Shown: positions 1 to 64,000 of the stretch, one piece after another
Layout of the letters: each line of letters opens with the position of its first letter
How positions within the stretch are numbered: the stretch's first letter is position 1
NCBI GenBank assembly: GCA_030654175.1
Contig: JAURXZ010000019.1
Location: forward strand, 124,001-188,000
DNA: 64,000 bases
Direction of reading: 5' to 3'
Source of the DNA: Bacteroidia bacterium
GTDB lineage: Bacteria; Bacteroidota; Bacteroidia; 2-12-FULL-35-15
The notes under the pieces: generated by a model
What the model saw: the letters and a program-made list of their open reading frames with translations, nothing else
Told to the model about the DNA's origin: nothing
Database searches by the model: none
Program-made: the position numbers and the translations under genes

Positions 1-1
1 A

Positions 2-400
2 TTAATATTAGATGCCATTGTAGTTGCATCAGCCGGCCTTGTTTTTAAAAGTATGGAGCTGGCACTCTGGAGCCTGGTGAGTATTTATGTTGCTTCTCGA
101 TTAATAGATGCGGTTTTGATAGGTGCACAGAATCAAAAAATTGTTCACATTTCAGCTTCCAAAAATTTGGCTGAACTAAGTCGTGTAATATCCGAAACCA
201 TGGGAGTTTCCGGGACTTTAGTTAAAGGAGACAACTTAAAGGCAACTGAACGTAAAGATATAATTTTTATGATGATCGACAAAAACAGGCTAAATGCATT
301 AAAGCAATTAGTTGCAAATTATGATGAGAATGTGAAGATGATCGTAATGGAAGCTACTGAAGTTTTAGGTAAAGAAAGCGCTCCAATACACTCCATTTAA
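2..400 (+). CDS. YitT family membrane protein, C-terminal part
   Basis: The open frame runs in from before the window edge, so this is the C-terminal fragment of a larger gene. The first visible residues (LILDAIVVASAGLVFKS) are a hydrophobic membrane segment, followed by a second hydrophobic stretch (LWSLVSIYVASRLIDAVLIG) and then a soluble alpha/beta domain of about 80 residues of the DUF2179 type that closes YitT-family proteins. An internal ATG at position 53 is not the true start because coding continues upstream of it. YitT proteins are polytopic inner-membrane proteins of unknown transport function with a PII-like C-terminal domain. Family assignment rests on fold pattern and order only. 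Confidence 0.75.
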   Translation, partial: LILDAIVVASAGLVFKSMELALWSLVSIYVASRLIDAVLIGAQNQKIVHISASKNLAELSRVISETMGVSGTLVKGDNLKATERKDIIFMMIDKNRLNALKQLVANYDENVKMIVMEATEVLGKESAPIHSI

Positions 401-537
401 TATCGCACCTGGAATATTAGGTTAGTATCTTTTTGTTTGTCCGATTTTTACTTCTGTTTAGTTTCCGCAATACTGAAATGGCAAAACCATTACCTGCCAA
501 AAAGATTCCGCCTCCTTTTGTTTTGTGCCAATGAATT

Positions 538-581
538 ATGATATATATCATTTTTTGTTTTGGAAGGTTAGTCGAAATTTG
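538..581 (+). promoter_or_regulatory. ATGA-N6-TCAT box plus -7 element upstream of radical SAM gene
   Basis: ATGATATATATCAT at 538-551 is a perfect 14-bp palindrome. A GAAATTTG element, one base off TAnnTTTG, ends at 581, exactly 36.5 bp from the palindrome centre. This is the class II spacing seen at other sites in the window, about -41.5 from a predicted start near 586. Confidence 0.75.
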
Positions 582-695
582 TAATAGGGAGATATTTAGA
601 ATTAGCCTTCCTATTGAGCTTCTCCAACAGCAAGTATTGTTTTTCTCTTCTTGTTATAAATAAACAGTGTTCTCATAATTAATTGATATTTTAAT

Positions 696-1736
696 ATGTT
701 TGGTATAGCGTTAAATTCATTTAAATTCAAAAACTTCGTTGTGCAGCGTATCGGCAAGGAGACCTTTGTTAAGCCTGTGATTAAGTTTATCCAAGGCACC
801 TCGTTCATACTGGATTATTTGTTGTTTTATAAATTCAAGCTGATCAGAAATAGAAGTTCCATCACCGAAATTAATATTGAATTTGTAAGTTATTGCAACC
901 TGCGTTGCAAATTGTGTTCACTTGATCATGAGAAGCCGAAAATAAGAATGAGTGCGGATGTTTTGAAACGGTTCTTTGAGAATTTTTTAAGTGACAGCCG
1001 TTTTCGGAGCGTTAAAACAATACATCTGTATAATGCAGGCGAGGTGCTGCTCCATCCTAAATTAATGGAAATGCTTGATATTATTAAGCAATTTAAATCA
1101 GAAGCCCGGAAAAAAAATATTTTCTTCCCTCAAATTGCCTTATTAACAAACGCGACCATACTGGATGAAAAAAAATCAAAACTACTAATTGCTTCAAATG
1201 TTATTGATAATATCCGTTTTAGCATGGATGGAGGAAACAAAGAAAAATTTGAAGAGATGAGAGAACGTGCCGAGTGGAATGTGTTTATTGAAAATATTAA
1301 AACATTTTGCGAATTAAATAAAAATAGTGATAACCCTATCCCAACAGGTATTATCACTTTAGTGGAGTATCACAATAAATTGAATACGAAATGGATGAGC
1401 AACGAATTTCAGGAATTATTAAATATGGTGGATGGGTATGAACTTCGCTATGCACACAATTGGGCTGGTGAAGTAGATATTAAAGAACTTAAAAATAAAA
1501 ACAAAACAAGTTACAAGGTAGGGTGTAGCTTGTTGATGCATCAGCTGGTTTTATTACCTAATGGTGATATTACTGTTTGTTGTGCCGATTTAAATTCAAA
1601 AGGTGTAATTGGAAATATAACTAAAGAAGATCTGTTTTCAATTTATAATAAACCTCAACGATTAGATATGCTTAAGAAATTTATTGATAATAAAAAACAT
1701 GAAATTGATCTATGTAAAGATTGTGAAACATTTTAG
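696..1736 (+). CDS. Radical SAM/SPASM-type protein
   Basis: 346 residues. A CxxxCxxC radical SAM cluster motif (YCNLRCKLCSLD) lies at about residues 65-76, followed by the usual alpha/beta barrel pattern including a GEVLLHPKL-type motif and a LTNAT strand. The C-terminal part carries extra cysteines (VGCSLL, TVCCADL, LCKDCETF), consistent with an auxiliary SPASM-like Fe-S domain. The family reductively cleaves S-adenosylmethionine to start radical chemistry on peptides, cofactors or sugars; the substrate here cannot be read. No peptide precursor is seen next to it. A Crp/Fnr-type box sits about 145 bp upstream, which places the gene in the anaerobic denitrification regulon. It is not an obvious NirJ (haem d1) protein, and no other d1 genes are present. 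Confidence 0.8.
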   Translation: MFGIALNSFKFKNFVVQRIGKETFVKPVIKFIQGTSFILDYLLFYKFKLIRNRSSITEINIEFVSYCNLRCKLCSLDHEKPKIRMSADVLKRFFENFLSDSRFRSVKTIHLYNAGEVLLHPKLMEMLDIIKQFKSEARKKNIFFPQIALLTNATILDEKKSKLLIASNVIDNIRFSMDGGNKEKFEEMRERAEWNVFIENIKTFCELNKNSDNPIPTGIITLVEYHNKLNTKWMSNEFQELLNMVDGYELRYAHNWAGEVDIKELKNKNKTSYKVGCSLLMHQLVLLPNGDITVCCADLNSKGVIGNITKEDLFSIYNKPQRLDMLKKFIDNKKHEIDLCKDCETF

Positions 1737-1776
1737 AGTTGTGTTAAATTTAATTGAGTGGGCACTTTTTAAGACT

Positions 1777-1820
1777 ATGATCCCTGTCATATAATTGTTG
1801 AACCTTATATTCGAATTTTG
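1777..1820 (+). promoter_or_regulatory. ATGA-N6-TCAT box plus -7 element upstream of thioredoxin-like gene
   Basis: ATGATCCCTGTCAT at 1777-1790 followed by GAATTTTG (7 of 8 bases of TAnnTTTG) ending at 1820, again 36.5 bp from the box centre. Predicted start of transcription is near 1825, just before the ATG at 1838. Confidence 0.75.
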
Positions 1821-1837
1821 TAAAAAAAATTATAACT

Positions 1838-2452
1838 ATGGATTTATTGGTAAATTTTCCGGAAATAAAAAATGCATATTCGTATGTTGATTACAGGAAC
1901 CTGGTTACCGCTTATGCGGAGGGACGAAGCACTAGTGGAGTGGATCAGCTTTTGGAGCGAATTGAAGCCACGAAGTTGAATGCACATCGGATGAGGCGCA
2001 TTGATAAACAAATTGAGCTCAGCGATTCATTAAAGAAAATAATCCAAAACATTAACAGAAAAATAACCTTCATTGTTATTGCTGAATCATGGTGTGGAGA
2101 TGGAGCTCAGAATATCCCTATGATCGCAAAAGTTGCTGATATCAGCTCTAATATTGAATTGAAAATTATATTCCGGGATGAGAATATCGAAATAATGGAC
2201 GGTTATCTTACCAATGGCTCAAGATCTATTCCGAAGGTAATTTTTATTGATTCAGAAACAAACGAAGAATTGGGAACGTGGGGCCCACGACCTGCTAAAA
2301 TTCAGGAGATGGTAAAAGAATATAAGACACAATTTCCTGAAAGTTCACACGATGAGTTTGTGCGGAGCCTGCACCTTTGGTATGCTAAAGATATGGGGGA
2401 AGCATTGCAAAATGATTTTGAGAAACTTCTGACCCCATGGACTGTTTGTTAA
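1838..2452 (+). CDS. Thioredoxin-like protein (Thioredoxin_9 type)
   Basis: 204 residues, cytoplasmic, no signal peptide. The core carries VIAESWCGDGAQNIP at about residues 84-98, the position of the thioredoxin active site, but only the first cysteine is present: WCGDG where a classical thioredoxin has WCGPC. This one-cysteine WCGD motif is usual for the Thioredoxin_9 family, common in Bacteroidota. A cis-proline context (SRSIPKVIFID) follows, as in thioredoxin folds. With one cysteine it is unlikely to be a general disulfide reductase; bacillithiol-type monothiol chemistry or a nitrosothiol role is inference. It is preceded by a denitrification-type promoter and followed by a strong terminator, so it is probably monocistronic. 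Confidence 0.8.
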   Translation: MDLLVNFPEIKNAYSYVDYRNLVTAYAEGRSTSGVDQLLERIEATKLNAHRMRRIDKQIELSDSLKKIIQNINRKITFIVIAESWCGDGAQNIPMIAKVADISSNIELKIIFRDENIEIMDGYLTNGSRSIPKVIFIDSETNEELGTWGPRPAKIQEMVKEYKTQFPESSHDEFVRSLHLWYAKDMGEALQNDFEKLLTPWTVC

Positions 2453-2500
2453 TGCAATATATTGTTTGATTGAAATAGAAATAGACATAGACATAGAAGG

Positions 2501-2540
2501 AAACCCCGCTCAATTACAAGTTGAGCGGGGTTTTGTTTTA
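2501..2540. terminator. Strong bidirectional rho-independent terminator
   Basis: AAACCCCGCTCAA and TTGAGCGGGGTTT form a 13-bp perfect stem around a 7-nt loop, followed by a T-rich tract. It lies between the converging thioredoxin-like gene and the small minus-strand gene and can serve both. Confidence 0.9.
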
Positions 2541-2580
2541 ATTCTTTGGATGCAAAACGAATAATTTAACTCAGATCGAT

Positions 2581-2751
2581 TTAAATACTAACTACAACTG
2601 CTGCCAGCATACTTAGCCCACCAATAAAAGATAGGATAATCAGGGTAAGCCCAATTTTATAGAATCTCTTACTTTTTAAAATATCACCTTGTATCAGCAA
2701 ACCCATTGCAATTGAGGCGATCAGCCAAAACACTCCGAAAAGAATAACCAT
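2581..2751 (-). CDS. Small two-helix membrane protein, 56 residues, unknown function
   Basis: A short reading frame starting at the ATG complementary to 2749-2751 and ending at a TAA at 2581-2583. The product starts MVILFGVFWLIASIAMGLL, a first membrane helix, has a polar basic hinge (GDILKSKRFYK) and then a second helix (IGLTLIILSFIGGLSMLAAVVV). The hairpin architecture, alternating hydrophobic content and absence of internal stops support a real small membrane protein. A perfect TATTTTTG -7 element (minus strand, 2772-2779) and an ATGATGGGTATCAT palindrome at the same spacing as in the denitrification promoters lie immediately upstream, and a strong terminator lies downstream, so this is a complete, separately regulated unit. 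I do not recognise the family; it could be a small subunit or modulator of a respiratory complex. Confidence 0.75.
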   Translation of the reverse strand: MVILFGVFWLIASIAMGLLIQGDILKSKRFYKIGLTLIILSFIGGLSMLAAVVVSI

Positions 2752-2771
2752 TTTTATTTAAATTTATTTGA

Positions 2772-2815
2772 CAAAAATATTCTTGTTTTTACCAATATTT
2801 TATGATGGGTATCAT
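2772..2815 (-). promoter_or_regulatory. ATGA-N6-TCAT box plus -7 element for the small membrane protein
   Basis: ATGATGGGTATCAT at 2802-2815. On the minus strand a perfect TAnnTTTG element (TATTTTTG, 2779 to 2772) ends 36.5 bp from the box centre. On the plus strand no element sits at that distance, so the site points left toward the 56-residue gene, not right toward the RIC gene. Confidence 0.75.
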
Positions 2816-2913
2816 TGTTTATGCATTGAAAAAAAATGTCTTGTTGTTTGCCGGTGATTCATTTTTATTCAAAATTTAAGTGTGATTTTCTTTTTTGTCT
2901 TTTTTTTCAAACT

Positions 2914-2957
2914 ATGACATACATCATATAATTACTTGATATATTCCTTCACCTTTG
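2914..2957 (+). promoter_or_regulatory. ATGA-N6-TCAT box plus -7 element upstream of RIC gene
   Basis: ATGACATACATCAT at 2914-2927 and CACCTTTG (7 of 8 bases of TAnnTTTG) at 2950-2957, spacing 36.5 bp from box centre. With the site at 2802 this makes a divergent pair of promoters, each with its own box. Confidence 0.8.
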
Positions 2958-3011
2958 TATTTGAATTTGTATGTCATTATTCATTCTTTTTAATTAATCT
3001 AAATAAACTAT

Positions 3012-3965
3012 ATGGAAACGCTAAACATTCTTGATGTTACCGTGCTAGAGCCCCGGTTAAAACATCCTACTATTTTTCAAAAATTTGACGAGCTTGAAAA
3101 AGGTGATGCATTTATTATTCACAATGATCATGATCCAAAACCACTTTACTACCAATTACTTGCTGAAAGAGGAAATGTGTTTACATGGGAGTACCAGGAA
3201 GAAGGGCCTGAATGGTGGAAAGTGCAGATCGGTAAGTTCAAAGAAGGGGAAAAGGAATCAACAATCGGTGATTTGGTTTCAAAAGATTTCCGCAAGGCGG
3301 AAGTGTTTAAAAAATTCGGGTTGGATTTTTGCTGTGGTGGAAAAAAAACATTGACCAAAGCTTGTAAAGAAAAAGGGCTTGATGTGGTGCAGATAGAAAA
3401 GGAATTGAAGGCGATTGATGAAATTTCATCAAAATCTTCTCAGGATTATAATACATGGGATCTTGATTTTCTTGCTGATTACATTTTGAATACTCACCAT
3501 AAATACGTGACACAGGCAATACCAGTGATCCAGGAGTATACACAAAAAGTGGCGAAGGTTCATGGTGAAAGACATCCGGAAGCAATAGAAATAGCAAATA
3601 ATTTTGTAAAAGTAGCAGATGAACTTCTTCGCCATATGGTAAAAGAAGAAAATGTGCTTTTTCCTTACATTAAAAAATTAGCTGCCGCGCAAAAGAACGG
3701 AACTATGGTGGAACCTCCGCATTTCGGATCAATTGAGAATCCTATAAATATGATGGAAGCTGAACACGAAGAGGTTGGAAACCTTATGGAGAAGATCAAT
3801 ATGTTGTCGTATGATTATACACCTCCTGCGGATGCATGTACTACTTTTCGTTTATCGTATGCGAAGCTGAAAGAGTTTGAAGATGATCTTCACCAACACA
3901 TTCATCTTGAAAATAACATTCTTTTTCCAAAAGCTATCGCTTTGGAGAATGATTTGTTTGAATAA
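3012..3965 (+). CDS. Iron-sulfur cluster repair di-iron protein RIC/ScdA with N-terminal DUF2249
   Basis: 317 residues, cytoplasmic. Residues 1-75 form a DUF2249 domain (DVTVLEPRLKHPTIF, IIHNDHDPKP). Residues about 80-125 are the ScdA N-terminal domain with its paired cysteines (LDFCCGGKKTL). The rest is a haemerythrin-like four-helix domain with histidine and glutamate ligands (ILNTHHKYV, LLRHMVKEENVLFPY, EAEHEEV, HQHIHLENNILFP). The RIC/YtfE/ScdA family repairs Fe-S clusters damaged by NO or oxidative stress and can release iron or process NO at its di-iron centre. The DUF2249 fusion is common in Bacteroidota. Its Crp/Fnr-type promoter and place among nor and nos genes fit nitrosative-stress defence. 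Confidence 0.92.
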   Translation: METLNILDVTVLEPRLKHPTIFQKFDELEKGDAFIIHNDHDPKPLYYQLLAERGNVFTWEYQEEGPEWWKVQIGKFKEGEKESTIGDLVSKDFRKAEVFKKFGLDFCCGGKKTLTKACKEKGLDVVQIEKELKAIDEISSKSSQDYNTWDLDFLADYILNTHHKYVTQAIPVIQEYTQKVAKVHGERHPEAIEIANNFVKVADELLRHMVKEENVLFPYIKKLAAAQKNGTMVEPPHFGSIENPINMMEAEHEEVGNLMEKINMLSYDYTPPADACTTFRLSYAKLKEFEDDLHQHIHLENNILFPKAIALENDLFE

Positions 3966-4122
3966 ATGTCTTATAAATTTATATTAACTGATAACATTAC
4001 AGAACGCGGATGATGCAGGTTTGTTTTGATCAAGTATAGTTTTTATGTACATCATAATAGTCTGCTTTATCAGCGTTCTTTTTTTTACCCGTTGGATCTT
4101 ATGGTATTTAATCATTTAGACA

Positions 4123-4944
4123 ATGAACATCTCCGCTACAACCAAAATTTCTGAACTCATCAAGGCTAATCCCGCCAGTATTGAAGCCATTGTATCAATT
4201 AATAAACATTTTGAAAAATTACGCAATCCTCTATTAAGGAAGATACTTGCTTCGAGAGTAACTATTGCAGATGCTTCTAAAATAGGCGGATGTACGGTGA
4301 ATGATTTTTTTAATAAATTAATTCCTCTTGGGTTTTCACTTGCACCAGATACTAGTACGATAACAAGTAAACCTATTTCTGTCAGGGAACGGCCTGCTTT
4401 TATGGAGAACATAAATAGTAGCAATACCATAACCCTTGATGTAAGGGCTGATCTGGCGTCAGGGAAAGACCCTTTTCAACGTATCATGGATACATTAGCT
4501 TCCTTGTCGCAAAATAATATTCTGCTTATCATAAATACTTTTGAGCCGGTTCCCCTCATTAACGTTTTGAAAAGGAAGGGGTTTGAATATTATACAGAGG
4601 AACTTGAGGGCAATATTTTTCATACGTATTTTAAAAATACTACAGATATTAGAAATGATAAAATAGATAAAAATCTGTGCTCTAATTCAGCAAATGGTGA
4701 ATTTGCTGAAATGCTGAACAAGTATACCGGGAAAATGGAGACCATTGATGTAAGGCATCTTGAGATGCCATTACCAATGGTTACTATTTTACAGAAACTT
4801 AATACACTACAGCCGGGGCATTCTTTATTTGTACAGCATAAAAAGGTCCCGCAATTTCTTTTGCCTGAGCTCGAGGAAAATAAGTTCTCATGGCTTATCC
4901 GGGAAGATGGGCCCGGTGATGTAAAGCTTTTAATTTTCAGATGA
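4123..4944 (+). CDS. DUF1858-DUF2249-DUF2249 protein
   Basis: 273 residues. Residues 1-75 match a DUF1858-type helical domain (ISELIKANPASIEAI, KIGGCTVNDFF), followed by two tandem DUF2249 domains (ITLDVRADL..PFQRIM at about 103-170 and IDVRHLEMPLPMVTIL at about 208-273). DUF2249 domains occur with RIC, haemerythrin and denitrification genes; they are small alpha/beta domains thought to deliver or bind a redox or metal moiety, but no reaction is established. The stop is one base from the start of the membrane-protein gene that follows, so the two are one transcript, with the DUF59 gene third. Upstream at 4041-4056 is only a degenerate half box, so it may be co-transcribed with the RIC gene. 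Confidence 0.8.
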   Translation: MNISATTKISELIKANPASIEAIVSINKHFEKLRNPLLRKILASRVTIADASKIGGCTVNDFFNKLIPLGFSLAPDTSTITSKPISVRERPAFMENINSSNTITLDVRADLASGKDPFQRIMDTLASLSQNNILLIINTFEPVPLINVLKRKGFEYYTEELEGNIFHTYFKNTTDIRNDKIDKNLCSNSANGEFAEMLNKYTGKMETIDVRHLEMPLPMVTILQKLNTLQPGHSLFVQHKKVPQFLLPELEENKFSWLIREDGPGDVKLLIFR

Positions 4945-4945
4945 A

Positions 4946-6220
4946 ATGCAAAATGCACTGACTCAAAAAGGGCCTTCTGCAGGTGTGGTTATCCCGCATT
5001 ATATTTGTGGAGCACTTTTTTTTGTGGTTCTTTGTTTTTTAATTCTCTTTTCATCAGATGCTTTTATCGGGCATTATTTCCATCCTAAATTATTGGCGAT
5101 AACACATATAGCTGCATTAGGATGGGGAACCATGATCATTTTTGGTGCTTTGTACCAGTTGTTACCTGTTATTCTTGAAACACCTCTTTATAACGAAACG
5201 CTTGCGAAAATAACTTTTGTCACTTTTACTGCAGGTGTAATTTGTCTGGCCTGGGCTTTTTGGAATTTTTATATCGGCATACACATTCAGATAGCAGCGA
5301 TATTACTTTTGTTATCATTTTCGCTTTTGTTGTTTAATGTTGTCATGACCGCCAACAAAGCTCCGAAATGGACCACGGAAGCTGATTTTATTGTTACTTC
5401 CGCTGTATGGCTTCTCCTTGCCGGATTGTTAGGCACACTGATGGCATTTAATTTTACTTACCCTTTATTAAGCAAATCGCATTTGTTGTTTCTAAAGATC
5501 CATGCTCATCTTGGAATTGCTGGGTGGTTCGTTTTGCTTATCATGGGTGTGGGATCAAAACTTATTCCAATGTTTTTATTATCTCACAACCTGAACACTA
5601 AAAAACTTAACTATGCCTATTATCTTGTTAATATGGGATTGATCGGGTTTTCTGCAGATCTTTTCTTTCGTGATGAAAAAGCTTTTTTACCGGTGTACGC
5701 AATGCTTATGGCAGCGGGAATTTTATTTTTTATTTCATTCCTTTACGAAGCTTACAAGAAAAGGGTGCGAAAACTATTGGATATAGGACTTAAACATTCA
5801 TTTGTGGCATTTCTGTTTTTTTTGCTTCCCATCCTTATCGGTATTGTCTTGAGTTTTAAGCCCTCTTTGAATGATAAATTCATGTTGCAGATTTATCTTG
5901 TTTACGGAGCATCCATTTTCTTTGGATTTTTCACTTCTCTGATATTAGGTCAGACATTCAAAACATTGCCTTTTATAATATGGATGCACCGGTATAGTAA
6001 AGTAGCCGGCCGTCAAAAAACAATGCTGCCTAAAGACCTTTATTCACAGATACTTGTGAAAGCACAATATATGGTCTATCTGGTTGCCTTGCCGGCATTA
6101 ATTGTGGGAATACTTCTTTCGTTATCGGTGATAATCAAAATGGGGGCAATACTTCTTCTTGCTACATCGGTTTTATACACTATAAATGTTTTAAAAATAG
6201 TAATGCACAATTATAAATAA
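4946..6220 (+). CDS. Polytopic haem-copper-oxidase-like/NnrS-like membrane protein
   Basis: 424 residues with about twelve hydrophobic helices. Histidines sit inside or at the ends of helices in the pattern expected of haem ligands: FHPKLLAITHIAALGWG in helix 2 and LLFLKIHAHLGIAGW near the middle. This resembles catalytic-subunit-like proteins related to NorB/CcoN and the NnrS family, which accompany denitrification genes and relieve NO stress. It lacks the full set of six invariant histidines I would need to call it an oxidase or NO reductase. It lies in an operon between the DUF2249 protein and a DUF59 protein, suggesting a role in NO-related metal or haem homeostasis. Confidence 0.6.
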   Translation: MQNALTQKGPSAGVVIPHYICGALFFVVLCFLILFSSDAFIGHYFHPKLLAITHIAALGWGTMIIFGALYQLLPVILETPLYNETLAKITFVTFTAGVICLAWAFWNFYIGIHIQIAAILLLLSFSLLLFNVVMTANKAPKWTTEADFIVTSAVWLLLAGLLGTLMAFNFTYPLLSKSHLLFLKIHAHLGIAGWFVLLIMGVGSKLIPMFLLSHNLNTKKLNYAYYLVNMGLIGFSADLFFRDEKAFLPVYAMLMAAGILFFISFLYEAYKKRVRKLLDIGLKHSFVAFLFFLLPILIGIVLSFKPSLNDKFMLQIYLVYGASIFFGFFTSLILGQTFKTLPFIIWMHRYSKVAGRQKTMLPKDLYSQILVKAQYMVYLVALPALIVGILLSLSVIIKMGAILLLATSVLYTINVLKIVMHNYK

Positions 6221-6234
6221 ACAATATAAATGCT

Positions 6235-6558
6235 ATGGAAAATATAATTGAATCCGAAAATATTGGAGTTGAAATATATGATGCTCTTAAAACTGTTATA
6301 GATCCTGAACTTGGGGTTAATATTATCGATCTTGGCCTCGTTTATAAAATTGAGTATAGTGAGGATAAAGGAATAGAAGTAGATGTAACGCTTTCAACAA
6401 AAGGCTGCCCAATGGCCGATATAATAATGGATGATATTCAAACCACTTTAACCGGGAAATTTCCCAAGGAAAAATTAAAGATCGACCTAGTTTGGGAACC
6501 TGTTTGGACTCCTGATTTTATGACTCCAGCTGGAAAATTTGCTTTAGGCCGGCTGTAG
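6235..6558 (+). CDS. DUF59/MIP18-family metal-sulfur cluster assembly factor
   Basis: 107 residues, single DUF59 domain: IYDALKTVIDPELGVNIIDLGLVY at about residues 15-38, then the conserved cysteine in STKGCPMADII at about residues 58-68. Members (SufT, PaaD, MIP18) help mature Fe-S proteins. It follows the membrane-protein gene by 14 bp as the third gene of the operon. Placed beside DUF2249 and RIC genes it most likely repairs or loads clusters in nitrogen-oxide enzymes. The C-terminus (PVWTPDFMTPAGKFALG) is typical of the PaaD-like subfamily. Confidence 0.88.
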   Translation: MENIIESENIGVEIYDALKTVIDPELGVNIIDLGLVYKIEYSEDKGIEVDVTLSTKGCPMADIIMDDIQTTLTGKFPKEKLKIDLVWEPVWTPDFMTPAGKFALGRL

Positions 6559-6952
6559 GGAATAAGTACTCTTGTTTGTATAAAGGATGAAGGTTTTAGA
6601 ATGTTTTTTTTTGATTTTGTGATTTTACTGTTGGACATTTAAAAAAAAAATCTAAATGATGTTATGGTGAAATCGAATCAACTATGAATAAGTATGGATT
6701 GCCTATTTTAACTTTAGTTTTAGCGATTTTAAAAATAAAGTTATTAAAAAAAAATATTTTTTTTTAATAACTGACAAATGTCATATTATTTCGCTTTACA
6801 ATTTCTGTTCTTTGTAGAAAATTAATCGCCATAAAAAACGGGATTAACTGCTAGGAATACAAAACGTTTTATATAACTGATCGAACAAACAAATTTTTAA
6901 AAAACAGTACTATTTGCATTATAAATTAACTAACCTAACAAACCCAATTATT
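6559..6952. other. 394-bp non-coding stretch
   Basis: No convincing gene is seen. The left part is AT-rich with poly-A/T tracts; no GC-rich hairpin terminator is visible after the DUF59 gene. The right half holds the fasciclin promoter (6771-6814) and a leader of about 130 nt. Confidence 0.6.
6771..6814 (+). promoter_or_regulatory. Variant box plus -7 element upstream of the fasciclin lipoprotein
   Basis: CTGACAAATGTCAT at 6771-6784 differs from ATGA-N6-TCAT at the first base. GTTCTTTG (6 of 8 bases of TAnnTTTG) ends at 6814, again 36.5 bp from the centre. Confidence 0.65.
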
Positions 6953-7513
6953 ATGAAAAACTTAAACTATTTTATTATCGCATGTGGCTTAACAGGGCTT
7001 TTATCTTGTAACTCGGAAACTACAGAGGAAACTGTTGCGCCAAACGAAACCGCGGAAGCCAATGTTACGGCAGGGCAGTCAGCTGTTCAGGATAATGAAT
7101 CAGCTAAAAATATTGTACAGGTCGCATCTGGAAGTAAAGACCATACTACATTAGTTGCGGCTGTAGTGGCTGCTGAGTTGGTTGATGTTTTGAGTAATGC
7201 AGGTCCTTTTACAGTTTTTGCTCCAACCAATGATGCATTCAATAAACTTCCGGCAGGTACTGTTGAAGGTTTGCTAAAACCTGAAAAGTTAGAAGCTTTA
7301 CAGGATATTTTACAATATCATGTTATTGTGGGGGTAATGAATACGGATCTGATGCAGGATGGACAGAGCATAGGAATGGTGAATGGTGGAAATGTAACAA
7401 TTTCGAAGAAAGATGGTAAAGTTATGGTGAATGGTACTGCAACTGTTGTGGCTTCAATTCCAACCAGTAACGGAATAATTCATGTGGTTGACGCAGTTTT
7501 GCTTCCAAAGTAA
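6953..7513 (+). CDS. Fasciclin (FAS1) domain lipoprotein
   Basis: The best start is the ATG at 6953, giving MKNLNYFIIACGLTGLLSC, a lipoprotein signal with cysteine at residue 19; the frame open from 6914 only adds an implausible N-terminus. A Glu/Thr-rich linker follows, then one FAS1 domain with its two hallmark motifs (GPFTVFAPTNDAF and SNGIIHVVDAVLLP). FAS1 domains mediate adhesion or ligand binding at the cell surface. Here the gene carries a denitrification-type promoter and stands alone before a terminator, so a periplasmic or outer-membrane role under anoxia is inferred. Product about 186 residues. Confidence 0.88.
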   Translation: MKNLNYFIIACGLTGLLSCNSETTEETVAPNETAEANVTAGQSAVQDNESAKNIVQVASGSKDHTTLVAAVVAAELVDVLSNAGPFTVFAPTNDAFNKLPAGTVEGLLKPEKLEALQDILQYHVIVGVMNTDLMQDGQSIGMVNGGNVTISKKDGKVMVNGTATVVASIPTSNGIIHVVDAVLLPK

Positions 7514-7543
7514 TAGGTTTTTTTTGTTTGTGTAGTGTCCCTT

Positions 7544-7572
7544 AAAGCCCTGAATTTATTCAGGGTTTTTTG
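7544..7572 (+). terminator. Rho-independent terminator after the fasciclin gene
   Basis: CCCTGAA and TTCAGGG form a short stem (extended by a wobble and A-T pairs) followed by TTTTTTGTTTT. Confidence 0.85.
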
Positions 7573-7859
7573 TTTTCAATATTTGAATCAAAATAGTTAG
7601 GTATATATGCTTAAATAAACAGTGGCGATATTTTTATTTTAATTTTGATATTCGACATTGATATTAATTTTTAAATGTCTTTATTATCAAATTTGAAAAA
7701 TAAAAAAATGAGTGATAAATAGTAATTTCTTAAATATGAATGAAAGCAGGCGCATATATTTATGATTTCAAAATCTGTGCCATAGCTATAATAGGTTCTC
7801 AGGATGATGCATTTGCCTGCTAAACATAAGATACATATTCAAATAAAGGAAAGTATAAA
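7573..7859. other. AT-rich spacer before the cupin gene
   Basis: No gene, hairpin or regulatory palindrome of the family seen elsewhere in the window is visible. The cupin promoter must lie here but I cannot place it securely. Confidence 0.5.
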
Positions 7860-8183
7860 ATGGAAAACATTACTAATCCCAATTTATTAAAATGGGAATT
7901 CACGAAAATAAAAGGTTTCTTGTCAAAAGAACTTATCGAACTTCAAAACGGAGGATTGAAACTTGTTAAGGTTGAGCCAGGTTCCGCTTACCCATTTCAT
8001 AATCACCCGGATAAAACAGAGTTTATTTATGTTTTGGATGGGATACCTGAAATAACTATTGGTGATAATCATTATATTGGTAAGAATGGAGACTTTTTTA
8101 TTTTGCCAAAATCAATCAAGCATAGTATAAACAATAGTAGTAATAATGATTGTATTCTCTTAATAGGTTCAATCAAAAGCTAA
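7860..8183 (+). CDS. Small cupin-domain protein
   Basis: 107 residues forming one cupin barrel. Motif 1 is PFHNHPDKTEFIYVLDG with two histidines and a glutamate as metal ligands at about residues 43-55; motif 2 (FFILPKSIKHSI) supplies the third histidine at about residue 92. Single-domain cupins range from isomerases to sensors, so no reaction can be assigned. The gene sits alone on the plus strand, converging on the nos cluster. Confidence 0.85.
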   Translation: MENITNPNLLKWEFTKIKGFLSKELIELQNGGLKLVKVEPGSAYPFHNHPDKTEFIYVLDGIPEITIGDNHYIGKNGDFFILPKSIKHSINNSSNNDCILLIGSIKS

Positions 8184-8208
8184 ACTATTAATGAATTTCG
8201 ATAAAAAG

Positions 8209-8242
8209 AAACTTCATTTATAAGTATTATAAATATAAGTTT
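8209..8242. terminator. AT-rich hairpin between converging cupin and nosY genes
   Basis: AAACTT..ATTTATAA and TTATAAAT..AAGTTT pair with a small internal loop. It lies between two converging stops and probably acts as a weak bidirectional terminator. Confidence 0.5.
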
Positions 8243-8323
8243 GAACTAATTTGTAGATGGGGAAATATTTGAAGTTATCTTTTTTCTCTCCTAAATTAAT
8301 TCAAAATCGTAAAAAAATATTTT

Positions 8324-9091
8324 TTAAAGATCTTTTTTGCGAAATATTCTTAAAGAAAAATATAGGGGGATAGCGATCCATAAACCAAGCGCAAGGAGGG
8401 CTGATATAAATCCGGTGGTGGTTCCAAAGAAGTCTTTAAATATAGCACCGGTATATCCCATAAGGGCGGAGACATCTAATCTTAATAATATGATTATTCT
8501 GCTGAGATCAATTGGGTTTAAAGCACTTAGCGCCATCATTGGTTTTTCAAGTGGATAATCTGCAAATTGAAATAGAAGAAAAAGTACCAGTCCATCGAAA
8601 ATTATTGCAAAATACAACCAAAGGAAAATAGCCATTCCCATACCTTTGGCTTTATCTCTTGTTAATACAGAAGCTAATAAAGCAATAGCAACAAATATAA
8701 CAGACAACATACAACCTATAAGAATCATAATTATACCCGTTGGAGATGGTTCGAAGTAGAGTATCGGCAAACCTGAGCCAATTAAAAATGAAACAACCAG
8801 TGAAGTAGATAAACCTGAAAACAGGCTTAACCATATACTTTTCCTTTTTAAAGGCTGACTTACCAGTAATTCAATAAATTCCGAACTGTTATAAATATAG
8901 ATAGTAGAAAAAATAATGGATACTAATGGGACAATAAACAATTCCAGGTTTAACAAACTTAATAATCCTTTAGCAGTATTATCCTCAAGACTGAATACGC
9001 TAAAGGAAATTAAAAATAACAATATTGTGTATCCGATTATTATCTTGCTACGCAATATATCCAGGATAACATATTTTACAACTTTTCTCAT
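8324..9091 (-). CDS. nosY: NosY-type ABC transporter permease
   Basis: 255 residues with about six hydrophobic helices and a short basic N-terminus (MRKVVKYVILDILRSK). It forms the membrane part of the NosDFY complex that supports assembly of the Cu-S site of N2O reductase in the periplasm. The start codon overlaps the nosF stop by 4 bp (ATGA), so the proteins are translationally coupled. It is the last gene of the nos transcript. The specific assignment rests on position after nosD and nosF; the family by itself is the generic ABC-2 type. Confidence 0.9.
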   Translation of the reverse strand: MRKVVKYVILDILRSKIIIGYTILLFLISFSVFSLEDNTAKGLLSLLNLELFIVPLVSIIFSTIYIYNSSEFIELLVSQPLKRKSIWLSLFSGLSTSLVVSFLIGSGLPILYFEPSPTGIIMILIGCMLSVIFVAIALLASVLTRDKAKGMGMAIFLWLYFAIIFDGLVLFLLFQFADYPLEKPMMALSALNPIDLSRIIILLRLDVSALMGYTGAIFKDFFGTTTGFISALLALGLWIAIPLYFSLRIFRKKDL

Positions 9092-9801
9092 AATTGATTT
9101 TGAAGCATTATTTTAGCAATGGCTTTTGACAGCTTTTCTTCACCCGTTTCTTTTTTTAGCAAATTAATTTCCTTTTGGAATTTTAATTTTCCATCCTGCA
9201 TATATACAATTTGAGTGATCAGATCGTCCAATTCACTTAATACGTGGGAAGTGATAATTATTAATTTGCCCTTTGTTTTTTCTTTTACTATTTTTTCTTT
9301 TAGTATTTCGGAAGATACCGGATCCAGCCCTGCTGTTGGTTCGTCAAGTATAAGTACATCGGCATTAAATAAAAAAGCTAAGGAAGCGCTTACTTTCTGT
9401 CTTGTTCCCCCGGATAATGTTCTCATCCGTTTATTCATAATATCGTGCAGCGCAAATTTTTCAACTAACTCTTCATCAAGCACATTTTTTTCGGATTTGC
9501 GAATATCCTTCATCATATTAATAACTTGTCCTATGGTCATGTTATCCGGGTAACGGCCTATTTGTGGCATATAACCAATTTGAGAACGATATTTCCAGTT
9601 TTTTGAGATACTGATTTTGTTAAATAAAATGGACCCTTCGTCAGGCACAACCATACCCAGGATACTTTTGATCAGTGTTGTTTTTCCGCTACCATTAGGG
9701 CCAATCAGAGCAATGCATTCTCCACTGTTAAACTGAAGATTAAGCTGGTCAAGGGCTTTAAGTTTACCGAAATGTTTTGAGATGTTATTTATTGTGATCA
9801 T
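9088..9801 (-). CDS. nosF: NosF-type ABC transporter ATPase
   Basis: 237 residues. Walker A GPNGSGKT at about residues 34-41, signature LSGGTRQKV at about 130, Walker B DVLILDEPTAGLD at about 150-162. It powers the NosDFY machine in the cytoplasm. Preceded by nosD and overlapping nosY by 4 bp; the gap to nosD is about 105 bp and contains no strong hairpin. Confidence 0.93.
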   Translation of the reverse strand: MITINNISKHFGKLKALDQLNLQFNSGECIALIGPNGSGKTTLIKSILGMVVPDEGSILFNKISISKNWKYRSQIGYMPQIGRYPDNMTIGQVINMMKDIRKSEKNVLDEELVEKFALHDIMNKRMRTLSGGTRQKVSASLAFLFNADVLILDEPTAGLDPVSSEILKEKIVKEKTKGKLIIITSHVLSELDDLITQIVYMQDGKLKFQKEINLLKKETGEEKLSKAIAKIMLQNQL

Positions 9802-9906
9802 TGGTTCTATAATGTTTCTTGTGGTAAATTATATTTTGCCACATAGACTCATAGTTATTACTATATTAATTTATAACGCTCCGAAGCATTTTTTTTAATT
9901 AGAGAA

Positions 9907-11160
9907 TCACAAATCAATTGCCCTCATTAAAGGGAAATCATCTTTAAGATTTTCAGGGGTTAAAGATGGTATTATTTTTTCAGTTTTATCTAATAAAGAA
10001 ACCATAATACTTCTGAAAAGAATCATGGCTTGAGGATTTTGCTCTATGATCATTGAAAACATACTGATAGGGCGGTAAGCTATATCTCCGATTTTATTCC
10101 TGTTAATATCATATCCTTCATATTTGTCCCAATAGTTGTAATTAAAAGAATTTAATACCAGGAAACCGTTGGTTCCAATATCAAAAGTGTTTCCAAAAAA
10201 ATTATTAAAATTAAGACTTACATTCATGCAACTTGCCTGAATTTTGATTGCCCAGCCGTTTCGTAAAAAAGTGTTTTTTTGCACAGGGGTATTGTTCACT
10301 CCTTCCATGTAGATACCACTTGTGTTTTCAAGAAATTTATTTCCATTAATATAGCTGTCAGATATTTCTTTTAACAATAGCCCGTAAGCTGCGTCTCCCC
10401 AATTATTGGAAAAAACATTATTGAACATTTTAACGCGATGTGTGAACATAACAGATACTCCGGCACCATTTTCGCTGAATACATTGCTTATATAAGCATC
10501 ATCATTCGAAAACATAAAATGCAGTCCATAGCGGATGTTTTTTTTTGATATATTTCTCCATATCACTGAATGGGTTACAAACTCAAAATAAATACCATCT
10601 CTATGACCTGTTATCCTGTTTCCAATGATCTGTAAATTTTCGCATTTCCAGCAATGGATACCATTCCCGATTTGTTGCTCTTCTTCACCATAGGATATTA
10701 TTTGGTTATTTTTAATAATGCAGTTTTTCCCGGACTGGAGGTATATTCCAAAAAATGTATCGTCTATAATGTTATCAGATATGGTTACGTATTCTGATTC
10801 ATAAACTTTTATCGCGGCAACATCATCAAGTGTTCCATAGCCGCTGTGTTGCAATTTGAATCCCATGATTTGAACATGGTTTGCTTTGATGGATATGATC
10901 TCATATTTTTTTTCACCATCAAGTACTGGCCGGTTTTGACCAATGATTGTTAATGGTTTATCAATAATAATATTTTTTTCAAAATAGATTCCGGACGAAA
11001 CAAGGATTGTGTCGGAAGCATTGGCGATATCAATTGCTTTTTGAATTGTATTTGAAGCAGATCCTTTTGCAACATGAATAGTGGTTGCATTAAGTAGCTG
11101 CGAAAATAATACAAGAGCATATACCCCAATGAATTTAAAGAGGTTGGATGTTAAAAACAT
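9907..11160 (-). CDS. nosD: NosD periplasmic copper-assembly protein
   Basis: The preferred start is the ATG complementary to 11158-11160 (MFLTSNLFKF), which overlaps the nosL stop in a TAATG junction; the upstream in-frame start at 11187 would lie inside nosL. The product is about 417 residues, with a Sec signal peptide (FIGVYALVLFSQLLNA) and then a right-handed parallel beta-helix built of CASH-type repeats (many short strands with NN, NG and SG turns between about residues 60 and 330). NosD interacts with NosFY and with NosZ and NosL during copper-site assembly in the periplasm. Confidence 0.93.
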   Translation of the reverse strand: MFLTSNLFKFIGVYALVLFSQLLNATTIHVAKGSASNTIQKAIDIANASDTILVSSGIYFEKNIIIDKPLTIIGQNRPVLDGEKKYEIISIKANHVQIMGFKLQHSGYGTLDDVAAIKVYESEYVTISDNIIDDTFFGIYLQSGKNCIIKNNQIISYGEEEQQIGNGIHCWKCENLQIIGNRITGHRDGIYFEFVTHSVIWRNISKKNIRYGLHFMFSNDDAYISNVFSENGAGVSVMFTHRVKMFNNVFSNNWGDAAYGLLLKEISDSYINGNKFLENTSGIYMEGVNNTPVQKNTFLRNGWAIKIQASCMNVSLNFNNFFGNTFDIGTNGFLVLNSFNYNYWDKYEGYDINRNKIGDIAYRPISMFSMIIEQNPQAMILFRSIMVSLLDKTEKIIPSLTPENLKDDFPLMRAIDL

Positions 11161-12188
11161 TATTTTACAGGCATAAGTTGAGTCCATGTAACTTCCTCTC
11201 CACCCAATTGTGTGGCGTAAAATTTCAAACTATCCCGGGATGAAAAGGCTGCTATGTCTCCTCCCATAGGTGTTTTAAGTTGATCGCTTTTTAAATAAAA
11301 GCTGTTTTGACTTTTAATTAGTCCATGGCCATTACAAAAATCTGTAAAATAAATATCTTTGATTTTATCCATCTCAATACCACCCTCCGATATTTCGGAA
11401 AAAAGACATTTCGAATCATCATATTTAAATGCTTTACCTTTTTTTGTCAGGATTTCGGCACCGTATTTATTGTCACTGATGGTCATTTTACAAAAGTTGC
11501 AGTTGTCTTTCCCAATCTTGATTGGCTCAGGCTCAATTGAACATCCTGAAATTGAAAAAATAATTAGAGTGAACGGTAAAATCGATTTTAGCTTGTTCAA
11601 TATTCCTTCTTTACTTTTTATCCGATGATCAATAATAATACATGCGAGTAGGAGTACCCCGGCAACAATAAAAAGCCAACCTCCAATATCAGGTATTGAA
11701 TATGCTCCGAAATTAAGTAGTTGCTTATATCCGATCAACGGTGGTTGATAAGCCATTCCAGGCACAATAATAGCAGCATTCGGATCCAGGTTATGTCCGT
11801 AATTATATTCCCATTTCCAGAAATCGATCATTGCAATTGTCCCAAACAGCAGGAACGAGATAAATAATGCATACATTAATTTTCTCTTACCTATTACCGC
11901 AACAAGGATAAAGAATAATGCAAAAATGGAGATCAGGTACGGAAGGATTTTAAACTCAATGAAATCTTCATTGTGTAAGGTTTTCATACCAATGTAATGG
12001 TTCAACCCATTTATTATCTCTACATCACCACCTAAACCATTTGCATTTATTAATATCATTAGTCCTTCAGGATATTGTGGCGCGGCAAGCTCAATTCTCC
12101 ATATGGGATTAAATAAAACAAAGACTAACATGATCCCACACAAAAATAGAATTATTCTTAATTTGATGTTTAATTGTATGTTTTTCAT
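11160..12188 (-). CDS. nosL: Fusion of a four-helix membrane domain with NosL copper chaperone
   Basis: 342 residues. The first about 185 residues contain four predicted membrane helices (LRIILFLCGIMLVFVLF, LPYLISIFALFFILVAVIG, LMYALFISFLLFGTIAMI, WLFIVAGVLLLACIII). The C-terminal part opens with a lipoprotein-like hydrophobic stretch ending in ISGC and continues as a NosL domain with the metal-binding pair in CNFCKM and the conserved DDSKCLF and FTDFCNG motifs. NosL normally is a free outer-facing lipoprotein that delivers Cu(I) to NosZ. Here it is tethered through a polytopic domain. It is separated from nosZ by two hairpins and is coupled to nosD by a TAATG overlap. Confidence 0.88.
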   Translation of the reverse strand: MKNIQLNIKLRIILFLCGIMLVFVLFNPIWRIELAAPQYPEGLMILINANGLGGDVEIINGLNHYIGMKTLHNEDFIEFKILPYLISIFALFFILVAVIGKRKLMYALFISFLLFGTIAMIDFWKWEYNYGHNLDPNAAIIVPGMAYQPPLIGYKQLLNFGAYSIPDIGGWLFIVAGVLLLACIIIDHRIKSKEGILNKLKSILPFTLIIFSISGCSIEPEPIKIGKDNCNFCKMTISDNKYGAEILTKKGKAFKYDDSKCLFSEISEGGIEMDKIKDIYFTDFCNGHGLIKSQNSFYLKSDQLKTPMGGDIAAFSSRDSLKFYATQLGGEEVTWTQLMPVK

Positions 12189-12200
12189 AATTAAAAGTGT

Positions 12201-12238
12201 AAAAAAAAGCGCGAGTTCAATTGGATCGGACTCACGCT
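12201..12238 (-). terminator. Intrinsic terminator between nosZ and nosL
   Basis: On the minus strand AGCGTGAGT and ACTCGCGCT form a stem of nine pairs with one G-T wobble, followed directly by eight T residues (the A run at 12201-12208 on the plus strand). It lies 13 bp before the nosL start, inside the nos cluster, and is oriented to stop transcripts coming from nosZ. Confidence 0.8.
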
Positions 12239-12254
12239 GATTAAATCTTTATAT

Positions 12255-12286
12255 AATCCTGACAGGTTTTTTAACCTGTCAGGATT
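12255..12286. repeat. Perfect 14-bp inverted repeat after nosZ
   Basis: AATCCTGACAGGTT, a TTTT loop, and AACCTGTCAGGATT. It is the strongest hairpin in the nosZ-nosL gap and starts 16 bp after the nosZ stop. A short relative, AAACCTGACAGGTTT, occurs at 50767-50781, so the CCTGACAGG core looks like a dispersed hairpin repeat. It may protect the 3' end of nosZ mRNA. Confidence 0.8.
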
Positions 12287-12301
12287 GATTTTGCAATAAA
12301 A

Positions 12302-14293
12302 TTATTTAGTTGCAGCAGAGGCTTCAGGCAAGTTTGTTCCGGTGCTGAATAACAAAGGAACATTGCTTCCTGCAGGTGATACACGAAGGTAACCTGTCAT
12401 CTCCTGATGCAAAGCACTACAGAAGTCGGTGCAATAGAATGGAAATATTCCAACTTTTTTCGGATTCCATTTCAATGTACAGGTTTCTCCCGGCATTATT
12501 AACAATTCCGCATTATCTGCACCTTTGATAGCAAAGCCATGAGGAACATCCCAATCTTGTTCAAGGTTAGTAACATGGAAATACACATCATCACCCACTT
12601 TTATACCTTCAATATTATCAGGTGTAAGGTGAGAACGAATAGCAGTCATATAAACATGAACTTTATTTCCTTCTCTAACAATTTTGGTTTCTTTTTCTCC
12701 CATTGAAACATATGGATGTTTATTCTCACTTATTTTAAATATTTTCACTGATTTATCTTTTATAAGATCAGCTTTTACTATTTGTGCATAGTGTGGTTCA
12801 CCAATAGTAGGGAAATCCAGGATCATTTTCATTTTGTCTCCACTGATATCAAAAAGTTGAGCGCTTTGAGTTAATTCAGGACCTGTAGGTAAATAACGAT
12901 CCTTTGTGATCTTGTTATAAGCGATCAAATATTTTCCATAAGGAGTTTTTGTGTCACCACCGGCAGCACATAAATGTCCAATAGAATAGTATGTTGGAAC
13001 TCTGTCAAGTACTTTCAGATCACTAAGGCTCCATTTAACAACTTCTGAAGAAACAAACATAGAAGTATAGGCATTTCCTTTATCATCAAATTCGGTATGA
13101 AGAGGGCCTAAACCTGGTTTTTTAACTTCTCCGTGTAATGCTGATTCATATTTAATGATTGGAATACCTTCATAGTCACCTGCATAATCTTTCGCTGCAA
13201 TTGATTTAATAATTTTGTCGAAGCTGAATACAGGAATTAATGCTGCTAATTTTCCACTTGCAACAATATATTCTCCTGTAGGACTTACATCACAACCGTG
13301 TGGTGATTTAGGACAAGGGATAAAATAACAGATGTCTTTAAATTCTTTTGTATCAAGAACAGTAACTTCTGTTTTAATTTCCGATGTTGCAGAATGAGTG
13401 ATGTCGCTATAAGTATTATGTGCGTATCTAACAGTTTGTTTTCTGCCTTTACCTGCTTTGATATACTCTTCTGCTTTTTTCCAGTCAACAGCCATGATAA
13501 AATCTTTATCTCTTTGTGATGCATTTACCTCAAGCAACGTATTTGCTTGTTCAGTATTATACATAGAAAAGAAAAACCATCCATGGGATACACCTTTACC
13601 GGCACGGCTAAGGTCAAAGTTTACTCCCGGACATAGCAATTGAAAAGCAATGTCCATTTTACCATCCTCTTTAGCTACACTAATGAACGATAAAGTTCCT
13701 TTGAAGTTCTTTTTATAAGTATTGATAGGCACATCACCATTAGCATCGTCAGTAGGTACGCTAAATCGGGTTCCGGCAACCACATACTCTGTATTTTCAG
13801 TGATGAAAGGGGAAGAGTGATTACCACCACTGTTTGGTAATTCAATAATTTCAGAGGTTCTGAATGTTGATAGATCAATTCTCGCAACACGTGGGGTGTT
13901 GTTAGCATTACCAAATGCCCAACGGCCATCGTATTCTCCGGCTGTTTTAGAAACTTGTACGTGATGCAAGTCATCCCAAGGCACAAAACCGTGAGAGGTG
14001 TTTAACATTGGTTTTGTTTCTTCTGAAAAACCATAACCTTTTTCAGGATCAACTGAAAAAACAGGCATTACACGAAGTAAACGACCTGAAGGGATACCAT
14101 AAACGGACATTTGTCCGCTAAAGCCTCCACTTACGAAGTTATAAAATTCATCATACTTTCCGGGAGCAACATATACTTTAGAAGCTGCATCACCACTTAC
14201 CGCATTACTTATATTTTTAGGTTTACAGGAAACCATCCCTCCAACCGAGAGAATTAAAAGTAGTGAAGCGCTGTTAATTAATTGCGTTTTCAT
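12302..14293 (-). CDS. nosZ: Nitrous oxide reductase, clade II type
   Basis: 663 residues; reduces N2O to N2 in the periplasm. The N-terminus is a Sec/lipoprotein signal (LLLILSVGGMVSC, cysteine at about residue 23) with no twin arginine, which marks clade II NosZ. A seven-bladed propeller carries the histidine ligands of the Cu-S site (DDLHHVQVSK, HSSPFIT, SHGWFFF, PHGCDVSPTG, GPLHTEFD, GEPHYAQ regions). The C-terminal cupredoxin domain has the CuA ligands in CTDFCSALHQEM. All key motifs look intact. It follows a c-type cytochrome gene by about 60 bp and shares its promoter; two hairpins after the stop separate it from nosL. Confidence 0.97.
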   Translation of the reverse strand: MKTQLINSASLLLILSVGGMVSCKPKNISNAVSGDAASKVYVAPGKYDEFYNFVSGGFSGQMSVYGIPSGRLLRVMPVFSVDPEKGYGFSEETKPMLNTSHGFVPWDDLHHVQVSKTAGEYDGRWAFGNANNTPRVARIDLSTFRTSEIIELPNSGGNHSSPFITENTEYVVAGTRFSVPTDDANGDVPINTYKKNFKGTLSFISVAKEDGKMDIAFQLLCPGVNFDLSRAGKGVSHGWFFFSMYNTEQANTLLEVNASQRDKDFIMAVDWKKAEEYIKAGKGRKQTVRYAHNTYSDITHSATSEIKTEVTVLDTKEFKDICYFIPCPKSPHGCDVSPTGEYIVASGKLAALIPVFSFDKIIKSIAAKDYAGDYEGIPIIKYESALHGEVKKPGLGPLHTEFDDKGNAYTSMFVSSEVVKWSLSDLKVLDRVPTYYSIGHLCAAGGDTKTPYGKYLIAYNKITKDRYLPTGPELTQSAQLFDISGDKMKMILDFPTIGEPHYAQIVKADLIKDKSVKIFKISENKHPYVSMGEKETKIVREGNKVHVYMTAIRSHLTPDNIEGIKVGDDVYFHVTNLEQDWDVPHGFAIKGADNAELLIMPGETCTLKWNPKKVGIFPFYCTDFCSALHQEMTGYLRVSPAGSNVPLLFSTGTNLPEASAATK

Positions 14294-14352
14294 AAAAATT
14301 GTTTATTTATTTGTTAATTATTAATTGCTATTATTTATATGATAAGGACTAT

Positions 14353-14841
14353 TTATGGTTTAACTCCATCATTTTTGCGCATGAATTCCAATAGGTTTCT
14401 TGCTTCCTCATCGTTCAAACTTTGGTTTGGCATACGTACAAGGCATATTTCCAACATCGCTTGTGCCTCAGGATCTTTATCGATCATTACATCAGGGTTA
14501 GTGATAAAATTCATGATCCAATCCGGATGTCTGCGTGTTGTTACACCTGCCCAGCCAGGACCAACTAGTTTTTCATCAGTAAGTTTGTGACATGAAGAGC
14601 ATTTTACATCAAATGCTTTTAAACCAGCTTCTGCCATCTGAACATTCAGTTTTTCATCAAGCTCAACATCTTCAAATTTGCCTTCTCCTCGTTTTGGATC
14701 ATAACTTGGGTTTTCACTTGGCGTAGTTGTTTCAGTTTTTGTAGCTTCAGTTCCTTCTGCTACCTTGTTGGATTTGTCATCTCCACACGAAGACACAATT
14801 CCTAATAATCCTAAGATTGATAGTACGACTATTTTTTTCAT
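14353..14841 (-). CDS. c-type cytochrome lipoprotein, probable electron donor to NosZ
   Basis: The start at 14841 gives MKKIVVLSILGLLGIVSSC, a lipoprotein signal; the longer frame from 14892 overlaps the promoter and is rejected. About 162 residues. After a Thr/Glu-rich linker comes a monohaem cytochrome c domain with CSSCH at about residues 85-89 and an axial methionine candidate (IDKDPEAQAM or VRMPNQSL). Monohaem cytochromes placed directly before nosZ are characteristic of clade II clusters and are thought to pass electrons to the CuA site. First gene of the nos transcript, behind an ATGA-N6-TCAT promoter. Confidence 0.92.
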   Translation of the reverse strand: MKKIVVLSILGLLGIVSSCGDDKSNKVAEGTEATKTETTTPSENPSYDPKRGEGKFEDVELDEKLNVQMAEAGLKAFDVKCSSCHKLTDEKLVGPGWAGVTTRRHPDWIMNFITNPDVMIDKDPEAQAMLEICLVRMPNQSLNDEEARNLLEFMRKNDGVKP

Positions 14842-14874
14842 GATGTTTTTAGTTTTAAGTTTAACTTCTATCGG

Positions 14875-14918
14875 CAAAATAACGAAATTCAAGAATAGCT
14901 ATTCATGATAAATGTCAT
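14875..14918 (-). promoter_or_regulatory. ATGA-N6-TCAT box plus -7 element of the cytochrome c-nosZ operon
   Basis: ATGATAAATGTCAT at 14905-14918. On the minus strand TTATTTTG (7 of 8 bases of TAnnTTTG) occupies 14882-14875, 36.5 bp from the box centre, giving a predicted start near 14870 and a leader of about 30 nt. Confidence 0.8.
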
Positions 14919-14990
14919 AAAATTGATATTAATTTGAATTTAGCTTATTTATAGATCGGGCAAAGATGGATATTAATGAATTTGAGGCAG

Positions 14991-15022
14991 TTACATAATT
15001 CTTTTATAATATTACATAATTC
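14991..15022. repeat. Two direct repeats of TTACATAATTC, 21 bp apart
   Basis: TTACATAATTC occurs at 14991-15001 and again at 15012-15022, on the same face of the helix (two turns). It lies between the divergent nosZ operon and the haem-copper-like gene at 15280 and could be a response-regulator operator. Confidence 0.5.
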
Positions 15023-15259
15023 ACACCTTTTCTTTTTTTTCTTAAACCTTAGCTGGCATAGTCACTAAAACAATGTGCCAGAATGTGTTATCTTTAAAAT
15101 ACATCTGTTTTATTTTTAGTAAAAACAATTTTTAACTCTTCTGGAAATTAGAATGATTTTAAAATAAATACTTTTTGTTTACTTTTTTAGTCCTGAAAAA
15201 TTTACAAAAAATAAATTTAAAATAATAGGACATAGATCAGTTCTGTTTTTTATAATACT

Positions 15260-15267
15260 TAACTTTG
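15260..15267 (+). promoter_or_regulatory. -7 element TAACTTTG of the gene at 15280
   Basis: Perfect TAnnTTTG match 13 bp before the ATG, so the transcript would have a very short leader. Only a poor relative of the denitrification box (AGGACATAGATCAG at 15227-15240) lies upstream, at slightly wrong spacing. Confidence 0.6.
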
Positions 15268-15279
15268 CAAAAAAAAATT

Positions 15280-16506
15280 ATGGAGTCTACGGTTGGAAAG
15301 TGGTTAAGAATTACATTGGTTAATTTAGGTGTTGTTGCACTATTAGGTGTTACTTTGAGATATAAAATTGCCTTCTCTCTTCCTTTTATAGATCAACGAA
15401 ATTTGCATCATGGGCATTCACATTTTGCATTTGCAGGATGGATAAGTCAGGCTATAATGATTTTGTTTGTTTACTACTTATATAAAAATAAGCAAGAGGG
15501 TTTGGTTAAAAGATATAAATGGATATTATTTGCAAATCTTGTTGTTTCATATGGTATGCTTATTTCTTTTTCACTTCAGGGATATGCGTTTATTTCGATT
15601 TTATTTTCTACACTCTCTGTTTTTGTTTCCTATATTTTCGCAATACTTTTTTGGAAGGATTTAAATAAATTAAATTTAGATCGAAACTCACATTTGTGGT
15701 TTAAGGCATCTTTGCTTTTTAATGTCATATCTTCATTAGGTCCATTCTTTTTGGCTTTCATGAAGGCTAATCACATTATTGATCAAAAAAAATATTTAGT
15801 GGCTGAATATTTTTATCTGCATTTCCAATACAATGGGTGGTTTCTATTTGCGTGTATCGGCCTGTTTGTTTATAAACTGACTGAACTAATTGGTGAAGAA
15901 AAAAGTCTTAAAAACATTTTTTGGATTTTTGCCATAAGTTTTGTCCCTTGCTTTTTTCTATCTGCTCTTTGGCTTCCGATCCACAAAATAATTTATTTAC
16001 TTGTAGTCGTTGCAGCTATGCTGCAAATGGTTGGCTGGGTATGGCTTATCAGAATAGTACGCAAAAACATTTCAATACTTAAAAGCGAAATTAGTAAACC
16101 AGCTAAATGGTTGATGTCGTTGGCGGCAATATCAATGTCAATTAAATTAATTTTACAATTAGGTTCTACTTATCCCGCGCTCAGTCAGCTGGCTTTCGGT
16201 TTTCGCCCCATAATTATTGGGTACCTTCATTTAGTTTTTCTGGCATTGATCAGCGTTTTTATTTTGGGTTATATCATAGCAGAGAAGCTTATCGTAATTA
16301 ACCAGACTATAACTGTTGGAATAGTTATTTTTGTTTCCGGTATATTCATCAATGAAATACTTTTAATGTTTCAGGGCGTTTACGCCCTTGCAACAGAAAG
16401 ACTTCCTTATATAAATGAATTATTGTTGTTTGCCGCAATAATAATGTTTACAGGTATTTTCTTAATTGTTATCAAACAATTCTCATTTCAAAAAACAAAA
16501 TCTTGA
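15280..16506 (+). CDS. Polytopic membrane protein with haem-ligand-like histidines (haem-copper-oxidase-like)
   Basis: The start at ATG 15280 (MESTVGKWLRITLVNLG) is preferred over the TTG 15 bp upstream, which lies in the -7 element. About 408 residues with roughly twelve membrane helices. The second segment carries LHHGHSHFAFAGWISQ, a histidine cluster like the low-spin haem ligand region of NorB/CcoN-type subunits; further helix histidines occur in YFYLHFQYNGW, LPIHKIIYL and YLHLVFLAL. It resembles the gene at 4946 in architecture and is likely a distant haem-copper-oxidase relative. The canonical copper ligand set cannot be recognised, so no oxidase activity is claimed. It stands divergently from the nos operon. 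Confidence 0.55.
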   Translation: MESTVGKWLRITLVNLGVVALLGVTLRYKIAFSLPFIDQRNLHHGHSHFAFAGWISQAIMILFVYYLYKNKQEGLVKRYKWILFANLVVSYGMLISFSLQGYAFISILFSTLSVFVSYIFAILFWKDLNKLNLDRNSHLWFKASLLFNVISSLGPFFLAFMKANHIIDQKKYLVAEYFYLHFQYNGWFLFACIGLFVYKLTELIGEEKSLKNIFWIFAISFVPCFFLSALWLPIHKIIYLLVVVAAMLQMVGWVWLIRIVRKNISILKSEISKPAKWLMSLAAISMSIKLILQLGSTYPALSQLAFGFRPIIIGYLHLVFLALISVFILGYIIAEKLIVINQTITVGIVIFVSGIFINEILLMFQGVYALATERLPYINELLLFAAIIMFTGIFLIVIKQFSFQKTKS

Positions 16507-16730
16507 AATAAGTTATTTTGGACTTAAGGTTGAATCAATAATTGAAATTCAAAAAAAGTTGAAATAGGTGTTGGTTTTTATCTAACAAATGGAAGGCATT
16601 TATTTTTGTGAATTCAATGTTAATTATTGATCATTGAAGCCCTTTCAATAATGAACTCAAAATAAATGATACTCTTCAATCCTTTGTTTTTCGTTACAAT
16701 AAAATCGTGCTATTAGTGCGAATATTTATT

Positions 16731-17474
16731 TCAACAAATTGCCAGGGAACCATTAATAATGTTGAGAACCTCATCTTTTATTTTATCAATATCCTCCTTT
16801 TTTAATCCTGTGGTTATTATTGGCTTATGTATTATAACTTCAGCTATTCCGGGGCCGGCAGGTCCTTTCCAAAAGCCGCTGCGAGATAGTAATTTCCAAT
16901 TAGTAACAAACGTAATAGGGAGAATAGGTACTTGTTTTTGAATTGCAATGGCAAAAGCCCCTGACTTAAATGTTGTTAGTTTTGGTGCTTCTTTAGAGAT
17001 GGTCCCTTCCGGGAATATCACCAGCGGATTTCCATTGTCAATTGCATACGACATTTTTTTGAATGCTTTGAAGTTTCCGGTTTTGGTGTCCCTGTCCACC
17101 AAAATATTCATCCCGGAAGTATAGTAAATATGAAACAAAGGCCATTTTTCAATTTCTTTTTTTCCGGTAAAAACAAAGTATTTACTGAATATAGTGTAGA
17201 GGCAAAAAATATCCAGATAAGAACTGTGATTCGGACAAATGATATATGCTCCATTTTGCGGGATATTATCAACTCCTAGTACCTTCAAACGAGCTCCGGC
17301 AAAAAGGAGTAGGAGGAAAGCATGTACCCGCATAAGATTAAAGGCTTTTGGGAAACGCTTTTGTTTAGAAAGAAGAAAATATACGATGGGATACGAAATG
17401 ATAAGAGATAGCACAAAAACGATCAGGTAATATATTTTATAGATAACCCGAAAGGGCAAATTAATGTATTTCAT
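16731..17474 (-). CDS. 1-acyl-sn-glycerol-3-phosphate acyltransferase (PlsC family)
   Basis: 247 residues. Two N-terminal hydrophobic stretches anchor the protein in the inner membrane. The acyltransferase signature NHSSYLD (HX4D) is at about residues 82-88, followed by the second block FPEGTIS at about 155. The family transfers an acyl chain to lysophosphatidate in phospholipid synthesis. It is downstream of another acyltransferase on the same strand with a 124-bp gap that contains poly-T tracts and a short inverted repeat (17518-17535). No link to denitrification is evident. Confidence 0.88.
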   Translation of the reverse strand: MKYINLPFRVIYKIYYLIVFVLSLIISYPIVYFLLSKQKRFPKAFNLMRVHAFLLLLFAGARLKVLGVDNIPQNGAYIICPNHSSYLDIFCLYTIFSKYFVFTGKKEIEKWPLFHIYYTSGMNILVDRDTKTGNFKAFKKMSYAIDNGNPLVIFPEGTISKEAPKLTTFKSGAFAIAIQKQVPILPITFVTNWKLLSRSGFWKGPAGPGIAEVIIHKPIITTGLKKEDIDKIKDEVLNIINGSLAIC

Positions 17475-17598
17475 ATCGATTTTAATTTTTTCTTTTTTTT
17501 TGTTTTTTTTTTACTGAAGTCATTGTTTAATGACTGTTTAATCGCTTTGTATTGTATTGCTTTTTTTACTTGCCATTTTATATATTTACCTAACGCAC

Positions 17599-18453
17599 CT
17601 ATCCCATAGCAGTTCCATAATTTTTTTTGCTGTTTCCAAGATCATAAACATGTTCTTTAACTTTTCCGGCCCAACAAAGGTCTGAATGCATTTTTGTGAA
17701 AGTGGTATATGGAATAGGTTTACCAATGGTTAATTTTATGAACTTTCCTTTTTGTCTGAACACTTCGTCAACCAAATAAAACATTTCAATGTTTGCTTTT
17801 ATCCCAATGGTTTTTCTTAATGCTGCCAGGTTATAAAAGAAGTTACTATTGCGCGCCTCAATGTGTACCGGAATAATGTTGCGTTTATATTTAATGGCTT
17901 TGGTAATAAAGCTTTTCTTCCACTCCAGGTCTTTAATTTCCCCTTTTTGTCTTCTTGAAACAAGTCCTGCCGGAAAAACAATGATGCACTCATCTGATGC
18001 ATAAGCACTATCAATACGTTTGATGTTTTCTACCGCATTTTTTGCATGTTTGTTAACGGGAATTAATAAGGAACTTAAATTTTTTAAGTTCATCAGAATA
18101 TCATTCACCATCGCTTTAATATCGTTTCTTCTATTTCCAACTTCTTTCATCACGGCAATGCCATCAATACCTCCTAATGGATGATTGCAAACAACAATAC
18201 ATCCGCCTTTTTCGGGAATGTTTTCCGTTCCTTCACTAATAACATGGATTTGGAAATTGTTTAAAGTAGCGCTAACAAAATCATGATCATAAAGATCTTT
18301 TGTGCGTTGTAAAAAATCATTAAATTCATCCTGATGAATTATTCTCTTTATGTAACTGAGCATAAAGCCGGGAAGCAATTTCAATAAACGCGGATTCTTT
18401 GTCCGAATGACTTCTTCGAGGTCAATTTTTTGTATCTGATTGTTTTGTGTCAA
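17599..18453 (-). CDS. Lysophospholipid/glycerol acyltransferase family protein
   Basis: 284 residues. CNHPLGGIDGIA supplies an HX4D-like catalytic motif at about residue 90, and FPAGLVSRR at about residue 160 replaces the usual FPEGT block, a variant found in the putative haemolysin/OlsA-like branch. No clear signal peptide; one amphipathic N-terminal region (LLPGFMLSYIKRII). It probably acylates a lysolipid or an amino-acid lipid at the inner membrane. Substrate unknown. An unusual 27-bp palindrome and a leader hairpin precede it. Confidence 0.8.
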   Translation of the reverse strand: MTQNNQIQKIDLEEVIRTKNPRLLKLLPGFMLSYIKRIIHQDEFNDFLQRTKDLYDHDFVSATLNNFQIHVISEGTENIPEKGGCIVVCNHPLGGIDGIAVMKEVGNRRNDIKAMVNDILMNLKNLSSLLIPVNKHAKNAVENIKRIDSAYASDECIIVFPAGLVSRRQKGEIKDLEWKKSFITKAIKYKRNIIPVHIEARNSNFFYNLAALRKTIGIKANIEMFYLVDEVFRQKGKFIKLTIGKPIPYTTFTKMHSDLCWAGKVKEHVYDLGNSKKNYGTAMG

Positions 18454-18540
18454 TTACCGAGAGCTATACGATCCGCTTACGCAAAGGCCTTATTCTTGTT
18501 AGAATTTAGCCGATCTGCCAGAATAATTCTTCAGGCAAAC

Positions 18541-18560
18541 ATGGCTTTACTCTAAGCCAT
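18541..18560 (-). other. Hairpin in the leader of the acyltransferase gene
   Basis: ATGGCTT and AAGCCAT form a perfect 7-bp stem with a 6-nt loop (TACTCT). It lies between a candidate -7 element (CAATTTTG on the minus strand, 18581-18574) and the start codon. Confidence 0.45.
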
Positions 18561-18603
18561 AATTTGTATAGAACAAAATTGATCGCAATAGTTTTGGTAA
18601 ACT

Positions 18604-18630
18604 ATGATACAGAACAGTGTTCTGTATCAT
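18604..18630. promoter_or_regulatory. 27-bp near-perfect palindrome, probable operator
   Basis: ATGATACAGAACA at 18604-18616, one central G, and TGTTCTGTATCAT at 18618-18630 are exact reverse complements, and pairing resumes in the flanks (AAAC / GTTT) after one mismatch. It lies about 37 bp centre-to-element upstream of a CAATTTTG -7 candidate for the leftward acyltransferase gene. It could also fold in RNA as a 12-bp stem with a 3-nt loop, but no T-run follows, so an operator is preferred to a terminator. Confidence 0.6.
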
Positions 18631-18769
18631 GGTTTTCTGCACTGATTATTTTTGCAGGTTTTTTTTAACTTTGAAAAAATTTAATCGAACGATTTAGTTT
18701 TTTAAGTTGAAGTGTTTATGTTATAAAAGTTTGTTGTTGAAATCTCTTTAATCAAATTTCTCGTACAAA

Positions 18770-19498
18770 TTATTTTTGTTTTACTTTATCACCTGCTAAT
18801 TTCCTGAGGTTAGATTCATTGGGTATTATAAAATTTTTGCCATCTATTTTAATTATTTTTTTTGTTTCAAGTTGAGTTAGGTTCCTTATAACACTTTCAT
18901 AGGTGGTCCCTGCTATATTGGCAATATCCTTGCGGGAAAGAGTGTAATTGAGTTTGTGTTTTTCTTTTGGGTTATAACCAAAAGCATCAATCAACATACA
19001 AATGATTTTTGCCACTTTTGTTATCACCTCTCCATGAATCATGTGTTTCATTTGTTCTTCGGTTTTTCGTAATTCATCCGAAAAGAAAGTGATCAGAAAA
19101 AGGCTGAATTCAGGATTTGTTTTTATTAATTTTATGAAAAGGTCAATGGGGATAAAAGTAACTTCAGTGTCTGACAGCGCTATTGCGGAAATGGGGTAAT
19201 TTTTAGAGAACATACCTCTGTGACCAACCAGGGAGCCCTTGTTTGCTAATCGTAAAATTCGTTCATTGTTTTTATCAAAAGAGGAAACAACCTTTACCAT
19301 CCCTTTATTTATGAAGTATACTCCGGTTACTTTATCACCTTCGGTTATAAATCGCTGGTCTTTTTTGAAATTCTTTATTACTAAAAAGTTTTTCACCAAA
19401 AACATCCATTCATCCGAGCAATAACCCGACAAAAACCGTTCGAATTCATTTAAAGATCCTCCTTTTGTATTTTTACTATTTTCTACCTTCTTTATCAT
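18770..19498 (-). CDS. Crp/Fnr family transcription regulator
   Basis: 242 residues: cyclic-nucleotide-binding-like beta-barrel at about residues 35-150, long dimerisation helix, and C-terminal winged helix with ISR-like segment LSRKDIANIAGTTYESVIRNL at about 190-212. The recognition helix has the E-x3-R pattern (YESVIR). Unlike the regulators at 34901 and 35845 it has no N-terminal cysteine cluster: only one cysteine (GYCSDEW) is found there, so an Fe-S sensor is unlikely; a haem or other ligand is possible. It closes the long molybdenum cofactor block, 63 bp after moaCB, and could be the NO-responsive member. Confidence 0.9.
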   Translation of the reverse strand: MIKKVENSKNTKGGSLNEFERFLSGYCSDEWMFLVKNFLVIKNFKKDQRFITEGDKVTGVYFINKGMVKVVSSFDKNNERILRLANKGSLVGHRGMFSKNYPISAIALSDTEVTFIPIDLFIKLIKTNPEFSLFLITFFSDELRKTEEQMKHMIHGEVITKVAKIICMLIDAFGYNPKEKHKLNYTLSRKDIANIAGTTYESVIRNLTQLETKKIIKIDGKNFIIPNESNLRKLAGDKVKQK

Positions 19499-19560
19499 TT
19501 TATTGTTAAGTTTTTAGAGCCAATTATCAGTTTAAATTATCAGGATTCAACTAGGTTTCT

Positions 19561-20469
19561 TCAATGCTGTGCGCCTTCAATTATTCTAAAAATATGAAGT
19601 ATAAATGGGAACAAAGCATCCATTGTTTCTTTTGCTCCTTTGGTAGAACCGGGCAACGCAAGAATAAGCGTTTTGCCCTTCATACCGGCAACACCCCTTG
19701 AAAGCATTGAAAATGGCGTGCGGTCTTGTCCATAATTTCTTGCAGCTTCCATAATTCCCGGAATTTCTTTATCAAGCAATGGTCGTATTGCTTCGGGGGT
19801 AATATCGCGTGGAGAAAGACCTGTGCCGCCTGTAAGAATAATGATGTCGTTTTTTAATGTGTAAAGTTTTTTAACCTTATTTTGGATATCTATTGTTTCA
19901 TCAGGGATAATAGAATAATCTGAAACAGAAACTTTACATGTTTCTAATTTTTTAATAATTGCTTTACCGGCTTTGTCTTCTTTCTTGCCTGCTGAAATAC
20001 TATCAGAACAGACTATGACCGCGGCTTTTAGATCTTTTCTGAATTTATCAGTAAAATCAGATTTGCCACCCTTTTTCTCTTTCAGTTTGATAGAGTTGAT
20101 CTCGATCCCTTTATCAATGGGTTTTAGCATGTCATAAATAGTCAGTGCCACTACCGAAGCTCCATGCATTGCTTCCACTTCAACACCTGTTTTATAAATA
20201 GTACGCACTTCCATTTCTATATGAATTTCCATCTCATTAATTTCATAACGGACAGCTGTGAATTCAACCGGTAAAGGATGGCAGTCAGGAATCATGTCGC
20301 TTGTGCGTTTAACAGCAAACAAGCCAGCTGTTTTTGCCATCTCAAATACATCGCCTTTAGGAACGGTTTTGTTTTTAATGGCATCAATGGTTTCTTGTCT
20401 GCTTACTTTAACAATTGCCTGTGCAATAGCCTCTCTTAAGGTACTTGATTTGAATGTAATATCTACCAT
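19561..20469 (-). CDS. moaCB: Bifunctional MoaC-MoaB/MogA molybdenum cofactor protein
   Basis: 302 residues. Residues 1-155 are MoaC (pyranopterin monophosphate synthase accessory protein) with DCHPLPVEF and [17 protein letters not shown], its catalytic signature. Residues about 158-302 are a MoaB/MogA molybdopterin adenylyltransferase domain with [16 protein letters not shown] and [10 protein letters not shown]. The fusion combines an early and a late step of the pathway and is common in Bacteroidota. It sits in the minus-strand cofactor operon after moaE with a 67-bp gap. Confidence 0.95.
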
Positions 20470-20536
20470 TATAATAAGATTTGAAGTGTTATTTTCATGA
20501 TCTAATATCGAAAATTCTAATATCTAATATCTGATT

Positions 20537-20980
20537 TTAAATGTTTCCTTTCCACGCAAAGGTTTGATCTTCAAAAATTTCTTTGCCCCATATCGGAACA
20601 TGGGATTTTATTTCTTCAACAATATATCTGCATGCTTCAAATGCCTGAGCGCGGTGTTTAGAAGAAACAAAAACAAAAAGACAGATCTCTCCGGCTTTTA
20701 CATTGCCTATACTATGGTAAATATGCATACAAGTCAGTTCAAATTTATCAAAGGCAGCTTCGCGTATTTCATGAAATTTTTCTTCTGCCATTTCTTCATA
20801 CGTTGTGTATTCGATAGACTGAACAATCTTATTTTCGATAACATCACTTCTCACTTGTCCAAGAAAGATATCATGAGCCCCAATAGTTGTTTTAGTACTA
20901 TGTTTAGCAATAGAATCAGCAATGAAATTAGGACTTATAGGGCCATTAACAAAGACGTTATGTTTTTTATGCTCTTTCAT
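20537..20980 (-). CDS. moaE: Molybdopterin synthase large subunit MoaE
   Basis: 147 residues. Motifs typical of MoaE: GAHDIFLGQVRSDV, IEYTTYEEMAEEKF, MHIYHSIGNVKAGEICLFVFVSSKHRAQAFEACRYIVE (given in parts here: HSIGNVKAGE and SSKHRAQAFEAC), and PIWGKEIFED. It pairs with MoaD, which carries the sulfur, to convert cyclic pyranopterin to molybdopterin. moaD lies two genes upstream in the same operon. Confidence 0.95.
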   Translation of the reverse strand: MKEHKKHNVFVNGPISPNFIADSIAKHSTKTTIGAHDIFLGQVRSDVIENKIVQSIEYTTYEEMAEEKFHEIREAAFDKFELTCMHIYHSIGNVKAGEICLFVFVSSKHRAQAFEACRYIVEEIKSHVPIWGKEIFEDQTFAWKGNI

Positions 20981-21032
20981 TTTTTCAATTTAAACCGAAT
21001 TAAGAAATGGTGATAGTGTGATGCTTTTTGTG

Positions 21033-22160
21033 TTAAATCGATTTAGACCAGGAAATAATACCTCCTTCTAAATTGTGAAGATTTGTAAATCCAAAATCTT
21101 TTTCAAGTATTTCAATAGCTCGCTTGCTTCGTGATCCGCTTTTACAAAACACAATTACTTTTTTATTTTTTGAAATTAAATGTGTCTGATTGTGAATATC
21201 ACCTAAAGGGATTTTTAAATCCATAAGCTCCGATATCTGAGGTTCCTCAAAGGTTTCGCGAACATCCAAAAGTTGCACATCTAACTTGTTTTCAAAAATC
21301 AATTTTAGTTCATTCACCGAAATTGACTTTGTTGATGATTCACTGTTTTTGTTTCCACAAAAATATTCGTAATCTGTTTTGAGAAACTCTTCAATGTTTT
21401 TTGGTGCTGAATTGATCCATTCGTTGTTTCTCGTAATTTCTATAACCTGAAAACTCATTGCAAGTGCATCAAATAATAGTAGCTTTCCTGATAAAGGTAC
21501 ACCAATAGCGGAAATGATTTTTATTGCTTCTGTTGCCTGAAGAGTTCCGATAATACCTGGCAAAACACCAAGTACACCTATTTCAGAACAGTTAGGTATG
21601 CTACCTGAAGGCGGTGGAGTAGGAAAAAGGCAACGGTAGGTTGGGCCTGATTGCCCGGAGCTATCAGAATAATTTAAAACAGAAACCTGGCCTTCGAATT
21701 TGTAAATGGAACCATAGATGAGTGGTTTATTCAGTATTACGCAGGCATCATTGACTAAATACCTGGTTGCGAAATTGTCAGTCCCATCAATAATAAGATC
21801 GTATTTCGAAAAAAGTTCAATTGCATTTTGATTATCAAGTCGAACAGGGTAAGAATTAAATTTTACAAAAGGGTTTTGTTTGGAAAGTTTTGATACAGCC
21901 GCCTCCGTTTTTAATTTCCCGATATCTTCAATAGAATAAAGGATCTGCCTTTGTAAATTAGATTCTTCCACTTTGTCAAAATCAACAATGCCAATTTCGC
22001 CAATACCCATTGCCGTAAGGTATTGTAATGCCGGGCAACCTAAACCACCGGCACCAATTACTAATATTTTAGCGCTTTTTATTTTCTCCTGACCTGTTAT
22101 TCCTATTTCGGAAAGCAGCAGATGACGGGAATAACGAGCTATTTCTTCTTTGTTTAACAT
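21033..22160 (-). CDS. moeB: MoeB-type adenylyltransferase with C-terminal rhodanese domain
   Basis: 375 residues. ThiF/E1-like domain at 1-240 with GAGGLGCPALQYL (nucleotide loop), ESNLQRQILY and CLFPTPPP; rhodanese-like domain at about 275-375 with VFCKSGSRSKRA containing the sulfur-carrying cysteine. It adenylates the C-terminal glycine of MoaD and can pass on sulfur. It is 42 bp downstream of moaD. The fused rhodanese suggests that sulfur loading of MoaD is done by the same protein. Confidence 0.94.
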   Translation of the reverse strand: MLNKEEIARYSRHLLLSEIGITGQEKIKSAKILVIGAGGLGCPALQYLTAMGIGEIGIVDFDKVEESNLQRQILYSIEDIGKLKTEAAVSKLSKQNPFVKFNSYPVRLDNQNAIELFSKYDLIIDGTDNFATRYLVNDACVILNKPLIYGSIYKFEGQVSVLNYSDSSGQSGPTYRCLFPTPPPSGSIPNCSEIGVLGVLPGIIGTLQATEAIKIISAIGVPLSGKLLLFDALAMSFQVIEITRNNEWINSAPKNIEEFLKTDYEYFCGNKNSESSTKSISVNELKLIFENKLDVQLLDVRETFEEPQISELMDLKIPLGDIHNQTHLISKNKKVIVFCKSGSRSKRAIEILEKDFGFTNLHNLEGGIISWSKSI

Positions 22161-22202
22161 TTTACTTTAAGATCAATTTTAAAACTTAAACACGTTAACA
22201 AT

Positions 22203-22436
22203 TTATCCTCCTGCAAATGGGGGTAAAAAAGCAACTTCATTCCCTTCTTCAAGGGCATGGTTGTTTTTTACCAATTTTCTATTTACTGAAATCAAAAATA
22301 CACAATCCTTTAATTGAGGGTACTCACAAATCACTTTCTCTTTTACTGATAGAACGTCTTTACAATCATTTACCATCAATTGTGATTTGCCAATCAAATC
22401 TGCTAAAGAACCAAAAAATATGACATGGATGTTCAT
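22203..22436 (-). CDS. moaD: Molybdopterin synthase sulfur carrier MoaD
   Basis: 77 residues, beta-grasp fold, ending in the diagnostic double glycine (FLPPFAGG) that is adenylated and thiocarboxylated. The start overlaps the mobA stop by 4 bp. Short N-terminal strand MNIHVIFFGSLADLIG is typical. Confidence 0.94.
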   Translation of the reverse strand: MNIHVIFFGSLADLIGKSQLMVNDCKDVLSVKEKVICEYPQLKDCVFLISVNRKLVKNNHALEEGNEVAFLPPFAGG

Positions 22437-23020
22437 AGGGCTAATTCTTTTTGTTGTTTTAATTCTTCCGGTGTATTAATGTTCACAAACAATTTATCAG
22501 TATAGAATTGCTGTATTTTAGTAATATAAAGTTCTTTGGTAATAAAATATTTAAAGATGTTTTGAATTTTCAAATCTTTATTCATGATTAAATTATAGAT
22601 TTGATCAGATGTTCTTTTCGTGTAAACAGCGCACAAAGGTTCAATATTCCCTTTATATATAGGAACAGTGATGTCTGCATTACTTGTGTTTTCAATGATG
22701 TATTTTACCAGATCGCTATTGATAAAAGGAATATCGCAGCTCACGACAATATTGTTTTCCGTTTTACTATTCATAAGCCCGGTATATATTCCTCCTAATG
22801 GTCCGCAGTCTTTTATCTTATCTTTAATTACTTTGTATCCTAAGTTGTTGTAATTATCATTGTTGGCAATGATCAAAACTTCGTTTACATTAGGTAGTAC
22901 TGCCTCTAGAATATGTTCTATAAATGTTTTTCCATTCAGTTTAACTATTCCTTTATCACTACCCATTCTGGAGCTCTTTCCACCGACAAGTATAATGCCT
23001 GTAATATTTTTTTTGGTCAT
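22433..23020 (-). CDS. mobA: Molybdenum cofactor guanylyltransferase MobA
   Basis: Start chosen at 23020 (MTKKNITGIILVGGKSSRMG); the frame is open further upstream but that extension lies inside the preceding gene. About 195 residues. Nucleotidyltransferase signature LVGGKSSRMGSDKG at about residues 11-24 and GPLGGIYTGL at about 80; VVSCDIPFI supplies the metal-binding aspartate. It attaches GMP to Mo-molybdopterin, giving the bis-MGD cofactor used by NarG-type enzymes. It overlaps both neighbours by 4 bp (ATGA). Confidence 0.93.
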   Translation of the reverse strand: MTKKNITGIILVGGKSSRMGSDKGIVKLNGKTFIEHILEAVLPNVNEVLIIANNDNYNNLGYKVIKDKIKDCGPLGGIYTGLMNSKTENNIVVSCDIPFINSDLVKYIIENTSNADITVPIYKGNIEPLCAVYTKRTSDQIYNLIMNKDLKIQNIFKYFITKELYITKIQQFYTDKLFVNINTPEELKQQKELAL

Positions 23021-23766
23021 TTGTTTTCGGCTGTTAAAAGTTTTATGCTTGCAATAACCAATACTAAGGACAGTATTGCTTTCAAAGCTTTGGTACTTAA
23101 TAATTTCCTGCCAATATAGGCACCTGCCAATCCTCCGGCTATTGCTATCATTACCCAATTATAGATATTGTCATCAATTACTGTTCCTTTTGAAATTAAA
23201 CCAACTAATCCTGCGATGGAATTCAGAAAAATAAACAATGCTGAAACTGCAGCGGTCTGCTTCATATCCCCCCAATGCAGTAATAAAATTACGGGACTTA
23301 AAATAATGCCTCCTCCAATTCCTATCATACCTGAAAGTAAGCCGATAATTGCCCCGATAATAAGTGCCCACAACCAATTGAGTTCTCTGATCGTATCGGT
23401 TTCTTTACCAATAATGCCGAGCAGGCGAAGTATGGGGAAAATAAGAAGTACACCAAGAATTTTTTTATAAGTTAATTCATCCAAAGTAACGTAAGCCCCA
23501 ATAAAAGATGCCGGAATGGAGGTTATAATAAAAGGTAACAAGAGTTTCCATTTAAAATGGCCTCCTCTGTAAAATTGATAAAAGGCAATAAAAGAAACGA
23601 AAATATTCAATACTAGCGAGGATGATTTCATAATAGAAGGGTTGAAACTAAATAATGCCATCAAAGCCAGATAACCACTGGCACCTCCATGTCCCACTGA
23701 CGCATATAGGAAAGCTACAACAAAAAGCAAAGGTAGAAATAACCAAATCAGATCGTGCTCAGGCAT
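23017..23766 (-). CDS. TSUP (TauE/SafE) family transporter
   Basis: 249 residues with seven to eight hydrophobic helices and the family pattern GHGGASGYLALMAL near the N-terminus, repeated as SGMIGIGGGIILSPVILL near residue 140. TSUP proteins move sulfite, sulfoacetate or other small anions. It is the first gene after its own ATGA-N6-TCAT promoter and is translationally coupled to mobA. In this setting it may carry an oxyanion needed for or produced by cofactor synthesis (molybdate, sulfite) or nitrogen oxyanions; that is inference. Confidence 0.88.
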   Translation of the reverse strand: MPEHDLIWLFLPLLFVVAFLYASVGHGGASGYLALMALFSFNPSIMKSSSLVLNIFVSFIAFYQFYRGGHFKWKLLLPFIITSIPASFIGAYVTLDELTYKKILGVLLIFPILRLLGIIGKETDTIRELNWLWALIIGAIIGLLSGMIGIGGGIILSPVILLLHWGDMKQTAAVSALFIFLNSIAGLVGLISKGTVIDDNIYNWVMIAIAGGLAGAYIGRKLLSTKALKAILSLVLVIASIKLLTAENK

Positions 23767-23938
23767 ATTACTAATTTTTGATTTTGGATTTATTAATTCC
23801 CGGATTATAGGACATTGAAATTACTTTTAAGTTACTTAAAATCAACTTCTGTAAATTTATGGATCGTTTTGTTAATTGCTAAATAAATCAATGAGTTTTT
23901 CGTCTACTCATCCATATTTCATTGTAACGGACTTTTTA

Positions 23939-23982
23939 CAAATATGAAAAAAAAGCGGCTCAAAAAAAATGACAATTATCAT
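23939..23982 (-). promoter_or_regulatory. ATGA-N6-TCAT box plus -7 element of the TSUP-mobA-moaD-moeB-moaE-moaCB operon
   Basis: ATGACAATTATCAT at 23969-23982; on the minus strand CATATTTG (7 of 8 bases of TAnnTTTG) occupies 23946-23939, 36.5 bp from the centre. It begins 10 bp after the moeA stop. The leader to the TSUP start is about 168 nt with no gene seen. Confidence 0.8.
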
Positions 23983-23991
23983 GTTTTTTGT

Positions 23992-25194
23992 TTACTGTAA
24001 CCCGGGTAATTTGTGAACTTCAACCGGTTGTCCGGCTTTAATGTTTTCGCTTTCTTCGGGTAAATAAATCAGGCAATCAGCTGATGCGAAGGAGCTTAAA
24101 ATATACGATTCCTGACCATCAAGTGGAATAACGGTATTGCCGGAAATTTTACCTTTCAGAAAGAAAGAGAGCCCCTTTTTTTTAACATAATCGGATGCTA
24201 AGGGCATTTGGATTTGAGCCCCCCCAATAGAGTACGGAAGAGTATATCCCATCATCAATCTTATTGCCAGATAAACATATTCATAAAAACATGTTAATAC
24301 CGCTGCCGGATTCCCGGGGAGTGCAAAAATAAATGTATTTTTATATTTCCCAAAATATAAGGGTTTTCCAGGTTTTTGTTTTACTTTATAGAAAATAGTT
24401 TGTACTTCTAATTTTTTTAATGCTCTTTCTACAAAATCATAATCACCTACAGAAATCCCGCCAGATAATAATAAAATATCACACGAATCAATTGAATTTG
24501 CAATAATTGTATTTGTTTCGGCCTCATTATCCGGTACTGATTGAGCCCCTTCTGTAGAAATTCCAATACTTTTTAAAGCGGCAATGATGCTGTATGAATT
24601 GGATTCATAAATTTGGCCTCCTGTTAATATATTTCCAGGCTTTTGCAATTCACTCCCCGTAACGATTATATTAATCTTGGGTTTGCGAACTACATTTACA
24701 TCGGTAATTCCCATGCCGGCAATAAAACCAATAGCAGCCGCTGTGAGGCTTGTGCCTTTTGGTAACGCCAATTCAGTTTTTTCTATTTGCGATCCTTTTG
24801 AACGAATGTTTGCGTTTTGTTTTATTTCCAGATCAAGGATTAGTAATTGACCTTTTTCTGATGTTACTTTTTCCTGCATAACTATACAGTCAGCACCTTT
24901 GGGAACAGGTGCTCCGGTAAAAATCCGGATTGCCTGTCCGGATTTTAAAGTTCCTTTAAAAGAATCTCCGGCAGCTACTTCAGCAATAATTTTTATTTGT
25001 AAATTATTCTTAAAATCATCAAAAATAAATGCGTAACCGTCCATTGCCGATTGGTTAAATGGAGGAAGTGCAAGAGGTGAGTATATATCTTCGTATAATA
25101 CATAGCCATAAGCATTATCTATCGAAATGTTTTCAATAGATAATAAATGTATGTTTTCGGTAACCGCTTGTTTTGCTTTTTCTACAGATAGCAT
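23992..25194 (-). CDS. moeA: Molybdopterin molybdenumtransferase MoeA
   Basis: 400 residues. Recognised by PFNQSAMDGYAF at about residues 40-51, IFTGAPVPKGADCIVMQE at about 90-107, GITDVNVVRKPKINIIVTGSEL region, LLLSGGISVGDYDFV and KPGKPLYFG..FALPGNPAAV. It inserts molybdenum into adenylated molybdopterin. It follows moaA by 23 bp in the nar transcript. Confidence 0.96.
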   Translation of the reverse strand: MLSVEKAKQAVTENIHLLSIENISIDNAYGYVLYEDIYSPLALPPFNQSAMDGYAFIFDDFKNNLQIKIIAEVAAGDSFKGTLKSGQAIRIFTGAPVPKGADCIVMQEKVTSEKGQLLILDLEIKQNANIRSKGSQIEKTELALPKGTSLTAAAIGFIAGMGITDVNVVRKPKINIIVTGSELQKPGNILTGGQIYESNSYSIIAALKSIGISTEGAQSVPDNEAETNTIIANSIDSCDILLLSGGISVGDYDFVERALKKLEVQTIFYKVKQKPGKPLYFGKYKNTFIFALPGNPAAVLTCFYEYVYLAIRLMMGYTLPYSIGGAQIQMPLASDYVKKKGLSFFLKGKISGNTVIPLDGQESYILSSFASADCLIYLPEESENIKAGQPVEVHKLPGLQ

Positions 25195-25217
25195 GATACT
25201 GTGAAATTAATAAAAAT

Positions 25218-26201
25218 TTATCCACCAATGCTTATCATGCTTCTTTCATGTGTTACAGTGGTCTGATTCCCCCAGTTTTTAGTCTCATTATTCCCTCCAA
25301 GCATGAACGATTTACCTTGAACACATTCCTTAATAAGGGGTTCAATATTATTACCAAGGCGCAAAGAAGTGAGAAGATCGGTTCCTGCTTTGGCAAAAAG
25401 GCAATTATACATTTTACCATCGGAAGTGAGGCGCATACGATTGCAACCATTGCAAAAAGGCTCGGACATTGTACTTATTATTGCAAAAGAGCCTTTGTGA
25501 TTTGGAACAAAATATTTTTTTGAGGTATCATTCTTTTCATTCAATAATTTAATATAATGATACTTTGAAGAAATAATATTTAAGATCTGCTTATGAGAAA
25601 ACACTTTCTCGCTGCTCCATTTGTTTCCTGTAAAAGGCATAAATTCTATGAAACGAATGTGTACCGGAACATCTTTTGTCCATTGAATGAACTCCGGAAT
25701 TTCAGAATCATTTATATCTTTCATCACAACTACATTCACTTTTACATGAAAATCATTTGCTACTAACAATTTAATATTATCAGTTACGCGATCAAATTTA
25801 TCCCTTTGAGTGATGGAAAAATACTTTTCTTTGAGAAGAGAATCCAAACTTACGTTCACAGATTTTAATCCTGCTTCTTTGAAGGTTTCTATAAATTCAT
25901 TTACAAAAACTCCATTGGTGGTAATGGCAAGCTCCACCGGATATTTTGAAAGCCGCAGAATGATTTCTTTTGCATCTTTTCTTATTAAAGGTTCTCCACC
26001 GGTGAGCCGAATTTTTTTTACTCCGTTTTTAACAAAAACCGAAACAATCTGATCAATTTCATTCGCAGTCATTCGTGAGGAATTCGCGAAAAACCCTTTT
26101 GCTAAATCGTTGGGATTGCAATAGGAGCATCGCAAATTGCATTTATCGGTGAGCGATATTCGCAAGTAATCATGAATACGGTTGAATTTATCTTTAAGCA
26201 T
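25218..26201 (-). CDS. moaA: GTP 3',8-cyclase MoaA
   Basis: 327 residues. Radical SAM motif DKCNLRCSYCNP at about residues 18-29 and the C-terminal second Fe-S site CNGCNRMR..GKMYNCLF at about 250-268. MoaA starts molybdenum cofactor synthesis from GTP together with MoaC. The usual C-terminal GG is present as the last residues (ISIGG). Located 29 bp after tatA, inside the nar transcript. Confidence 0.96.
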   Translation of the reverse strand: MLKDKFNRIHDYLRISLTDKCNLRCSYCNPNDLAKGFFANSSRMTANEIDQIVSVFVKNGVKKIRLTGGEPLIRKDAKEIILRLSKYPVELAITTNGVFVNEFIETFKEAGLKSVNVSLDSLLKEKYFSITQRDKFDRVTDNIKLLVANDFHVKVNVVVMKDINDSEIPEFIQWTKDVPVHIRFIEFMPFTGNKWSSEKVFSHKQILNIISSKYHYIKLLNEKNDTSKKYFVPNHKGSFAIISTMSEPFCNGCNRMRLTSDGKMYNCLFAKAGTDLLTSLRLGNNIEPLIKECVQGKSFMLGGNNETKNWGNQTTVTHERSMISIGG

Positions 26202-26229
26202 GATTAATCTTTTTTTTGTAGATCATTTT

Positions 26230-26406
26230 TTAATCAACATTTTCACCTTTTGAACTGTTTTTAAATTCATTAATTCCTTTTCCTAATCCTTTCATTAACT
26301 CCGGAATTTTTTTGCCTCCAAAAAGTAATAGAATTATAATTCCAATAATTATTAATTCAGGACCACCTAAACCAAATATCCCTATTATCATTATTAATGT
26401 ATTCAT
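26230..26406 (-). CDS. tatA: Twin-arginine translocase component TatA
   Basis: 58 residues, start at ATG complementary to 26404-26406 and stop at 26230-26232. One N-terminal membrane helix ([17 protein letters not shown]) with the TatA signature [21 protein letters not shown], then a short polar tail. It sits 2 bp after the chaperone gene inside the nar transcript, whose catalytic subunit carries a twin-arginine signal, so it is likely a dedicated or extra TatA for export of the nitrate reductase. Confidence 0.93.
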
Positions 26407-26408
26407 CT

Positions 26409-26978
26409 TTAGTTTTGTTTTTTTGTAATGGTAACTAATAAATTGGATAGTTCATTGTAAAACTCAATGGGTTCGGCAGTTTTTAATTTCGCCTGGAATT
26501 TTTCTCCAAGTTCGGTTAGATGTGAATACATGAATTTCTGGTAGGCATCCTCCACAATAAATGATTGTTCTTCATTTTTTGCTAAAGCCTTTTTTACCGA
26601 GAGCAATGAAGCAAATTCTAATTGATATATAATTGAATCAGGACTGTCACCACTTTTTGCATTCATGCCGAACGCTTTGTAAAATGCCGCAGCATCTGCT
26701 ACGCAATTCATTTTTTCACAAACTGCGGTTTCTGTTGTTGGAATTGTACCTTTCAGAAACAACCTGGAATATTCCCTCAAAATTTCTTTATAATCCATGT
26801 TTTTTTGTATGGATCTCAAATATCCCTGAATTTCTAGATCCAGATCACCATCTTTTAATAGGTCATCAATGATAGAATCTATGTCATCACATTTTTCCTG
26901 ATCCGGATATGAAAAGCCCATACTCAGTATCCTGAACAAATCGGCTTTTATTAAATTATTGTCTATTGCAGTTTTCAT
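26409..26978 (-). CDS. TorD/NarJ-type molybdoenzyme chaperone
   Basis: 189 residues, all-helical, with [11 protein letters not shown] and the [10 protein letters not shown] segment typical of TorD-family chaperones. Such proteins hold the molybdoenzyme apo-subunit, proofread its Tat signal and help cofactor insertion. It is 6 bp after the haem b subunit gene and 2 bp before tatA, as expected for an assembly factor of the exported reductase. Confidence 0.88.
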
Positions 26979-26984
26979 GTTTTT

Positions 26985-27872
26985 TTATTTTTGTGTAGTG
27001 AAATCGATCCATTGTGAATAATGTTTTTTTCCACTTATATTTTCAAAGTGTCCATTCCAGATTGCGAACGCAATTTTTGTTGGGATAGTAAGTGGAGCAT
27101 CATCCTTATCAGGTGAAACCAATGGGCGGGTAAAAATCACTTTCCAGGTATTGTTTTCCCATACACCCCATGCAGTGGCATTCTGATTGGTTTGAGTTGT
27201 GAGGGTTCCAAAACTCTCTGCCATACATTCTTCAGAAGGTTCTTTTCTATCAAAGATGGACATTGGATTTCCTGCATAAGCTGCAGGCATGAAATTTTTG
27301 CCGGCCCCTTTAGAATAATCCAATGCTGAAATATCTTTTGCAAACTTTCCCTTGGTTCCATCCCCTTCTTTTTCTGCCATTGGATAAATATCTGCCCAGT
27401 AATTCGGATATGCATCCTTCACATCACGGAAGCCGTTTTCAATATCATTCTGCCAAATAGCTTTCCAATGAATGATATGCACACGTCCATTTTTGTTACC
27501 CATCATAAAAATCGGAAGGGTGTCAGGGTGCATCGGTAATTGAATTGCTACCTGGTCGCAGAACTTATCTGCATCAACAATCATATCTTTTGTTGAATCA
27601 GTCCACTCCAATAAAAAAGCAATAGTGTTTCCATCATTAATGGATTTTACTTTTATGTTTCTTACTGATGAGATAGTTAACATCGGAGTAGTGATGTTTT
27701 GTGGAAGCATAGCAACAGTGATCGCTTTGATATCCTTCCATACTGCATTATTCACTTCACGAAAAGGAATGTTCGTTGCTTTCTCTGATTTTATTGTTAT
27801 TGCAGTGGGTTGAGCCGTTGCTATACTCTCTGACAGTGCAGTTATTGCGACTAGAAAAATTAGTTTTTTCAT
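26985..27872 (-). CDS. Ethylbenzene-dehydrogenase-type haem b (gamma) subunit
   Basis: 295 residues with a Sec signal peptide (KLIFLVAITALSESIATAQ). The mature protein is a beta-rich domain of the DMSO-reductase type II gamma-subunit family, with LLEWTDSTKD, QLPMHPDTLPIFMMGN (candidate axial methionine) and a C-terminal IWNGHFENISGKKHYSQWI with a candidate axial lysine. It carries electrons between NarH-like Fe-S clusters and periplasmic cytochromes, in place of the membrane subunit NarI. Its presence shows that the complex is periplasmic and soluble. Confidence 0.88.
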   Translation of the reverse strand: MKKLIFLVAITALSESIATAQPTAITIKSEKATNIPFREVNNAVWKDIKAITVAMLPQNITTPMLTISSVRNIKVKSINDGNTIAFLLEWTDSTKDMIVDADKFCDQVAIQLPMHPDTLPIFMMGNKNGRVHIIHWKAIWQNDIENGFRDVKDAYPNYWADIYPMAEKEGDGTKGKFAKDISALDYSKGAGKNFMPAAYAGNPMSIFDRKEPSEECMAESFGTLTTQTNQNATAWGVWENNTWKVIFTRPLVSPDKDDAPLTIPTKIAFAIWNGHFENISGKKHYSQWIDFTTQK

Positions 27873-27921
27873 GTTTTGTTTTTTTTAATAATTATTAATC
27901 CTTTTGAAATTAATTTTTATT

Positions 27922-29052
27922 TTAAGGAGTATTGTGTCTGAAAGTTCCATGGTCTTTATCATCGTATGGTCTTACATAAACTGGTTCTGTCATTGGAACT
28001 TTTGTTATCACTTCTCCTTTTTCATTATACCCTACCGTAAAATCACCTTCTCTTTTGTAATGATGAATTGTTTTTGGCGAGTTTCCAAATAATAGAAATG
28101 CAGCAAGCAAGTCTTTATCATCTTTAAGGTTTTTGTATGCTTCAACAGCTTTATCAACACCAGGACCGAACATTTGATGTAGAAAATCAGTAGGCACATG
28201 AATAGGAGGAATGTAGTACACATTGGGTTCTGTTCCAAACTGGGAGTATAATGGCAATGCGATTTTTTTGATATGTACGATCTGGTCGATAGGGTTGTCT
28301 GCCTTTTCTTCTCCGGGTTTGCTCAGGAATCCCTGCATCCTTATTTTTCCTATACATGTTTGAACACAACGAGGTTGTTCGCCTTGTTCGATCAATGGAT
28401 AGCAACCGATACATTTTTCCGATACACGTGTTACCATATTGAAAAATGTTTTTTTATATGGACAAGCTTTTATACATTCTTTGTATCCCCTGCAACGTGA
28501 TTCATCAATTAAAACAATTCCATCTTCCGGTCGTTTGTAAATGGCTTTTCTTGGACATGCAGCTAAACAGGCAGGATATGTGCAATGATTGCAAATACGT
28601 GCTAAATAAAACATCCAGGTGTCATGTATTCCACTGAAGAAAGCTCCTTTGTTTACAATGGAAGAACACTCATCTTCGCCCATGTTTGGAAATGCGTAAT
28701 CTCTTTCAGCAGGTCTCCAACCATTTACATTTTCTCCTTTGGTATCATCAAAAATTGTTTTGCCTTTGTATTCTCCACTCGCTTTATCCCAGGATTGTTC
28801 CCCCATCATTTTAAGTGTATTCACATCCCACTTTAATGGATATCCACCGTATGGCTTTGTTTCCACATTGTTGAAGAACATTGTTTCTTCTCCCTTGCCG
28901 GAGGTCCAGGTTGTTTTACATGCAACAGTACATGTTTGACATGCGATACATTTATTGGTATCAAAAACAAATGCTATTTGTTTGTTGGGTCTGTTGTCAT
29001 CATAAGGATATTTCATATCCCTTTTCAGCTGCCAGTTTTTTACTTGTGCCAT
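27922..29052 (-). CDS. narH: Nitrate reductase/nitrite oxidoreductase beta (Fe-S) subunit, NarH/NxrB-like
   Basis: 376 residues. Four ferredoxin-like cysteine groups: CIACQTCTVACKTTW at about 35-49, CNHCTYPACLAACP at about 165, CRGYKECIKACP at about 200 and CIGCYPLIEQGEQPRCVQTC at about 225. In the third group tyrosine replaces one cysteine, the usual sign of a [3Fe-4S] centre in type II DMSO-reductase beta subunits. No signal peptide, so it must be co-exported with the alpha subunit by the Tat system. It is 58 bp after the alpha gene. Confidence 0.94.
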   Translation of the reverse strand: MAQVKNWQLKRDMKYPYDDNRPNKQIAFVFDTNKCIACQTCTVACKTTWTSGKGEETMFFNNVETKPYGGYPLKWDVNTLKMMGEQSWDKASGEYKGKTIFDDTKGENVNGWRPAERDYAFPNMGEDECSSIVNKGAFFSGIHDTWMFYLARICNHCTYPACLAACPRKAIYKRPEDGIVLIDESRCRGYKECIKACPYKKTFFNMVTRVSEKCIGCYPLIEQGEQPRCVQTCIGKIRMQGFLSKPGEEKADNPIDQIVHIKKIALPLYSQFGTEPNVYYIPPIHVPTDFLHQMFGPGVDKAVEAYKNLKDDKDLLAAFLLFGNSPKTIHHYKREGDFTVGYNEKGEVITKVPMTEPVYVRPYDDKDHGTFRHNTP

Positions 29053-29110
29053 GATAATTTCTGTTTTTAGTTAAAATATTACTAAATAATTCGGTGCTTA
29101 ATATTTAAGA

Positions 29111-32100
29111 TTATGTATTATAATATCCGCCCTTCATATACTTTTTCAATTCCTCACTTTCATAAGTCGGGCGAATTCCTTTTTCTGCACCTTCCCATAA
29201 TCCTTTTCCATCAAGCCCGCCTTTTTCGGCAAAAGTTACTTTTACAAATGATTCTCTTGGCGCTCCTGTTGCTCCATGAACGTCCAGCTCAAATCCTTTA
29301 CCTACCATTTGTCCGAAGTGGTTTTTCCTTACTAATGAATCTGTAAGAAGTGTCGGATTTAACCAGGCCCTGGTACAACTTTGATGCGATCCTCTTCGGA
29401 ACAAAGATTGGTAACCGGTTTTTTCATTTTTTGCTAATCCTGTTGCATCCTTTTTTGAAGCCGCAACTGAACCGTAAGTGGCACCGTAAGCATTGTGCCA
29501 CATTCTGAGAATGCCCATGGGAGTTCCGGGATAGTATCTTGCACGGCATAATAAGCGGGACAGTTCATATGCATCCGTGTTTTTTTTCTGTTGCCATCCG
29601 CGGAATGGGCGATCCTCGGGATCCGCATCTATATATACATAATCACCATCTTCCACTCCAAGCGCTTTCGCATCATTTGGGTTTATATCCACATACATTT
29701 CGGTCACGAATGGTGTACGTTTATCTGCTCTGTGCATGTCGCCAAAAGGACCAAACCAAACCGCAACGATATCGGTATCTACAGGCGTAGTATGTGCTCC
29801 ATGTCGGTATTTTGGTGTGTGAAAAATAAATTTATATTCTTTATCTGCTGTTGTTAAAGGATGCTTAGTTAATTTTTCCTCACTCCATGGTTTTACAACG
29901 TTTCTTCCCTGACGCACATCACCTGACATATTATCTCTTGAAACACCATAGCTTTCAGGTGAAGCCGGTTTGATAGCCGGGTGCGGATTTGAAACGATCA
30001 CATTTGGCTCATAAAAAGTGGAATCAATCGGTTCTCTGTGTACAGGCATATTTTCACCTGCTGCTAAAAATTCCGCTTCATCTCTATAGAATTCTAATCG
30101 TCCTGTTTTGGTATACCATTGTTTCTCTTCGGCAACTTGCTCATAACCGCTATGTTTAGGGTACGTCCTTGACATCAATAGAGATGGAATACCTTGTTTC
30201 GCTTTTGCTTCTATTTCCAATACATTATAACCTTTGGTAGCAGGGCTCAGATCGAATACTCTCTGTAAATAAACTTCAGGTTTACCTTCATTCATAAATT
30301 TAAAATAGTCGCTGAAACGTTTATCGCCTGTAAGTTTCGCCATTGCATTTGCAATACCAGCTATGGCTTCGAGATCGCCTTTGGTATCATAAATTCTTGC
30401 TAAAGGAGTTCTTGGATAAACATATAAGAATGGATTTGTTACCGACATGGTAGCATCCGGTGATTTGAATTCACCCCAGGAATCAACACCAAAAACAATA
30501 TCAGCATATTCACAAGAACCTGTCCACCACCAATCAAATACACCTATAAATTCTACTTTTGGGTAAGAGTTTACAACTGCTTCATAGTGTCCTTTATTAT
30601 TTGCCAACAATGAATTTCCATTGGAAACCATAACGGATTTGGTAGGTGTAGGCATATGTGTATCTCCTGTTAATACTTTGTTACCTACTTTTAACATACG
30701 ATCACTGTTGTTGAAAAAGTGTGCGGATTCGTATGAAAAATATTTTTTAACATCAGCCGGTTTACCTTCTTCCATTTGAATATTGAATGGATTCTCTAAA
30801 ATATACGAAGGAAGGCCGCTGAAGTATGCAGCACGGTAGTTGCCCGAAAAACTTCCAACATTACCTCCCACTCTTCCAATATTCTTTGTCAAAGAAGCAA
30901 GAAGCAGAACAGTTCTGTCTTTCAATACATTGTTAAAGAACTGATTCGGGCCCATTCCCATTGCGAATAATGTTTTGCCCGAATTTTTTGCGATGTCTCT
31001 TGCAATGGTTTTAATGCCTTCTACTGGTGCCCAGGTTATTTCAGAAACAATTTCAGGTGTGAAGTTTTCATTCACATATTGTTTTATTAAATCGAAAACA
31101 GTTCTCACTTCCACTTCCTTCCCATCTAATAATGTTACTTTATACTTACCTTCAAGTGATGGGAAAATGCCTTGTGCATTCATTTTTTTTCCATAATCAT
31201 CGCGGCAGATTGGTTTAGCAGCATTTAGTTTTTCATCCCAGATCATAAAATCTCCCCAGTCCTTTCTATCTTTATCGGAAACAAAAGCACCTGCCTGTTT
31301 TAGCATTGGAGTTGCCTTTTCCCCTTCTTTCATCACATGGATATAGTCAACGATATCTTTATTCTGGTAATCTTTTATTACCTCAGTTGGTTTTAAGAAT
31401 TGATTATTGTCCATTCTCACAAGGAAAGGCATATCTGTGAATTTCTTCACGTACTCAACATCAAATAAGTTTTCATTGATAATAACATTAGTGAAGCCCA
31501 ATGCTAAAGCAGGTGTCACTCCCGGTCGAACGATCAATACATTATCTGCTTTGTTTGCTGTGGCACTGTATTCACAAGCAATCACTGTAACTTTTGCACC
31601 TTTCATCCTTGCTTCTGTGAGCCAATGTGCATCCGGCATTTTTGTGGTGATCCAGTTCATCCCCCATACCACAATATGGTCGCTATGTTCAACACAAACC
31701 AAATCATAATCCATCGCCTGCTGGCCTGTTACCATTGCATGGCCCGGAGGTAGATCTGTATGCCACGCAAAACTATCCCAGGCTCTTGCACCTTTAGCCT
31801 CCTCGGGACTGCATTTATTTATTTTTGAATCAAGCAATGCAAGTGAATTTGCAAAACGATTCATACCAAAAATCCTGGTAACACCTAATGCTGCCATCCC
31901 ACCTCTGAACTTCAATACCTGAACTCCTTTTTCATGTGTAGCTTCAATCATTTCAGGGGCATAGCCTTGTTCTTCCAGGTATCTTTTCCCTTTTTTTCCA
32001 TTATAAGTGGTAGCGATATTTTGCAATACCTTAGCAGTTAATTCAGAAGCTTCCTCCCAGGTTATTTTCAGAAAAGGTTCTTTTCCTCTTCCTTCAAAAT

Positions 32101-32590
32101 ATTTTGCGGGTGCTTTACCATTACTTTCTCTTGGGAATCCATCTTTTACCCATAACAAAAATCCTTCTCGCGCAACAGGTGATTTGACCCTTCTGTCGCC
32201 ATAAAATCTTCTGTGCAGTGCCAATCCTTTTTGGCAGCAACGAGGCTCCCATCTTGCTGAAGCTTTGTTGCCCTGCAAATCTTCTGCATGTGAAAATCCA
32301 AAACTTGGTGCAATACGCACTATGGTGTCATTTTTCACATGGGCCTTCAATAAACAATTATGTGTGTCGTTGGGTGCGCAGAGGAAAGTAAATTCACTTT
32401 CATGCTTCCATAGATCCCGGTATGTTTTTTCCCAATCACGATTGGGATATGCTGCAAGTGGGTTTTTAACATCCACGGGATCAAAAAATGCAAAAGTTTT
32501 ACTGAATCCCTGAGCTTCTAATTGTGATACAACAATTGCACCCATCGCTGCCAGGGAAACATTTCGGAGGAATTTTCTTCTACTGTCCAT
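29111..32590 (-). CDS. narG: Nitrate reductase/nitrite oxidoreductase alpha subunit, periplasmic type II molybdoenzyme
   Basis: 1159 residues. The N-terminus has a twin-arginine signal (MDSRRKFLRNVSLAAMGAIVV). A modified Fe-S region follows (FLCAPNDTHNCLLKAHVKN, about residues 68-86) that is unlike cytoplasmic NarG (HxxxCxxxC) and resembles the periplasm-facing Nxr/Nar branch known from Nitrospira, anammox bacteria and archaea. Molybdopterin-binding segments include HIVVWGMNWITTKMPDAHW and WWWTGSCEYADIVFGVDSWGE; the C-terminal domain has FHTPKYRHGAHTTPVD. The enzyme reduces nitrate or, in relatives, oxidises nitrite; direction cannot be read from sequence. Here it sits with nor and nos genes, so nitrate reduction is the better guess. 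Confidence 0.9.
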   Translation of the reverse strand: MDSRRKFLRNVSLAAMGAIVVSQLEAQGFSKTFAFFDPVDVKNPLAAYPNRDWEKTYRDLWKHESEFTFLCAPNDTHNCLLKAHVKNDTIVRIAPSFGFSHAEDLQGNKASARWEPRCCQKGLALHRRFYGDRRVKSPVAREGFLLWVKDGFPRESNGKAPAKYFEGRGKEPFLKITWEEASELTAKVLQNIATTYNGKKGKRYLEEQGYAPEMIEATHEKGVQVLKFRGGMAALGVTRIFGMNRFANSLALLDSKINKCSPEEAKGARAWDSFAWHTDLPPGHAMVTGQQAMDYDLVCVEHSDHIVVWGMNWITTKMPDAHWLTEARMKGAKVTVIACEYSATANKADNVLIVRPGVTPALALGFTNVIINENLFDVEYVKKFTDMPFLVRMDNNQFLKPTEVIKDYQNKDIVDYIHVMKEGEKATPMLKQAGAFVSDKDRKDWGDFMIWDEKLNAAKPICRDDYGKKMNAQGIFPSLEGKYKVTLLDGKEVEVRTVFDLIKQYVNENFTPEIVSEITWAPVEGIKTIARDIAKNSGKTLFAMGMGPNQFFNNVLKDRTVLLLASLTKNIGRVGGNVGSFSGNYRAAYFSGLPSYILENPFNIQMEEGKPADVKKYFSYESAHFFNNSDRMLKVGNKVLTGDTHMPTPTKSVMVSNGNSLLANNKGHYEAVVNSYPKVEFIGVFDWWWTGSCEYADIVFGVDSWGEFKSPDATMSVTNPFLYVYPRTPLARIYDTKGDLEAIAGIANAMAKLTGDKRFSDYFKFMNEGKPEVYLQRVFDLSPATKGYNVLEIEAKAKQGIPSLLMSRTYPKHSGYEQVAEEKQWYTKTGRLEFYRDEAEFLAAGENMPVHREPIDSTFYEPNVIVSNPHPAIKPASPESYGVSRDNMSGDVRQGRNVVKPWSEEKLTKHPLTTADKEYKFIFHTPKYRHGAHTTPVDTDIVAVWFGPFGDMHRADKRTPFVTEMYVDINPNDAKALGVEDGDYVYIDADPEDRPFRGWQQKKNTDAYELSRLLCRARYYPGTPMGILRMWHNAYGATYGSVAASKKDATGLAKNEKTGYQSLFRRGSHQSCTRAWLNPTLLTDSLVRKNHFGQMVGKGFELDVHGATGAPRESFVKVTFAEKGGLDGKGLWEGAEKGIRPTYESEELKKYMKGGYYNT

Positions 32591-32701
32591 ATTTTTTTAG
32601 ATTTATTTGTATTTGTAAAAAACAGTTATTTCCTAAGTTGTTTTTTAATTTTTTAAACTGAAAATTGCATCTGTCCTTGATTTTTTTTATCACTCACAAT
32701 A

Positions 32702-33115
32702 TCATGGTTTTGCTGTTTTTGGTTTTATCTGCGTCTGTGGCTGTGGCTTTTTTGCTGTCACCACTTGTTGTGGTCCGCTTTGCGTTTTGATATAACCAAC
32801 AATCGCTTTAACATCAGTATCTTTTAAATCCAGAAAATCTGGCATTACGATTGAATTGTATTCAAGAAATAATGCTTTTGCTTTTGCATCACCGGAATTG
32901 ATCACTGATTGAGAGGATTTGATCCACTTCACTAAATAGGCCGCATTGTATTTTGTATTTACTCCTTTTAAATCCGGGCCGACCAAACGTCCGTTACCGA
33001 TAGAATGACACGCAGCACATTTAGAGGCAAAAATTGCTGAACCATCCTGCGCTTTTGCAGAAAAAAGTAAGGAGAATAAAACAAAAGTGATCGGAAGTAA
33101 TAGTTTCTTTTTCAT
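32702..33115 (-). CDS. Periplasmic monohaem cytochrome c with a Lys/Pro tail
   Basis: 137 residues. Sec signal peptide (LLLPITFVLFSLLFSAKAQ), then a class I cytochrome domain with CAACH at about residues 33-37 and candidate axial methionine in VMPDFLDL, and a low-complexity basic C-terminal tail (TAKKPQPQTQIKPKTAKP). It is the first gene of the nar transcript and probably exchanges electrons with the haem b subunit. The tail may dock it on the membrane or on a partner. Confidence 0.9.
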   Translation of the reverse strand: MKKKLLLPITFVLFSLLFSAKAQDGSAIFASKCAACHSIGNGRLVGPDLKGVNTKYNAAYLVKWIKSSQSVINSGDAKAKALFLEYNSIVMPDFLDLKDTDVKAIVGYIKTQSGPQQVVTAKKPQPQTQIKPKTAKP

Positions 33116-33153
33116 AATATAAGTTTTTTAGGTATGAGTATTAAATTTCTTGA

Positions 33154-33241
33154 CAAACATAGAGGGAAAAAAAAATGCAAAAAATGATAAACGATGGTTT
33201 GAAATCTGATATTGGATGGTTGCGAATATGATGTATATCAT
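33154..33241 (-). promoter_or_regulatory. nar operon promoter with distal ATGA-N6-TCAT box
   Basis: ATGATGTATATCAT at 33228-33241. No -7 element lies at the usual 36.5 bp. A perfect TAnnTTTG (TATGTTTG on the minus strand, 33161-33154) lies 80.5 bp from the box centre, and a TTTG -33 candidate (33181-33178) precedes it with a 16-bp spacer. This is class I Crp/Fnr geometry. Confidence 0.7.
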
Positions 33242-33328
33242 AGAATGATGTTTTGTGTGGTCTTTATGTTTTGATTATCAGGTGATTAATGCCGATGATT
33301 ATTGTAGGAATATTTGAAAATAAAACAA

Positions 33329-34642
33329 TTATTCTTTGAGGAAGTTGGGTTTAAATGTGATCATAATAAATGCCCAATTACTTATCTGATCTGTACGTCC
33401 GTCTCCTTTCCAATCTAAAACTCCTTTTAGTATGCCCAATGTTTCTGTAGGTAAAAAATGTGAATAGCCGGCAGTAACCAATACTCCACCAGATAGAATA
33501 TAACTGGCAGTGACATCTATTTCGGTACCTAACGAATTGCTCATGGCAGTGTATTGTCCAGTTTTAGTCAATTCTTTTGGATCAAGAACATCAGCGGCCG
33601 ACATGAATTCATGGATATCGAAGGACGCATTCCATTTTTCTGTTTTATATTTCACCTTTAAATAGAGGTCTTGTAAACCAACATTATCAATATGATTTCC
33701 TACATAAAAATAATCCATAGTGCCATTGAATGCATGGTTGGTACCAAAAACAGGATTGAATGAATGGTTAATTTCTTTATAAGCTTTTGAGGTATCTGTT
33801 CCGCTTTGTCCTGACAGGTATTCGTAACCCAAACCTATGGAAAGTTTTTCTTTAATAGAATAAGCGGCATCAATACTGCCAAGAAATGCGGCTGTCCGTT
33901 TTTTGTTTTTGTCAACACCGGTTTGGTAATAAAAATTGCAGCCAACAAAAAAAGGTTTGGCTTTGTATTCCGTATGTGATCCAATTGTGGTAACATAGCG
34001 TGTGCTGTTAATGGCTGCCGGAGACTGCTGGCCAACATTCAATGCTAATAAGCTAACTTTTATTTTATTTATATTTTTGTTCAGCCACAAGTATTGCATT
34101 TCTTTATAACTATTTGGTATACTATAAGATGTTCCCACATAAGATTCTGAATTCTGGTTGTAGGCCGCACCGGCATGACAAGTAAAAGTGCTATCGGTAT
34201 ATTTTAGTAAAAAAGCATCGTGGCTTCTGCCTTGCTGTGCCCAGGCAACCCCACCAAAAATGCGTTCATCATCATACACAATTTCCTGGCGTCCCATTTT
34301 AATTGATACTTTTTTTGAAAAAAAATATTCTGCCCAGCCTTGATTTAACCCCGATGTACTAATATCATAACTATTCAGTTGACTTTGGCTTCCCCAGATC
34401 CTTATATCTTGTAATACAATTCCAACTTTGAAATTATTTGATTTATATCCAAAATTTAATCGCGTTCGCTGGGTAGCGAACATAGCCGCTTTTTGAAGTG
34501 TATCAGCCGGAGATTTAAATCCATGACGATATTCAAATCGCGGACGTATTTCTCCCGTTAATGACATTTGTGCATTTGAGATTGTGGCTATTAGAGCAAT
34601 GATGGTTGTTATCAGAGCTCCTATTGGTTTTTTTGTTTTCAT
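33329..34642 (-). CDS. Outer-membrane porin, alginate-export-like family
   Basis: 437 residues with a Sec signal peptide (LITTIIALIATISNAQ) and repeated amphipathic beta-strands ending in aromatic residues, as in a 16-18-strand barrel. N-terminal segments GEIRPRFEYRHGF and RTRLNFGYKSNNF, and KMGRQEIVYDDERIFGG, match the alginate_exp porin family. The C-terminus (WAFIMITFKPNFLKE) is a plausible last strand. In this position and with a promoter built like that of the nar operon it may let nitrate or nitrite through the outer membrane; that is inference. Confidence 0.8.
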   Translation of the reverse strand: MKTKKPIGALITTIIALIATISNAQMSLTGEIRPRFEYRHGFKSPADTLQKAAMFATQRTRLNFGYKSNNFKVGIVLQDIRIWGSQSQLNSYDISTSGLNQGWAEYFFSKKVSIKMGRQEIVYDDERIFGGVAWAQQGRSHDAFLLKYTDSTFTCHAGAAYNQNSESYVGTSYSIPNSYKEMQYLWLNKNINKIKVSLLALNVGQQSPAAINSTRYVTTIGSHTEYKAKPFFVGCNFYYQTGVDKNKKRTAAFLGSIDAAYSIKEKLSIGLGYEYLSGQSGTDTSKAYKEINHSFNPVFGTNHAFNGTMDYFYVGNHIDNVGLQDLYLKVKYKTEKWNASFDIHEFMSAADVLDPKELTKTGQYTAMSNSLGTEIDVTASYILSGGVLVTAGYSHFLPTETLGILKGVLDWKGDGRTDQISNWAFIMITFKPNFLKE

Positions 34643-34672
34643 GGCTTTTTGTTTTTATTAACAATTTGATTG

Positions 34673-34760
34673 CAAACCTAAAGCGAAGCTTTTTTTTTAA
34701 ATATGATTCTTAATAGTCTTAAATATGATTAGTAGTGGTGAATAGTATGATGGGTGTCAT
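34673..34760 (-). promoter_or_regulatory. Porin promoter with distal ATGA-N6-TCAT box
   Basis: ATGATGGGTGTCAT at 34747-34760. A perfect TAnnTTTG (TAGGTTTG on the minus strand, 34680-34673) lies exactly 80.5 bp from the box centre, the same spacing as in the nar operon promoter. Confidence 0.7.
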
Positions 34761-34832
34761 ACAATAGAGGTAGGTTATTGGTCGAATTAACTCTTGTACA
34801 TTATATTTCTTGATGCGATTTTATTTTAGAAT

Positions 34833-34876
34833 ATGAGATATATCATCTTTTGTAGGGCAGATTCTTTTTTACTTTG
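34833..34876 (+). promoter_or_regulatory. ATGA-N6-TCAT box plus -7 element upstream of the Fnr-like gene
   Basis: ATGAGATATATCAT at 34833-34846 and TTACTTTG (7 of 8 bases of TAnnTTTG) ending at 34876, spacing 36.5 bp. It implies that the regulator gene is itself controlled by the box. Confidence 0.78.
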
Positions 34877-34900
34877 CATTACATTTTAAGAACATTTGAA

Positions 34901-35623
34901 ATGGAAAAAAGAAATATAAATAAAATTAATGTACCTCACTGCTCTCAGTGCGATTCATTTAACTCTTCCATGTTTTGTTCACTAAACAATGTCGAAGAAT
35001 TAAATCTTTCTGATAATAAGGTCCATAATCTTTATAAAAAAGGACAAATTATTTTTTTTGAGGGACAGCAATCGAGAAATCTATTTTGTATTTTTTCCGG
35101 TAAAGTCAAAATATTCAAGTTGGGCGATGATGGAAAAGAGCAGATCGTTCGTTTTGCAAAAAAAGGAGATGTTATTGGATACAGGGCACTTCTTGGAGGA
35201 GAGAAATATTTTGCATCAGCATCAGTTATGGAAGATGCAATGATCTGTAGTTTACCAAAATTTACAATTGATGAGTTACTTAATTGCAATTCGAAATTTG
35301 CAATTCAAACGATCAAATTACTCTCTAAGGATTTGAGAATTGCTGAGCAAATAATATTGAATATGGCGCAAAAGCCGGTAAGGGAACGTATTGCCGAAGC
35401 ATTAATAATGTTGAAACAATATTATGGAATTGATGAAATAACAGAAACAATTAATACCACGCTAACACGTGAAGAAATTGCAAACATTGCAGGAACTTCT
35501 ACAGAAACATGTATTCGTATTTTATCAGAATTTAACACCGACCATATTATTAAGATCATTGGTAAGAGTATAAAAATCACCGATGTCCACAAGCTATTGA
35601 AAATTGCAAATGTAACTGAATAA
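34901..35623 (+). CDS. Fnr-like transcription regulator with N-terminal cysteine cluster
   Basis: The start at ATG 34901 (MEKRNINKIN) is chosen over a TTG 27 bp upstream that overlaps the -7 element. 240 residues. Cysteines at 14, 17 and 26 (HCSQCDSFNSSMFC) plus one at 63 give the four ligands expected for an oxygen-sensing [4Fe-4S] cluster. A cNMP-like barrel and long dimer helix follow, then a winged helix with LTREEIANIAGTSTETCIRIL; the recognition helix has the E-x3-R pattern (TETCIR). It is the best candidate for the protein that binds ATGA-N6-TCAT. Confidence 0.9.
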   Translation: MEKRNINKINVPHCSQCDSFNSSMFCSLNNVEELNLSDNKVHNLYKKGQIIFFEGQQSRNLFCIFSGKVKIFKLGDDGKEQIVRFAKKGDVIGYRALLGGEKYFASASVMEDAMICSLPKFTIDELLNCNSKFAIQTIKLLSKDLRIAEQIILNMAQKPVRERIAEALIMLKQYYGIDEITETINTTLTREEIANIAGTSTETCIRILSEFNTDHIIKIIGKSIKITDVHKLLKIANVTE

Positions 35624-35776
35624 CATTTCGGATCACTTGAGGTTTTTTGTCTGCATTTCAATTTTTTTGTTGAGTTGGAATCTCTTGAAAATATTTTTCC
35701 GGTTTTGAAAAAAAATTGCTGAACCGAAAATTTTAAAAAAAAGGTAATTGTTTTGAAAGACTAATTTTATTCTTCT

Positions 35777-35820
35777 ATGACTCGTATCATATTTTAAAAT
35801 TTTCCCTTCTAATATCTTTG
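35777..35820 (+). promoter_or_regulatory. ATGA-N6-TCAT box plus perfect -7 element upstream of regulator-norCB operon
   Basis: ATGACTCGTATCAT at 35777-35790 and TATCTTTG, a perfect TAnnTTTG, at 35813-35820; spacing 36.5 bp. Predicted start near 35825, a 20-nt leader. Confidence 0.82.
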
Positions 35821-35844
35821 TTGTGCTAAAATAATAATTTGAAA

Positions 35845-36582
35845 ATGAATATTGCCAGGAATATTATTGCTTTTTCAGAAGATTCGATAGGTTGTGGAAA
35901 TTGTTGGCTCAATAATTTTGCAGCTAATGAAAATTGTTCATCAGAGTTCCTTAATAAAATTCTTTTGAACAAAGAGGAGAAAAATTATAGCAAAGGAGCG
36001 TACTTGATTAAAAGTGGCGTTCTTGTGTCGGGTGTTTATTGTATTCAAAAAGGTACTGTGAAAGTTTTTAAAAAGGGAATTAAAAATAAGGATTTTATAC
36101 TATGGGTTGCTCGTAAGGGCGATATTATTGGCTTGAATTCTTTTATTAATGATGAAGTATATTCATTTTCTGCGTCTGCATTGGAGGAAACTTCTGCTTG
36201 TTTTATTCCATCTTCTGATTTGAAAATTCTTCTTAGCAAAAAGCCTGTTGCTTTTGTTAAATTAATGGGAAATGTTTGCGATAAATTGAATTTTGTTGAA
36301 CAACGTATCACCAGTATCTCAAAAAAAACTATAAAAGAACAATTTGCAGAAATACTAATTACCATATCGCGGAACAATTCTGAAAGTGATAAAAATTTAG
36401 TTATTAATTATTCTGTTAAGGACCTGGCAAGCTTTGTAGGTACTACTAAAAATTATCTTTATAAAATTTTGGTGGAGTTTACTGATCAGAAAATACTCTC
36501 CGTTAATAACCGAAAGTTTGCGATCAGTAACATGAATGCACTTTCATTGATTGCCGCAGGAGAAAATAAATTACCTAAATAG
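35845..36582 (+). CDS. Crp/Fnr-family regulator co-transcribed with norCB
   Basis: Start at ATG 35845 (MNIARNIIAF); a TTG 6 bp upstream is less likely. 245 residues. The N-terminus has cysteines spaced CxxC-x10-C (GCGNCW...NENC) and another in the barrel (VYCIQKG), so an Fe-S sensor is possible. The winged helix (VKDLASFVGTTKNYLYKIL) lacks the E-x3-R pair of the other two regulators: the equivalent positions are K-N..K. It should therefore read another DNA sequence or bind weakly. Ten bp separate its stop from norC, so it is expressed with the NO reductase and is probably an NO or redox sensor. Confidence 0.88.
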   Translation: MNIARNIIAFSEDSIGCGNCWLNNFAANENCSSEFLNKILLNKEEKNYSKGAYLIKSGVLVSGVYCIQKGTVKVFKKGIKNKDFILWVARKGDIIGLNSFINDEVYSFSASALEETSACFIPSSDLKILLSKKPVAFVKLMGNVCDKLNFVEQRITSISKKTIKEQFAEILITISRNNSESDKNLVINYSVKDLASFVGTTKNYLYKILVEFTDQKILSVNNRKFAISNMNALSLIAAGENKLPK

Positions 36583-36592
36583 ATTTTATATT

Positions 36593-37018
36593 ATGTCCAC
36601 AAAATTAAAGCGTTTTGTTTTCTGGGGTTTGTTTTTCTTATTTATAATATATGGTTTTTTCATCTATACTTTAGGTACTGAAAATGATGGAGGAAAAAGA
36701 TTCTTAACCGAAGAAGCAAAAAGAGGGAAATTATTATTTCAGGAATACAATTGTACTTCTTGTCATCAGTTGTATGGACTGGGAGGTTATATGGGGCCGG
36801 ATCTTACTAATGTTATTTCCGATCCGGGAAAAGGAGAATCCTACGTGAAAAGTTTTATTAAAAACGGGACTCCTCAGATGCCAAATTTTCATCTTAGTGA
36901 AACGGATGTGAATGCGCTCACAGAATACCTCAATTATGTTGATAAAACAGGCATTTCTCCTGTAAGAAATTTTGAAATACGGTATGACGGAACCATTATG
37001 CAAAAAGCGATTCAATGA
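36593..37018 (+). CDS. norC: Nitric oxide reductase cytochrome c subunit NorC
   Basis: Start at ATG 36593 (MSTKLKRFVFWG); the frame open from 36551 overlaps the regulator. 141 residues. One N-terminal membrane helix (FVFWGLFFLFIIYGFFIYTLG) holds a periplasmic haem domain with CTSCH at residues 54-58 and an axial methionine in TPQMPNFHL. NorC brings electrons to NorB. It overlaps norB by 4 bp (ATGA). Confidence 0.95.
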   Translation: MSTKLKRFVFWGLFFLFIIYGFFIYTLGTENDGGKRFLTEEAKRGKLLFQEYNCTSCHQLYGLGGYMGPDLTNVISDPGKGESYVKSFIKNGTPQMPNFHLSETDVNALTEYLNYVDKTGISPVRNFEIRYDGTIMQKAIQ

Positions 37019-38343
37019 AAAAAGAGGTTGGGGTATTTTTTATTTTTCTTTCTATTGTGGCTTTGTTAGCCGGGATGCTTTTTGGTAGTCTAAGTGCTTT
37101 CCAATTTGTTTTCCCGGGCTTCTTCGATCTATTACCTTTTTTTAAAAACAGGCCTCTTCATGTTTCATTGGTTGTTTCATGGATATTTCTGAGTGCAATT
37201 GGTGGGATCTATTATTATCTTCCTAAATATTGTAATCTACCGTTATTTTCAAGAAAGATGGCTGTAATACATATATGGCTTTTCATTGTTACCGGATTGC
37301 TTATTCTTACATGTTATTTGTTCGGGAAATTTGGTGGTCGTGAATATTGGGAATTTCCTGCTATTTTGGCTATTCCCATATTTATTTCATGGGTTTTGTT
37401 TGCATTTAATTATTTTAAAACTGTATTTAAAAAAATCGGTCAATGGCCTGTATACCTTTGGATGTGGGCTACGGGGATATGTTTCTTTTTATTCACTTTC
37501 ACCGAATCGTATTTATGGGTATTCCCTTATTTTAGAGATAATCTTATACGTGATCTTACTGTTCAATGGAAAGCTTATGGAGCATTAACGGGGTCCTGGA
37601 ATATGTTGGTATATGGTACTGCTATTTTTGTAATGGAGCGTATTAAAGGCGATGAAACTGTTGCTAAATCTAAATTAGCATTTTGGATGTACTTTTTAGG
37701 TCTTACCAACTTGCTGTTCGGATGGGCTCATCACATTTATATAGTACCCACAGTACCTTGGATAAGATACCTGGCGTATGCTATCAGCATGACAGAATTG
37801 TTGATACTTTCTAAAATTATTTGGAACTGGAAAAGCTCACTTGAACAAGCAAAAAAGGATTATTATTTTTTGCCTTTTCGTTTTCTTGTTGCATCCGATG
37901 TTTGGATATTTTTAAATTTAATACTTGCTATTTTAATTTCTATTCCTGCTGTTAATGTTTATACTCATGGTACCCATATTACTGTTGCGCATGCTATGGG
38001 AAGCGCCATTGGTATCAATACTATGATCTTGTTATCATCCGTATTATTTATTATTAATGATGTTACAAAATTTAATTTCCCTAAAATTCAAAAAAATATT
38101 ATTCGGGCAGGATTTTGGATCACAAATATTTCTCTTCTTACTTTTTTAACCTTCCTGACCATTGCCGGAGCTGAGAAAGGGATTTTAGTGATTGAAAATA
38201 AACTTTCATTCCGCGCAATTATGCAAGAGATATCTCCTTATCTGATATCTTTTGCCTGGTCAGGTTTAGGTATTTTTATTGGTTTGATAATGACAACTCT
38301 TCCTCCACTGATTGCAATGTTTCAATACTTAAAGAAGAAATAA
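37015..38343 (+). CDS. norB: Nitric oxide reductase catalytic subunit NorB
   Basis: 442 residues with about twelve membrane helices. Family features: RPLHVSLVVSW (low-spin haem histidine), WGATGICFFLFTFTESYLW-like region with glutamates, NMLVYGTAIF, WAHHIYIVP (paired histidines at the metal centre) and HGTHITVAHAMGSAIGIN (ligands for haems b and b3). It reduces two NO to N2O in the inner membrane with electrons from NorC. It is a cNor-type protein, without the N-terminal extension of quinol-dependent qNor. Confidence 0.95.
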   Translation: MKKEVGVFFIFLSIVALLAGMLFGSLSAFQFVFPGFFDLLPFFKNRPLHVSLVVSWIFLSAIGGIYYYLPKYCNLPLFSRKMAVIHIWLFIVTGLLILTCYLFGKFGGREYWEFPAILAIPIFISWVLFAFNYFKTVFKKIGQWPVYLWMWATGICFFLFTFTESYLWVFPYFRDNLIRDLTVQWKAYGALTGSWNMLVYGTAIFVMERIKGDETVAKSKLAFWMYFLGLTNLLFGWAHHIYIVPTVPWIRYLAYAISMTELLILSKIIWNWKSSLEQAKKDYYFLPFRFLVASDVWIFLNLILAILISIPAVNVYTHGTHITVAHAMGSAIGINTMILLSSVLFIINDVTKFNFPKIQKNIIRAGFWITNISLLTFLTFLTIAGAEKGILVIENKLSFRAIMQEISPYLISFAWSGLGIFIGLIMTTLPPLIAMFQYLKKK

Positions 38344-38390
38344 AAATAGTTTGATTTTTTTTGACTCTTAACTAATTAATAAAATCACAA

Positions 38391-39587
38391 ATGTCAAATT
38401 CAGGAGTTTCATTTGAAAATACAGAAAAGGCCTTTATTGCAAAAGGCAATCAGGAGCTGAAGCATTCACTCTGGCTCTTTAAGCTAATGGGCAACCCTAC
38501 ACTTGTAAAAGTGTTTTCAAAGCTTATTCTTTTCGCAATAAAAATTGGCCTGCCAGTAAGTTTACCGATTAAGCTAACCATATTTAAACAATTTTGTGGT
38601 GGGGAATCTATTGAAGAAAGCAAAAAAGTTGTGTATAAACTCAATGTATCAAATATAGGTTCTATCCTTGATTATTCTGTTGAAGGTAAAGAAAACGAAA
38701 TCGATTTTTGTAATACAAAAGATGAAATTTTACGAATTATAAAAGTGGCAGAAGACAACCCTGCAATACCATATACTAGTCTTAAGCTTACAGGGATTGC
38801 TCGTTTATCTTTACTTGAAAAATTGAATTCTAAACAACAATTAAATAAGGAAGATGAAATTGAATTTCAAAAAGTTAAAGGGCGGCTCGTTGAGATTTGT
38901 AATAGTGCTTCCAACTCCACTGTTCCCATTTATTTTGATGCTGAGGAAAGTTGGATTCAGAATGCTATTGATACTTTAGCGGAAGAAATGATGGAGATTA
39001 ATAATAAAAGAACTGCTATTGTGCTTACCACTCTTCAGATGTATCGTTGGGATCGGATTGAATATCTTAAGAGACTGATAAAAAATGCAAGGGATAGAAA
39101 TTTCAGCATTGGTATTAAACTGGTTCGTGGAGCTTATATGGAAAAGGAAAATCTCCGAGCTTCACAATTTGGATATAAATCACCCATACAACCAAGCAAA
39201 GAAAATACAGATAGTGACTTTGATAAAGCTGTGGATATCTGTCTTGAAAATATTGATATTGTTACATTATGCGCTGGTACACACAATGAGGCGAGTACAA
39301 TGCACCTGGTTAATAAAATGGGCGAACTAAAGATTCCCAATGATCATCCGCATGTTTATTTTTCACAGCTCTATGGTATGAGCGATCATATTACTTATAA
39401 TTTGGCCGATGCTGGTTATAATGTTACTAAATACCTTCCTTATGGTCCTGTTAAATCAGTTATGCCTTATTTGATCCGCAGGGCTGAAGAAAACACTGGT
39501 ATTTCAGGTCAGATGGGAAGAGAGTTAAGATTGATAGTTGAGGAAAAGAACCGAAGACAAAGTTCAAAATTACTTTCCGCTGGTTAA
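38391..39587 (+). CDS. Proline dehydrogenase family flavoprotein
   Basis: 398 residues, TIM barrel. Diagnostic motifs: YFDAEESWIQ at about residue 180, GIKLVRGAYMEKE at about 240-252, CAGTHNEAS, and the C-terminal FAD motif YLPYGPV..MPYLIRRAEEN at about 340-360. The enzyme oxidises proline to pyrroline-5-carboxylate and feeds electrons to quinone. It follows norB by 47 bp and may be read through from the nor operon, but no direct link to NO reduction is known. The N-terminal about 80 residues are helical, usual for Bacteroidota members. Confidence 0.9.
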   Translation: MSNSGVSFENTEKAFIAKGNQELKHSLWLFKLMGNPTLVKVFSKLILFAIKIGLPVSLPIKLTIFKQFCGGESIEESKKVVYKLNVSNIGSILDYSVEGKENEIDFCNTKDEILRIIKVAEDNPAIPYTSLKLTGIARLSLLEKLNSKQQLNKEDEIEFQKVKGRLVEICNSASNSTVPIYFDAEESWIQNAIDTLAEEMMEINNKRTAIVLTTLQMYRWDRIEYLKRLIKNARDRNFSIGIKLVRGAYMEKENLRASQFGYKSPIQPSKENTDSDFDKAVDICLENIDIVTLCAGTHNEASTMHLVNKMGELKIPNDHPHVYFSQLYGMSDHITYNLADAGYNVTKYLPYGPVKSVMPYLIRRAEENTGISGQMGRELRLIVEEKNRRQSSKLLSAG

Positions 39588-40035
39588 TGATGTTTTCATT
39601 TGTTTGATGTGAAAATTTCTATTTCAACATTTGTTTTATTCACTTTTTTTTCAAATCGAATTCAATAATTTCCCCCACTTTATATTGTATCCATTTCTGG
39701 AGCTTTCAATTCATTTCAATTTTTTTTTGCTTTTTTTTAGAGATAACTTCCGATCCTTTGTTTGATATGATGCAGTTAGCAGCGTATAGCAGAATTTATT
39801 TATTTTTTTAATTCTATCCAATTGTGTTACAATTGGTTCGCATATACGTTAATGTAAATTCCATTACTTAGATCCTTTAAAAGGCTCAAAAACGCTGATG
39901 GTTTCAGATGGGTAATGTTTCGAGTTAAAGTTTTAATAAATCGAAAGAAAATGTTTTTATCGTAAAGATAAATTTACACATCAAAGTTTAAATTGAATTT
40001 TCATATATATTTCATGAACCTGATCAGAATAAAAT
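39588..40035. other. 448-bp non-coding stretch before the nrdJ promoter
   Basis: AT-rich, several poly-T tracts, no reading frame with coding character and no GC-rich hairpin. I looked for a cobalamin riboswitch (B12 box) because a B12-dependent enzyme follows, and did not find one. Confidence 0.5.
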
Positions 40036-40080
40036 ATGATGTAAATCATAAAAAAAATATGATGAAAGATAACATGTTTA
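40036..40080 (+). promoter_or_regulatory. ATGA-N6-TCAT box and weak -7 element upstream of nrdJ
   Basis: ATGATGTAAATCAT at 40036-40049; CATGTTTA (6 of 8 bases of TAnnTTTG) ends at 40080, 37.5 bp from the centre. Leader about 115 nt. Confidence 0.65.
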
Positions 40081-40197
40081 AAAGTCGAATCAAATGTTAA
40101 GAAATAGAAAATATAAAGCTGAATTAACAATCCTAAATTGCAGTCGAATTATTTTTTCAGGAATAAAAAAAATAAAAATCTTTAAAATATATAACAG

Positions 40198-42768
40198 ATG
40201 TTAACTTTAGAATTGCCTAAAAGGTCCGTAGAAAGAGACGAAAAGACGTTTTCTTATAACGAAGTGTTTGAAAAATGCATTGCATATTTTCATGGTGATG
40301 AGCTTGCTGCCTCCACCTGGATGAATAAATATGCGATGAAAAATTTGGACAAAAAGTTTCTTGAACTTACTCCAAATGATATGCATCTGCGTATGGCAAA
40401 AGAATTTGCACGAATTGAATTAGATTACAAAACAAAGTCCCACCTTAATGGTAGTTTTAAATTACTTTCAAAATATGGACAAGAAAGAGAGTTGCTCGAT
40501 GAGAAAAAGATCTTTAATTATTTTAAGGATTTTAAATACATCATACCTCAGGGCAGCGTAATGTCAACATTAGGAAATCCTCACGTTATTGCATCACTTT
40601 CCAATTGTATTGTGTTGCCCGAAATATATGATTCTTATGGAGGGATATCCTATACCGATCAACAGTTGGCGCAACTCTTCAAAAGAAGATGTGGTGTTGG
40701 AATAGATATTTCCACATTAAGACCTTCCGGTATGTCTGTTTCCAATGCTGCCGGAACTACAACAGGGGCAGTCTCTTTCATGGAGCGGTTCTCCAATACA
40801 ACACGCGAAGTGGCTCAAAACGGCAGGAGAGGAGCCCTTATGATAACCATTGATATTGCACATCCCGATGTTGAGCAATTCATTACTGTTAAACAGGACC
40901 TGTCAAAAATTACCGGGGCAAATATTTCTATTCGTCTTTCTGATGAGTTCATGAATGCGGTTGCGAAGGATACTGATTATACATTACGTTGGCCAATTGA
41001 TTCTACTGAACCAAAATTTTCAAAAGTGGTTAAAGCTCAGGAATTATGGAATACCATTGTTAAATGTGCACATACCAGTGCAGAGCCGGGTTTAATATTT
41101 TGGGACAGGCAGCATTATTATTCCACATCTTCGGTATATCCCGGATTTAAAAATGTTTCCACAAACCCTTGTTCTGAAATTGCTATGCAGGGAGGTGATA
41201 GTTGCAGGCTCATTGCTCTTAATTTATTTAATTTCATCGACAAACCTTTTACGCCTGAAGCTAAATTTAAGTATAAAGAATTTCATGAAGTTACCTATGA
41301 AGCGCAACGTTTGATGGATGATCTCGTTGACCTTGAACTACAGGCTATTGAAAAGATATTAGCGAAAATCGAAAGCGACCCTGAACCTGATTATATCAAA
41401 GAAGTGGAAGTAAGTACATGGAAGCTTCTTTACAATGCCGGTAAAAAGGGAAGAAGAACAGGTTTAGGCTTCACTGCTCTTGGTGATATGCTTGCCGGTT
41501 TGGGTTTACAATTCGACTCTAAAGAGGCTATTGTGGAAGTAGAAAAAATTATGAGAACAAAATGTGAAGCAGAGTTTGATAGTTCTATTGATATGTCGCT
41601 TGAACGTGGGAAATTCGCTGATTTTGATCCTGAAATAGAAAACACATCTGAGTTCGTTCAGATGTTAGAAAAAGAATTGCCGCAGGTATATTCCCGCATG
41701 ATGAAACTTGGTAGAAGAAATATATCCATCAGCACTGTGGCCCCAACCGGCACCCTTAGCATGTTGGCACAAACATCTTCAGGATTGGAGCCAGTGTTTA
41801 TGCTTTCGTACAAGCGCAGAAGAAAAGTGAATTTGAATGATAAAAATCAACGTGTTGATTTTGTTGACCCGATGGGCGATTCATGGCAGGAATTTATTGT
41901 TTATCACCACAAATTAAAGCAATGGATGGATACAACCGGTGAAACTGACATTTCAAAAAGTCCGTATCATGGTTCTACTGCACCTGAGATCGATTGGGAA
42001 AAACGTATTGAATTACAAGCGGTGGTTCAAAAATACACCACGCATTCGCTTAGTTCCACTATTAATCTTCCTAATGTTGTATCTGTTGATAAAGTGGGTC
42101 AGATCTATATGGAAGCTTGGAAAAGCGGTTTAAAAGGGATCACCGTTTATCGTGATGGTTCAAGAACCGGAGTATTGGTTTCTACCGAAACAAAATCAGA
42201 ATCAAATGACATCAAAGAAACACAACCTCCTAAACGTCCTAAAACATTAGAAGCTGAAGTAGTGCGTTTTATGAATCACGATGAAAAATGGATCGCTGTG
42301 GTAGGTATTCTAAAAGGGAAACCTTATGAAGTTTTTACAGGACGTGCAGAAGATTCCTTAAGTATTCCTAAATGGGTTGAAAAAGGTTGGGTAATTAAAA
42401 ATGTTACTGAAGATTCCCGCAAACGTTACGATTTCCGGTTCATGGACAAAGATGGTTACAAAGTCACTATAGAAGGACTTTCCAGATCATTTAACAAAGA
42501 ATACTGGAATTATGCAAAATTGATTTCAGGAGTGTTGCGTCATGGAATGCCGTTGCCGCATGTAGTTGCGCTTATTGGGGACCTTAATCTTTATAACGAT
42601 AGTATCAATACGTGGAAAACAGGAGTGGAGCGTGCGCTCAAAAAATACATTCCTGATGGAACACAAGCTGTGGATCGTAAATGCTCTGAATGTGGAAGTC
42701 CTGAAGGATTGATATATGAAGAGGGATGTGTTAAATGCAAAAATTGTGGGAACTCCAAATGCGGTTGA
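40198..42768 (+). CDS. nrdJ: Vitamin B12-dependent (class II) ribonucleotide reductase
   Basis: 856 residues, cytoplasmic. The active-site region includes NCIVLPEIYDSYGG, RCGVGIDISTLRPSG, STNPCSEIAMQGGDSCRLIALN and STVAPTGTLSMLAQTSSGLEP. The C-terminus has a zinc-ribbon-like CSECGSPEG..CVKCKNCGNSKCG that carries the redox-active cysteines. Class II enzymes make deoxyribonucleotides with adenosylcobalamin and need no oxygen. The ATGA-N6-TCAT promoter fits a switch to oxygen-independent DNA precursor synthesis during denitrification. A strong terminator follows. Confidence 0.95.
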   Translation: MLTLELPKRSVERDEKTFSYNEVFEKCIAYFHGDELAASTWMNKYAMKNLDKKFLELTPNDMHLRMAKEFARIELDYKTKSHLNGSFKLLSKYGQERELLDEKKIFNYFKDFKYIIPQGSVMSTLGNPHVIASLSNCIVLPEIYDSYGGISYTDQQLAQLFKRRCGVGIDISTLRPSGMSVSNAAGTTTGAVSFMERFSNTTREVAQNGRRGALMITIDIAHPDVEQFITVKQDLSKITGANISIRLSDEFMNAVAKDTDYTLRWPIDSTEPKFSKVVKAQELWNTIVKCAHTSAEPGLIFWDRQHYYSTSSVYPGFKNVSTNPCSEIAMQGGDSCRLIALNLFNFIDKPFTPEAKFKYKEFHEVTYEAQRLMDDLVDLELQAIEKILAKIESDPEPDYIKEVEVSTWKLLYNAGKKGRRTGLGFTALGDMLAGLGLQFDSKEAIVEVEKIMRTKCEAEFDSSIDMSLERGKFADFDPEIENTSEFVQMLEKELPQVYSRMMKLGRRNISISTVAPTGTLSMLAQTSSGLEPVFMLSYKRRRKVNLNDKNQRVDFVDPMGDSWQEFIVYHHKLKQWMDTTGETDISKSPYHGSTAPEIDWEKRIELQAVVQKYTTHSLSSTINLPNVVSVDKVGQIYMEAWKSGLKGITVYRDGSRTGVLVSTETKSESNDIKETQPPKRPKTLEAEVVRFMNHDEKWIAVVGILKGKPYEVFTGRAEDSLSIPKWVEKGWVIKNVTEDSRKRYDFRFMDKDGYKVTIEGLSRSFNKEYWNYAKLISGVLRHGMPLPHVVALIGDLNLYNDSINTWKTGVERALKKYIPDGTQAVDRKCSECGSPEGLIYEEGCVKCKNCGNSKCG

Positions 42769-42814
42769 TAGCAGGTAAATAGAGCCATTCCTTTTTTGGG
42801 GAATATCAATTTAA

Positions 42815-42876
42815 AAGCGCCACAAGAACAACAGATTAAATATTTTTTATTCTGTTGTTCTTGGGGCGCTTTTTTT
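42815..42876 (+). terminator. Long terminator hairpin after nrdJ
   Basis: AAGCGCC-A-CAAGAACAACAG and CTGTTGTTCTTG-G-GGCGCTT pair over 19 bp with one A-G mismatch around an AT-rich loop, followed by a seven-T tract. Confidence 0.9.
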
Positions 42877-42904
42877 AATATATAACTTTTTAGAATATTT
42901 TTCT

Positions 42905-42948
42905 ATGTTTTAAATCATATTTTCTCTGTTCGATTTATAATACTTTTA
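42905..42948 (+). promoter_or_regulatory. Variant box plus -7 element upstream of the cytochrome/propeller lipoprotein
   Basis: ATGTTTTAAATCAT at 42905-42918 (one base off the box) and TACTTTTA (7 of 8 bases of TAnnTTTG) at 42941-42948, spacing 36.5 bp. The ATG is only 8 bp after the -7 element, so the leader is nearly absent. Confidence 0.6.
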
Positions 42949-42955
42949 AGATAGT

Positions 42956-44404
42956 ATGAAAAAAAACAGTATATTTTTAATTGTGACAATGCTTCTCTCC
43001 TTTTCTTGCGCAAAGGATAAAGGTAATCCTGATTATGAAGGGTATCCGAAGAATGTCGGTGAGATCATTGTTAATAAATGCAGTGTAAGTGGTTGCCATA
43101 ATTCGGTTAGTTCCGATGCTTGTGCCGGTCTCGATCTGTCTTCATGGGAAGCTATGTTTAAAGGAAGTAAAAATAATTCTTCAGTTATACCTTATCGCTC
43201 CGATCATAGTTTTTTATTGTTTTCAGTTAATACATTTAGTGACTTTGGACCTCAGATGTATCCTCGTATGCCTTTGAACAAAGCACCATTGAGCCGAATT
43301 GAGGTAAGTGTTATAAAAGATTGGATAAACCAGGGAGCTCCAAGCAACCAGGGTGGAATTAAATTTTCAGATAATACTAAACGAAAAATTTATGTCGCTA
43401 ACCAGGGTTGTGATTTTGTTTCGGTTTTTGATGGAGAAACAAAATTGATCTCCCGTGCATTCGATGTTGGGAATAGTACAAATACAGAAGCTCCTCATGA
43501 TATGATGGTTTCGCCTGATGGCCAATACATTTACGTATCCTTTTATGCAAGTAATTTATTTCAGAAATTCAGAACCAGTGATCATGTAAAAGTGGGAGAA
43601 TTGATTTTGCCTGATATCAGCTGGCATACGATCGATATATCGGGTGATTCCAAAATTGCTGTCACCACACATCTTGATGCAAATGGAAAAATGGCGATTA
43701 TTGATCTGGTTAATATGAGTATTATAGTAACGTATCAGGGAGGAGGCTTGTTTATCTACCCTCACGGTTGTGCATTAAATTATGATGGAAGTATGGTCTA
43801 TACAACTTCACAGCAAGGTAATTTTATTTATAAAGTAAATTTAGCCGATCCTCAAAGCCCCGATATAAGCCAGGTAGCATTACAAACAGGTGATGCTCCC
43901 ACTCCCAATGGTGTATATAAGCCTTATGATGTAGATTATTTTCCGGACTATTCGAAGTATGCAGTTACTTGCCAGGGAACAAATGAATTACGGATATTTA
44001 ACGCATCAAATGATAGTTTGTTAAGTGTCATCTCCACCACTGGTGTTCCACAGCTAATGGCTTTCTCCGAAAAATTGCCTTATTTATTTGTAACCTGCAT
44101 GGGTGATTCTGCAAATTCACAGGCAACAAGCAGCGTGGATGTGATAAATTACAACACTTTCCAAAAGATCAAAAGTGTATTCACAGGACATGAACCCAGA
44201 GGAATTAGCATCGATGAAGAAGGCCATTGTGTATGGGTTGCCAACCGAAATATTTCCCCCACCGGCTGGGCTCCTCATCATACAACAGTTTGCCAGGGGA
44301 AAAGTGGAAATGTTACTATAATTGATATGAATACATTACAGTTAATTCCGGATTGGAAAACAGAAGTTTCTGTGGATCCTTATTGCATTTCTATTAAAAA
44401 ATAA
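42956..44404 (+). CDS. Lipoprotein with N-terminal CX4CH haem-like motif and YVTN-type beta-propeller
   Basis: 482 residues. Lipoprotein signal (NSIFLIVTMLLSFSC). Residues about 25-125 resemble the small cytochrome-like domain found before propellers in Planctomycetes and Bacteroidota proteins: IVNKCSVSGCHN gives a CX4CH motif instead of CXXCH, and the domain ends with VIKDWINQGAPSN. Residues about 140-482 are a propeller with blades such as IYVANQGCDFVSVFDGE, SPDGQYIYVSFYASN, YPHGCALNYDGSMVY and GHEPRGISIDEEGHCVWVANR. Propellers of this type include NirS/NirN/NirF relatives, but haem d1 ligands cannot be recognised. Its promoter belongs to the denitrification family. Function unknown; an electron-transfer or metal role in the periplasm is likely. 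Confidence 0.7.
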   Translation: MKKNSIFLIVTMLLSFSCAKDKGNPDYEGYPKNVGEIIVNKCSVSGCHNSVSSDACAGLDLSSWEAMFKGSKNNSSVIPYRSDHSFLLFSVNTFSDFGPQMYPRMPLNKAPLSRIEVSVIKDWINQGAPSNQGGIKFSDNTKRKIYVANQGCDFVSVFDGETKLISRAFDVGNSTNTEAPHDMMVSPDGQYIYVSFYASNLFQKFRTSDHVKVGELILPDISWHTIDISGDSKIAVTTHLDANGKMAIIDLVNMSIIVTYQGGGLFIYPHGCALNYDGSMVYTTSQQGNFIYKVNLADPQSPDISQVALQTGDAPTPNGVYKPYDVDYFPDYSKYAVTCQGTNELRIFNASNDSLLSVISTTGVPQLMAFSEKLPYLFVTCMGDSANSQATSSVDVINYNTFQKIKSVFTGHEPRGISIDEEGHCVWVANRNISPTGWAPHHTTVCQGKSGNVTIIDMNTLQLIPDWKTEVSVDPYCISIKK

Positions 44405-44428
44405 ACGACAGACACTGAAACGGGAACT

Positions 44429-44471
44429 ATGATTTCCATCATATTTTTCTGTGACCTTCCTTGTACCTTTG
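44429..44471 (+). promoter_or_regulatory. ATGA-N6-TCAT box plus perfect -7 element upstream of the 604-residue protein
   Basis: ATGATTTCCATCAT at 44429-44442 and TACCTTTG, a perfect TAnnTTTG, at 44464-44471; spacing 35.5 bp. Leader about 55 nt. Confidence 0.78.
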
Positions 44472-44531
44472 TAGTAAAGTAAGGGACAAAATAATTTTCT
44501 TTAAGATCTATCCCTTTTAAAAATTCAAAAA

Positions 44532-46346
44532 ATGAATAATACATCAGAACATACTTTTCATATTCCGGTAATGGGATTGGGGTATACAATCGACACACCG
44601 GTAAAAGTTGCCCGATTTGGAATATCCTCCGTGGTTTCAATAATACAGGACGTATTGGTGGAACAAATGCGTGAGTTTTATTGTAAAAAAGCGGGAGAAG
44701 AATATATCCATATTCCAATGGATGATATTGATCACCGTGCGAAACGGGTTACAGCTTACCTTGATTTAATTCAGAATATTGTAGATAAACAAGTTGAAGA
44801 ACTTAAAAAACAACCTTTTGAAGAAGCGAATGATATTGTAAAATATTTCAGACTGCTTCCTGATAGTTCTCCGGTTAAACAACTTTATTTAGAAATGACA
44901 AAGTTGACCGGAGAAGCTAAGGAGCTTTGTCAAATAGAATTGCGAAGTAAAATTATTGCAGGAGCCATTGATGTTAATATCATGACGAAGATTGACAATC
45001 AGAATTATTCAAAAAAGAATGAGCTTCTTCCAATGGAATATTCCGATGCACTTTCTGCATTTCGCGGATTTGCCAACAGCACACTTTCATCCTCCATTGT
45101 TTTTTCTGCAGGCTTGAACCCTCGATTATTCGCTTATCTCGAAAGCTTTAAAGATTTCTTTCCTGACGCGGAAGGAACCATTAAAAAGAAAATTATTCTG
45201 AAGGTGAGTGATTACCGCTCAGCACTTATACAAGGAAAGTTTCTGGCAAAAAAAGGCGTGTGGATCTCTGAGTTCCGTATCGAGTCGGGCTTAAATTGTG
45301 GTGGACATGCGTTCCCTACTGAAGGTTATTTGCTTGGACCTATCTTGGAAGAATTTAAGAATAAAAAAGAAGAACTCACTTCCGAACTGCTTACAATTTG
45401 TAATCGCGGACTTGAAGAAAAAAAATATAAAACGTTGCCACCTGAAACTGAAATTCGTATCAGCGTTCAGGGTGGGATAGGAACTGCGCAAGAAGATGTT
45501 TTTTTAAGAGAGTATTACAATGTGGAGGCTACCGGTTGGGGAAGCCCATTTTTACTGGTTCCTGAGGCTACAAATGTGGATGATAAAACATTACAATTGC
45601 TTGCTAACGCAAAAAAAGAAGATTATTTTTTGAGTCATGCTTCACCACTTGGAATTCCATTTAATAATTTCAGAAAAAGTTCTTCTGAAGATCAGCGCAA
45701 GACCCGTATAGAAAAATTGCGGGCAGGAAGTCCGTGTTACAAAAAATATCTTTCTTTCAATACTGAATTCACTGAAAAGCCAATATGTACTTCTTCGCGG
45801 GAATATCAAAATCTGAAATTGAAGGAGTTGACCAACCTTAATTTACCAAAGGCACAATTTGAAAGAAGATTTGATGAGATCACTGAAAAAGATTGTCTTT
45901 GTGAAGGCTTGTCTTCCACAGTGCTTTTAAAGAACAACATTCCGGACCATCATCGTTTGGAAGCAGTTACTATTTGCCCCGGACCAAATCTTGCCTATTT
46001 CTCAAAAACATTTTCTCTTGAGGAAATGGTTGACCATGTATATGGCCGATTAAATGCGCTCAATGCATTGAACAGATCACACATGTTTATTAATGAACTT
46101 AAAATGTATATTGATTACCTGAAAGCTGAAGTGGATAAGAATTTTAATTCATTGACAGATAAGCAAACAAAATATTTTTCCTCTTTCAAATCTAATCTTT
46201 TACAGGGGATAGAATATTATAAGCAGCTCATTCCAAATATGGCAAATGAAGCAGAGGATTTTAAAAATAAAATGGCCGATGAGATCGAAACCATGAAAAA
46301 TAATCTGACCAACTTTTATTTTGCTGATGGAATAAAAACAGTATAG
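44532..46346 (+). CDS. Uncharacterised 604-residue protein with FMN-barrel-like features
   Basis: No signal peptide, cytoplasmic. The N-terminus (VMGLGYTIDTPVKVARFGISSVVSI) and the middle (RIESGLNCGGHAFPTEGYLLGP at about 255-276 and ISVQGGIGTAQEDVFL at about 315-330, then EATGWGSPFLLVPEA) resemble the substrate- and phosphate-binding loops of FMN TIM-barrel enzymes such as nitronate monooxygenase and the glutamate synthase domain. A later cysteine group (KDCLCEGLSS and TICPGPNLAYF at about 455-495) could bind an Fe-S cluster. The last about 100 residues are helical and charged. I do not recognise a characterised family. A perfect denitrification-type promoter and position beside the propeller lipoprotein suggest a reductase or nitro-compound enzyme used in anoxia; this is inference. 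Confidence 0.6.
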   Translation: MNNTSEHTFHIPVMGLGYTIDTPVKVARFGISSVVSIIQDVLVEQMREFYCKKAGEEYIHIPMDDIDHRAKRVTAYLDLIQNIVDKQVEELKKQPFEEANDIVKYFRLLPDSSPVKQLYLEMTKLTGEAKELCQIELRSKIIAGAIDVNIMTKIDNQNYSKKNELLPMEYSDALSAFRGFANSTLSSSIVFSAGLNPRLFAYLESFKDFFPDAEGTIKKKIILKVSDYRSALIQGKFLAKKGVWISEFRIESGLNCGGHAFPTEGYLLGPILEEFKNKKEELTSELLTICNRGLEEKKYKTLPPETEIRISVQGGIGTAQEDVFLREYYNVEATGWGSPFLLVPEATNVDDKTLQLLANAKKEDYFLSHASPLGIPFNNFRKSSSEDQRKTRIEKLRAGSPCYKKYLSFNTEFTEKPICTSSREYQNLKLKELTNLNLPKAQFERRFDEITEKDCLCEGLSSTVLLKNNIPDHHRLEAVTICPGPNLAYFSKTFSLEEMVDHVYGRLNALNALNRSHMFINELKMYIDYLKAEVDKNFNSLTDKQTKYFSSFKSNLLQGIEYYKQLIPNMANEAEDFKNKMADEIETMKNNLTNFYFADGIKTV

Positions 46347-46576
46347 GGAAATGTTCAATGTCATTGCTTTCCTTTCTTTTCCGTTGTAATTTTGTTATAT
46401 CTTAATTGAGATTGTGTCCGATTAAAATAGGTAATAGATATAAGCAATTTAAAAGGTGCGAAACTATAATCCGAACAACAGTATAAAAACTGGTTTTTAA
46501 TCAAGGAGTTTTTCAATCAGGAAAAAGATTGGATAGAATAAAAGTTTTAAAAGACTCTAAACTACCCTAAAACTTG

Positions 46577-46611
46577 ACAGAAGTGATGAAAATCGCTTCT
46601 GTTTTTTTTTT
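46577..46611 (+). terminator. Terminator after the 604-residue protein
   Basis: ACAGAAGTGA and TCGCTTCTGT form a 10-bp stem (one G-T) with a 6-nt loop, followed by nine T residues. It stands about 230 bp after the stop. Confidence 0.8.
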
Positions 46612-46738
46612 CTCTATTGCCACTTTGTTCCAAAAAATGTTTGGCAGAATAAAGTGAGAATAATTCCAACCTTAAATTTTGACTTATCGTGGTTAAGCTC
46701 TTAACCAGCTGAATTAATAACCGATTTAAAAAGATCTA

Positions 46739-47221
46739 TTACTTATTTAGGTGTTTATTAATCAGGGACCATGCTTTTAATTTCTCTTTAAAAGACATGG
46801 TATGTGCGGGACTTGTTGAAGGTAATTTAGTAAAAGGTATTCTAGATTGCTGATTCTTTATAAAGTAATTGGACGATTGTTGCCCGTTAAAAAACAGATG
46901 ATTGATATGAATGTGCTTTTCAAAAAAATCATTAAAATTATTTGCTTCCTCTTCTATAATGTTTACATCTAAGCTGCCTTTTCTTTCACAAACTTTAAGA
47001 ACATCCCATACTGCAATTTGGTTGCTTAATAATAAATTTTTTTTGACCGAATAGTCACTTGAAAAAGGTTGATCGAAAATGGCAAACATTATTTTCCAAA
47101 AAGCATTTCTTGGATGAGCATAATATTGATTCATTTTTAAAGAATCATTTCCTGGCATTGTTCCTAAAATGAGAATTTTGCTATCTGCATTTGAAATTGG
47201 AGGGAAAGAATAGATTTGCAT
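46739..47221 (-). CDS. DNA-deoxyinosine (hypoxanthine-DNA) glycosylase
   Basis: 160 residues, uracil-DNA-glycosylase fold, family 6 type. Motif 1 LILGTMPGNDSLKMNQYYAHPRNAFW (key part GTMPGNDSL at about residues 18-26) and the C-terminal LPSTSPAHT motif at about 132-140 match the hypoxanthine-DNA glycosylase family. It removes deaminated adenine from DNA, a lesion increased by nitrous acid and NO, so the location next to a denitrification island may be meaningful or may be chance. No box of the regulon precedes it. Confidence 0.88.
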   Translation of the reverse strand: MQIYSFPPISNADSKILILGTMPGNDSLKMNQYYAHPRNAFWKIMFAIFDQPFSSDYSVKKNLLLSNQIAVWDVLKVCERKGSLDVNIIEEEANNFNDFFEKHIHINHLFFNGQQSSNYFIKNQQSRIPFTKLPSTSPAHTMSFKEKLKAWSLINKHLNK

Positions 47222-47307
47222 TCTTAAATAACTAAATAATCTTTAAAATATTGCGTTCTGTTTTAATTTGCAATATCACTATAAAGTTTGAATCAGGTCA
47301 TAGCCTT

Positions 47308-47331
47308 TTGTTGATGATTGATATACATTTG
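47308..47331 (+). promoter_or_regulatory. Housekeeping-type promoter of the gene at 47372
   Basis: TTG at 47308-47313 (two overlapping copies) and a perfect TAnnTTTG (TACATTTG) at 47324-47331. No regulon box of standard form is present. Confidence 0.55.
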
Positions 47332-47371
47332 AAGCGTACATAAATTATTGTATTTAATTTAAATCATTAAT

Positions 47372-47680
47372 ATGAAAAAAATATTTGTTTGTTTAATGGC
47401 AACAGGTCTGTCATTAACATTTATGCCTAATCAGGCAAAAGCTACCACCAACTCTTCTATGGTTAGCACTCTTGGATCAGATGAAGCAAAAAGACTTGTT
47501 AGTCGGCTTGAAGAGATCCATTCCACGGTCAAATCAAAAAAATTAGATCCAGGTGAAAAAAGATTATTAAGGCATGAGGTGCTTTCAATCTCAGATAGGT
47601 TTAAACACAGCGGCCCTGTTATTTATATTTCTGGAGGCGCACTCATTCTGATTATTATTTTACTGATCATTTTGTTATAG
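47372..47680 (+). CDS. Small exported/membrane protein of unknown function
   Basis: 102 residues: signal peptide (IFVCLMATGLSLTFMPNQAKA), a charged helical stretch of about 50 residues (EAKRLVSRLEEIHSTVKSKKL) and a C-terminal membrane helix (ISGGALILIIILLIIL). This layout, with a helical region before a terminal anchor, is common in Bacteroidota small proteins without assigned role. Confidence 0.7.
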   Translation: MKKIFVCLMATGLSLTFMPNQAKATTNSSMVSTLGSDEAKRLVSRLEEIHSTVKSKKLDPGEKRLLRHEVLSISDRFKHSGPVIYISGGALILIIILLIILL

Positions 47681-47812
47681 TTTTACTTATAACTTAATAG
47701 TCCTGAGTTTGAGCCCCTATAGTATTCACAAATCCTTGGGAAATTTTAATGCAGTCCGCATACTTTATTGGTTTGGCTATATGCACAGCTTTATTATGAA
47801 AAAAAGGTTGTT

Positions 47813-48295
47813 TTATTTAACCTTCCTTTTAAGCAGCGGGAGAGAAACAGAATGAGCAATTGCATTTGCCAGCGCATCGCCTTCTTTGGTAAAAGGCCAT
47901 ACAAAAAGCTTTTGTATGGGATGAGTTTCATGTATTTTTTCGATTGCTTCAATAGTAAGGCGTTTGGTCAACCCTTTTTTTCGATACTCCGGTAATGTCA
48001 TGGCCGAACAAAGGTACAGTGCTTCATACTTTATATTAACGGGGGTAAGATCAAGTAATTGTTTTTCGTTAATTTTTTTTTCAATGAATTTATTCATCAG
48101 TTCCAATGTGGTTGGTAGTATCAGAATCCATACCACTGGACCATTGCTGTCATTAAATTCAGTAACCGTGGCAGGATGTAAAGCTCTTAGGCGGGCTATT
48201 ATTTCTTCATTCACATCCAGTTGATCAGGATCGCTTTTTACGGCAAACACTTCTTCAGCCATCTTAATCATCCTTTCGTAATTACTTAAAGCCAT
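47813..48295 (-). CDS. GNAT-like acyltransferase family protein
   Basis: Start preferred at 48295 (MALSNYERMIKMAEEVF); the frame is open to 48340. About 160 residues. ALYLCSAMTLPEYRKKGLTKRLTIEAIEKI at the C-terminal half matches the acetyl-CoA-binding motif A of GNAT enzymes (core R-K-K-G-L-T). Substrate unknown. Stands alone, with the plus-strand MFS gene diverging 158 bp away. Confidence 0.6.
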   Translation of the reverse strand: MALSNYERMIKMAEEVFAVKSDPDQLDVNEEIIARLRALHPATVTEFNDSNGPVVWILILPTTLELMNKFIEKKINEKQLLDLTPVNIKYEALYLCSAMTLPEYRKKGLTKRLTIEAIEKIHETHPIQKLFVWPFTKEGDALANAIAHSVSLPLLKRKVK

Positions 48296-48452
48296 TTTTA
48301 TTGTAAAAATACAAGTTGTATCGGTAAAAACAAAAAGCAATTCAGGAGGCTCCCGGAAACTAAAAAGGCATAACTATTTAGTCTAAAGCATCATCAAGTG
48401 TAATTCATTAGCGCTATAAAGCATATATTTGAAAAAATATTTTTAAAACAAT

Positions 48453-49703
48453 ATGTCAGAAATTAAGGAACCTGTACTCTCAAAATTTACTTCGTATCAA
48501 ATTCTCGTGATCGTTATACTTGCCCTCACACAGTTTACTGTTGTTCTCGACTTTATGGTGATGTCACCACTGGGCGATATGTTAATGAAATCAATGGATC
48601 TGACAACAACGCAATTTGCATTTGCGGTTTCGGCTTATGCTTTTAGCGCAGGTGTTTCAGGGATAGCAACTGCCGGCTTTGCAGATCGTTTCGATCGTAA
48701 AAAACTGCTTTTATTTTTTTATATAGGATTTATTTTAGGTACCCTGTTTTGTGGTTTAATAACTACTTACCCTTTGCTGGTAGCTGCACGTATTGTTACC
48801 GGGGTGTTTGGCGGAGTGATCGGATCCATATCAATGGCCATTGTCGCTGATCTTTTTGCTTTGGAAAAACGCGGTCGGGTGATGGGATTTATGCAAATGG
48901 GATTTGGCGCAAGCCAGATATTGGGAATTCCAATTAGTTTGTATATCGCAAATGCCTACGGTTGGCAATCACCATTTTTTATGATCGTTGGTTTGGCAAC
49001 AATTGTATGGCTTGTTATTGTATTAAAAATGAAACCGATAGTAAAACACCTGGAAGTAAAAGGTGATCGCAATGCCTTAACTCATCTTTGGCATACAATT
49101 AAAAACAGGGACTACCGTATTGGCTTTTTTGCAACTGCTTTACTTTCTGTTGGTGGTTTTATGATGATGCCCTGGGGCAGCACTTTTGCAATAAATAATT
49201 TAAATGTTACAGCTGAGCAATTACCGCTTTTATTTATGGTTAGTGGCGTTAGTGCAATAGTAATAATGCCGGTGATAGGCAGGTTTAGCGACAAGATAGA
49301 TAAATTTAAATTATTTGCGATTGCTTCCGTTTGGATGATCATTGCGGTAATAATCTACACCAACTTAACTCCTGTTCCATTATGGATCGTATTGTCGGTA
49401 AATGTATTAATGATGATCGGGATGATGAGCCGCATGATACCTTCCATGGCATTGGCAACAGCTTTACCAAAGCTGCAGGACCGTGGAGCATTCATGAGTA
49501 TCAATTCTTCATTGCAACAATTTGCAGGAGGTATTGCAGCAAGTGTTGGTGGTTTTATTGTAATGCAAAAAACTAAATTCAGTCCGCTGGAACATTACGA
49601 TACGTTGGGATACGTAATAGTTGGAATAAGCATAATAGGGATATTTGCGGTATACAGGGTAAGTAAGGTCGTGAAAAAACAATTGCATTTGAAAAAGGTG
49701 TGA
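48453..49703 (+). CDS. MFS transporter
   Basis: 416 residues, twelve membrane helices. The loop after helix 2 (GFADRFDRKKLLL) is the major-facilitator signature GxxxDRxGRR in relaxed form, repeated as GRFSDKIDKFKLF. Looks like a drug or sugar efflux member of the DHA1 branch (FTVVLDFMVMSPLGDML at the N-terminus). Substrate cannot be told. Confidence 0.85.
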   Translation: MSEIKEPVLSKFTSYQILVIVILALTQFTVVLDFMVMSPLGDMLMKSMDLTTTQFAFAVSAYAFSAGVSGIATAGFADRFDRKKLLLFFYIGFILGTLFCGLITTYPLLVAARIVTGVFGGVIGSISMAIVADLFALEKRGRVMGFMQMGFGASQILGIPISLYIANAYGWQSPFFMIVGLATIVWLVIVLKMKPIVKHLEVKGDRNALTHLWHTIKNRDYRIGFFATALLSVGGFMMMPWGSTFAINNLNVTAEQLPLLFMVSGVSAIVIMPVIGRFSDKIDKFKLFAIASVWMIIAVIIYTNLTPVPLWIVLSVNVLMMIGMMSRMIPSMALATALPKLQDRGAFMSINSSLQQFAGGIAASVGGFIVMQKTKFSPLEHYDTLGYVIVGISIIGIFAVYRVSKVVKKQLHLKKV

Positions 49704-49773
49704 TTGTAATAATGAATTCGATTAATTTTTTGTCCAAGTTTATTTGGGCGTTTACCTTTCTGAAAAGAAAGGG

Positions 49774-49840
49774 GCGGGCTTTCCGTTACAATCTTACCAG
49801 ATAAAAATCTGGTAAGGATTTTCACTGCAATCCCTAACGC
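49774..49840. repeat. REP-like palindromic element
   Basis: The 67-bp segment begins GCGGGCTTTCCGTT and ends TCCCTAACGC, and encloses a perfect hairpin CTTACCAGAT-AAAA-ATCTGGTAAG (49793-49816). Elements with these conserved ends and a variable inner hairpin are, to my knowledge, widespread in Bacteroidota intergenic DNA. Only this copy was seen in the window. Confidence 0.6.
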
Positions 49841-49917
49841 AGCATTTTCATTGAAAGAAAATATTCACGCTTTTATTGGACTTTAGCAGGAAAATAACGA
49901 TCGAACCAAGGTTAATA

Positions 49918-49948
49918 AAAAAAGCCTTTCAGAAACTGAAAGGCTTTT
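49918..49948. terminator. Bidirectional terminator between MFS and PhnA genes
   Basis: AAAGCCTTTCAG and CTGAAAGGCTTT form a perfect 12-bp stem with an AAA loop, flanked by A- and T-runs, between converging genes. Confidence 0.9.
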
Positions 49949-49975
49949 ATGTAAAAGTAGAACAATATCAGATTC

Positions 49976-50533
49976 TTAACCTTTCTTCACAAATTTAGTA
50001 AGTATTACAATCACCTGATCGTTGATCTTGCCTTCAATGTGCTCATGGTTATCACTTACAAGTTTAATTTTCTTTACTACCGTACCTTTAGAAGCAGTAA
50101 AATTTGTTCCCTTTACATTAAGTGCTTGAGTAAGCACCACATTATCACCTGTTTCCAGTACATTTCCAAAAGCATCTTTATGCACATCTTTTACTTCAAA
50201 TGCACTTAATGCCCACTGTACAGTGTTTTCATCCAGGTCCACAGAGCTGATCAGATCGCTGGCCCATGCCTCTTCTTTATATTGATTCAGGATCCTGTAA
50301 CTCAATGCCTGAACACTTGCATAAGGGCTCCAGATACTTCCTTCAATACAACGCCAGTGAAACCCCGAATTAGGTTCATCCATTGCTTTCATGCAGGTTT
50401 CGCACAGTGCTACCTGATTTTCAATTGAATCATCATTTTTTGGACTTACCGTATATTCAATGGTTGCGGCCTCTGCATTACATAATTCGCATAGATCCTG
50501 ATTTCTGTTTTTTAATTCCTGGTTGATTGACAT
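49976..50533 (-). CDS. PhnA-domain protein
   Basis: 185 residues. N-terminal zinc ribbon (CELCNAEA at about residues 15-22 and CETCMKA at about 45), then a C-terminal PhnA-type SH3-like domain (KDAFGNVLETGDNVVLTQALNVKGT and KINDQVIVILTKFVKK). PhnA-family proteins are named for a link to phosphonate genes but the function is not established. Stand-alone gene. Confidence 0.85.
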   Translation of the reverse strand: MSINQELKNRNQDLCELCNAEAATIEYTVSPKNDDSIENQVALCETCMKAMDEPNSGFHWRCIEGSIWSPYASVQALSYRILNQYKEEAWASDLISSVDLDENTVQWALSAFEVKDVHKDAFGNVLETGDNVVLTQALNVKGTNFTASKGTVVKKIKLVSDNHEHIEGKINDQVIVILTKFVKKG

Positions 50534-51031
50534 AGTTTATTTTTAAAAGTATATGGATTGAATTTTTAATTTTATCGGAAGAGAGCAATCCTTTCATCGA
50601 AACAAATTTATGAAGATTTGGCGATTCCCTCCCGGAAATATTATTTTCTGTAAATTATATTTTTGATTCTTGATTTTTCGGGAGAACGATCTTACCCCAT
50701 GCTTGCTGCAAAATTACGGTTGAACATTACAAAATATATTTTAGTCCAAAATGGTAAATTGATATGAAACCTGACAGGTTTAACTACCTCTGAAAAATAA
50801 AATTATTGGATCAATTTTTATCAAATGTTGTTATTATATCGGCAATGCAAAATGGATACAGATTATCTATCTCGATAATTTCCTAATTAGGTTAATGAAA
50901 AAAAACTATTTATCTTGGTCTTCATTTTGTTTTCGAAACAACAAAAAAAGATATCAATATTTTAGCCGGTCAGATAGCGAAGCGATTGAAATATATTCAA
51001 CAATTAAAATCTCCGAAAGATAAATTATTCT
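50534..51031. other. 498-bp non-coding stretch
   Basis: No gene seen. It contains the short inverted repeat AAACCTGACAGGTTT at 50767-50781, related to the long hairpin after nosZ. The promoter of the glpT-like gene is not obvious. Confidence 0.5.
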
Positions 51032-52363
51032 ATGATAAATTTTCTAAAACCGCCTGCACATCGCGAGCCGCTGCCAAATGAAGAAATTGATCCCGCCTAT
51101 AAGAGATTGCGTTGGCAGGTTTTTCTGGGAATTTTTATTGGATATGCCGGGTATTATTTAGTAAGAAAAAATTTTTCCCTTATAATGCCCGACCTTATAG
51201 CACAAGGCTATACAAAGGGGCAGCTGGGGATAATAGCCTCTGCTGTTTCCATTTCTTATGGTATAAGTAAATTTGTAATGGGAGGCATATCCGACCGAAG
51301 TAATGCAAGGGTTTTCTTAAGTCTGGGATTGATGCTTTCGGCTGTAACTGTTTTATGCTTCGGAACAATTCCTGTTTTAACTTCCACCGTAACCATCATG
51401 TTCATTGTAATGTTTATCAATGGGTGGTTTCAGGGAATGGGGTGGCCTCCATCCGGACGTATTATGGTTCACTGGTTTTCCACAAAAGAACGAGGAACAA
51501 AGATGTCCATCTGGAATGTGGCGCATAATGTTGGTGGCGGTCTTATTGGCCCTTTGGCTGTTTTAGGTGTTGCAATATTCGGAGACTGGGAAAGTAAATT
51601 GTACTTCCCTGCAATGATCGCTATCGTGTTTGCATTCATTGCTTACTTTCTGATCAGAGATACTCCTCAATGCTGTGGATTACCCAATATTGAAGCTTTT
51701 AAAAATGATTACCCCAAAGATTATGAGCAAAGCCACGAGAAAGAATTTTCTACGCGGGAAATATTTTTCACCCATGTTTTAAAAAATAAATTACTTTGGT
51801 TGATCGCTATTTCCAATGCCATGATCTATTTGGTGCGTTATGGAGTATTGGATTGGGCTCCTACCTATCTCGAAGAAGCAAAAGGTTTTTCTATTAAAGA
51901 ATCTGGCTGGGCGTATTTTGCTTATGAATGGGCTGGTATTCCCGGGACTCTCTTGTGCGGCTGGCTTTCGGATAAAGTGTTCAGAGGCCGCAGGGCTCCT
52001 GCCATTGTTATTTATATGCTTTTAGTGATGATCGCAGTTGTTGTATATTGGCAAAATCCTGCGGGAAATATCTTAATTGATAACATTGCTTTGATCGCCA
52101 TCGGGTTCCTGATCTACGGTCCGGTAATGCTGATAGGAGTGCAGGCTTTGGATCTGGTGCCAAAGAAAGCTGCCGGTACTGCAGCAGGACTTACCGGCTT
52201 GTTCGGATACCTGGGAGGTGCATTATTTGCTAATATCGCTATCGGCTTCCTTGTTGATATTTGGGGCTGGGACGCAGCATTCATTCTGATGTTATCAGCA
52301 TGTGTGATCTCAATAGTAGTTACTTTATTCACCTGGAAAAAAGAAAAACTACGGTTATTATAA
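51032..52363 (+). CDS. glpT: Glycerol-3-phosphate/organophosphate antiporter (GlpT family)
   Basis: 443 residues, twelve helices. N-terminal RWQVFLGIFIGYAGYYLVRKNFSL (core YYLVRKN) and FVMGGISDRSNAR are characteristic of the organophosphate:phosphate antiporter family, as is GMGWPPSGRIMVHWFS. It exchanges glycerol-3-phosphate or a similar ester for phosphate across the inner membrane. No glp catabolic gene is adjacent. No terminator hairpin is visible before the next operon. Confidence 0.88.
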   Translation: MINFLKPPAHREPLPNEEIDPAYKRLRWQVFLGIFIGYAGYYLVRKNFSLIMPDLIAQGYTKGQLGIIASAVSISYGISKFVMGGISDRSNARVFLSLGLMLSAVTVLCFGTIPVLTSTVTIMFIVMFINGWFQGMGWPPSGRIMVHWFSTKERGTKMSIWNVAHNVGGGLIGPLAVLGVAIFGDWESKLYFPAMIAIVFAFIAYFLIRDTPQCCGLPNIEAFKNDYPKDYEQSHEKEFSTREIFFTHVLKNKLLWLIAISNAMIYLVRYGVLDWAPTYLEEAKGFSIKESGWAYFAYEWAGIPGTLLCGWLSDKVFRGRRAPAIVIYMLLVMIAVVVYWQNPAGNILIDNIALIAIGFLIYGPVMLIGVQALDLVPKKAAGTAAGLTGLFGYLGGALFANIAIGFLVDIWGWDAAFILMLSACVISIVVTLFTWKKEKLRLL

Positions 52364-52522
52364 AACCGGCATGTTAGTCCAGGCATTGGAATAAAAAAGG
52401 GGTTGCATTTTCTGGAATTTTAAGAATGATTAAAGTCATTGTATAAAGTGATAATTGGTGTAAAAAAAGGATAATTCTAGAGAGATAGCCTTGTAATTCC
52501 GCAATTATTGTCTCAATTTTAT

Positions 52523-53092
52523 CTACACATAATCTTCAAATGAGTATATATTGCTAATTATACTATTCCGGTAGGTTCTGATATTTTCTAATAAAAGAGA
52601 TTGGAAATTTTTTTCTACTGACAAGGATTTTGTTGGAGTATGGATTTGCAGCTGAATTGAATCTAAACAGTCATCTGAATATTTTTGAATTTTATCAGCA
52701 AAAGTTAAGTTTACGGCATACAGTAATTCGACAAATTCTTTACTAAATCTCCTAAACTCAGCTTTTAACTCAGTATCAATTTTTTTTCTCTGAGCAATTG
52801 TTAAACCGGTTTGTTTAAGCTTTTCCGCTATTTGCTCCACTTTACTAAAATGAGAATTTAATTCGATAATTTTGGGAAGGATGATTAATTCTTTAAACCA
52901 ATTATGTCTAAATTCTTTTGATTTCGTTTGTTGCTGAAATATTCTTTCATTCTTTTCTTTTTTTCTTTGATGACTAAAAATATAAACGACTAAACATAGA
53001 TTGATAAATGCAATAATAATGTTGGCAACATCAGCAAATGAAATTGAACCATCATCTGAAAAAATACATTTTGAATAACAATTAAAGAGCAT
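52523..53092 (-). CDS. Single-helix membrane protein with cytoplasmic coiled coil
   Basis: 189 residues. One membrane helix near the N-terminus (FADVANIIIAFINLCLVVYIF at about 19-39), then a basic region and long charged helices (QRKKEKNERIFQQQTKSKE and HFSKVEQIAEKLKQTGL) and a helical C-terminus. I do not recognise a family. Its start overlaps the end of the DUF4325-type gene by 11 bp, so it is the third gene of a tightly coupled operon and probably the membrane partner of the STAS/ATPase pair. Confidence 0.65.
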   Translation of the reverse strand: MLFNCYSKCIFSDDGSISFADVANIIIAFINLCLVVYIFSHQRKKEKNERIFQQQTKSKEFRHNWFKELIILPKIIELNSHFSKVEQIAEKLKQTGLTIAQRKKIDTELKAEFRRFSKEFVELLYAVNLTFADKIQKYSDDCLDSIQLQIHTPTKSLSVEKNFQSLLLENIRTYRNSIISNIYSFEDYV

Positions 53093-53417
53093 TCGTTCTT
53101 CTTAAAATTCGTTTAATTCCTTCTTCAAGATCTTCTTGATGTTCGTATTCTCCCGCATTTATAAATTCGAATCGTTTATTAAATTCATCCTTCCCTAATT
53201 TCTTTACAACATTATATAAGAACTCTTCAAAGAATGATGGGTTGATTGAATACAGATCCGATGGTATAATAATTATAATTTTTTTGTATTCATTTTCTAA
53301 TTTATCAATTTCTGATTTCCCCCTTACAGTGACCCCTCTATCTCTTCCAGTAAAAACTTTAGCTTCAGGAGTTCTGAACTTGTTTAAATCAATAATTATT
53401 TCGTCTTTCATTTTCAT
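53082..53417 (-). CDS. STAS-like DUF4325 protein
   Basis: 111 residues. TGRDRGVTVRGKSEIDKLE at about residues 23-41 followed by a hydrophobic strand IIIIIPSDLYSINPSFFEEFLY matches the STAS-like DUF4325 domain, in which a SxxFxxEFL-type helix follows the strand. STAS folds act as anti-anti-sigma-like switches. The start overlaps the preceding ATPase gene by 4 bp (ATGA). Confidence 0.75.
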   Translation of the reverse strand: MKMKDEIIIDLNKFRTPEAKVFTGRDRGVTVRGKSEIDKLENEYKKIIIIIPSDLYSINPSFFEEFLYNVVKKLGKDEFNKRFEFINAGEYEHQEDLEEGIKRILRRTNAL

Positions 53418-54733
53418 GATGTTTTTAAATCGTCTTCTTGTATAAATATCTTAGCTATAATAATCGTGCCTGGAAAATAATTTTGCACAAATTTAACATA
53501 ATCTGAATCAGGTTTGTTGGATATATCACCTTCTTCGTTAAATGTCATAACCTTCTGTTCATCAGCACCTTTCATCCTGATTTTTGTTTTGTATTTTCCA
53601 TCAAACGTTATTGACGAATTACCAGATAGGATTGTCATTTTTGACAAGTTGTCAACACCGTCATCCCCTTTTAAGCCAAAAAAGCAGTCAATGAAGTTAA
53701 TCGTACCATTGCCTCTATGTGGGCTGATACTACTTACACCATCTTGCAATGCATATAAGGTCCATAACGTTTCTTCTTTGAAAGATTCTCCCGTGAACCA
53801 ATTTTTTTTTGTATATTTAGAAGACAATTCTTCCATTCGAGTAACAATCTCTTGATTTTTACATACTTCAGGGTTATTCAGTCTTTCATAAATGGTTTCA
53901 CCAAAATTAAGAATAACTAAATTGAAAATACCAACATGATTTTCGTTATCATCAATTGAATCTTCAAAATACCCAATTGAATATCGATGATTTGTTGATG
54001 AATGATCTTCTGCATTTGTTATTATTTCTCCAGAAATATTAGCAATATATTTTTTAGCCTTCGCTGTAAGTTCCGGCTTATTCATCTTTTTTAAACAAGA
54101 AATTACATAGTCTACTAAAGCGGTTACATCTAATTCCTTTTTAGCTTCTCTTGCCTCGTCATTAGATTTATGGGTACGAAAACCTATGCATAATGGATAA
54201 GAAATTACACTTGGGTCTTTGTAATCAAAGTTGTTTATGTTTTTATAGGCCCCTGTTGAATAAAGAAATTTTTTAATTTTTAAGGACGTGTTAATTATCC
54301 TTATACTTTTAACATAATTTCTATAACCATAGCTACTTCTTTTTTTGTAATAGCCAATAATATCCTTTAAAATAATATCCATGCAAATTGACGCATCAAG
54401 ATCTATTCTTTCACAGTCTTTGAAATCAATTTCAATGTTAATAGAGTCTTGCCTGTATAAAGAAAAAAGTAAGTCTTTTAAAAACTTAAAGCTTTTACTT
54501 GGTTCGTCAACTAAGGAAAATGTAGACGGAATTTTAAATCTATTTTCCTTATTTTCTAAAACATTCGCTTTTGAAAAAACATCTTTTATTTTAACTATAT
54601 GTCTAACGTTTTTTGAGTGCATTGCCGATTCTCCAACAGAATTGGTGTTTCTTAGTTTTCCTTGTCTTTTAAGAGAGTTAAGGAATTTTTTATGACCTCG
54701 TTCGGTAATTTGAATGTTTTCTTTTTTACTCAT
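53414..54733 (-). CDS. STAS-like/GHKL ATPase (histidine-kinase-like ATPase) fusion protein
   Basis: 439 residues. The first about 90 residues are basic and unassigned. Residues about 90-170 look like a STAS-type domain (IEIDFKDCERIDLDASICMDI). Residues about 225-390 carry the GHKL ATPase N-box GEIITNAEDHS, then VGIFNLVILNFGETIYE (G1-like) and SPHRGNGTINFIDCF (G2-like GxG). No phosphoacceptor histidine or receiver domain is visible, so it resembles anti-sigma (SpoIIAB/RsbW-type) or MORC/DUF-type ATPases rather than a sensor kinase. It is the first gene of the three-gene unit that ends next to glpT and starts beside a tRNA gene. Confidence 0.72.
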   Translation of the reverse strand: MSKKENIQITERGHKKFLNSLKRQGKLRNTNSVGESAMHSKNVRHIVKIKDVFSKANVLENKENRFKIPSTFSLVDEPSKSFKFLKDLLFSLYRQDSINIEIDFKDCERIDLDASICMDIILKDIIGYYKKRSSYGYRNYVKSIRIINTSLKIKKFLYSTGAYKNINNFDYKDPSVISYPLCIGFRTHKSNDEAREAKKELDVTALVDYVISCLKKMNKPELTAKAKKYIANISGEIITNAEDHSSTNHRYSIGYFEDSIDDNENHVGIFNLVILNFGETIYERLNNPEVCKNQEIVTRMEELSSKYTKKNWFTGESFKEETLWTLYALQDGVSSISPHRGNGTINFIDCFFGLKGDDGVDNLSKMTILSGNSSITFDGKYKTKIRMKGADEQKVMTFNEEGDISNKPDSDYVKFVQNYFPGTIIIAKIFIQEDDLKTS

Positions 54734-54817
54734 TTTTTTATTAAAAAAGTTCTCTCAAAAAACGAAGGTATGAAAAAGGACATAGAAAGATTGTTTAAAA
54801 TACGGTCATATTCTTTG

Positions 54818-54892
54818 TGGGCAATACTGGGCTCGAACCAGCGACCCCTACCTTGTCGAGGTAGTGCTCTGAACCAACTGAGCTAATTGCCC
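54818..54892 (-). tRNA. tRNA-Val (anticodon GAC) with C33
   Basis: Folding on the minus strand: acceptor GGGCAAT/ATTGCCC (54892-54886 with 54825-54819), D-arm GCTC/GAGC, anticodon stem CTACC/GGTAG (54864-54860 with 54852-54848), loop TCGACAA, T-arm CTGG-TTCGAGC-CCAG, discriminator A at 54818. CCA is not encoded. The anticodon GAC reads valine codons. Position 33 is C instead of the nearly universal U, and the D-loop is 10 nt. Confidence 0.9.
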
Positions 54893-54893
54893 T

Positions 54894-55205
54894 TTAAATC
54901 AATAAAAAAAGCCACCTGTTTAGGTGGCTTTTGGTGGGAACTACTGACGAAATATCGAAACAATTGTTAGACGACATAGAGGTTTTAGCCAATTTAGAAC
55001 CATATTTGAATATTTGAGCCGATAACATTGAGTTTAGATAAAATATAATTTTCTCAAGGTTTTCTAATCGCTTTATGGCTTGCCGCCCAATACTTGTTCT
55101 TAAATCGTAACCACTTATTTCTAAATGACTAGAATCAATCTTTGCGCAAACACAATATTTCACCTTTTGTTCTTCTACAGCCTCCTTGTATTTGGAATTA
55201 CTCAT
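54894..55205 (-). CDS. Doubtful 103-residue reading frame
   Basis: Starts MSNSKYKEAVEEQKVKYC, with a plausible helical middle (RQAIKRLENLEKIIFYLNSML), but its last about 13 codons (KSHLNRWLFLLI) are the terminator hairpin at 54904-54932 and it stops 2 bp before the tRNA. Either the frame is a chance one or an older gene was truncated here. No family recognised. Confidence 0.3.
   Translation of the reverse strand: MSNSKYKEAVEEQKVKYCVCAKIDSSHLEISGYDLRTSIGRQAIKRLENLEKIIFYLNSMLSAQIFKYGSKLAKTSMSSNNCFDISSVVPTKSHLNRWLFLLI
54904..54932 (-). terminator. Terminator upstream of the tRNA-Val gene
   Basis: AAAAGCCACCT and AGGTGGCTTTT form a perfect 11-bp stem with a 4-nt loop; on the minus strand a T run follows. 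It ends transcripts from the right before the tRNA. Confidence 0.88.
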
Positions 55206-55248
55206 AAGCCATTCTTTGAATTGTATTAATTTAAAAATGTTAGGCTAA

Positions 55249-55692
55249 TTAGTTTAATGCAGTCGCAGATACAACGTCCCAGCCAATTGTTGCTACGTTC
55301 TGGTAAGTGTCAATTTTCAGGTCAACCGTTTTGTCCGAGTTTGCGTTAACAATCTCATAGATAGTATATTCTTTAGCGCCTAATTCTGTCTTTGTTTTTG
55401 TAAAAAACCTTACTCTAACTATAATATCTTTATATGAAGCTAATGTAGCTTTATTATGAATTGTGCATTTTATTTTTAATTTATCGCCCCAAAAGTTTTC
55501 CCTATATGTCCCATCCGCTGATAAATATTCCGTTGGTGTAGCCTGCTCTTGTTGTTTTAGTTCCGCTCTTAATTGTTCTGGAGTTTTTGGTACTTCAAGT
55601 GATGCTGCGTAATTGCCTGCCGTACCAGAATCGGAATTACAGCTTGTCAAAATTGTTGTGGTAACGAGAAGAATAAAAAGTTTATTTTTCAT
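55249..55692 (-). CDS. Lipoprotein of unknown function, FxLYD-like
   Basis: Start preferred at 55692 (MKNKLFILLVTTTILTSC), a lipoprotein signal with cysteine at about residue 18; the ATG at 55701 adds three residues. About 147 residues. The mature part is a beta-sandwich-like domain (LKIKCTIHNKATLASYKDIIVRVRFFTKTKTE in outline: CTIHNKATLASYKDI and VRVRFFTKTKT), like FxLYD domains of cell-surface proteins. No partner gene is apparent. Confidence 0.65.
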   Translation of the reverse strand: MKNKLFILLVTTTILTSCNSDSGTAGNYAASLEVPKTPEQLRAELKQQEQATPTEYLSADGTYRENFWGDKLKIKCTIHNKATLASYKDIIVRVRFFTKTKTELGAKEYTIYEIVNANSDKTVDLKIDTYQNVATIGWDVVSATALN

Positions 55693-55930
55693 AACAGTCA
55701 AGGGTTCGTTTATTTACCAAATGTAATACTTTTTATTAACAACATTATTTCTGTCAGTCTGAATGTCTGGGTATATTCCCCTAATGGTTTGAACGCTTCT
55801 GCAGTGCGGAATTGGGAATCACTTCATTGCCCGCAAGCACAAAATATAATTAGAAATTCAAAAGTTTAATTTATCTCGACAGCATTGCACAAGCGTGCTG
55901 TCATATACTGCCTTTTTTCGTTTGTGTCCA

Positions 55931-56539
55931 TTAGCAACAATTCTCATCTGCTTGAATTGGTGGACATTTAACTGTCCCGTAACTACAATAAACACAACAG
56001 TCGCCTTGCAATGGTTTAAGTTGTTTTTTACAATTTTCACACTCGTAGAAATATACACATGCATCAGTTGGCATAATTTCAGTCTTCTTGTGTCCGCAAT
56101 TTGGGCAGGTCAATGTTGATTGTGTTTCTACTGTCTTCCCGTTGTATATTGTGCAAGTGTCGGAAGTTTCGTGCATTTTGTTCCTTTTATAGTTCCAAAT
56201 TGTCGCAATGAGAAGTCCGAACATACCAGCGTAAAGAAAATACGTCCAATAATCGCTGTCGTTAAAGTTGTAAGTATAGAAAATTAACAGTCCGCTTGGA
56301 AAAGCCACCATTAATGGATATAAACAACGGTGTCTACGATATGAAATGTAAAGTCCGCCAACTGAAATTAAAATCATTGCTTGAAAAACCCACATTGTCC
56401 ACCCACCGAAAAGTTCAAGGCTACCAAGTCCTAGTGCGGAAGCTGCAAATGCAAAGAGTGGAAAACAGCAAGGTGAAAATATTGCGGTCAAAAAAAGTCC
56501 AGCCGTACCCAATTTGTCTATGTTACTCGCTAATTTCAT
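55931..56539 (-). CDS. MerC-like membrane protein fused to a GDCC zinc-ribbon domain
   Basis: 202 residues. Residues 1-130 form four membrane helices with the paired cysteines of MerC-type mercury transporters (FSPCCFPLFAF). Residues about 140-202 form a cysteine-rich module: CPNCGHKKTE, CENCKKQLKP, and the signature GDCCVYCSYGTVKCPPIQ, ending in NCC. The whole protein is a cysteine-rich candidate for moving or sequestering thiophilic metals. No merR, merA or merP is adjacent. Confidence 0.8.
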   Translation of the reverse strand: MKLASNIDKLGTAGLFLTAIFSPCCFPLFAFAASALGLGSLELFGGWTMWVFQAMILISVGGLYISYRRHRCLYPLMVAFPSGLLIFYTYNFNDSDYWTYFLYAGMFGLLIATIWNYKRNKMHETSDTCTIYNGKTVETQSTLTCPNCGHKKTEIMPTDACVYFYECENCKKQLKPLQGDCCVYCSYGTVKCPPIQADENCC

Positions 56540-56974
56540 TCTCGTTTTTTCCGTTACTGTAGGTTTTGTCAGGGTTGCATATAACTAATGTACAGGAGAT
56601 ACTAATTATTCTAATTGGATAGCTTATATAAATATAATTAAAAAAACAAATGGTTCGACTTTACTGTGGAGATAAATCTCATTCAGCAAGATAAGGATTT
56701 TGAGAGTAGTGAATCAGGAGACAAATTTTAAAACAAATTGCTTTAATAACTTCGACACATAAAAATTACGAATTTGTTTGATTTGGAAATTAACTGTTCT
56801 GCCACCCCAAGGCTTTTAACTGTTAAGCCTTCCCATAAACTCCTGAAAATTTATTATATTGCATCTTAAATCAGTTATATGGAGTTTCCATAAGCTTGTA
56901 TATTAGAGGAATGCTAATTCTGAGGTATACATTTGAGGACTTTTCATTTTTTAACTATATATAATTAAAAAACA
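56540..56974. other. 435-bp non-coding stretch with one hairpin
   Basis: No gene seen. AAGGCTT (56809-56815) and AAGCCTT (56825-56831) form a short hairpin; no clear T-run follows. Promoters for the diverging MerC-like and 352-residue genes must lie here. Confidence 0.45.
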
Positions 56975-58033
56975 ATGAAGATGAATTATCCTATAAAATA
57001 TAAAGCTGTATTCGTAACCTTAATTTTTTCTTTTTCAATAATCTTATCCGAAGCAAAAACTCCTCCATCTAATGTACAAATAGAGATGAAGGTAACTAAA
57101 GCCGCTTATAATGAATTAAGAGATAGTGTCCTAAATGAATTCAAAAGTATTAAAAAGGTATTAGCAGAAAATGAAGAAGCATATCAGAGACTTGAAAAGT
57201 CAATGGAGATTGCAAACAATACCATTAGTGCTCAAAACTCATTATTCGATGGATTTGGAGTTCTTTATGGAATTATTACTATAGTTATTACGGTATTACC
57301 TCTTCTAGTGTATTTTATTCAGATCAAACCCGCAGTTGATGAGGCGAAGGTAGCCACTCAAGAATCAGTTGAAAAAAGTATTGAAATTGACAAAAAATTC
57401 CATGAACTAGCGCTAAAATTCGATGAAAAGTTAAACGCAAAAGTTAAAGCAATTCAAGATAAAAGTAGAATTGAAAAAATAGACCAAGCAATTAGCAATA
57501 TTAACATTCCACAAAATGAGCAAACTGTTTATTCTATTAATTACATATCCTTAGTGCCTAATGAGCTCTTTTCAGAATTGCATTTATATAAGTTATATCA
57601 GGCATCTAAATTCCTAACTTCAATCAATGATCAAATAGTTTTAGCTTCTAAATTAACTACTCAAAAAACTGCATTTACAGAGGAATTTTTTCGAAATAAA
57701 ATTATTTCAGAAAACCATGAAACTATTATTTACCAAACTGTTCTATATTTTGCAAAATATGGTCTTTTTGATTCGGCTTTAGAAAATATTTCTAATCAAA
57801 TTATGCGGCAGGATGGATTGTATAAAAAAATAGTGGGTTGGTTATCTGATCAGTTTCCAGAACAAATCCTTTCCCTTATTAACTATGACAGGCTCAACGA
57901 TAATATCAGTGAAAAAGAAAAAAATGAGGTAATCAAGGAATTATCTAATGAGAGAATATATGGAAAAATTAAAAATGAAATTTCAAAATCAAAAATAGTG
58001 CGATTCAGGAATCAATTAAGCCTTCAATTTTAG
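56975..58033 (+). CDS. Membrane-anchored coiled-coil protein of unknown function
   Basis: 352 residues. Signal peptide (AVFVTLIFSFSIILSEA), a helical periplasmic segment (about 30-85), a membrane helix (LYGIITIVITVLPLLVYFIQI at about 92-112), then a long cytoplasmic coiled coil (EAKVATQESVEKSIEIDKKFHEL) and a helical C-terminal domain of about 170 residues. The layout is that of a sensor or transmembrane scaffold. It stands alone, converging on the ubiquitin-like operon with a 5-bp gap. Confidence 0.6.
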   Translation: MKMNYPIKYKAVFVTLIFSFSIILSEAKTPPSNVQIEMKVTKAAYNELRDSVLNEFKSIKKVLAENEEAYQRLEKSMEIANNTISAQNSLFDGFGVLYGIITIVITVLPLLVYFIQIKPAVDEAKVATQESVEKSIEIDKKFHELALKFDEKLNAKVKAIQDKSRIEKIDQAISNINIPQNEQTVYSINYISLVPNELFSELHLYKLYQASKFLTSINDQIVLASKLTTQKTAFTEEFFRNKIISENHETIIYQTVLYFAKYGLFDSALENISNQIMRQDGLYKKIVGWLSDQFPEQILSLINYDRLNDNISEKEKNEVIKELSNERIYGKIKNEISKSKIVRFRNQLSLQF

Positions 58034-58038
58034 AAATA

Positions 58039-58401
58039 TTAATTTTCCCAAGTAGATTTAGCCCATATCAATTTTCCGCTTTTAATAATAAAATGACTAC
58101 GGCAACCTTCTGTTCTCCATATTGAAGGAGATATAGTGGGACGGCCTAACTTATCAATCCATATTCTCCAACTAGGATTAGCCCCTTTGATAAGAGAAAG
58201 CATTATAATTTCATTGCATCCACAGGGACATCTTAAGTAAGCCCACTTTACATAATCTTTTCCACCAACAATTGTTATTCGATCAACCCTTATATTTTCA
58301 TGCGGAGGATTATCATGCACGAAATTTGTTGAATAATTAATTAATCCGAAGCGATTCAAAAGTTGTGAAATTGATTTTGAGATAAAATTATTATTTTTCA
58401 T
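58039..58401 (-). CDS. DUF6527-like protein
   Basis: 120 residues. CPCGCNEIIML at about residues 58-68 is a compact cysteine group likely to bind zinc; DKLGRPTISPSIWR..GCRSHFIIKSGKL at about 85-115 is typical of DUF6527. Such genes are regular companions of bacterial ubiquitin-like operons. It follows the E1-JAB gene by 1 bp and is the last gene of the operon. Confidence 0.8.
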   Translation of the reverse strand: MKNNNFISKSISQLLNRFGLINYSTNFVHDNPPHENIRVDRITIVGGKDYVKWAYLRCPCGCNEIIMLSLIKGANPSWRIWIDKLGRPTISPSIWRTEGCRSHFIIKSGKLIWAKSTWEN

Positions 58402-58402
58402 T

Positions 58403-59803
58403 CTATACCATATCCAAAAACGGTTCCATATCTCCTCTTCCCCAGTAGGAAGTATTACTACAAATTTTACATTCTATTCGGCTTTTATTTAGTGGTTTTA
58501 GATCCATGTCCATATGAAAAAACCGTAATCTATGATTTACTGCACCTGTAGATCGATAGCCCTGTATCCTGTGTATAAATTCGTTAACTGCTACAGTTGC
58601 TATTTCAGTTGTAAAAGTTATAACTGCTGGACTGGGATTCTGTTCTCCTAAAACATACGCTTCTGCTTTTAATCGTTCGTAACCATCTGGATCATTTCGT
58701 TTTAAACTTTCAGCATTGGCTTGGGTTGCATTTATTACTCCATTACAGAGTAAACAGGAGCAACCAGGAAAAAGTACAGTAACTCGTCCATTCAGGTTTC
58801 TTATACTTGGAGGTTCTTCATTAGACACGATGATTGCTAACCCCATATCAATTACCGGGATTAAGTAAAAATATGCAAGTCTATTAATTAGCAATCTACC
58901 TGAATTATCATCCGTGCAACCAAAAATAACATCACAAGATTTTAAAGCATTTTTAGCCTCATTAGAAGAAACCCAATCTTGAATAGGAACCACTTTGGTT
59001 TCTAATCCCATTTCTTCAATCTCTAATGCAATTACTTTAACCTTTGGTTTATCAATATCTTTAGATTTAGCTCCATGTAATCGATTTAAATTTGTAATTT
59101 CAACTACATCTTTATCAATTAAAAGAATATGCCCAATTCCAAGGCGGGCTAACAGCATCGCAGTTGCGGAACCAGTGGCACCACATCCAACAATGCCCAC
59201 TTTTAATTTCGATAAATCTTGGATTAATGTTTTTCCAAAAGCCAATTGTTGCCGATGAAAAGCTTCGTGCGTGTGAAATTTTTTTTGATGTGGGTATAAA
59301 AATTTATAGTTATCTCCTAAAATCCTAATGAAACTTAAATCAGTGCTTCTAAGATTACAATCCCATGCTCTTCCTATTAAATTACCATCAGGCGTGATTA
59401 TAAGACTCAAATGAGCTCTAGTCCCACCATTCCTATTAAATGCGAGTTTAAATAAAGCCGGTTCATGTTCGTCATCTACAGAAGAAAAATGATTTACTCC
59501 GGTAGGATGGTTATGGACAACGGCTATAGCAAAATTTTTGCTTTCAGCTTTTTTAAGAACGGCTAGAAATGAATTTGTATCCCATGTAACCTTATATTTT
59601 TCAGACTCAATAAGTTCCTCATCAGGTACTGTAATAATCTCTCTTGATAAAAATCTTTCTTCATGCTCTTCATCCCAAATGTTGTTTTCCAAAAAAGACC
59701 TGCCACATAAAATATAAGCTACTCTTTCAAGGCCATCCTCCCGAATCAAATGATTCTTTAACTGGTCATAATGTTCTTGGGTAAGAGTTAAAGTATTGTT
59801 CAT
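58403..59803 (-). CDS. JAB (Mov34) deubiquitinase-like domain fused to ThiF/E1-like adenylyltransferase
   Basis: 466 residues. Residues 1-145 are a JAB/JAMM metalloprotease domain: HNHPTGVNHFSSVDD gives the HxH-x7-SxxD zinc motif exactly. Residues about 185-350 are an E1-like ATP-binding domain with VGIVGCGATGSATAM, IDKDVVEITNLNR and GCTDDNSGR. Zinc cysteines follow (CSCLLC and CKIC). The region that usually holds the catalytic cysteine reads NPSPAVITFTTEIA, without cysteine. The protein would activate the small Ubl and release conjugates. It overlaps the E2-like gene by 4 bp. Confidence 0.88.
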   Translation of the reverse strand: MNNTLTLTQEHYDQLKNHLIREDGLERVAYILCGRSFLENNIWDEEHEERFLSREIITVPDEELIESEKYKVTWDTNSFLAVLKKAESKNFAIAVVHNHPTGVNHFSSVDDEHEPALFKLAFNRNGGTRAHLSLIITPDGNLIGRAWDCNLRSTDLSFIRILGDNYKFLYPHQKKFHTHEAFHRQQLAFGKTLIQDLSKLKVGIVGCGATGSATAMLLARLGIGHILLIDKDVVEITNLNRLHGAKSKDIDKPKVKVIALEIEEMGLETKVVPIQDWVSSNEAKNALKSCDVIFGCTDDNSGRLLINRLAYFYLIPVIDMGLAIIVSNEEPPSIRNLNGRVTVLFPGCSCLLCNGVINATQANAESLKRNDPDGYERLKAEAYVLGEQNPSPAVITFTTEIATVAVNEFIHRIQGYRSTGAVNHRLRFFHMDMDLKPLNKSRIECKICSNTSYWGRGDMEPFLDMV

Positions 59804-60180
59804 CCTGCAATTTTTACTGCTTCTTCTATACGTTTCAAATAAGTATGGATACCGTCAATACCACTTCTCCATTGAGATGCGTCAAAATGCCTTGACCAGC
59901 GTTGCCAATTTTTCCCTTCAAAAGTCTGAATTGACTCTGTAGCTCTAGCCGGACGATTTAAAGGCATCAATAAAATTGGTGGAAAAAAATAGAACATATC
60001 AGGAGGAGTATCAGGATATCCGGGTGGCAATAAAATCAATAAATCAGCTTTTTCATGATTAAATTTTCCTTTTGGAAGATTCCAATCTTGAATTATTAAT
60101 CCTTTTTGGTTCTCTGTTACTTCACGAAAAACAAAACGTTTTTCATTCAAATAATCTCGATCAAATTCTGGCAAAAACAT
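59800..60180 (-). CDS. E2-like protein without cysteine
   Basis: 126 residues. The core LLILLPPGYPDTPPDMFYFFPP at about residues 47-68 (key part LPPGYPDTPPDMF) is the flap and strand 3 of ubiquitin-conjugating enzymes; WQRWSRHFDASQWRSGID at about 93-110 corresponds to the active-site region. The complete protein has no cysteine, so it cannot form a thioester. Bacterial E2 families that lack the cysteine and instead rely on serine or histidine are known. Second gene of the operon, 3 bp after the Ubl gene. Confidence 0.82.
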   Translation of the reverse strand: MFLPEFDRDYLNEKRFVFREVTENQKGLIIQDWNLPKGKFNHEKADLLILLPPGYPDTPPDMFYFFPPILLMPLNRPARATESIQTFEGKNWQRWSRHFDASQWRSGIDGIHTYLKRIEEAVKIAG

Positions 60181-60183
60181 AAT

Positions 60184-60423
60184 CTATCCTTCTGTTGTAG
60201 CTGTTGGTCCAGAAAAAAAATGTTCTCTTCCTGGAGGCAACAAATCAATACTATCACTATCACTTATCGGCAAATCTGCTTCTGATCCTTTACTTTTAAG
60301 CCAAATCCCAAAATTTGCAGGAATTACTCCCAAAACACGAAGTTCTGCACCTGTTATAAATTGGCTAGGATGATCATGCGGTTTATTATCAATCAATATT
60401 TTATAAGGAGGATTATTAGCCAT
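60184..60423 (-). CDS. Ubiquitin-like protein of the multiubiquitin family, single domain
   Basis: 79 residues, one beta-grasp domain: YKILIDNKPHDHPSQFITGAEL (core DNKPHDHPSQFITGAEL at about 11-27) and SIDLLPPGREHFF at about 58-70 match the multi_ubiq family. The C-terminus runs to TTEG, so a terminal glycine is already exposed without processing, unlike family members with long extensions. First gene of the operon. Confidence 0.82.
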   Translation of the reverse strand: MANNPPYKILIDNKPHDHPSQFITGAELRVLGVIPANFGIWLKSKGSEADLPISDSDSIDLLPPGREHFFSGPTATTEG

Positions 60424-60569
60424 AAGTAATGTTATTAATTAGTAAATATTCAAACAAAAATACATCATTTTAGTGCTAAATTAATGGATTAATGAAAATT
60501 GTTACAAATATAGATCCAAAACCTTGTCACTAGGCAATATTATACGTTTAAAAAGCCTCTTTTAATTAA

Positions 60570-62054
60570 TTAAAATATATCCATCTCTCCACCCTGATTA
60601 AACCTCCCATTTTGAGTCGCCCTTCCCTTTTCAGGCACTTCAATAACTATATCCACATCGTGCTGAAAATGGTTAGAACCTCTAAAATTACCCTCCTTTG
60701 TAGTCTGAAATACGTAAATGAACGAAACACCCGGATTATTCGCTTTTAAGGTGTCCAAATCGCCCGGCTGGAGTTCCATTTTGTTCACACTATCAATGAA
60801 CACATAATCATAATTGCTTAACGTATCTGGCAAATAATCGCTCACAAATAAGTTAGGGTGTTTTACATTGGTATCGTTCAATTTCTTTTGAAGCGTAGCA
60901 TCAAGCTTTTCCTCTTTGGCAACATACAATACTTTTCCGTGATTACGGGCAAGGTATCCGGCAAAATCAATGCACAAATACGATTTACCCATTTTAGGTT
61001 TACCGAATACCATTGCAGTAAATCCTTTCGATGGATCTCCAATAAAATCTAACCACTTACCGGAAAATCCGATACTATCAAATTGCATCCTTGCAAAATC
61101 AACGCTATTCATAATTTTATTTTGCTTTGTTACAGCTTGTAGTTCTTCACCGTCATCATCTATACCATCTAAACCATGACAACCACAACCATTCAGAATG
61201 CCTAACAATCCATTTAATTCATGTTTAGATATATCAAGCGCATCGTGTTGTTTTGGTTTGAATAACAAATTGTGCAAGCTCAAATACATCACGTTTACTT
61301 TATCAGCATACTTATCAGCTTTCGTTAAAACACCTTGTTTAACTGCTTTCTTCATATCATCAAACAGCTTTTGAGCCTTATCTTTTATGGCTTTTTTACC
61401 CTGTAAACCAACATAGCGTTTTATAAATTTAATAGAAGGCATTACCTTTTCACTTTTAACCAGTTTAATCATCTTCTCCATTGTTTCAGGCTTTAATTGG
61501 ATTTGAACACTTCTATCCATAGTATTATAGGTCTGCACCAATTTCTCCTGAATGATTTTAATTTCGTTTGCGTAAGGAGAAGTCTTACGAATACGCTTTT
61601 CAATAATAGCTTTTTGCAAACTGTTTAGAAAGCCCAGTAGCTGTTCGGCTGTTTTCGTTTTACCGTTCAACAGGGTAAAGCGTTTGATAAATTTTAATTC
61701 ATCTTCAATATGCTCAACCGGTGTTGCAGTATCCATCTTTTTTTGTTTTACCGCTTTTTCTTTGTGCTTTTTGTTAGGTTTCGATTGATGCTGCTCTTTT
61801 TCACGCTTAACAGTTTCCTTGTGTCCAGGATTAACCGTTTTCTGTTTCGGTTTCTCTTGCTTTACATATTCATTGAGCTTTGTTAAATACAAATCAATCA
61901 TACGTTTGATTGTAGCATTACTGTTATAGGTTTCCCAACTTGCACCCTCTTGAGTTACTTTGTTCACTAATTCGTGGCTCTTTAAGAGTGTTGACGGCAA
62001 GTGGTTTGCACCCATGCTATTGATTTGATTGTAATAATTGTTTGTTGTTATCAT
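60570..62054 (-). CDS. RecA/DnaB-like P-loop ATPase of a mobile element
   Basis: 494 residues. The first about 320 residues are Lys/Glu-rich and helical with internal repetition (IEHIEDELKFIKRFTLLNGKTK and SIKFIKRYVGLQGKKA, sharing a KFIKR core). The C-terminal domain has Walker A FGKPKMGKSYL at about 365-375 and Walker B DYVFIDSVNKM at about 425-435, as in RecA/DnaB-like proteins; QTTKEGNFRGSNHFQHDVD is typical of the DnaB-like sensor region. Such proteins occur in Bacteroidota integrative elements next to large helicase genes. Possibly replication or packaging related. Confidence 0.7.
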   Translation of the reverse strand: MITTNNYYNQINSMGANHLPSTLLKSHELVNKVTQEGASWETYNSNATIKRMIDLYLTKLNEYVKQEKPKQKTVNPGHKETVKREKEQHQSKPNKKHKEKAVKQKKMDTATPVEHIEDELKFIKRFTLLNGKTKTAEQLLGFLNSLQKAIIEKRIRKTSPYANEIKIIQEKLVQTYNTMDRSVQIQLKPETMEKMIKLVKSEKVMPSIKFIKRYVGLQGKKAIKDKAQKLFDDMKKAVKQGVLTKADKYADKVNVMYLSLHNLLFKPKQHDALDISKHELNGLLGILNGCGCHGLDGIDDDGEELQAVTKQNKIMNSVDFARMQFDSIGFSGKWLDFIGDPSKGFTAMVFGKPKMGKSYLCIDFAGYLARNHGKVLYVAKEEKLDATLQKKLNDTNVKHPNLFVSDYLPDTLSNYDYVFIDSVNKMELQPGDLDTLKANNPGVSFIYVFQTTKEGNFRGSNHFQHDVDIVIEVPEKGRATQNGRFNQGGEMDIF

Positions 62055-62091
62055 AAAGTTATTTTTTTGTAATTCCTATCTATAAAAAGGA

Positions 62092-64000
62092 CTATGATCC
62101 AAATTCCATTAGTTCTAATTCCATTTCGAGTGCCAACGCTTCTAATTCCAGTTCCCTGTTATCAGGTTCTATAATTTCTTCATGTATGATTAGGGCTTTC
62201 TTTAGAGGTTTTCGCTCTCTTGCCTGTTGCTCAGGAATATCTTTTTTAATAATATCGAATTGAGAAGCACTCAAGGTAACGTTGCTACCGTGTTTGTTTT
62301 GTAGTATCTCTACCAATTTATTGATGTGCTTTAAATCCATTAGAGCAACCATCTTATCTGACAATTTTTCAAACTTCCTGTTTTCAACAAGTGGTAAAAT
62401 ATCAGTATCTAAATAAAATACGCCACCACGCTGACGAGATGCTGGTACAATAATTTTATAATTATTTGACTGGCGAATAATACCAACACCATTATTGGTA
62501 TTAATAGAACTGCCAATACTTAAGGAAGAAACAATTTTTATTGCTTTACCAATAGGAACATTTACTTTACCTTTTGCTTCTTCGGACGGTAGCCAGTTAT
62601 CAGGCATTAGAATACCTTTCTTTGTTGCACCATCAATAGTAGTATAGCTTACCAATTTCCCTTTATAATCGCTAAAGGCTTGCAATAAATTTCCGGTAAT
62701 GATGTGTCGTATTTTTCTATCGGCTGTACCCGTTTTTACAATAGTTTCCCATTCGTTTAGCGTATCGACTAATCCTTTATCATTAATACCTACACTCTCT
62801 CCTTTTATTGCCATTACGTCCATGTTGTAACTGGCAGGTATGGCAATGTATTTATTACTGTTTGCAATAGCGAAACGCAATTTCATGGCACTTGGCGCAT
62901 AGGGATTTTTCTTTTTCTTATCAATGATAAATCCAACAAAAATGCCTAAAACCGTTTCGTGTCCTCCATCATAAGATTGCACTGGATACTTTAATTTTCT
63001 ACCTATGTGAAAGAATTTCAGTAAGCCTTCTATGTAGTGGCTCCGGTTAGCCGTTACCTTTTCTATTTGAGCAAAGGAAGCAGTTTCAGCGTCCTTTAAA
63101 ATTTTTTCACGCTTTTTTATTTCAGCTTGGTAGGCTTCCTGACCTTCTTTTTCCAATACTTTTAAAACTTTCTTTTCATTGGGTATGTCTTTAATTAAAT
63201 CAACATACTTACCTGTATTTTCTTCCAGTTCATCTTTTAATCGTTGGGCGATGAAGCTCTCGAAGTCTTTAAGATTTTCAGCTTGAAGGGTTTTAAAATC
63301 TTTTCCGTTCAACGATTCAGTAATAATGTTTTCCAGTTCAATTTTAGTGAAGGGCTTTTTCAAAACATTGGCTTTTACTGTTTCTAAAATGCTATCCTCA
63401 CCAAATGCGCTCTCACCGCCTTTACCGACCTTAATAACAGAATGGCTGATAAGTTCCGCTTCTAAATTCATCGCTTCCACTTCCAAATCATACTCACCTG
63501 CTTGTTTTAAATAATCAATAAAATCAATATAACGTTCAGCGATTTCATTGTAAAAATCCTGTTGCATTTTAGTCGACAGAACCGCTACACGCCCTGATAC
63601 TTTATGTGCTGCATCTTCGGTGGAATTTGCATCTTCATTACTTGTATCATTCAACTTCAAAGGATCATTCAATAATTCATTTATTTCTGGATTTTCGGAA
63701 AGATATTCCGTTACGATTTTATCACCGTATTTATTTAAAAAATCCGGTACATCTAAAATTTTCGTGCTTTGCTTTTGATTTGAACTCGTATTGGCATCCA
63801 ATGATTTTAATTTCTTTTGTAACATCATCATTAAACGCTTTTCGGCAGGTATGGAAGAGTTCACATAATCGTAAATCGGTTTTAATATTTGTCCGGTGCG
63901 ATTGATACGACCTCGCTTCTGAACTTCGGTATTAATATCTAATTCCGCTTGTAATACGATCATTACACGCTGTCTTACTTCTTCTTTAGGAACTTTAGAT
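62092..64000 (-). CDS. Large helicase C-terminal part (strawberry-notch/SNF2-like), truncated by the window
   Basis: The frame enters from beyond 64000; the ATG at 63963 is internal because coding continues upstream (SKVPKEEVRQRVMIVLQ). At the entry point sits a helicase motif VI, QKRGRINRTGQ, so the ATPase core is outside the window. The visible about 635 residues are a long C-terminal extension with coiled-coil stretches (QAEIKKREKILKDAETASF) and no signal peptide. This matches the C-terminal half of strawberry-notch or N6-methylase/helicase proteins found in Bacteroidota conjugative or phage-like elements, 37 bp upstream of the P-loop ATPase gene. Confidence 0.7.
   Translation of the reverse strand, partial: SKVPKEEVRQRVMIVLQAELDINTEVQKRGRINRTGQILKPIYDYVNSSIPAEKRLMMMLQKKLKSLDANTSSNQKQSTKILDVPDFLNKYGDKIVTEYLSENPEINELLNDPLKLNDTSNEDANSTEDAAHKVSGRVAVLSTKMQQDFYNEIAERYIDFIDYLKQAGEYDLEVEAMNLEAELISHSVIKVGKGGESAFGEDSILETVKANVLKKPFTKIELENIITESLNGKDFKTLQAENLKDFESFIAQRLKDELEENTGKYVDLIKDIPNEKKVLKVLEKEGQEAYQAEIKKREKILKDAETASFAQIEKVTANRSHYIEGLLKFFHIGRKLKYPVQSYDGGHETVLGIFVGFIIDKKKKNPYAPSAMKLRFAIANSNKYIAIPASYNMDVMAIKGESVGINDKGLVDTLNEWETIVKTGTADRKIRHIITGNLLQAFSDYKGKLVSYTTIDGATKKGILMPDNWLPSEEAKGKVNVPIGKAIKIVSSLSIGSSINTNNGVGIIRQSNNYKIIVPASRQRGGVFYLDTDILPLVENRKFEKLSDKMVALMDLKHINKLVEILQNKHGSNVTLSASQFDIIKKDIPEQQARERKPLKKALIIHEEIIEPDNRELELEALALEMELELMEFGS

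Follow-up and report, generated by a model that had tools for sequence, protein, structure and literature searches.

A conserved 56-codon gene of a nitrate-breathing Bacteroidota bacterium encodes a predicted hairpin membrane protein

Is a short frame next to the RIC gene of a nitrate-breathing Bacteroidota bacterium a genuine gene, and what might its product do? The frame lies at 2581-2751 on the minus strand of the window, that is, the whole 64-kb stretch of DNA that was analysed (Table 1). It starts with ATG, encodes the protein MVILFGVFWLIASIAMGLLIQGDILKSKRFYKIGLTLIILSFIGGLSMLAAVVVSI and is present as a single copy in the genome. The usual gene-caller minimum is below 56 aa. The protein contains two hydrophobic stretches linked by QGDILKSKRFYK, and AlphaFold2, with 17 relatives in the alignment, modelled it as two helices (residues 2-21 and 28-55, mean pLDDT 75). 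This agrees with the initial annotation, which had described two membrane helices joined by a basic hinge. When the 559-bp intergenic region was shuffled 2000 times with its dinucleotides preserved, 8 of the shuffled sequences contained a frame of 56 aa or more with two hydrophobic stretches. Thus, the frame by itself is no proof of a gene.

Table 1. Positions of the small gene, its promoter elements and the related genes in the window
Feature	Position	Strand	Remarks
Small hairpin membrane protein, 56 aa	2581..2751	-	Frame kept in 19 genomes; under purifying selection
Predicted membrane helix 1, residues 2-21	2689..2748	-	AlphaFold2
Predicted membrane helix 2, residues 28-55	2587..2670	-	Carries conserved G34, I38, S41, G45
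Bacteroidota -7 promoter element TATTTTTG	2772..2779	-	Consensus TANNTTTG
FNR/DNR-type box ATGATACCCATCAT	2802..2815	-	Centre at -41.5 of predicted transcription start
Second box ATGACATACATCAT	2914..2927	+	Serves divergent RIC gene
RIC -7-like element CACCTTTG	2950..2957	+	One mismatch; same spacing from RIC box
RIC di-iron Fe-S repair protein, DUF2249-ScdA_N-hemerythrin	3012..3965	+	Divergent; TIGR03652, E 1.4e-75
Thioredoxin-like protein (Thioredoxin_9, Trx9)	1838..2452	+	Convergent neighbour
Hairpin between convergent Trx9 and small gene	2500..2534	.	T-run favours plus-strand gene
NorC-like cytochrome c	36551..37018	+	Homologue in operon ending with small gene in f41, f7
NorB-like protein	37015..38343	+	P. 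aeruginosa NorB is its nearest solved structure
Proline dehydrogenase (ProDH)	38391..39587	+	Homologue directly precedes small gene in f41, f7

A search of 59 genomes with the single sequence gave relatives in 3 others, with 39-51% identity, and all of them were divergent from RIC. Furthermore, a four-member profile gave matches in 21 of the 395 genomes of the class. Two were spurious and were discarded, since one sits inside a 394-aa frame (G081) and the other is a 47-aa frame (G265). An NO/denitrification neighbourhood was found around 18 of the 19 short-frame profile matches. The context-confirmed set consists of these 18 genomes from the sequence-only profile and one more (G260) from a norB-neighbourhood scan, making 19 with the window genome included, and it spans 7 bacterial families. 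The homologue search beside RIC and denitrification genes, which the initial annotation had proposed, thus returned a frame conserved in 18 other genomes. A pattern scan of the genome contigs gave three loci, all matching genomes already in the set. Meanwhile, a phylum-wide search with a broad 17-member profile returned only the window's own copy, but this absence is weak, because few of the denitrifiers found earlier are among the sampled genomes and only 16 candidates were scored per genome. As the genome searches score limited candidates, absences in them are soft. No relative of the small protein was found in the plasmid and viral collections, and the tree of the small protein is mostly unresolved owing to its short length.

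The remaining profile match (G033, 33.9 bits) is a sequence relative on a long branch and outside any NO context, and it serves as a counter-example; searches of its genome gave no RIC and no NorB-like match. The G033 copy (L035 6326-6496, minus strand) has no box and adjoins genes resembling those of sulfate assimilation and ksgA.

The small frame is under purifying selection at the amino-acid level. In two close pairs, dN/dS (NG86) was about 0.09, namely 0.093 for G040/G122 (dN 0.069, dS 0.745) and 0.088 for G038/G120 (dN 0.067, dS 0.762). The substitutions at the three codon positions were 8/2/17 and 3/3/21, with an excess at third positions. When the same changes were placed at random, they produced about 17 amino acid changes on average versus the 8 observed, and none of the 5000 trials gave so few. 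The initial annotation had named substitutions free of coding constraint as evidence against a gene; the pattern found is therefore the opposite one. Judged by this conservation, the 56-codon frame is a genuine conserved gene of the bacterium.

The upstream region was said to carry a perfect -7 element and an ATGA-N6-TCAT box, and both TATTTTTG and ATGATACCCATCAT are present exactly. In addition, the window contains 12 copies of ATGAYNNNNRTCAT, versus 0.53 expected. Position -12 in Flavobacterium is occupied by the first T of TANNTTTG (PMC6847099). Thus, the ATGAY-N4-RTCAT box would be centred at -41.5 relative to TAnnTTTG. This is the class II activator position of CRP/FNR-type regulators, and the case for the promoter is stronger than claimed, since the spacing is also kept in six relatives. 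With up to one mismatch allowed per element, the distance from the box to the -7 element is 29 in the window and in G027, G040, G122, G093 and G050, and 30 in G012; all six relatives are therefore within 1 bp, and one of them is at another locus. The two f4 genomes (G038 and G120) have the box without this spacing, and the spacing was not found in G033 or in the copies linked to hyp604 and MoaA. On the RIC side there is a further box and a -7-like element at equal spacing, so the small gene and RIC are likely to have two back-to-back promoters of one regulon.

The palindromic box at -41.5 and the CRP/FNR-type regulator genes in the window (at 18770, 34874 and 35839), which are candidates for binding it, resemble FNR/DNR/NNR-type regulons. 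However, the E. coli FNR site is TTGAT-N4-ATCAA, which differs from the core of the small-gene box. Together, the neighbourhoods and the conserved promoter architecture support the proposed membership of the small gene in the denitrification/NO regulon. The regulator genes themselves appear, from their upstream sequence, to belong to their own regulon. One box (35777-35790, plus strand) with a -7 element at equal spacing is upstream of the CRP/FNR-type gene at 35839. Another box at 44429, with a -7 element at nearly equal spacing, is upstream of a gene (44532-46346, plus strand) for a 604-aa protein, which gave no Pfam match and is linked to NrdJ in several genomes.

The initial annotation also placed a strong terminator after the small gene. 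A hairpin does exist and is common to both convergent genes, but its T-run is on the Trx9 side, and on the minus strand the hairpin is followed by CCTTCTATGT.

The gene neighbourhoods vary among the 19 genomes. The small gene is divergent from RIC in nine (the window genome, G012, G038, G120, G211, G040, G122, G071 and G093). In five others, from the two families f41 and f7 (G041, G233, G260, G349 and G404), it ends a norC-norB-proDH operon, about 5-20 bp after ProDH. Thus, it is within the norCB operon in 5/19 genomes and elsewhere in the same regulon in the others. An NrdJ-hyp604 pair is upstream of it in two genomes (G305 and G282), and the last three copies adjoin Trx9 (G050), MoaA (G034) and a radical-SAM gene (G027). 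G027 has the most similar NorB-like gene (85%); no small frame was found at its site between Trx9 and RIC, and its relative adjoins a gene homologous to the radical-SAM gene at 696-1736 of the window.

A RIC homologue was present in all 19 genomes, and a nitric oxide reductase (NOR) gene in 17. The latter is NorB-like in 16 and a qNOR in G040, where the qNOR (PDB 3ayf, E 1.7e-153) is in the same cluster as the small gene and stands in for the NorB-like gene. Neither a NorB-like nor a qNOR match was found in G282 or in G122, the genome of which is 85% complete and fragmented. NorB-like genes occurred in 15 of 18 small-gene genomes versus 85 of 395 overall (Fisher p = 1.6e-8), and RIC, found in 147 of 395 genomes, was associated with the small gene over the 18 survey positives (Fisher p = 9e-9); both values overstate the evidence, because the genomes are related and this was left uncorrected. 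About 70 of the 85 NorB-like genomes had no detectable small gene. In addition, Trx9 was found in 15 of the 19 genomes, NosZ in 14, a COX1-like 424-aa protein in 13 and a COX1-like 413-aa protein in 11; these four were rejected as strict partners, since they are missing from 4-8 genomes. The gene after norB in other lineages was also considered as a functional stand-in and rejected: the products are mostly soluble and of various types, and the profile matched none of them. As no one partner gene accompanies the small gene in every genome and also adjoins it each time, the suggested role in tuning a respiratory complex is one that we infer. Two further divergent COX1-like membrane proteins are encoded in the same region (4946-6220 and 15265-16506, both plus strand), and the 424-aa COX1-like protein gave no PDB match.

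No credible match was found in Pfam, NCBIfam or PDB for any of 17 members, nor in Rfam for the small-gene region. Weak matches in the three protein collections (MARVEL, NuoM, EGFR helix and others) were discarded as composition-driven and inconsistent between members. By these searches, the small hairpin proteins are a so far unnamed Bacteroidota family without a curated model. CydX/CydH/CcoQ-type subunits are tiny membrane proteins encoded with the terminal oxidases that they stabilise. The small gene likewise encodes a tiny membrane protein among respiratory enzyme genes; however, those subunits are mostly single helices and not hairpins, they show no sequence match, and the partner is here a candidate only. 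The closest analogue in role is NorF, a small membrane protein encoded with norCB in norEFCBQD clusters. However, NorF is about 90 aa and belongs to the COX4_pro family; COX4_pro matched no member, and hhalign against one NorF sequence found no profile similarity. The function of NorF is unknown (PMC13036017), and it is dispensable for heterologous cNOR expression (PMC9976466).

The best reading of these data is that the small hairpin family is activated by an FNR/DNR-type regulator and assists membrane NO reduction or respiration. The small protein thus probably helps the NO respiration or defence machinery of the cell. Its expression would start with nitrate or nitrite respiration or when NO accumulates. 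By the positive-inside rule, it would insert into the inner membrane with its basic hinge facing inwards and both termini outwards, and the conserved glycine/serine face of the helix might pack onto a larger protein of the membrane. For this partner, the nitric oxide reductase would be the likeliest candidate, either cNOR-like NorCB or the qNOR in its place, and the small protein may aid its assembly or stability as an accessory subunit, in a role like that of small membrane proteins in other respiratory enzymes. Its hairpin form, together with the norCB-proDH operon, points to a membrane NO-reducing complex as the best single guess, and we hold this accessory-subunit role as a tentative leading proposal. 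Two points were counted against it: the small gene most often has RIC, and not NOR, as its neighbour, and the operon context varies between lineages. A narrower form of the proposal, in which an uncatalogued accessory subunit of Bacteroidota NORs completes or stabilises an unusual complex whose NorB is without the FeB ligands His207/Glu211 and the low-spin heme His, seems doubtful.

A role in NO or anoxic respiration in general ranks close behind the membrane NO-reducing complex. The protein could be induced by NO or anoxia and have no dedicated complex, for instance guarding the bilayer, the quinone pool or several respiratory enzymes. This is a reasonable possibility, given that the contexts vary (RIC, norCB-proDH, NrdJ-hyp604, MoaA and radical SAM) and that regulation is retained where the locus has moved (in G027 the box is at -57 from ATG, with the usual spacing), but the conserved helix-2 motif and, in f41/f7, the tight placement after ProDH point to a specific contact. 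The small protein could also be a membrane anchor or partner for RIC or the products of its operon (a DUF1858-DUF2249 protein and the COX1-like 424-aa protein), as the divergent arrangement and the constant presence of RIC would suggest. We consider this unlikely: RIC is a soluble protein, it is common and mostly occurs without the small gene, the two are apart in f41/f7, and the 424-aa protein is missing from six of the 19 genomes.

Two other explanations concern the nature of the frame itself. Size and hydrophobicity would fit a short hydrophobic toxin or peptide, of the sort seen in type I toxin-antitoxin systems, that the regulon had captured. However, the lack of an RNA family match at the region, the single copy, the activator promoter of its own, the conserved synteny and the absence from the plasmid and viral collections searched make it very improbable. 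An open frame that arose by chance in the regulatory region between the genes has in its favour the short length and the comparable frames in shuffled sequence; against it are the identity among homologues, synteny across families, the low dN/dS and the third-position excess. It is already refuted by the substitution pattern, and its probability is negligible.

Bacteroidota are abundant N2O- and NO-reducing bacteria, but the membrane components that serve their NO metabolism are ill-defined. A co-regulated and conserved family of small membrane proteins without a curated model offers a concrete gene for deletion and tagging. In addition, with a model of the family, annotation pipelines could identify a pathway component that is missing so far.

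The NorB-like protein of the window is, by its sequence, a non-canonical NOR-like enzyme. Together with 45 homologues (L031-L044 and L106-L145), it keeps the equivalents of His60, His258, His259, Glu280 and His347 of P. aeruginosa NorB. All 46 aligned sequences are without His207 and Glu211 (the FeB ligands), and Met replaces the low-spin heme ligand His349. Furthermore, proline dehydrogenase directly follows norCB here and in many relatives, which is unexpected in an NO gene set. Upstream of norC in L041, L043, L044 and L106, there are 460-aa proteins, often in tandem, that resemble tryptophanase/tyrosine phenol-lyase by eye.
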